A stretch of 20,626 nt of DNA from a virus. The DNA is taken from the IMG/VR virus record IMGVR_UViG_3300028365_000024, positions 1 through 20,626 of that record. One strand, 5' to 3'. A program made the translations under genes and the position numbers. Positions 1-20,626 of the stretch are shown here, piece by piece (position 1 is the first letter of the stretch; the number at the start of each line of letters is the position of its first letter). The notes beneath the pieces are model-generated. The model was given only the letters and a program-made list of their open reading frames with translations, was not told the DNA's origin and did not search any database.

Positions 1-2885
1 TCACCGTCTTGCCACCCTTGCTTGCGAAATACCGTTTTTAAGTCGTTCAATTGATTAGCATCGTAATAGCTTTCATTGAATGGAATGGTACCCACTTCCT
101 CAAAGCCATACTGCGAATACATCTCTGGCAAAAAGCCCTCTGGATTGCCTGGCGTTCTGACCTTGAATGCATCCAGTGCTGTCACACCTTCCTCAATTGC
201 TTTAGTCATTACAGCAGGACCAGATATGCCTGGCGCACCCAGCTCATTACCTATAACGCCTTGTAACACCTTCTCATTTGGTGTAAGTCCGGCAGCTGCA
301 GCATCAAATCCAGGATACTCAGCACCGTAATTATAATCACTTCTGGTTGAGAAGTACACCTCATTGTCACCCAGCTTGTATATTTTGGTCTTGCCATCCT
401 TCACACTTTTGGTCAAGTCCTTGATCTTGTCTTTGCTGTCAAACTGCGTGAGCGTTGGCGCCATTGAGTTTGCGCGTAATGCCTTGGTAAAGTCAGTGAT
501 ACTTACACCGCCAGCATTCACTGCATTATCAGTCGACTTCCACTGCCCTCTCATAAAGTCATCAGCAATCTGCGCCTGTCTGGGCGATGCAATACCCTCA
601 ATAGGCTCTGTAGGTATGCTCCTGGCCACCTTATTGTCAATCTGCTGCGTAGGTAAGCCCATTTGAAAGCTGCGAAAGTCTCCACCGACTGGTTTGCCAT
701 ACATAGCGCGTTTATTAAACGTATCTGGAAACAATGTTTTCATCGATACTGGCCTGGCAAACTTGCCTACGACCTCACCCTTCACGCCATACTTATAACT
801 TCTGTGCTCCTTGGTACCATTTTTGCCCAGCTCGACTGCAGCATCTGGCCCCTGGTCCACCCGGATAACCAGCAAGCCATCACCCAAGTTACTGCCAGCA
901 TAGCCATCGTCTATCAATTCGCTCCTAATACGCTCCATATTTGGCGCACCAAGGTCTTGAGCCTTAGCGGTACTCATAGCTCTCATTAATGCCTTACGCT
1001 GGTCAAATGACATATTCCTGGACCATTTGGCGTATGCATCTGGGTTTTCAAGACCAGGAAAGTCCGACATACCTTTTTGTGACCTTATAACCTTGTCAAG
1101 CTCGAGAGCATTCTGATCAGGTATCCGGCCATCGCGCACGTAAGCGCTGATTGAGTCCATGAATGACTTGGAGAATGTCGCATTGGATAGGTGAGCATCT
1201 TTACCCATGGCGGATACGACTACAAAGTCTGAGCCTTGAAGCTTTTTAATAGCATTCATGTCATCAGCTGCCCACACCACACCATCCTCTCGTGATGACT
1301 CTAGAAGTGGGAAACCTGGACCGCCTTGCAACTCTACCGGGTCAATTTTGCTGCTATCGAGGCCCTCAAATGAGCGCCCTGCTCCGGTTAAGTCTGCCAG
1401 TGTTGGCTTGATGCTTTTGCCCTGCAGCATTTCTGGTGTGATGGTCGGCAGCTCATCAATGCCCTTGTCTATTCGCGCCCCATCTGAATTTGGTGCATCA
1501 CCTTTGGCCACACTTTTAAGTATTTGGTTTGTCTGTGACTCTGGGCCTGTCCAGCTGTCAGCACCTGCGCCAAATCTCGCGTCATAATACTCTGGGTAAT
1601 ACTTCTTAAGCTCATCAACAGCAGACTTGGTCATGTCATCTTGTTTAAGCGTTGGGTTTTGATCCAGAAACTCTGGCAATGATGGCAAATCTGGTATGCC
1701 AGTCTGCTCACCAACTTGCTTTAGCTCATCCGGGGAGAGCCCCCGGTTTATTTTCATGTTACCGCTGATCATCCACTGACCAGCCATATTTGGGTTCGTC
1801 TTGTACTTGTAAAAACCACCGTAAGGCACCTGATCTTTAATCTCAGCTGTCTGCACGTTTACATTGCCAGCTTTGGTGCGCTCGCTGCGCTTTAATGCCT
1901 CAGCCTGCCAGTCGACATCGTTGGGCATTTCTACCTCTGCCCATACCTGGTTCGCTGGTCTGTACTGTGGTACGACTTTAGCCTTACCTGCTTTAGTAGT
2001 AGGCCCTCCATCGAGTGGCTGCTTGGTTGCCTTGCCACCAATATGTGTAGCAGCAGCTGCGTCACCAGCATGCCAGCCTGGACGATAAGCCAATGGCCCT
2101 AGTGAACTTTTGACCTTGTCAGTTGGATTAGCTGGGACCTCTTTTTGACCCTTGCGCTTGGCATCTGTAGCTGCTCTCTCGCCTGCTGTTGCATCCTCCC
2201 ACTTGCCGACCTCTACCTTCTGGTCCCGGTTGACAAATAGCGGATATAAATCACCGTTATCATCGGTCCTGAATAATTTATATGCTTTGACTGTGTCCTG
2301 TGGCTGGTACCCTTCGCTCGCCTGTAGCTCTGGTGCTCTAGTTGGTGGCACCTTGGTTGGATCAAGCTCAATACTTTGCATATCAAATGATTTATCTTTG
2401 TTGAATGCCTCCAGCACAGCGCCATAGTCAAAGTCTGACCCTTTTCTGTTGCGTAAAATAGCTGGTATTACTGCACTGAGCCCTTCGCCTACCACCGGGA
2501 TGGCTCCCACAGCTGCAGCTGCTATGTCAACACCATCGCCTTGAGCAATCGCCCGGCCCAGGTCATCGCCACCAACAGCGTCACCAACAATCGGTACCGC
2601 CTCAGCACCCATGCCCAGGTTGCGGCCTATTTCCATGGCACCAAATCGATTACTGATAATGCCTGTGTCATACAATGCATTGCCAATTGTGCTCGATAAG
2701 CGCTCACCTAGTGACTTTTCATATGGCCTCAGCTGCGACTCAGGTCTAGTTAAACCATCCTGGACGTTATCCTCAAGCGTTCTGGGCCTTGCCATGGCAT
2801 CCTCAATCGCTTGCTTCATATCCTCCTCATCCATGTCATCCGGGAACCTGGCCAGAGTGTCGCTGTTGCCAATATTTATGTCCAT
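1..2885 (-). CDS. Large polyvalent (probably ejected) phage protein, partial
   Basis: An open frame of 961 codons starts at 2885 and has no stop before the left edge, so the C-terminus is missing. The ATG overlaps the portal stop by one base (TAATG), so translation is probably coupled. Residues 1-90 are charged. Residues 92-147 are Gly/Ala-rich and hydrophobic, resembling membrane-active parts of ejected virion proteins. Residues ~199-380 hold a module containing YKLFR, YPLFV and RPGWHAGD followed by THIGG, which I know from long multidomain phage 'polyvalent' proteins. A further module lies at ~500-720. The last ~100 visible residues contain YSQYGFEEVG, which resembles the end of a GNAT acetyltransferase fold. 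Polyvalent proteins are thought to enter the cell with the phage DNA and act early against host defences. The family assignment comes from remembered motifs and position; the GNAT reading is weak. Catalytic function is unknown. Confidence 0.75.
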   Translation of the reverse strand, partial: MDINIGNSDTLARFPDDMDEEDMKQAIEDAMARPRTLEDNVQDGLTRPESQLRPYEKSLGERLSSTIGNALYDTGIISNRFGAMEIGRNLGMGAEAVPIVGDAVGGDDLGRAIAQGDGVDIAAAAVGAIPVVGEGLSAVIPAILRNRKGSDFDYGAVLEAFNKDKSFDMQSIELDPTKVPPTRAPELQASEGYQPQDTVKAYKLFRTDDNGDLYPLFVNRDQKVEVGKWEDATAGERAATDAKRKGQKEVPANPTDKVKSSLGPLAYRPGWHAGDAAAATHIGGKATKQPLDGGPTTKAGKAKVVPQYRPANQVWAEVEMPNDVDWQAEALKRSERTKAGNVNVQTAEIKDQVPYGGFYKYKTNPNMAGQWMISGNMKINRGLSPDELKQVGEQTGIPDLPSLPEFLDQNPTLKQDDMTKSAVDELKKYYPEYYDARFGAGADSWTGPESQTNQILKSVAKGDAPNSDGARIDKGIDELPTITPEMLQGKSIKPTLADLTGAGRSFEGLDSSKIDPVELQGGPGFPLLESSREDGVVWAADDMNAIKKLQGSDFVVVSAMGKDAHLSNATFSKSFMDSISAYVRDGRIPDQNALELDKVIRSQKGMSDFPGLENPDAYAKWSRNMSFDQRKALMRAMSTAKAQDLGAPNMERIRSELIDDGYAGSNLGDGLLVIRVDQGPDAAVELGKNGTKEHRSYKYGVKGEVVGKFARPVSMKTLFPDTFNKRAMYGKPVGGDFRSFQMGLPTQQIDNKVARSIPTEPIEGIASPRQAQIADDFMRGQWKSTDNAVNAGGVSITDFTKALRANSMAPTLTQFDSKDKIKDLTKSVKDGKTKIYKLGDNEVYFSTRSDYNYGAEYPGFDAAAAGLTPNEKVLQGVIGNELGAPGISGPAVMTKAIEEGVTALDAFKVRTPGNPEGFLPEMYSQYGFEEVGTIPFNESYYDANQLNDLKTVFRKQGWQDG

Positions 2886-5092
2886 TACTCGAGCTCTCCA
2901 GTTTCTACGTTAAACGTGAGCACCTTCATGTTACTAGCCACCTCACCGTCCAGCTGTACATTGGTACCGGACTGAGCTGTCAGCATTTGCTCTAATTCTG
3001 TAAGCCTTAGCGCCAGGTCAGATTGATCCACAAACTGCTTATTGTTTATTTTCTGCTGTTCCAGTGACTGCTTACCATCTTGCTCCATGAGCTTAATTTG
3101 TGCTTTCTGTTGCTCCATCTCAAGCTTCATTTGCAGCTCGGCAATTTTAATCTCATTACCTTTCTGCTTGTACTCGAGCTCGGCTGCGTCTACCTGCATT
3201 TTGAGCTGCAGCTCGGCCTGCTTAAGCTGTGCATCCTGGCCCCTGTTCTGCTGGTCCATGAGCGCTGTTTGAGCTTTCATCTGCTCAATTTCCATGGCCA
3301 TAACATTCAAGTCTGGTGGTGGTGGCTGGTTAGCTGCTGCCTCCTGTTGAGCCTTGAGCACCTCCAACTCCTCATCAGTCATTTGGTCCTCTGGTATCAT
3401 GCCAGCATTGATCATCTGTACCCTGGCTCGCTCGGCCACTTTGTCAAAGTTTGGTGCCTCAATGTTGCTCAAGTGGATGTCTGCAGCAATGTCGAGCAGC
3501 TGAGGATAGATGGCAGCGACACGCTCAAACGAGGCAATGGACTCCTCCTGTCGATTTTTATATGCAGCACCTACATCAATTGTGACGTCATACTGGCCCT
3601 GGGTTAAGTCATACAGGTACACAGTGTCCTGGGTTTCGTCATCCAACATTGGCTGATTGATCACCAGGTTCTCAAGTGACCCATCATCCTGGGTAAGTAA
3701 GACCTCCCTGGTACCGTCATACACTTTTGGTATAGCTCGCAGCAGCAGCTCACAGGTACGCTCAATTGCTACCTCGAGCGCCTCAAATACCCAGCTGGTA
3801 CCATTGTTTCCACGGTCAATCTGCTTGCCAATGGCCACACCTGACTGCATGCCAGGATTATCACCAATGTTGGCAGCGAATATGCCTGCAGCCTTATTAA
3901 TACCCTCGTCAGTCATCTGCATAAGCGTCACTACTGACTGATTTGCGCTTGATGTGTTGCTATAGAATGGTGCCTGCTGATCACCAACATGGTTATAAAG
4001 CTGGACCGGGTCAAAGTTTGTGTTCAAAGACTTGATCTTGTCCTCAAATCCAGCGACCTGCTCCGGTGTCATAAACCACTTGGACCTGGGACTTAGCGCG
4101 ACCTCCTCGACATTCCGGCTAAATGCATAGTTATGCACTCGCTGTATGTCCATCAATCGCTCAACGGCACCCATCCAGATTATCTTGCCCTCTGTGACCT
4201 CAAAATTACCGTAGCATGGCACAATTGGGACAAAGTCAAAATCGATGCTCTCCTCATCAGTTAACCACTCAGATGCACTAAACCAGCGCTGCTGACATTC
4301 AAATGCCTCTACCTTGCGCTCCTCTTTAATCTCAACACCCTGTTCAGCAAGCTCATCCTGGACCTGTATAAACTCATCGTTGACCTCATACACTGAGCCA
4401 TCCGTCATTTGCACGATTGTTTTTTCAACTGGCTTAAGGTAATAGAGCTGACCAACAGTCACAAATTCTGGCTTGTAGTAGTAGGTATCATGCCAGTCAT
4501 CATTGCCCAGGCTAACCAGTGCAGCATCTGGGAACTTTCTAGCAAACTCCTCCTTGCTGATGTAGTGCTTAATTATTCCCCACTTGCCATCACTAAATGT
4601 CTGGTCCTGGCTGTCTGCGCTCAGGATAACTCGCTGATGAAAGTCGTGAATTGGCTTGATTAGTAGGTCTTGGTCGAATGACACCTGTTGCGCGTACTCT
4701 TTTACAATCTCCCAGCCTGCAATGCCACCCATAGCAAGCTTTCTACCTGCACCGTTTTTGATGCGCTCAAACTTGGATAGGTTGCGGATGGTACGAATAA
4801 GACCATCAATTACTGTGGCCTTATCTTTGGTTGCATCACCGCCAGCTGGTCGCACTCGCATGCTAAACTCAGCCTGCATGACCTCACCGACAATCTGGTT
4901 AACAATAGGATTGACCCGGTCATCTGTGTACTTGGGCCTGCCCTTAAACTTGTGGATAATACTGGTTTCCCATTGCCCATTGCGCTTAGTGCAAAAGTCT
5001 ATCGCCTCTTTGGTTTGTCTACGTTGGTCGCGCTGATCACCCTCAGCTGCTCGCATAGTATTAACAACATCTGATACGTTTGAATACTCCAT
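2885..5092 (-). CDS. Portal protein, P22-like
   Basis: 735 aa. The portal forms the dodecameric ring at the capsid vertex through which DNA is packaged and ejected, and it docks the terminase. The assignment rests on length, on position directly after the large terminase, and on an N-terminal region typical of P22-type portals (WxxxxxxKFKGRPKYTDDRVNPIVNQI at ~40-68, given here by key residues). From ~610 to 715 the protein is an extended Gln/Lys/Glu/Met-rich helix with heptad character, like the C-terminal barrel of P22-type portals, preceded by a short proline run (PPPPD). The start codon abuts the terminase stop (TAG then ATG), and a GAGGG Shine-Dalgarno sits inside the last terminase codons. 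Family membership is well supported; exact domain borders are not. Confidence 0.9.
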   Translation of the reverse strand: MEYSNVSDVVNTMRAAEGDQRDQRRQTKEAIDFCTKRNGQWETSIIHKFKGRPKYTDDRVNPIVNQIVGEVMQAEFSMRVRPAGGDATKDKATVIDGLIRTIRNLSKFERIKNGAGRKLAMGGIAGWEIVKEYAQQVSFDQDLLIKPIHDFHQRVILSADSQDQTFSDGKWGIIKHYISKEEFARKFPDAALVSLGNDDWHDTYYYKPEFVTVGQLYYLKPVEKTIVQMTDGSVYEVNDEFIQVQDELAEQGVEIKEERKVEAFECQQRWFSASEWLTDEESIDFDFVPIVPCYGNFEVTEGKIIWMGAVERLMDIQRVHNYAFSRNVEEVALSPRSKWFMTPEQVAGFEDKIKSLNTNFDPVQLYNHVGDQQAPFYSNTSSANQSVVTLMQMTDEGINKAAGIFAANIGDNPGMQSGVAIGKQIDRGNNGTSWVFEALEVAIERTCELLLRAIPKVYDGTREVLLTQDDGSLENLVINQPMLDDETQDTVYLYDLTQGQYDVTIDVGAAYKNRQEESIASFERVAAIYPQLLDIAADIHLSNIEAPNFDKVAERARVQMINAGMIPEDQMTDEELEVLKAQQEAAANQPPPPDLNVMAMEIEQMKAQTALMDQQNRGQDAQLKQAELQLKMQVDAAELEYKQKGNEIKIAELQMKLEMEQQKAQIKLMEQDGKQSLEQQKINNKQFVDQSDLALRLTELEQMLTAQSGTNVQLDGEVASNMKVLTFNVETGELE

Positions 5093-6514
5093 CTACCATC
5101 CCTCAAAATCTAGTTTAACTGGTTTTTTATTAAGCACTGGTGTCTCCATGCACATTGCGAGGCAATCTGCCATATTAGGTGACTTACGCCCGAACTTGGC
5201 GAGCATCTCCTCTTTTGGCATTAATGCAATCTTACCAGTTAAGTTTTTCTTTCTTGGTATACCACAGAGCTCGGCTCTTAACTTCATAACGAGTGGTATC
5301 TTGCTGCTAATGCTGACCAACTCATCCGGGTCCGTATATTTGTCCATAGTAACTGCTTCATGTGTAAGCTTCATGCGCCTTGCTAATTCAACATAGTATT
5401 GCGCTCGCTTGTTATAGAATAACTCTTTGTTTGTTTTTTGGCCATCAGCATAAACGCCATCATATACCACATCTGGATCATCGACAGAATTACTGCCCTT
5501 GTACATCCTGGCCTCTATGTGATTTATGCCTTTAAAACTTTCAGCAATCTGCTTACGCAGCAGCGCTCCCATTCCATCGCCATCCCATACAAACAGGTCT
5601 GTCCGGTCAGTTATCGCCAGGTCAGTGGCCACATCACATGCCAGGTTGCCATTGGCCTTGTCAATCTCCATGCATTGGTCAAAGTGTATACCCTTCCTGC
5701 TGGCGTAGGCATTCTTATCGTTACCAGTATCAGCTGGGTCCAGTGAGCTCACCCTGGCACCTGTTGGGGTTATCCCCAGCTTATCCACAGCGTCCAGGCA
5801 CGAATCGAACCACTCCGGCTCAATCAATGCGTCCTCGACCTGGTCGTTGAATTTGCCCTCCCAAATCCAGTCATACTTGGCCCGGGATAAGTGATCAAAG
5901 TCCCAGGACCTGAGCAGCTCGAGCTCGTCATTCCACCATGGATTGTCACGCCAGTTGACTTTGAATATTAGATGAACATTGTCCTCATAATATCCGTAGG
6001 TTTCCAGTTCATCGTAATACGGTACCAGAAACCTTTGAGAGAATGGGTCAGCACTAGATTGTGGATTGGCAGTAAACCATGCCTGTGCTCCTGGGTTTCG
6101 TATGATGGTAGGCAGCAGCTTATCAATTGCATCCTCTGATGCTGTGTGAGCCTCCTCAAACCATGAGTATTTGTATGACTGAGCTGACTGCATTGCGTCC
6201 GGGTTAAGATTGGCACCAGTGTATGTTGTGGTCGCTCCGTTTGGTGCGATTACTGCAGTCTTTTGGATGTCCCAGCCTGGCAGCATAAGCCTTTTTCTTA
6301 CTGACTCTTCAAAAACACGATGCACTGAGTCTTTGATGGACTTCTGGAATTGGCGTAGGCAGTAGATGTCAGCAGCCTCTGTTTGCATCCGGTATGTCAT
6401 GATGTCACCAACACCAATGGACTTACCGCTGCCTCGGCCACCGTAGGGAACTATGATTGGTTTCTTGCTAAAAAACGCCCTCTCAAGCGCTTTGTTTAGT
6501 TTGAGTTTAGGCAT
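5093..6514 (-). CDS. terL: Terminase large subunit (TerL)
   Basis: 473 aa, a normal length for a headful-type TerL. The N-terminal ATPase powers DNA translocation: Walker A is GGRGSGKS at residues 25-32 and Walker B ends in WFEEAH at 118-123 with the acidic pair E120/E121. The C-terminal RNase H-like nuclease shows SLDPADTGND at ~255-265, an acidic WDGDGMG strand at ~310 and a final NMADCLAM near residue 450, which are the usual metal-binding positions. The start at 6514 lies inside the end of a 31-aa ORF, and only a weak AGG precedes it, so it is probably expressed by translational coupling. The portal gene follows with no gap. It most resembles the PBSX/Sf6 (Terminase_3) group. Confidence 0.94.
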   Translation of the reverse strand: MPKLKLNKALERAFFSKKPIIVPYGGRGSGKSIGVGDIMTYRMQTEAADIYCLRQFQKSIKDSVHRVFEESVRKRLMLPGWDIQKTAVIAPNGATTTYTGANLNPDAMQSAQSYKYSWFEEAHTASEDAIDKLLPTIIRNPGAQAWFTANPQSSADPFSQRFLVPYYDELETYGYYEDNVHLIFKVNWRDNPWWNDELELLRSWDFDHLSRAKYDWIWEGKFNDQVEDALIEPEWFDSCLDAVDKLGITPTGARVSSLDPADTGNDKNAYASRKGIHFDQCMEIDKANGNLACDVATDLAITDRTDLFVWDGDGMGALLRKQIAESFKGINHIEARMYKGSNSVDDPDVVYDGVYADGQKTNKELFYNKRAQYYVELARRMKLTHEAVTMDKYTDPDELVSISSKIPLVMKLRAELCGIPRKKNLTGKIALMPKEEMLAKFGRKSPNMADCLAMCMETPVLNKKPVKLDFEGW

Positions 6515-6591
6515 AGCATGTCAGCCTGATCTAGTTTCTGCTGGTAGTCAATGCCAAGGTACCACTCAGCTATTGCCTTTAGCAGTATCAT
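6496..6591 (-). CDS. Small hypothetical ORF, 31 aa, between HTH gene and terL
   Basis: ATG at 6591 overlaps the stop of the upstream 56-aa gene as ATGA, with GGTGGAG just upstream acting as ribosome binding site. The stop at 6496 overlaps the terL start by 19 bases. The product is 31 aa, begins MILLKAIAEWYLGIDYQ and has no recognisable domain; it could form one amphipathic helix. Its tight ATGA coupling and the poor RBS of terL suggest the ORF may serve mainly to carry ribosomes into terL. It could be a leader peptide rather than a functional protein. Confidence 0.5.
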   Translation of the reverse strand: MILLKAIAEWYLGIDYQQKLDQADMLCLNSN

Positions 6592-6758
6592 TTTTCTCCA
6601 CCTCCAACATATTCCCAAGTGTATTGACGCTTGCCAGTACCTTTGCGATTTTCAGTCCCTACTGGCTCATAACCTTTATAGTGGCCAAACACATTCATTG
6701 AATGTGTTACGGTTTCTTTTCTCACGTTGAACTTTGCTGCCAGCTCTTTGGTTGTCAT
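6588..6758 (-). CDS. Small HTH-like protein between terminase subunits, 56 aa
   Basis: Starts at 6758 behind GAGGGTAAATAAT, overlapping the small terminase stop, and ends at 6588 in an ATGA overlap. The product begins MTTKELAAKFNVRKETVT, which reads as a helix-turn-helix (ELAAKFNV, turn, KETVTHSM at residues 5-21). A basic Gly/Tyr stretch follows, then a YTWEYV ending resembling a wing strand. It is probably a small DNA-binding protein. Placement between the terminase subunits could mean a packaging accessory or a regulator; the sequence does not decide. No named family recognised. Confidence 0.68.
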   Translation of the reverse strand: MTTKELAAKFNVRKETVTHSMNVFGHYKGYEPVGTENRKGTGKRQYTWEYVGGGEK

Positions 6759-6759
6759 A

Positions 6760-7248
6760 TTATTTACCCTCTTTTAGTTTATCGTTTGCGTTCACGAACT
6801 CCACTGTCCAGTTAAGGTCCTTACCATCAGCACCAACATGAGTCTGCTCTACCTTGTCGCCATACTTCTTAGGCTTAAGCTTGGAGCTGATCCACTTCCT
6901 GGTTTCTACCCTTAGCCGGGCATGCTGCACACCTGCAGATGTCAATATCTTGTATGGCTTACCTGTCTCCGGGTCCAGCACTGGCACATCGTCAATAATA
7001 AGGTCCGTTGTGGCCTCATCATCAGCAATCTCGAGCATCTCCTCCACTAGAGAATCCGCTGCCTCTTGCTTGGCTCTCGTGTATTGGTCCAAAAACTCAT
7101 CGTTCTCTGCGAGCCATCCGAACATACTAGACTTACTAGGCATACCCTTTTGCTCGGCCACTTTACGCATGCTCATGCCCTCCGCTAAGAGAGCACAAAC
7201 TTTGTTGGCCAATTTTGGAGTATACTTTCTTGGTCTACCGACTGACAT
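6760..7248 (-). CDS. terS: Terminase small subunit, Sf6-like
   Basis: 162 aa. The small terminase recognises the packaging site on concatemeric DNA and recruits TerL. The N-terminus MSVGRPRKYTPKLANKV is followed by a helix-turn-helix at about 19-47 (LAEGMSMRKVAEQKGMPSKSS by key residues). A central acidic helical region (EEMLEIADDEAT) is the oligomerisation part, and KPKKYGDKV near residue 125 is a hallmark of Sf6 gp1-type small terminases. The start at 7248 has a good SD (TAGGAG, 5 bases from ATG) whose TAG is also the stop of the preceding gene. It is the first gene of the packaging block. Confidence 0.9.
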   Translation of the reverse strand: MSVGRPRKYTPKLANKVCALLAEGMSMRKVAEQKGMPSKSSMFGWLAENDEFLDQYTRAKQEAADSLVEEMLEIADDEATTDLIIDDVPVLDPETGKPYKILTSAGVQHARLRVETRKWISSKLKPKKYGDKVEQTHVGADGKDLNWTVEFVNANDKLKEGK

Positions 7249-7256
7249 AAAAACTC

Positions 7257-7460
7257 CTATATAAAATGTTTAATGATTTTTTTTCTTATGGTGTCACTCT
7301 TAAACCTTCCTAGCATTTCGCAACTAAAATTATCAATACCTAAAGCCTGTTGTTCTAAATTGTGCTTGGCTTGGTTAGCTTCAAGCTCTGCAATACGCTC
7401 TTTTAAATCTTTATTTTCTGCATGCAAACGTAGTATATTTTTATGGAATGCGTTATTCAT
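7257..7460 (-). CDS. Hypothetical coiled-coil protein, 67 aa
   Basis: Starts at 7460 behind AAGGGG and overlaps the end of the preceding small gene by 8 bases. Residues 8-40 are a Leu/Ala/Glu/Lys heptad segment (KNILRLHAENKDLKERIAEL), predicted coiled coil; the C-terminus is basic (KKIIKHF). The stop TAG forms part of the terS Shine-Dalgarno (TAGGAG), so the two genes are coupled. No known family is recognised. A structural or DNA-binding accessory role next to the packaging genes is possible but not shown. Confidence 0.72.
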   Translation of the reverse strand: MNNAFHKNILRLHAENKDLKERIAELEANQAKHNLEQQALGIDNFSCEMLGRFKSDTIRKKIIKHFI

Positions 7461-7626
7461 TGCTTTGCCCCTTAAGTTTCACAACAATACCCTGCTCATA
7501 AAGCATGATTAACATCTGATTTGCAGTATCTACCAACACCTCTGGCGATACTTCTCTACCGTCAAATTGAAATTGCATGGCGCTAACAGCCCAGCTTTTA
7601 GGTGCAATATCTTTATACTCAAACAT
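7453..7626 (-). CDS. Small hypothetical protein, 57 aa
   Basis: ATG at 7626 is preceded by CAGGAGCTAGGCA, a strong SD that lies inside the end of the upstream 33-aa ORF. The stop at 7453 overlaps the next start. The product begins MFEYKDIAPKSWAVSAMQF, is mildly acidic and has no membrane segment or motif I recognise. The chain of overlaps (33 aa, 57 aa, 67 aa, terS) with a good SD at each start supports it as translated. Confidence 0.65.
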   Translation of the reverse strand: MFEYKDIAPKSWAVSAMQFQFDGREVSPEVLVDTANQMLIMLYEQGIVVKLKGQSNE

Positions 7627-7720
7627 TGCCTAGCTCCTGTGCTTGTTCGAATTGTATGCCCTCTGGCGCACCGTCACGTATTGCTTTTAAGTCTTTCAGC
7701 TCTTGTTTGTTCAACTGCAT
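7619..7720 (-). CDS. Very small ORF, 33 aa, after the Dam methylase
   Basis: ATG at 7720 lies inside the last codons of the Dam methylase gene and is preceded by GGGAG at a 7-base spacing. The stop TGA at 7619 overlaps the next start region. The product begins MQLNKQELKDLKAIRDGAPEG, is helical and charged, and has no recognised family. A small size makes this uncertain, but the SD and the overlaps on both sides argue for translation. Confidence 0.5.
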   Translation of the reverse strand: MQLNKQELKDLKAIRDGAPEGIQFEQAQELGNV

Positions 7721-8217
7721 CGCTTTACTCCCTTATCAATCATGTCTTGTCTATGCACATACGTTGTATGCCTGGTACCTATTCGATGTGGGTCAAACAC
7801 TAAAACGCATGAGCCCTTATTATTACCAGTAACAGCCTTACCCTGGTCATTTATAAATGATATACGACCCATAATAAATCGTATCTCAGATGCTGTTTGA
7901 AGCGCCTCTTTAAACCAATTCACACTTGGGTCTGCCATAATCAACATTACCACACCTACGCCATTGATCTGGCTTTCTTGAGCCTTTCTAACCCATGGAG
8001 TAATGTTTGAGTATGGTGGATTACACCAAATGTAGGTACCTTCGATTATATGGTTTGTTTCCTTTGCCCACTGCTTGGTGAGCGCATCATCATCAATTGT
8101 AAAATAATCAAAGCACTTATGGTTGGTGTCACTAGCACAAATATCAAAAAAGAAATTAAACTCTGCATCTAGTGCATCAAATATTGCTTTTGGTGTTCCG
8201 TAATTATCTTGGGCCAT
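7711..8217 (-). CDS. dam: Phage DNA N-6-adenine methyltransferase (Dam family)
   Basis: 168 aa. It should transfer a methyl group from S-adenosylmethionine to adenine N6 in DNA. It matches the short phage Dam family: MAQDNYGTPKAIFDALDAEF at the N-terminus, FFDICASD at ~23-30 (cofactor-binding region), and the catalytic NPPY at residues 66-69 within WCNPPYSNITPWV. The RBS is GGAGG, 4 bases before ATG. The 3' end overlaps a 33-aa ORF. The likely role is masking phage DNA from host restriction or marking it during replication or packaging. The target sequence cannot be told from the gene. Confidence 0.93.
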   Translation of the reverse strand: MAQDNYGTPKAIFDALDAEFNFFFDICASDTNHKCFDYFTIDDDALTKQWAKETNHIIEGTYIWCNPPYSNITPWVRKAQESQINGVGVVMLIMADPSVNWFKEALQTASEIRFIMGRISFINDQGKAVTGNNKGSCVLVFDPHRIGTRHTTYVHRQDMIDKGVKRCS

Positions 8218-8335
8218 GTAGCCTCCGTATTTCCTTGACCATCATACGCACGATAAGACCCCATTTAAGGTCACTTGCACTATCGCTATGGGTTTGGTCC
8301 TTTTCAATTATTCGTCTGCCTGGGCTATTTGCCAC
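8204..8335 (-). CDS. Possible small protein, 43 aa, upstream of dam
   Basis: A frame from GTG 8335 to TAA 8204 fills the otherwise empty 90 bases between the winged-helix-like gene and dam, overlapping both. The product contains RRIIEKDQTHSDSASDLKWG, then an amphipathic basic helix (LIVRMMVKEIRRLH). Composition looks protein-like. The SD is only a CAGGG about 10 bases before GTG, and no ATG precedes the hydrophobic helix, so the start is uncertain. It may be a non-coding gap instead. Confidence 0.35.
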   Translation of the reverse strand: MANSPGRRIIEKDQTHSDSASDLKWGLIVRMMVKEIRRLHGPR

Positions 8336-8580
8336 TCATAGCAAACCCTGTGACATATGCTGCATTCACGCTTGTGCTGCCTGGTCACAGTGCCATCTTT
8401 TAGCAGCTCACTAAGCCTACTTGCTGCGTTATGTCTTGCCAGGCTGGACATCTTTGCCAGCTCTGCACTGGTGAGGCCACCTTGATGCTCAAGCCAGAAT
8501 AGAATTTTACTTCGCTCCGACATTAGTTTTCCGCTTTTAATTAGCTCTCTGTAAGCCATTAAACTTGTGTCTGTTACCAT
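8308..8580 (-). CDS. Winged-helix-like DNA-binding protein, 90 aa
   Basis: I place the start at 8580 (MVTDTSLMAYREL), behind GAGAGGGTAAACTC, rather than at the upstream in-frame ATG at 8643, which lies inside the Cro-like gene and lacks an SD. Residues ~20-68 read as a winged helix: SERSKILFWLEHQGGLTSAEL, then ARHNAASRLSELLKDGTVTR. CSICHRVC (three Cys and one His, ~residues 74-81) could bind zinc. It probably binds DNA and may regulate transcription. It follows the Cro-like gene, so the two may form a regulatory pair. No named family recognised. Confidence 0.75.
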   Translation of the reverse strand: MVTDTSLMAYRELIKSGKLMSERSKILFWLEHQGGLTSAELAKMSSLARHNAASRLSELLKDGTVTRQHKRECSICHRVCYEWQIAQADE

Positions 8581-8596
8581 GAGTTTACCCTCTCGT

Positions 8597-8755
8597 TTAT
8601 TTAATTTGCTGACGCACTGGTGAATACAGTGTACCGCTAACAATTATCCAGTCTTTCCTGATCCACTTGGTCACTTGTTGTGGCAACACGCCATTGGACC
8701 GGGCAAAATCTGCCTGGCTCGCGTAGTGCTGCTTGATGTAATCAATTAGTGGCAT
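8597..8755 (-). CDS. Cro-like helix-turn-helix regulator, 52 aa
   Basis: Starts at 8755 behind GAGGGGGGCAGATA and ends at 8597. The 52-aa product resembles the short Cro/YdaS-type HTH proteins of gammaproteobacterial phages: MPLIDYIKQHYASQADFAR, then NGVLPQQVTKWIRKDWIIV and a terminal SGTLYSP strand. The HTH spans ~14-33. The W-I-V...G-LYSP ending is typical of this group. It overlaps the end of the upstream 118-aa gene by 14 bases. The expected role is a transcriptional repressor of early genes. No divergent CI-type repressor gene is in the window, so whether it belongs to a lysis/lysogeny switch cannot be said. Confidence 0.8.
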   Translation of the reverse strand: MPLIDYIKQHYASQADFARSNGVLPQQVTKWIRKDWIIVSGTLYSPVRQQIK

Positions 8756-9098
8756 TATCTGCCCCCCTCATAAAGTTTTCCTGCATCGATACCTGCTTGA
8801 ACTCCTCCTCATCCATATTCTCCAGGACCGATTTGGCGTTGTTGTACATGGTCCGTAGCATGTAGTTTGCTTTGGCCCGGCTACTGGTCATCTTTGGATT
8901 AGCAACTGCAAAATGCATAGCGCCACAAAATATCACCTGCTGGTTAGTCATCAGCTTGACCATGTCCTCAATGTTCTGGCACTGGCCAATGAGCGCAGCA
9001 ATAGAGCGATAAGCTTTCTCTGCGTCCGTTTGCTCTTGCAGCTTGTCGACTTTGACCTCAGCTTGACTTGCATTAGTTTCGTTTTTTTCGTCAGTCAT
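8742..9098 (-). CDS. Hypothetical protein, 118 aa
   Basis: Starts at 9098 behind ACAAGGGTATTT, just downstream of a Rho-independent terminator. The N-terminal ~35 residues are acidic and Gln/Lys-rich and probably disordered; the rest is helical (AEKAYRSIAALIGQCQNIEDMV, ANYMLRTMYNNAKSVLENM by key residues). There is no membrane segment, zinc site or catalytic motif. I do not recognise the family. Its position at the head of the small regulatory cluster (Cro-like, winged helix) suggests an early or DNA-metabolism role, by context only. Confidence 0.8.
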   Translation of the reverse strand: MTDEKNETNASQAEVKVDKLQEQTDAEKAYRSIAALIGQCQNIEDMVKLMTNQQVIFCGAMHFAVANPKMTSSRAKANYMLRTMYNNAKSVLENMDEEEFKQVSMQENFMRGADNATN

Positions 9099-9122
9099 AA
9101 ATACCCTTGTTGTAGTTAAAAT

Positions 9123-9157
9123 AAAAAAGCCGACATCAGTCTAAACAGTATCGGCTT
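9123..9157 (-). terminator. Rho-independent terminator after the 79-aa gene
   Basis: Read leftward: AAGCCGA, a 17-base loop, TCGGCTT (7-bp stem), then TTTTTTATTTT. It lies between the 79-aa gene stop (9178) and the 118-aa gene start (9098), and would separate the two transcription units. The loop is longer than usual, so efficiency is uncertain. Confidence 0.75.
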
Positions 9158-9177
9158 ACATTGCAATCATAAATAGG

Positions 9178-9417
9178 TTATGAGTGAATGTGCTCCAAGA
9201 CTAGGTCCTGGATGTGCTCCAAATTATCACTGAGCAGCTGCTCACAAAACTCCTCACTGAGCGCCACAGTGTTGTGAGTGATACCCTCGACTTCCATCTC
9301 CTCCGGGTCGTTTGGCTCCAGGCTGGCAGAATGAATTGGGTAGTTGGTGCCTGGTGAGTAAGTAAAGTCAACTGACCACTCCTCACCCATAAAATTTACT
9401 GTAATTGTGTTAGACAT
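9178..9417 (-). CDS. Hypothetical acidic protein, 79 aa
   Basis: Starts at 9417 with AGGAGTATTT before ATG; the stop codon of the upstream membrane peptide (TAG) forms the first part of TAGGAG, so the pair is coupled. The protein is acidic, begins with a beta-rich segment (MSNTITVNFMGEEWSVDFTY) and ends in an acidic Leu-rich helix. No family recognised. It is the last gene before a terminator. Small acidic proteins in phage accessory regions sometimes block host enzymes or mimic DNA, but nothing here proves that. Confidence 0.75.
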   Translation of the reverse strand: MSNTITVNFMGEEWSVDFTYSPGTNYPIHSASLEPNDPEEMEVEGITHNTVALSEEFCEQLLSDNLEHIQDLVLEHIHS

Positions 9418-9425
9418 AAATACTC

Positions 9426-9569
9426 CTAATAAGACGCTAAAATTAAAATGACTGCACCGATACCACCAACAATCAATGCCAGTTTTACTAAGCCGATAAG
9501 CAGTAATACTGTTCTATCGACCCCTAGAATTAACAACAAAACAATTAAACACAAAAGACCAGCAACCAT
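9426..9569 (-). CDS. Small two-helix membrane peptide, 47 aa
   Basis: ATG at 9569 follows GGAGAATTATT, an SD that overlaps the TAG stop of the 69-aa gene. The stop at 9426 likewise overlaps the next SD. The whole 47-residue product is hydrophobic: MVAGLLCLIVLLLILG, a short polar turn (VDRT), then VLLLIGLVKLALIVGGIGAV and ILILAS. Two membrane helices in a hairpin are likely. It could be a holin-like or inner-membrane accessory peptide, but it is far from the lysis-like genes, so I leave the function open. Confidence 0.72.
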   Translation of the reverse strand: MVAGLLCLIVLLLILGVDRTVLLLIGLVKLALIVGGIGAVILILASY

Positions 9570-9579
9570 AATAATTCTC

Positions 9580-9789
9580 CTATAAACCTGCTTTCTTGTA
9601 GCTCGCCATACGCTTTTTCTTGTCAGCTATCACCTGCTCAATAAACGCATCGATACGTGTGTGGATCTCATACTGAGAACTAGCGCTGCCATTCATGGTT
9701 GCATGCCAGGATAGGTCCTGCAGCTCTTTGAGCTTTCTTGCCTCGTTAATGTCCATGCCATGAATAAATGATTTTATTGTCTCGCTCAT
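9580..9789 (-). CDS. Hypothetical helical protein, 69 aa
   Basis: Starts at 9789 behind GAGGGTAATCAG. It is mostly helical and charged: MSETIKSFIHGMDINEARKL at the start and a Lys-rich tail (IADKKKRMASYKKAGL). No known family. It is the second gene of a unit whose first gene has the duplicated promoter at 10105-10179. The intergenic gap holds a hairpin with a UUCG loop, related to the one before the 295-aa gene. The stop TAG at 9580 overlaps the SD of the membrane peptide. Confidence 0.75.
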   Translation of the reverse strand: MSETIKSFIHGMDINEARKLKELQDLSWHATMNGSASSQYEIHTRIDAFIEQVIADKKKRMASYKKAGL

Positions 9790-9790
9790 C

Positions 9791-9833
9791 TGATTACCCT
9801 CAATAGTGGCCCCGAAGGGCCGTTAGAATTAAT
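9791..9833 (-). repeat. Intergenic hairpin + RBS repeat, GGCCC type, copy 2
   Basis: On the minus strand: AATTCTAAC, then GGCCC-TTCG-GGGCC (stem 9808-9821, a UUCG tetraloop closed by C-G), then GAGGGTAATCAG before the 69-aa gene. It resembles the element at 11184-11225. No T-run follows the stem, so it is not an intrinsic terminator. It may stabilise the downstream mRNA or mark a processing point. Confidence 0.7.
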
Positions 9834-10101
9834 ATTCTACGATGAATGACTTAAGCATTGTTTGGCTGTACCAGTTTTGCTCTTTTTTTGGTACCGATTT
9901 TCTGTAATCAAAGAACTCACCTGCTGTGCCAGCTTTTGCGTTGCCGTTAATCTTGCGACTCCACAGGTTAGCCATAACTGGCGTCATGTTGGTTTTCTTG
10001 AGCAGCTCTTGAGAGCCATCAGCCATTACAGCAAAAATCTCATAACCAGACTTAGCCTGGACCGCGATGACTTTTTGTACTTCATTGATTAAGTTATGCA
10101 T
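9829..10101 (-). CDS. Hypothetical protein, 90 aa
   Basis: Starts at 10101 behind ACAAGGGTAACTT. It begins MHNLINEVQKVIAVQAKSGY and has an alpha/beta look (YEIFAVMADGSQELLKKTN), then a basic segment (LWSRKINGNAKAG). No family recognised. It is the first gene after the promoter/leader copy at 10105-10179, whose twin drives an unrelated 72-aa gene. The 69-aa gene follows after a hairpin. Confidence 0.78.
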   Translation of the reverse strand: MHNLINEVQKVIAVQAKSGYEIFAVMADGSQELLKKTNMTPVMANLWSRKINGNAKAGTAGEFFDYRKSVPKKEQNWYSQTMLKSFIVEY

Positions 10102-10104
10102 AAG

Positions 10105-10179
10105 TTACCCTTGTATTAATTAATGTATCTATCTAGTGAGTAGCTATAATCGCATGTTGCTTACTGTATTGCAAGCACT
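10105..10179 (-). promoter_or_regulatory. Duplicated promoter and 5' leader, copy A
   Basis: On the minus strand: AGTGCTTGCAATA (10179-10167), 15 bases that vary, then an 11-base stretch differing at two positions from its twin, and a 38-base block (10142-10105) identical to 11489-11452, ending in AAGGGTAA, the RBS of the 90-aa gene. Read as sigma70-like, -35 is TTGCAA and -10 is GATTAT with a 17-base spacer. Upstream DNA is A/T-rich. That both the promoter signals and the whole 5' leader are kept while the downstream genes differ suggests shared regulation. Confidence 0.75.
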
Positions 10180-10211
10180 ATTTGCTTATTTAATAAATTA
10201 ATTTAATTGGC

Positions 10212-10238
10212 AAAAAAAAGGGCCACAAAAAGTGACCC
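10212..10238 (-). terminator. Rho-independent terminator after the 295-aa gene
   Basis: Read leftward: GGGTCAC, loop TTTTT, GTGGCCC (7-bp stem with one G-T pair), followed by eight T. It is about 60 bases past the stop of the 295-aa gene and just upstream of promoter copy A, so it cleanly separates the two units. This is the strongest terminator in the window. Confidence 0.88.
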
Positions 10239-10295
10239 GAATGGGCAGGGTTAGCAGCCTCGTTTTAATTATTAGATGGCTGCAATGCTATTTGG

Positions 10296-11183
10296 TTATG
10301 CCTGGACCTTGTATACACCTCTGAGCTTGTCGCTGTCATTCTCTACCAGGTCACCCAGGACAGCGCTATGGCTAAAACCTGGCAGGTCAGTCTGAAAGGT
10401 ACCAACTAAACGTATTTCGCCTTTACCGTTGCCCCTGGGCATTAGGGACACAATTGGGTACCCCATGACCTCAGCAGCTCGCGCAAGTAATTTCTCAGAT
10501 GGTTTTACGCAGACCATTTTATTTTCTGGAATGTTATACCATGAGCTGAACACATAGCCAGCAGGCTTATTTTTTGCATCACAGATGACGATGTCATCAA
10601 TATAGGTGTCTAGGATATTAGTTAGCTCACCTGAGCCGTTAAAATAGCTGTGAGTCATCAAACGAGTATCCGGTACCAGGACGATGCGGTCCTTAAACTC
10701 CAGCATCATTTTGAATGGCACATAAAAAGTATGGCCAAGTCTGTCAGCATCAAAACGCTTACTGCCACTGTGAGACTCAAGACATCTCACCTGGTAGACT
10801 CCATTCACTTTGTCGACCTGAACAATCTCAGCAACCATGTGTGATGTCATATCTTTAAAATCGTATGACTTGATCACATCACCCACCTGGTGACCTTCAT
10901 AATTTATTTCATCATCAATAGGCTGAGTCTCAGTTGGCTGCGGATCACACGCAGCTGGATACTCAGTAGCACCATATAGCCATTGCTCATTAGATTTAAC
11001 ATCAATTTGCTGGCCATCTGCAGACTTTATGCGAAGTGTATCGCTTACACTTACAAAGCCAACTCTGTTGCTTGCTTTCATCTTAGCACCGCGCACTGAT
11101 GCCGCTTCAAATGTCCACTCCTCGCGCTTGGTGGTTACGCCAGTCATTGTGCCTTTTGTGAATACTGCTATAAATTTCATCAT
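10296..11183 (-). CDS. Hypothetical protein, 295 aa
   Basis: I place the start at 11183 (MMKFIAVFTKG), 7 bases after GAGGGTAATCGG; an in-frame ATG at 11264 would read through the hairpin and overlap the upstream gene, so I reject it. Residues 1-~75 form a basic, beta-rich piece (KREEWTFEAASVRGAKMKAS), then a low-complexity acidic/proline linker (CDPQPTETQPIDDEIN). A larger beta-rich C-terminal part follows (VGDVIKSYDFKDMTSHMVAEI by key residues, then YFNGSGELTNILDTYIDDI). No catalytic motif or family is recognised. It is the second gene of the unit driven by promoter copy B and ends at a strong terminator. Two domains are inferred. Confidence 0.82.
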   Translation of the reverse strand: MMKFIAVFTKGTMTGVTTKREEWTFEAASVRGAKMKASNRVGFVSVSDTLRIKSADGQQIDVKSNEQWLYGATEYPAACDPQPTETQPIDDEINYEGHQVGDVIKSYDFKDMTSHMVAEIVQVDKVNGVYQVRCLESHSGSKRFDADRLGHTFYVPFKMMLEFKDRIVLVPDTRLMTHSYFNGSGELTNILDTYIDDIVICDAKNKPAGYVFSSWYNIPENKMVCVKPSEKLLARAAEVMGYPIVSLMPRGNGKGEIRLVGTFQTDLPGFSHSAVLGDLVENDSDKLRGVYKVQA

Positions 11184-11225
11184 CCGATTACCCTCGGTAA
11201 AGGCCCCTGTGGGGCCGTTAAAATT
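11184..11225 (-). repeat. Intergenic hairpin + RBS repeat, GGCCC type, copy 1
   Basis: On the minus strand: AATTTTAAC, then GGCCCC-ACA-GGGGCC (6-bp perfect stem, 11202-11216), then GAGGGTAATCGG before the 295-aa gene. The flanks match copy 2 at 9791-9833 nearly base for base, while the loop and the seven bases after the stem differ. There is no T-tail, so a terminator role is unlikely. Confidence 0.7.
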
Positions 11226-11227
11226 AC

Positions 11228-11446
11228 TTAAAATTGGCCTTTGACAAAACGTCCGTAAGCACACCCTTGCTCATAGTTATGATAAAGCTCTTGTGCTGCC
11301 TCAGCTGAATGGCCCATTGACATTGCACCCATACCTGCCTCAGCTGCTCGCTCCTGGCGATTTTCTTCCTCCCACTCCTCCTGTGTCATTTCTGGCTCAT
11401 CGTCATAAGTCAAATCGTTAAGCTGTTGTACTGTAAAATTAGTCAT
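11228..11446 (-). CDS. Hypothetical acidic protein, 72 aa
   Basis: Starts at 11446 behind ACAAGGGTAATTGAT. It is strongly acidic in the middle (DDEPEMTQEEWEEENRQE), then Gly/Met/Ala-rich with HSAEAAQELYHNYEQGC. No family recognised. It is the first gene after promoter copy B (11452-11526). It shares no sequence with the 90-aa gene behind the twin promoter. An anti-host role is conceivable for a small acidic early protein, but there is no direct evidence. Confidence 0.75.
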   Translation of the reverse strand: MTNFTVQQLNDLTYDDEPEMTQEEWEEENRQERAAEAGMGAMSMGHSAEAAQELYHNYEQGCAYGRFVKGQF

Positions 11447-11451
11447 ATCAA

Positions 11452-11526
11452 TTACCCTTGTATTAATTAATGTATCTATCTAGTGAGTACCTATCATCTC
11501 ATCATGATTATACTATTGCAAGCACT
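11452..11526 (-). promoter_or_regulatory. Duplicated promoter and 5' leader, copy B
   Basis: Twin of 10105-10179 at identical internal spacing: AGTGCTTGCAATA (11526-11514), a variable 15-base segment, then the conserved stretch to the 38-base identical block (11489-11452) that ends in the AAGGGTAA ribosome binding site of the 72-aa gene. -35 TTGCAA and -10 GATGAT are 17 bases apart. A perfect TATAAT also lies in the variable part, but too close to TTGCAA and absent from copy A. Confidence 0.75.
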
Positions 11527-11532
11527 TTATGA

Positions 11533-11922
11533 TTATGGATTAATATACTCCGTTATGACTTCTCGCGCTTCATCCCATCCATAACAAACTACAGCCTTGT
11601 ATCCGGCCTCATTAAGTTTTTCCAGCCAGTGCTTTTGCAGTGTAGACACCTGTGGTTTTCTCTGCCCTGAGACTATTGGCTTTTTCATTTCAATTGCCAG
11701 TCCATGATACCCACCTTTAGCCAGGTACAAAAATACATCTGGGAACCCAGCTTTTGAGCCCTGAGCCTTAATCCTGCCAGCCTCTCGTTTGTTTCTTTTT
11801 CCACCATTAGGTACATGGATCATTAAGTCATCTACGAACAGTCCTGGGTGACCAGGTAAGGCCATAAACCTGGCCCATTTAAAGAGTATAGTTTGATGAT
11901 CATCCTCAATATGCCTCATCAT
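11533..11922 (-). CDS. VRR-NUC domain nuclease, 129 aa
   Basis: A stand-alone VRR-NUC (PD-(D/E)XK superfamily) nuclease, the type found in phage replication regions and in FAN1. Visible signatures: an N-terminal Glu with HQ (IEDDHQ, 5-10), HVPNGGKR at 36-43, GFPDVFLYL at 59-67 with catalytic D62, and AIEMKKP at 76-82 giving the ExK pair E78/K80. Further along are Q98, H99 and GYKAVVCYGWDEA. Such enzymes cut branched or structured DNA, so resolving replication or recombination intermediates is likely. ATG at 11922 and 11919 are both possible; the second sits better (7 bases) from GGAG. It closes the replication operon. Confidence 0.9.
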   Translation of the reverse strand: MMRHIEDDHQTILFKWARFMALPGHPGLFVDDLMIHVPNGGKRNKREAGRIKAQGSKAGFPDVFLYLAKGGYHGLAIEMKKPIVSGQRKPQVSTLQKHWLEKLNEAGYKAVVCYGWDEAREVITEYINP

Positions 11923-12250
11923 TTTTCTCCTGATTTAAATATAGTGACTCATCAAATATGACCTTTGACCCTCTTACCTGCTTATCAAGCTCTGCCTGCA
12001 ATGCTTTGACCTTAGCCTCCAGGTCAAATATGCGCTGGTTATCTGCAGTAGCCTGCTTGATGTACTTTGGAATAGCACTATTGTTTTGCTTGACGGTAAA
12101 GCGTTCTACCAGGTCATAAATATCTCTAACCTCATTAAGATTGTGTTCATGTAGCACTTGCTCTATGTTTTTTAGGTTAGCGCTTTGGTCAGTAAAAGCA
12201 TGCCAAGCAGCGCATAACAAGATGTGCTCGATAGTTTCTAAATCATCCAT
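11906..12250 (-). CDS. Hypothetical protein with C-terminal coiled coil, 114 aa
   Basis: Overlaps the upstream gene by 8 bases and the nuclease gene by 17. The N-terminal half is helical (MDDLETIEHILLCAAWHAF, then LHEHNLNEVRDIYDLVERF). Residues ~68-92 form a short coiled coil (ADNQRIFDLEAKVKALQAEL). No known family. Its place inside the replication operon suggests a replisome or nuclease accessory, by context only. Confidence 0.78.
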   Translation of the reverse strand: MDDLETIEHILLCAAWHAFTDQSANLKNIEQVLHEHNLNEVRDIYDLVERFTVKQNNSAIPKYIKQATADNQRIFDLEAKVKALQAELDKQVRGSKVIFDESLYLNQEKNDEAY

Positions 12251-12575
12251 GCTCTTTCTCCCACCATACGGTTCCTGGACCGTAGTTTTTTAACAAATTC
12301 TCTGTGGTTTCACAGTATGACAGAGTGCCTTTGCTCTCAATTTGCAGCTGCTTTGGTTCCTGCATATGCCTGATGATGTCAGCTGGCTTTGGCATAAAAC
12401 TGCCATGCTTTTCGTCAAGAATGTGCTTGTTAAATCCCTCTGAAACCTGGTCAATGCTGTATCGCTGCAGTGCATTGAAATACATATTCATCAATACCTT
12501 GCTTGCAGTCTTACCGTACATTTCAGCAGTGCCTGCCATAAGCTCTGCAAATCGTGCTTTGTCGTTGTTACCCAT
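12243..12575 (-). CDS. Helicase-loader-like replication protein, 110 aa
   Basis: I place the start at 12575 (MGNNDKARFAEL), 8 bases from GAGGG; the ATG at 12581 is only 2 bases from it. The pattern ARFAELMAGTAEMYG, then LMNMYFNALQRYSIDQVSEGF and SFMPKPADIIRHM matches short phage proteins that follow initiator genes and are often labelled replication protein P or DUF6475. These are thought to help load the host replicative helicase at the phage origin. No ATPase motif is present, as is usual for this short class. It overlaps the initiator gene by 8 bases. Confidence 0.72.
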   Translation of the reverse strand: MGNNDKARFAELMAGTAEMYGKTASKVLMNMYFNALQRYSIDQVSEGFNKHILDEKHGSFMPKPADIIRHMQEPKQLQIESKGTLSYCETTENLLKNYGPGTVWWEKEHG

Positions 12576-13305
12576 TATCATTACCCTCGTTCAACCAGTC
12601 CTGGATGCCTTGTGTGTTTGTATTCATGCCATGCACCTGCTGCTTGCTGCTGCCTCTCTCCCAATTACGCACAGCTGCTTTCCAGTCCTTCATCTTGTTT
12701 TTTCCAACCATCCAGCCTTTGGCAGTGTAGAAGTCGATAAAACGACCAGCATCAACTTCATTCAATCTTGAGTGACAATACTCATGGACCTGTGTAAGTG
12801 TTGGTGGGACAAAGCGCGAGCTTTTGCCCGGCTCTTTTTTTTCTCCTCTAGTCTCATCTAGTCTAGTCTTATCTGATCTAGTCTTATCTAGTCTAGTCTG
12901 GTCGGAGTGTCTCGGAGTGTCTCCTGTCACCTTCCCGACTGTCTCCGGAGACTCTCCTGACAGTTTGTGAATTATTTTTTTCATTTCTGGATGTTTAGAA
13001 TTTGTCTCATCTAGTCTAAACGCAAGCTTAAAACAGGTTACTCGAGCCTCATTCACCTCAAACAATCGTAAGTCGACCATGAACCTCATAATGTCCTCAA
13101 CGAGCCTGTCATCCAGTCCCCACTCAAGTGCAATCAATTCTGCATCTTCCTCGAGCTCAAAAGTGACGTTATTTTTGTCAACATTACGCGCAATCAACTC
13201 AATGCAATACCAGTACAAACCGTATCCAGTTATGCCATATTTGTGCTTAAGTTTTTTTATCTTTGCATCGGAGTGTGCATCGGAGTCGTGCTTGAACCAC
13301 TTCAT
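12568..13305 (-). CDS. Phage replication initiator, Lin1244/Lin1753-type N-terminus
   Basis: 245 aa. The N-terminus (MKWFKHDSDAHSDAKIKKL, then KYGITGYGLYWYCIELIAR) is the Lin1244/Lin1753 (DUF4373) winged-helix domain of phage replisome organisers. Residues ~135-155 are a repetitive Arg/Asp/Thr/Lys linker. The C-terminal part (VHEYCHSRLNEVDAGRFIDFY, then GWMVGKNKMKDWKAAVRNWER) is the DnaD/replication-O-like module seen in many phage initiators. It should bind the phage origin and recruit the loader and host helicase. The gene carries DNA repeats that may be the origin itself (see 12847-13017). The RBS before 13305 is weak (AGGT). The GAGGGTAAA at 13386-13394 is 80 bases upstream and unused by this gene. 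Confidence 0.87.
   Translation of the reverse strand: MKWFKHDSDAHSDAKIKKLKHKYGITGYGLYWYCIELIARNVDKNNVTFELEEDAELIALEWGLDDRLVEDIMRFMVDLRLFEVNEARVTCFKLAFRLDETNSKHPEMKKIIHKLSGESPETVGKVTGDTPRHSDQTRLDKTRSDKTRLDETRGEKKEPGKSSRFVPPTLTQVHEYCHSRLNEVDAGRFIDFYTAKGWMVGKNKMKDWKAAVRNWERGSSKQQVHGMNTNTQGIQDWLNEGNDNG
12847..13017. repeat. Iteron-like repeats inside the initiator gene; candidate origin
   Basis: The octamer TCTAGTCT (plus strand) starts at 12847, 12857, 12862, 12877, 12887, 12892 and 13010. The first six form an imperfect 30-bp tandem repeat with internal steps of 10, 5 and 15 bases. Beyond them lie two tandem copies of a 10-base TCGGAGTGTC (12902-12921), the 12-bp palindrome GTCTCCGGAGAC (12941-12952) and an A/T-rich stretch (12968-13008). 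Iterons beside A/T-rich DNA inside the initiator gene is the lambda O/ori layout. The repeats also encode the TRLDKTRSDKTRLDETR linker, so protein-level repetition is an alternative cause. Confidence 0.55.
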
Positions 13306-13385
13306 AATTGATACCTATTGCTGGACATTATAAATTAACATACAATAGGCCCAGCTTAACCTACGTATGTTTGTTTGGCTTTGCG

Positions 13386-13434
13386 TTTACCCTCGCAAGA
13401 AAAGCCCACCTTCCGGTGGGTTTTTTACTTTATA
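13386..13434 (-). repeat. Promoter/hairpin/RBS repeat, CCCAC type, left copy
   Basis: Minus strand: TATAAAGTAAAAAA, then CCCACC-GGAA-GGTGGG (stem 13405-13420), CTTTTCTTGC, then GAGGGTAAA (13394-13386). It overlaps the methyltransferase stop (13430-13432) and matches the element at 14045-14097 in order and sequence. No start codon follows GAGGGTAAA at a usable distance. The -10-like TATAAA has only T-rich DNA at -35. Confidence 0.68.
13397..13420 (-). terminator. Probable Rho-independent terminator after the DPPF methyltransferase
   Basis: Leftward, the 6-bp stem CCCACC/GGTGGG with a GNRA-type GGAA loop is followed by CTTTTCTT. In the other direction the same stem is followed by TTTTTT, so it is bidirectional in form. 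It sits just after the methyltransferase stop. The tail is moderate, and the stem may instead act as a 5' hairpin of the replication transcript. Confidence 0.6.
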
Positions 13435-14044
13435 GCACTTTTTCTAAAACTAAAAAATACGAATGAAACACACGCGCATGCTTTTGTTTTTTTAGCGCAG
13501 TCCCAATGGTTTGTGGTATTGGCATTCTGTTTTTGGCTGCTAATATAAATAAATCTTTTAACCTAAAACCTTGCTCTACTGCCCAATTAACCGCATTAAT
13601 GTGAGTGCTGTGCAGCTTGTGATTATGCACAATATCCTGACATTTAAAAACTAAAACACCTTTTTTTATTAGCACTCTATGAACCTCTTTCAAAGTGTCT
13701 TTGTAGTGAGTTTCTAGCTCGTCATATCGCCAGTAACCACCAAACCGCTTGGCCATGATCATATCCCCATTACCAACCCTTGACTGTCTCACATATGTTA
13801 AAAATGGTGGGTCAAATACTATTGAATTGGCACTACAATCTGGCAAATTAGTAGCAGTGCTAGTGCCTTTGTGATTGATGTCTGACAAGCTTTCATCAAT
13901 ATCAATCCTTACTGCTGGTTTTGGTATGTTTTTATAAAAACCACCATTACCATAGGTTATATCAACATCAAATTTATCAAGCTTACAAAGCGTCATTATC
14001 GACTGCAATATGTACTCTTGATCATAACTAATACTTTTAATCAT
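13430..14044 (-). CDS. DNA methyltransferase with DPPF motif, 204 aa
   Basis: I place the start at 14044 (MIKSISYDQEY), behind CGAGGGTAAA; the in-frame ATG at 14074 lies inside the hairpin. The catalytic motif is VFDPPFLTY at 76-84 (DPPF 78-81), a class I amino-methyltransferase signature for adenine N6 or cytosine N4. VDITYGNGGFYKNI at 27-40 is typical of these phage enzymes, and a later LKEVHRVLIKKGVLVFKCQD by key residues is the strand-helix region after motif IV. Flanked on both sides by related hairpin/RBS repeats, with its own promoter and visibly A/T-richer than the recombination and replication genes. It looks like an inserted moron-type cassette. Specificity unknown. Confidence 0.85.
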   Translation of the reverse strand: MIKSISYDQEYILQSIMTLCKLDKFDVDITYGNGGFYKNIPKPAVRIDIDESLSDINHKGTSTATNLPDCSANSIVFDPPFLTYVRQSRVGNGDMIMAKRFGGYWRYDELETHYKDTLKEVHRVLIKKGVLVFKCQDIVHNHKLHSTHINAVNWAVEQGFRLKDLFILAAKNRMPIPQTIGTALKKQKHARVFHSYFLVLEKVL

Positions 14045-14097
14045 TTTACCCTCGCATTGGAAACACCCACTCACATCGAGTGGGTTTTTACTTTATA
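14045..14097 (-). repeat. Promoter/hairpin/RBS repeat, CCCAC type, right copy
   Basis: Minus strand: TATAAAGTAAAAA, then CCCACTC-GATGT-GAGTGGG (7-bp perfect stem, 14066-14084), TGTTTCCAATGC, then GAGGGTAAA directly before the methyltransferase ATG. It is the counterpart of 13386-13434 at the other end of that gene. The stem starts 7 bases after the -10, so it would sit at the very 5' end of the mRNA. Confidence 0.7.
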
Positions 14098-14120
14098 CCA
14101 TCCCATAATTACAATGTCAC
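14092..14120 (-). promoter_or_regulatory. Sigma70-type promoter of the DPPF methyltransferase
   Basis: -35 GTGACA (14120-14115, five of six consensus bases), a 17-base spacer, and -10 TATAAA (14097-14092, five of six). It is the best promoter match in the window, placed between the SSB gene and the methyltransferase. Transcription should begin near 14085, at the base of the 5' hairpin. Confidence 0.75.
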
Positions 14121-14142
14121 GATATAATCTAATAATGACTAT

Positions 14143-14649
14143 CTAGAACGGCACGTCATCATCAAAATCAAAGTCCGGCTCAGGCATCTGGCCTGCAGCT
14201 TTCATCTGCTCTGGCGACTTAGCGCTGCCATACTGGTTCTTATGGTTGCGCTGGTTTGGCTGTCGCTGCTGAGTGTTATGCTGCTGCGGATTATTGACAT
14301 GAGCGCCATCCTTATTGCCTCCGAGCATCTGCATTTTATCAGCAATAATCTCAGTTGAGTATTTGTCATTGCCTTGCTGATCTTGCCATTTTCTGGTCTG
14401 CAGCTTGCCCTCAATATACACCTGTGAGCCTTTTTTAAGATACTCGCCTGCAATCTCTCCAAGCTTGCGATACATCACAACACGATGCCATTCAGTTTTT
14501 TCTTGCTGCTGGCCTTGTTGGTCCTTCCAACTCTCACTGGTGGCGATGCTAATATTGGCCACTGCATTTCCGTTTGCCATGTAACGTACCTCTGGATCTT
14601 GGCCCAAGTTACCCACTAAAATTACCTTGTTTACCCCTTTACTGGCCAT
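14143..14649 (-). CDS. ssb: Single-stranded DNA-binding protein (SSB)
   Basis: 168 aa, close to E. coli SSB in length and layout. The OB fold covers ~1-110: [21 protein letters not shown], then [21 protein letters not shown] and [19 protein letters not shown] Gln/Asn-rich disordered linker follows, then the acidic tip [10 protein letters not shown], which in SSBs docks partner proteins of replication and repair. The tip is almost identical to that of gammaproteobacterial SSB, suggesting it can recruit host factors. It overlaps the 109-aa gene by 11 bases and ends the recE-recT operon. Confidence 0.96.
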
Positions 14650-14968
14650 TTTTGAAAATCCTCTTTGTATTTACTTCGCTTAATATGTCCGACATATGCT
14701 CATCGTTGTAGCTGTCCTTTACCATACCTGTAAACTGTTTAATTAATGCTAACCTAGCAGCTGCAATAGGCATTTCATGTGTCTTTGCATAATCTCTTGA
14801 TGAGTGATCAAAAAATGCAGACAGGGCAAGCACTACCGGGTAAATATTGCCCCTCACCTCATGACTGCACATCAACGATGTCATGACAGATACTTGAATG
14901 TCCTCACGCTCGTTCATCATGATGTCGACCAGGTCAATGACCCTCTCATTAAACTCTCTATTACCCAT
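14639..14968 (-). CDS. Hypothetical protein between recT and ssb, 109 aa
   Basis: I choose ATG 14968 ([15 protein letters not shown]): AAGGAG lies 7 bases upstream, whereas the in-frame ATG at 14974 is 1 base from it. It overlaps recT by 8 bases and ssb by 11. The protein is helical and soluble, with two conserved-looking stretches ([20 protein letters not shown] and [18 protein letters not shown]). No family recognised. Position within a RecE-RecT-SSB operon suggests an accessory to annealing or exonuclease work, by context only. Confidence 0.82.
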
Positions 14969-15776
14969 GGCCATTCTCCTTCTCAGCTGCCAGAATAGCT
15001 GCTTTTTCCTCATCGCTAAGAATATCATCGACATTCTCCTGGTCGACTGTCACATGCTCGCGCTCCTGTATGGACTTCTCAGCGCTTTGATGTAATAAGT
15101 CATCCCCTTGCTCAACCTTGGACAGTTTTGCCTGCAGTGGTGAGCGTTTGACCTGTTCTGGTGCTGGTGTGATGTCGCGCTCCATGCGCTGCTCGAGCTC
15201 ATCCTCAGTATTGGCACCAAGAATAGCCTCTGGCACATACCATCTTGCCCAGAATTTCACTGCCAGGTACCCAGCCTGCTGCTTAGGATTAGTGGACCAT
15301 AACGGAGAATTAAACACCCTCTGGTCGCAAGGATAGATCCACTCGCCCCAGGTCACATCATCCTCGCCTGCTATGACAGCACCAACACGCACCGCAGCAT
15401 TCTCGCTAAATTTTGGCGTCCACTTATCGCCACCATTACGGCCAGCTGTCTTAACTAGCTGTGGTTTCCAGTCTTTTCGGTCACCGACAAACTCATAATG
15501 GAACCGACCTTTGATGGCCTTTGACTTGCTGACCACAGCGTTAACAAGCTGCGCCTCATACCCCAGTATACCCTGTATCTCATGCGTCTTTTGCGCCACA
15601 GTCCATGGGTCCAGGTCCCAGCGCCTGGCCAAAAATACTATTGCCATGCACTTGTACGGATTACCGCGCAAATGCTGCGGTACCAAGCTGTCACTTGATG
15701 CCATGTACTTAGCCAGGACCTTGATGTCATCAATCGATGAATTTTGTAAATTAAAATTAGTCATTTCATTGCTCAT
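14961..15776 (-). CDS. recT: RecT-family single-strand annealing protein
   Basis: 271 aa from the ATG at 15776, behind GAGAGGGTAAAACT formed by the last codons of the exonuclease gene; an upstream in-frame ATG (15809) lies inside that gene. RecT features are clear: NPYKCMAIVFLARRWDLDPWT at ~35-55, then the AVRVGAVIAGEDDVTWGEWIY and NSPLWSTNPKQQAGYLAVKFWARWYVPEAI stretches by key residues. RecT binds single strands made by RecE and anneals them, promoting strand invasion and concatemer formation. The C-terminal ~80 residues are charged and variable, as in the family. Confidence 0.94.
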   Translation of the reverse strand: MSNEMTNFNLQNSSIDDIKVLAKYMASSDSLVPQHLRGNPYKCMAIVFLARRWDLDPWTVAQKTHEIQGILGYEAQLVNAVVSKSKAIKGRFHYEFVGDRKDWKPQLVKTAGRNGGDKWTPKFSENAAVRVGAVIAGEDDVTWGEWIYPCDQRVFNSPLWSTNPKQQAGYLAVKFWARWYVPEAILGANTEDELEQRMERDITPAPEQVKRSPLQAKLSKVEQGDDLLHQSAEKSIQEREHVTVDQENVDDILSDEEKAAILAAEKENGHG

Positions 15777-15780
15777 AGTT

Positions 15781-16689
15781 TTACCCTCTCTCAAACCAAT
15801 ATGGTGCATCTAACATGATGACTGGATCGTCATCGCCTGTGTAACTTTGGGCCTCGCCCTTAGTCATCTTGGACACCCTGGTGATGCGCTCAATAGCAGC
15901 ATTCCAGTCACGCTCTGTGCGCTCACCCCAGGTATCCGATAATTGATATATGACACACTCAAGTGGCTCCTCCTTGCTGTAGCAAATAAAGGCGAAGTCC
16001 TCGAGGCCAAATATCTTTTTATATGTGTACTCCTGCAGGTCATATCGCAGGTTAGCAGCTTGCTTGGCAAATCCCTCTGGTGAGATGTCAGCAACCGTCT
16101 TGACATCAAAGCCCATCTTCATCTGCCAGTTGATCGCATCACCGCGACCCTTGAATAAATGGCCATTAAGTATACGAAAACCAGAAACCTCTTTTTGACA
16201 GCCTCTGAGCAGCTGCTTGGCAGTTGGATTGTCATAGTTATTGGCGCCATAAGCAGTGGCTGTTTTCCACTGATCATCGTCTAGTATTCTGATACCAGCT
16301 TTTGCACACTTAGCCTCAAGCTCTGCCCATTCCTCACGACCCAATTTGGTCCTACGGTTGATGGTGTCCGGCTTTTTCATGTAGCGCTCATTAAATAGTT
16401 TTGGCTCGAGCAGGATAGTGTGACAAGCATCACCCATGATCATAGCTGGAGTCTCTTTGCGCTCAACATTTCGAGCAACATAGTGACACCATAACCAATA
16501 GTCTGACTTGGCTGGATCAGCAAAGTCTTTCAGCATGCTGCTTGATTTGGGCTCTGTGATTAAATGATATTGCTTTTGTGTCAGTTTATTATTGCCATAT
16601 ACGAGCAATTTACTGTCATCTTTGAGTGTTTTGAGTGTGCGCTGCACTGACTTTGCAGAGCTTTTTTGACGTTTGTGTATTACTTGCAT
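15781..16689 (-). CDS. RecE-like PD-(D/E)XK exonuclease
   Basis: 302 aa, the size of the catalytic C-terminal part of RecE (PDDEXK/DUF3799 family). Motif I is GDACHTILLEPKLF at 86-99 (the family's GxxxHxxxLEP). The nuclease core is KGRGDAINW at 180-188 with D184 and DVKT at 195-198 (D195, K197), followed by YDLQEYTY at 216-223 with the Q219/Y223 pair. It should resect double-stranded DNA 5' to 3', leaving strands for the RecT protein encoded immediately downstream. The start at 16689 sits behind GAGGGTAAATC. First gene of the recombination operon. Confidence 0.92.
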   Translation of the reverse strand: MQVIHKRQKSSAKSVQRTLKTLKDDSKLLVYGNNKLTQKQYHLITEPKSSSMLKDFADPAKSDYWLWCHYVARNVERKETPAMIMGDACHTILLEPKLFNERYMKKPDTINRRTKLGREEWAELEAKCAKAGIRILDDDQWKTATAYGANNYDNPTAKQLLRGCQKEVSGFRILNGHLFKGRGDAINWQMKMGFDVKTVADISPEGFAKQAANLRYDLQEYTYKKIFGLEDFAFICYSKEEPLECVIYQLSDTWGERTERDWNAAIERITRVSKMTKGEAQSYTGDDDPVIMLDAPYWFERG

Positions 16690-16710
16690 GATTTACCCTC
16701 TTTTAAGTAG

Positions 16711-16725
16711 CCGTTACGTTAACGG
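16711..16725. repeat. Perfect inverted repeat before the recombination operon
   Basis: CCGTTA-CGT-TAACGG on the plus strand: 6-bp arms around 3 bases, in the 88-base gap between the holin-like gene and the exonuclease gene. It lies between the candidate -10 and the GAGGGTAA start signal. It may be an operator or a hairpin at the 5' end of the mRNA; the same position is held by hairpins in front of other genes here. Confidence 0.65.
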
Positions 16726-16732
16726 TCCGAGA

Positions 16733-16761
16733 AGTATCTCATATCGTGCTAACTAATACAA
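16733..16761 (-). promoter_or_regulatory. Possible promoter of the recE-recT-ssb operon
   Basis: -35 TTGTAT (16761-16756), a 17-base spacer and -10 GATACT (16738-16733), then 7 bases to the inverted repeat. Consensus match is weak (3 and 4 of 6). It is favoured because the gap follows the holin-like stop, and because the -10-to-hairpin distance equals that of the better promoter at 14092-14120. Confidence 0.42.
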
Positions 16762-16777
16762 TAGTGATTATGTGATT

Positions 16778-17233
16778 TTATCCAATACGGTCTGGTGCTT
16801 GCTCTTTTTTGCCACCAAATCTGGCCATGGCACCTCTAGCTATGTCACCCATAAATGGGGCCGCAAAGTAGAAACCGAGCACAAGCATCATGGCACCAGT
16901 GGATTGGTCCAGGTATGGCTCATTAGCAGCGACCATTAGCTCTAGTTTTTCCTGGGTCACTTTGCCTGACCAGATTGCATACTGGTTTGAGCCCCAGCTA
17001 AACAGTAAAAAGAATATCCATAGCAAGGTCACGCTTGTTGCAATAAATCGCCTCGCAACATTGGCACCCTTGCTGGCATCGAGCCAGTTGATCAGTAGCT
17101 GGTCTTTTTTTTCATTGGCAAGCTGCTTGTCTCCAGCTTTTTCCTGGTCGGTATAAAATGCTTTATCGATTAGCGTAAAGCCATTTTCAACAGCTTTATC
17201 GCTGCCGAACATTTTACCGATCAAGTTTAACAT
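16778..17233 (-). CDS. Holin-like membrane protein, 151 aa
   Basis: Starts at 17233, overlapping the DUF5675 stop by one base (TAATG). Residues 1-60 are charged and helical (DKAFYTDQEKAGDKQLANEKK). Two clear membrane segments follow: FIATSVTLLWIFFLLFSW at ~62-79 and TGAMMLVLGFYFAAPFMGDI at ~117-136, with a basic tail. This resembles the 3TM/GTA-type phage holins, whose role is to permeabilise the inner membrane at lysis. Position at the end of the lysis-like block agrees. The family match is by pattern, so holin is likely but not certain. Confidence 0.72.
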   Translation of the reverse strand: MLNLIGKMFGSDKAVENGFTLIDKAFYTDQEKAGDKQLANEKKDQLLINWLDASKGANVARRFIATSVTLLWIFFLLFSWGSNQYAIWSGKVTQEKLELMVAANEPYLDQSTGAMMLVLGFYFAAPFMGDIARGAMARFGGKKEQAPDRIG

Positions 17234-17646
17234 TAGATGCCTCGCATCGTATTGCGCTGGATTGTAACTTTACCCTCGTCAGGTAGCATCTCCATAAGCT
17301 CAGTAAAGGCTTTCTCGCTATTACCGACATCTGGTATGCCATCGCCATCCAAATCCTTTAGCATCGTTCCTACGAGGACACAGCCTTTTATCTGGTGGGT
17401 AAAGTTTCCCTGGTGAATGTATATCCAGGTCCGGTCATCAACATCCAGTATGTGCAGCACCATGCCTAGTGATGGTGACATATGCTTATGCCACTTATAG
17501 ACGCCAGATGGTATGCAGCTTTCATAGGGTATGTTGTTCAACCAAGGCAGCTCTAGCGTAAAGCACCTAAAACCTGTGTCCAGAACAGACAAAATACCTA
17601 TTGTGCAGTCGCGCACACTGGTTGTATTAATGACTATATGGCTCAC
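17233..17646 (-). CDS. DUF5675 family protein, 137 aa
   Basis: Begins with GTG at 17646, overlapping the previous stop as GTGA. The product has the DUF5675 pattern: CFTLELPWLNNIPYESCIPSG at ~28-48, YKWHKHMSPSLG, then WIYIHQGNFTHQIKGCVLVG at ~74-93. The His followed ~12 residues later by GCVLVG recalls the HxnxxxxxxGCI-like layout of cell-wall-active enzymes, and the family is common beside phage lysis genes. Its biochemical activity has not been settled to my knowledge. It could act on peptidoglycan in place of a missing endolysin; that is inference. Confidence 0.82.
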   Translation of the reverse strand: MSHIVINTTSVRDCTIGILSVLDTGFRCFTLELPWLNNIPYESCIPSGVYKWHKHMSPSLGMVLHILDVDDRTWIYIHQGNFTHQIKGCVLVGTMLKDLDGDGIPDVGNSEKAFTELMEMLPDEGKVTIQRNTMRGI

Positions 17647-17987
17647 AATGATGGATCCTTTTCAAGTGCTCTTACCCTGTCTTTTAGCCTAGTAATCTCC
17701 TGACTTAATCGCATGTTTTCTCGGTCCTGGAGCTGCAAGCTGGCCATGGCTTTTGTAATCATTAGCTGGTTATCAGTTACCTGCGAAAGCATAACACCCT
17801 GCGCTGTCAAATCCCTTTTTACATAGGTCATATCAAGCGTAAGTGTATTTATCGTTAGCAACACAGTCATGTAAGCTGTTGCACCAGCTAGTACTGCTGG
17901 GAATATGTAGTTATGCAATATGTGCATTAGATCAATGTGCCTCCTATCACCATTTACATCTAATGGACTTATTTGTTTATCTTTCAT
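17643..17987 (-). CDS. Membrane-anchored coiled-coil protein, 114 aa
   Basis: I place the start at 17987 (MKDKQISPLDVNGD), 6-7 bases after GGGGAT; an in-frame ATG at 18023 lies inside the upstream gene without an SD. Residues ~20-50 hold one membrane helix (NYIFPAVLAGATAYMTVLLT). The rest is a long coiled coil (LQDRENMRLSQEITRLKDRV by key residues) that would face the periplasm if the N-terminus is inside. This is the shape of an inner-membrane spanin, but no lipobox o-spanin frame is found in or after it, so the assignment stays open. It overlaps the DUF5675 gene by 4 bases. Confidence 0.78.
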   Translation of the reverse strand: MKDKQISPLDVNGDRRHIDLMHILHNYIFPAVLAGATAYMTVLLTINTLTLDMTYVKRDLTAQGVMLSQVTDNQLMITKAMASLQLQDRENMRLSQEITRLKDRVRALEKDPSL

Positions 17988-17989
17988 TT

Positions 17990-18130
17990 CTATCCCCAGG
18001 TTTGCAATGGTGGTGGTGGGCATTCCTCGCCAAATACAAGTATGTCAAACCCCTGCTGCCAAACAGGAAACCCCACATCGTAAGATATAAACCAATCCGG
18101 CTCAATATAAACAAACAAATTGTAGTCCAT
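17990..18130 (-). CDS. Small hypothetical protein, 46 aa
   Basis: ATG at 18130 follows AGGATAAAAATT and comes 5 bases after the stop of the 310-aa virion protein. The stop at 17990 is 2 bases before the next start. The product is aromatic-rich (MDYNLFVYIEPDWFISYDVGF) and ends in GEECPPPPLQTWG. There is no signal peptide or lipobox, although the Cys and the proline run recall small lysis-associated peptides. No family recognised. Tight spacing on both sides supports translation. Confidence 0.62.
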   Translation of the reverse strand: MDYNLFVYIEPDWFISYDVGFPVWQQGFDILVFGEECPPPPLQTWG

Positions 18131-18135
18131 AATTT

Positions 18136-19068
18136 TTATCCTGTAGTAACGTCACACGCAAAAAAATAATAAGCATTTATAAAGAATAATAGATAATAAT
18201 CTTGACCGTTTATCGTTACTATTGTTCTATTTTCTGATGAGTTAATTCCAATACTTCCAACTGGTTGTTGTATGGTTCGAAATAACTTAGGAAATGAACC
18301 AATGATATTGTTTCCGCTATCAGAAACATACCATTTAACCAGAAATTTGGCGTCACCTATTTGGCCTGTTGACGCTATGTTTAGAGGAAAAGTTGTTGCT
18401 GGTATACGAGCACTTAATGGCCCTGCACCTATTCTACCATTAGATGCACCAAAGGTTTGCGATATGCTTGAATTGGCCATAAATATAAAACCTTGAAAAG
18501 AAAATGCAAAAGATGGTGGTGCTATTTGCACAGTATTTAACCATATTGGCAGTTGATTTGGTTGGTCATAAAATGAATCAAGTTTTCCAAAAAAATAAGC
18601 AGAATTATCGTCTATATCGTTTAATTCATTTGCAAACCACCAGATATATTGACCATCGCTGTCAACAATACAATCCCAATTATCTCCACTTGGAGATGAA
18701 GCGTTATTCCATCTTTTAGGCATCGAGCAACCTGGCTCTGGGTTATCTTCTAAAGTAGGAAATGCACCCTTACCTGTGTTTACGTCAGTCATACTTGTAT
18801 AGCCTCTAATAGAGGCAGTACTAGTAAAAAAATTATCATTTAAACGAAAAAACACCTCACCGTCTTTTTGGCGAAACACAATTGTATTATTGGCTGGGTC
18901 ATCAAAGGCAACAGTCCACCCACCGACTGGTGTCCTATCTCCATATCCAGTTATTAAAATTGCAATAAATGCCTCTCTCAACTTACCTAGAGGGTCTTTT
19001 GTATCAAAACCATTTTGGCCTACTACTGGAGCACCTGCATCTGTTGACCTATACAATACGGCTGTCAT
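18136..19068 (-). CDS. Virion/tail protein, paralogue 2, 310 aa
   Basis: Paralogue of the gene before it. Both begin MTA-(V/T)-(L/I)-Y-(R/K)-STD-x-GAP and both carry GYG-x-RTP-x-GGWT-x-AF near residue 45-60, then similar spacing of (I/V)DxDGxY with an aromatic run and a CFFGK/YFFGK motif. The middle and C-terminal parts diverge. Beta-rich, Asn/Ser/Gly-rich composition fits a tail-associated or host-contact protein. The GYG...GW pattern recurs in phage structural proteins of unknown fold. The start at 19068 has GAGGTAAATT upstream. Exact role (fibre, decoration or tail tip) is not determined. Confidence 0.7.
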   Translation of the reverse strand: MTAVLYRSTDAGAPVVGQNGFDTKDPLGKLREAFIAILITGYGDRTPVGGWTVAFDDPANNTIVFRQKDGEVFFRLNDNFFTSTASIRGYTSMTDVNTGKGAFPTLEDNPEPGCSMPKRWNNASSPSGDNWDCIVDSDGQYIWWFANELNDIDDNSAYFFGKLDSFYDQPNQLPIWLNTVQIAPPSFAFSFQGFIFMANSSISQTFGASNGRIGAGPLSARIPATTFPLNIASTGQIGDAKFLVKWYVSDSGNNIIGSFPKLFRTIQQPVGSIGINSSENRTIVTINGQDYYLLFFINAYYFFACDVTTG

Positions 19069-19078
19069 AATTTACCTC

Positions 19079-19951
19079 TTATTCGTTATCAAATGCTATT
19101 AAAGTGTTACCAATTGCAGTATCCAGAAATAAATACTTTTGACCTTGAATCTCTAAAAATGTTTGGCCATTGAATATGTTATTATTAAGACCTGCTAAAA
19201 ACAACAACCCTGGAAATGTACCGAGATAATAGACAGGCGAGTTTGTCTCCGCAATTCTTCTAGTAAAATATGCCCTAGAATCAACTAAGTTTGGCTGAGC
19301 AATAGTTGGATCAAGTTTTTTCATTGAAAGTCGGTCGCCACTTGTAGCTCCTGGCGCAACACCTCTATCACTAAAGTTACCGAAGTAATTGTCAAGAAAT
19401 AGTGGATCATCGCAGTTTGATGTGTTTACCTCTGTTGTTGTGCCACCTATTACCCACCTTCTCTCTGCATCTATTGAAAAGTCCATTTTTCCAAAGAAAC
19501 AACAACCTGGAACAGTCCCTATGTCATTGCAAATGAAGTAAAAATATTCGCCATCGTCATCGACTATCATCCACCATAAATCGCGGGGTGTAGTAATTGA
19601 TGTACTTGATCTCATTGGCATGTGATAACTATCAGCAGCAACTTGTAGGTCCGTTGGAAACTGACCTGTCCCAACTGTAGCACTAGACATTGTCAAAAAA
19701 CCTCTAGCTTTCACACCTTGCTCGCCTCCGGTACCCTTTATTTGAAGTGTGGGTCCACCAGCAAGCGTTGCTTTAAAGCATGCAATATTGCTTGGCACAT
19801 CCTCAAACGCGAGCGTCCAACCACCAGTTGGGGTTCTAGTGCCGTATCCATCAATCAAAACGGCCTTTAATATTGCCAGGTTTGATGCAGTGTCATTGTC
19901 TACAAACTGAGGAGCTCCTGGGTCAGTTGATTTATAAATTGTTGCTGTCAT
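19079..19951 (-). CDS. Virion/tail protein, paralogue 1, 290 aa
   Basis: Tandem paralogue of the 310-aa gene that follows. N-terminus MTATIYKSTDPGAPQFVDND, then GYGTRTPTGGWTLAFED at ~35-51, IVDDDGEYFYF at ~126-136 and GCCFFGKMDFS. The ending (FLEIQGQKYLFLDTAIGNTL) aligns with (VTINGQDYYLLFFINAYYFF) in paralogue 2. The start at 19951 is preceded by AGAGGATTAAAAA. Conserved N-terminal and core motifs with variable remainder would fit receptor-contact diversification after duplication. Function inferred from position next to the tail block. Confidence 0.7.
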   Translation of the reverse strand: MTATIYKSTDPGAPQFVDNDTASNLAILKAVLIDGYGTRTPTGGWTLAFEDVPSNIACFKATLAGGPTLQIKGTGGEQGVKARGFLTMSSATVGTGQFPTDLQVAADSYHMPMRSSTSITTPRDLWWMIVDDDGEYFYFICNDIGTVPGCCFFGKMDFSIDAERRWVIGGTTTEVNTSNCDDPLFLDNYFGNFSDRGVAPGATSGDRLSMKKLDPTIAQPNLVDSRAYFTRRIAETNSPVYYLGTFPGLLFLAGLNNNIFNGQTFLEIQGQKYLFLDTAIGNTLIAFDNE

Positions 19952-19962
19952 TTTTTAATCCT

Positions 19963-20626
19963 CTATTTAATATTCGCTGTCGACCAAACTTGATATGTTC
20001 TAGTGCCTGGTTCTGGTGGTGCTGGTGGTGGATCTGGTGGTGGTGGTGGTGGACCTGGGTCAACTTCCAATACTGGCAACCCATAAAAGTTTTCCTCATC
20101 ACGCCTATTACTGTTTTGTGCAGCTTCATATACTGCATTAAGCGTATCATTTCTAATGTGCAAATCTTTCATTGTCCATGTGGCACCATCTTGGCTAATA
20201 AAAAATTCACTGTCATTAAATCTAGCGCGACCCCATGGTAGGTTCAGAGCTGTTGTATTTAAGCCCTCCTGAGCGCCATCCCGGTAAAATCTAAACTCAC
20301 CCCTAAATGGTAACAAAGAGTTTGGATTATCCGTCACATCATATGAACCTGATAATAAGAAGTTATCGCCAGCATACGTATAAAACTTTGGCTGCAACTC
20401 ACCGCCAAGCGCTGTGCAATTATCATAGGATAATCTCCCATTCTCATCAAAGCCATCAAATTCTGGTCCGTTTACACCGAAAAAAGCACCCCTTAGCTCT
20501 GGTGGAACTGGCTGTGGTGGTGATGGCCTTACTGGAGATAATGGTGGGTCTTGCTTCACAAAAATAACCAGCCTGGTGTTTGACAGTGGTGTAAGTGAGC
20601 CAGCTAAAAGACTAATGCCATCGCCA
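19963..20626 (-). CDS. Tail or virion protein with proline-rich linkers, C-terminal part
   Basis: The frame is open from 19963 to the right edge (221 codons), so the N-terminus lies outside. A GTG at 20559 gives a 198-aa frame, but in-frame coding continues upstream (GDGISLLAGSLTPLSNTRL), so it is not the likely start. Visible parts: a first proline-rich linker (PPLSPVRPSPPQPVPPE), a ~125-residue globular piece with SYDNCTALGG, YTYAGDNFLLSGSYDVTD and GATWTMKDLHI, a second proline run (PGPPPPPPDPPPAPPEPG) and a 13-residue tail. It precedes the two paralogous virion proteins. Probably tail-associated; no named family. Confidence 0.7.
   Translation of the reverse strand, partial: GDGISLLAGSLTPLSNTRLVIFVKQDPPLSPVRPSPPQPVPPELRGAFFGVNGPEFDGFDENGRLSYDNCTALGGELQPKFYTYAGDNFLLSGSYDVTDNPNSLLPFRGEFRFYRDGAQEGLNTTALNLPWGRARFNDSEFFISQDGATWTMKDLHIRNDTLNAVYEAAQNSNRRDEENFYGLPVLEVDPGPPPPPPDPPPAPPEPGTRTYQVWSTANIK

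Follow-up and report, generated by a model that had tools for sequence, protein, structure and literature searches.

A duplicated promoter-like sequence with an identical 38-base leader precedes two unrelated small genes in a tailed-phage genome fragment

The record IMGVR_UViG_3300028365_000024 covers 20.6 kb of a tailed-phage genome, and this fragment was analysed here over its whole length of 20,626 nucleotides (hereafter, the window). The fragment encodes RecT, an exonuclease VIII-like protein, SSB, Dam, TerS, TerL and the portal protein, with nearly all genes oriented leftward. Two adjacent paralogous genes at 18136-19951, which share 34% identity over about 190 amino acids of their N-terminal part, both match PHROG 9600 (tail assembly protein). 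Candidate DNA-binding proteins include a MarR-type winged-helix protein (Pfam E 2e-7) and a 52-aa protein (8597-8755, PHROG 10103) that reads like a Cro-type HTH. Two small genes, g72 and g90, are each preceded by one copy of a 75-bp repeat, and the features that surround them are collected in Table 1. Neither gene has a family match in PHROGs, Pfam or PADLOC, and the AlphaFold single-sequence models of their products are of low confidence (pLDDT 58 for g90 and 64 for g72). The nearest informative relative is L004 (TerL 85%), a contig that ends inside g72.

Table 1. Features of the repeat region, in the direction of transcription
Feature	Position	Strand	Remark
P2 -35, TTGCAA	11516..11521	-	within block AGTGCTTGCAATA (11514-11526); same in both copies; 17 bp from GATGAT
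P2 -10, GATGAT	11493..11498	-	4/6 to TATAAT; spacing 17 bp
Leader copy 2, 38 bases, ends in RBS AAGGGTAA	11452..11489	-	matches copy 1 at 38/38 bases
g72, acidic 72-aa protein behind copy 2	11228..11446	-	98.8% nt identity to L004 gene over 160 nt
Element B1, stem GGCCCC-ACA-GGGGCC then RBS GAGGGTAA	11184..11216	-	recurs at 9821-9790 and twice in L004
g295, gene after g72	10296..11183	-	C-terminal part matches PHROG 26477
Intrinsic terminator, GGGTCAC-TTTTT-GTGGCCC-TTTTTTTT	10212..10238	-	strong; directly upstream of copy 1; T8 tail
P1 -35, TTGCAA	10169..10174	-	within block 10167-10179
P1 -10, GATTAT	10146..10151	-	17 bp from TTGCAA
Leader copy 1, 38 bases, ends in RBS AAGGGTAA	10105..10142	-	38/38 identical to copy 2
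g90, 90-aa protein, headed by copy 1	9829..10101	-	missing from L004 at syntenic place
Element B2, stem GGCCC-TTCG-GGGCC then RBS GAGGGTAA	9790..9821	-	same element class as B1
P3, TTGCAAT-N17-TAGACT, without shared leader	9138..9166	-	TTGCAAT-N17-TATACT at the syntenic site of L004
Terminator-like hairpin AAGCCGA...TCGGCTTTTTT, overlapping P3	9121..9157	-	read from sequence

Read on the minus strand, copy 1 (10179-10105) and copy 2 (11526-11452) align without gaps over 75 bp, with 66 identities. The repeat opens with a 13-bp block, AGTGCTTGCAATA, that is identical in the two copies and closes with 38 bases, TACTCACTAGATAGATACATTAATTAATACAAGGGTAA, that agree at every position. All nine mismatches are confined to the 24 bases at alignment positions 14-37, which comprise the spacer, the -10 and the start region: seven fall in a 15-base variable stretch, the eighth in the -10 and the ninth close to the start site. 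Outside the repeat, 12/20 and then 4/20 bases agree on the upstream side, and 6/20 and then 4/20 on the downstream side. There is no third copy in the record. The preliminary description of this DNA had reported an end-to-end, gapless 75-bp duplication ahead of unrelated proteins, and both points hold, as BLASTP detects no similarity between the g90 and g72 products (90 and 72 aa, E 6.6). The 15 bases between block and leader that it described as free to vary hold seven of the nine mismatches, the other two being those in the -10 and near the start. The idea that the repeat arose by chance or as an assembly artefact retains almost no probability and is already contradicted: exact direct repeats of the 20-base class were reached in none of 100 Markov-1 simulations of the window, and the real one measures 38 bases. 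Although a single metagenomic record stands behind the repeat, spacers, flanks and genes differ between the copies, which are therefore not a duplicated assembly segment.

Each copy contains a putative sigma70-type promoter. TTGCAA is followed, at a distance of 17 bp that lies within the 16-18 bp typical of this class, by GATTAT in copy 1 and by GATGAT in copy 2, each pair matching the consensus at 8 of 12 positions. By consensus score, P1 and P2 are not outstanding and rank about 150th and 170th among the 41,200 positions scored. The substitutions between the copies spare the -35 and the key -10 positions, the sole -10 mismatch being located at the fourth position, among the less conserved ones. 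The chance that nine mismatches would all miss the -35 hexamer, four -10 positions and the leader is 3.7e-5, a figure that refers to positions picked after the data had been seen. On its coding strand the window has five copies of the heptamer TTGCAAT, and the three intergenic ones (11521, 10174 and 9166) all have a -10 matching at 4 of 6 positions exactly 17 bp away. The third of these, P3, has a counterpart at the corresponding map position of L004: GATTGCAATGTAA and GTTTA-ACT persist there, the -35 and most of the -10 being preserved, and the spacer is changed. Because this third site is conserved in L004, TTGCAAT is very probably a real -35 element of these phages. P3 has no 38-nt leader; leader and promoter are therefore separable, and the leader is apparently dispensable for the TTGCAAT promoter class. 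The start of g118 shows a weak resemblance to the leader (21/38, shuffle P 0.001, one of 25 starts examined) that resides mostly in the RBS. P3 and the terminator-like hairpin overlap (9121-9166), an arrangement in which read-through could stop while transcription restarts; the terminator scan left this hairpin out, as its loop exceeds 8. Two other promoter types were considered and rejected. A MotA box requires a particular spacing to the -10, and the TGCTT present in the -35 block lies at the wrong one; a sigma54 promoter would need a GG that is missing at the required distance.

The 38-nt leader is A/U-rich and ends 3 bases before the ATG of g90 and 5 bases before that of g72. It is predicted to be unstructured, since it folds no better than shuffled sequences in both contexts (z about +1), and it has no match in Rfam. 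This lack of structure argues against a structured RNA of the riboswitch or nut/put type, and would suit either a ribosome-loading site that is open and efficient or a DNA site recognised as double strand. Apart from a 10-bp palindrome, ATTAATTAAT, the leader carries no strong operator signature. The preliminary description had interpreted the duplicated block as a promoter with a transcribed leader, conserved beyond the -35 and -10, on which a regulator or an RNA structure might act. Its promoter reading gains support from the 17-bp distance between TTGCAA and GATNAT, from the spared hexamers and from the conservation of P3 in L004, and the block indeed looks like a predicted promoter followed by a transcribed leader. 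The extension of conservation into the leader is confirmed and has an analogue in the more distant relative L005 (see below). The RNA-structure idea, on the other hand, is supported by neither the folding nor the Rfam comparison. The further copies of the block that the preliminary description proposed to look for in related phages were found neither in viral contigs nor in 10 TerL relatives. The leader itself was likewise absent from viral contigs (searched with two long patterns) and from the 10 TerL relatives, and no leader-like sequence was found in the L004 contig. A search with an 18-base core returned two matches, in L091 (a leader in an apparent Firmicutes-type prophage) and in L092 (inside a gene), which were judged to be chance matches in A/T-rich DNA because the rest of the block is not shared.

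In the simplest layout, P2 would serve g72-g295, P1 would serve g90-g69-g47-g79, and P3 would serve g118 and the genes onward towards the packaging genes. Comparison with L004 suggests that part of this region has been exchanged. The g72 gene (11228-11446) is 98.8% identical at the nucleotide level to positions 2-161 of L004, compared with 49-82% for the other genes compared, and the similarity drops at element B1. L004 runs from its g295 homologue directly into an element-B copy, with no terminator, P1 or g90, and the gene that follows the g90 position also differs between the two phages. When relatives of g90, g72, VRR-NUC and RecT were sought in viral contigs, L004 was the only match, for g72. 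Judged by its identity, g72 is a recently exchanged accessory gene. The g295 product has 295 aa in the window and 136 aa in L004, where only the C-terminal part is present, a domain having been gained or lost. Element B consists of the RBS GAGGGTAA and, ahead of it, a GC-rich hairpin whose loop is often UUCG; it precedes unrelated genes in both phages and is located at 163-206 and 626-666 in L004. Both g72 and g90 are flanked by the shared header upstream and by an element-B hairpin-RBS downstream. Given the identity of g72, the absence of g90 from L004 and these repeated borders, the two headed genes behave like exchangeable accessory cassettes, and they look like cassettes bounded by repeated elements.

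A parallel arrangement is present in L005/L085 (TerL 71%), whose minus strand carries the promoter-like sequences TTGACA-N17-CAGTAT near 1577-1579 and TTGACG-N17-TAATAT near 2350-2352. The two 17-bp spacers are alike at 6 of 17 bases, and the sites share one leader, with 26 identical bases that include part of the -10, ahead of two genes without evident relationship. This leader can form a hairpin, in which two changed positions still pair through G-U, and its sequence is unrelated to the window repeat. The design of paired putative promoter and leader recurs in L005; the element itself does not. A weaker parallel is found in L015, where a 25-base repeat, AAATATAAACAAAGGAACAATTATG, at 1724-1748 and 2227-2251 extends up to and including the ATG of an 89-aa gene and of an HNH endonuclease gene. 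Among the 71 related loci scanned, L005 alone has the full promoter and leader pair, and the three cultured relatives scanned whole (Vibrio, Pseudomonas and Aeromonas) contain no paired leader. A genome scan with TerL retrieved only distant relatives.

These observations led us to favour, with a probability of about 0.57, a model in which the repeat is a duplicated sigma70-type promoter and 5′UTR that heads two small operons, confers the same expression on exchangeable genes and has probably spread by recombination. The header would consist of a sigma70-type promoter (TTGCAA, 17-bp spacer, GATNAT) fused to the A/U-rich leader with its RBS AAGGGTAA. Copy 2 would drive g72 and g295 up to the terminator, and copy 1 would restart transcription just past this terminator and drive g90, g69, g47 and g79. 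Through the common leader, translation would begin in the same context in the two operons, which might also come under a common control at the DNA level, and g90 and g72 would most likely be switched on and translated alike through the shared header. Behind the headers would stand accessory genes open to exchange; phage-mediated homologous recombination has probably copied the header or carried it along with them, and the window encodes RecT and an exonuclease VIII-like protein. Promoter activity, start site, leader role and recombination route are what we infer from a limited base of two copies in one genome; the function of the leader belongs among these because the leader occurs in no relative, and in no other record, that was searched.

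Conservation that goes well past the -35 and -10 could also mean that a regulator binds the leader, or else the block ahead of the -35, in the manner of an operator or stoperator, with a phage protein such as the 52-aa Cro-like one or the MarR-like one encoded downstream co-regulating both operons. The palindrome within the leader, the invariance of the AGTGC bases directly upstream of the -35 and the presence of these candidate regulators in the window are consistent with such a site. We nevertheless regard it as unlikely, since there are just two sites and none elsewhere in the window, the fully invariant 38-bp block exceeds the length of a typical operator, and short A/T-rich palindromes are frequent by chance; moreover, the 52-aa protein is kept at 71% in L004, yet nothing like the leader was found in the L004 contig. 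It is similarly doubtful that the repeat is above all a scar or boundary left by recombination, its 38-bp identity representing a recent conversion tract instead of a selected leader. Under even divergence, full identity over 38 bases beside a spacer with 7 mismatches in 15 would be unlikely. This identity alone does not tell selection from local conversion, as recent recombination could also explain it. The recent exchange of g72 between phages, the header and element B that g72 and g90 have in common and the recombinases encoded in the window all fit a scar, and 38 bp is a length of homology that Red/RecT systems can use. A single conversion tract, however, fails to explain why the 13-bp -35 block is kept as well while the bases in between are heavily changed; the preserved elements coincide exactly with promoter signals, and L005 displays the same pattern independently.

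A wider proposal, which we advance tentatively and at low probability, is that phages of this terminase clade carry small accessory genes in standard sockets, each framed by an invariable promoter-leader header on the upstream side and an invariable hairpin-RBS element on the downstream side; recombination would swap the genes at constant expression, different lineages having evolved different headers. Small accessory genes of phages supply many functions in host takeover and anti-defence, and a shared header would provide a sequence handle for finding them and imply their joint expression. It would also help to decide whether gene-start repeats persist in phages because they serve translation, because they serve regulation or because they act as recombination joints, which is still open for SAS/ESAS.

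Several known systems resemble the window repeat in part. The lambda-type nut and HK022 put leaders are structured RNAs, and place a common leader element just past the promoters of two early transcripts; the window leader, in contrast, is unstructured, and both window promoters point the same way. Like a moron (as defined in PMC2147016), g90 is a small gene with its own predicted promoter and a nearby terminator and is missing from a relative at the syntenic place, but the terminator is upstream (10238-10212), the next gene differs between the phages and the promoter is shared with another gene; the hairpin after g90 has no U tract. The stoperators of cluster A mycobacteriophages, 13-bp repressor sites present in 24-34 copies (PMC3029335, PMC6550527), are also repeated, mostly intergenic and in one orientation relative to transcription, whereas the window repeat has two copies, and the DNA-binding proteins encoded in the window are candidates. 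Intergenic repeats of the halovirus HF2 carry promoters, nine repeats having been tested by reporter (PMC8707807), and likewise consist of conserved blocks split by variable positions; their promoters are of the archaeal TATA type, unlike the bacterial-type promoter predicted from sequence in the two window copies. The SAS/ESAS of cluster K mycobacteriophages also recur at gene starts, and as of 2025 their function had yet to be verified (PMC3203893, PMC12699233); a 26-bp SAS-like repeat is known in the Citrobacter phage Mordin (PMC4611695), and start-associated motifs in Microbacterium phages (PMC7302621). The window repeat similarly ends at the RBS and sits immediately before the ATG codons of two small genes that are unrelated to each other, 3 and 5 bases away. 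The SAS, however, is a 13-bp motif found in many copies and conserved across the cluster (PMC3203893), whereas the window unit is longer, unrelated in sequence, fused to promoter-like sequence and present in two copies, with none in the viral contigs or relatives searched. The SAS motif GGGATAGGAGCCC (up to 2 mismatches, PMC3203893) is absent from the 38-base leader and RBS AAGGGTAA. By motif and copy number, the window repeat is not a member of SAS/ESAS, and its header is best called one of the broad kind of repeated phage gene-start sequences already known from SAS/ESAS and the HF2 repeats.
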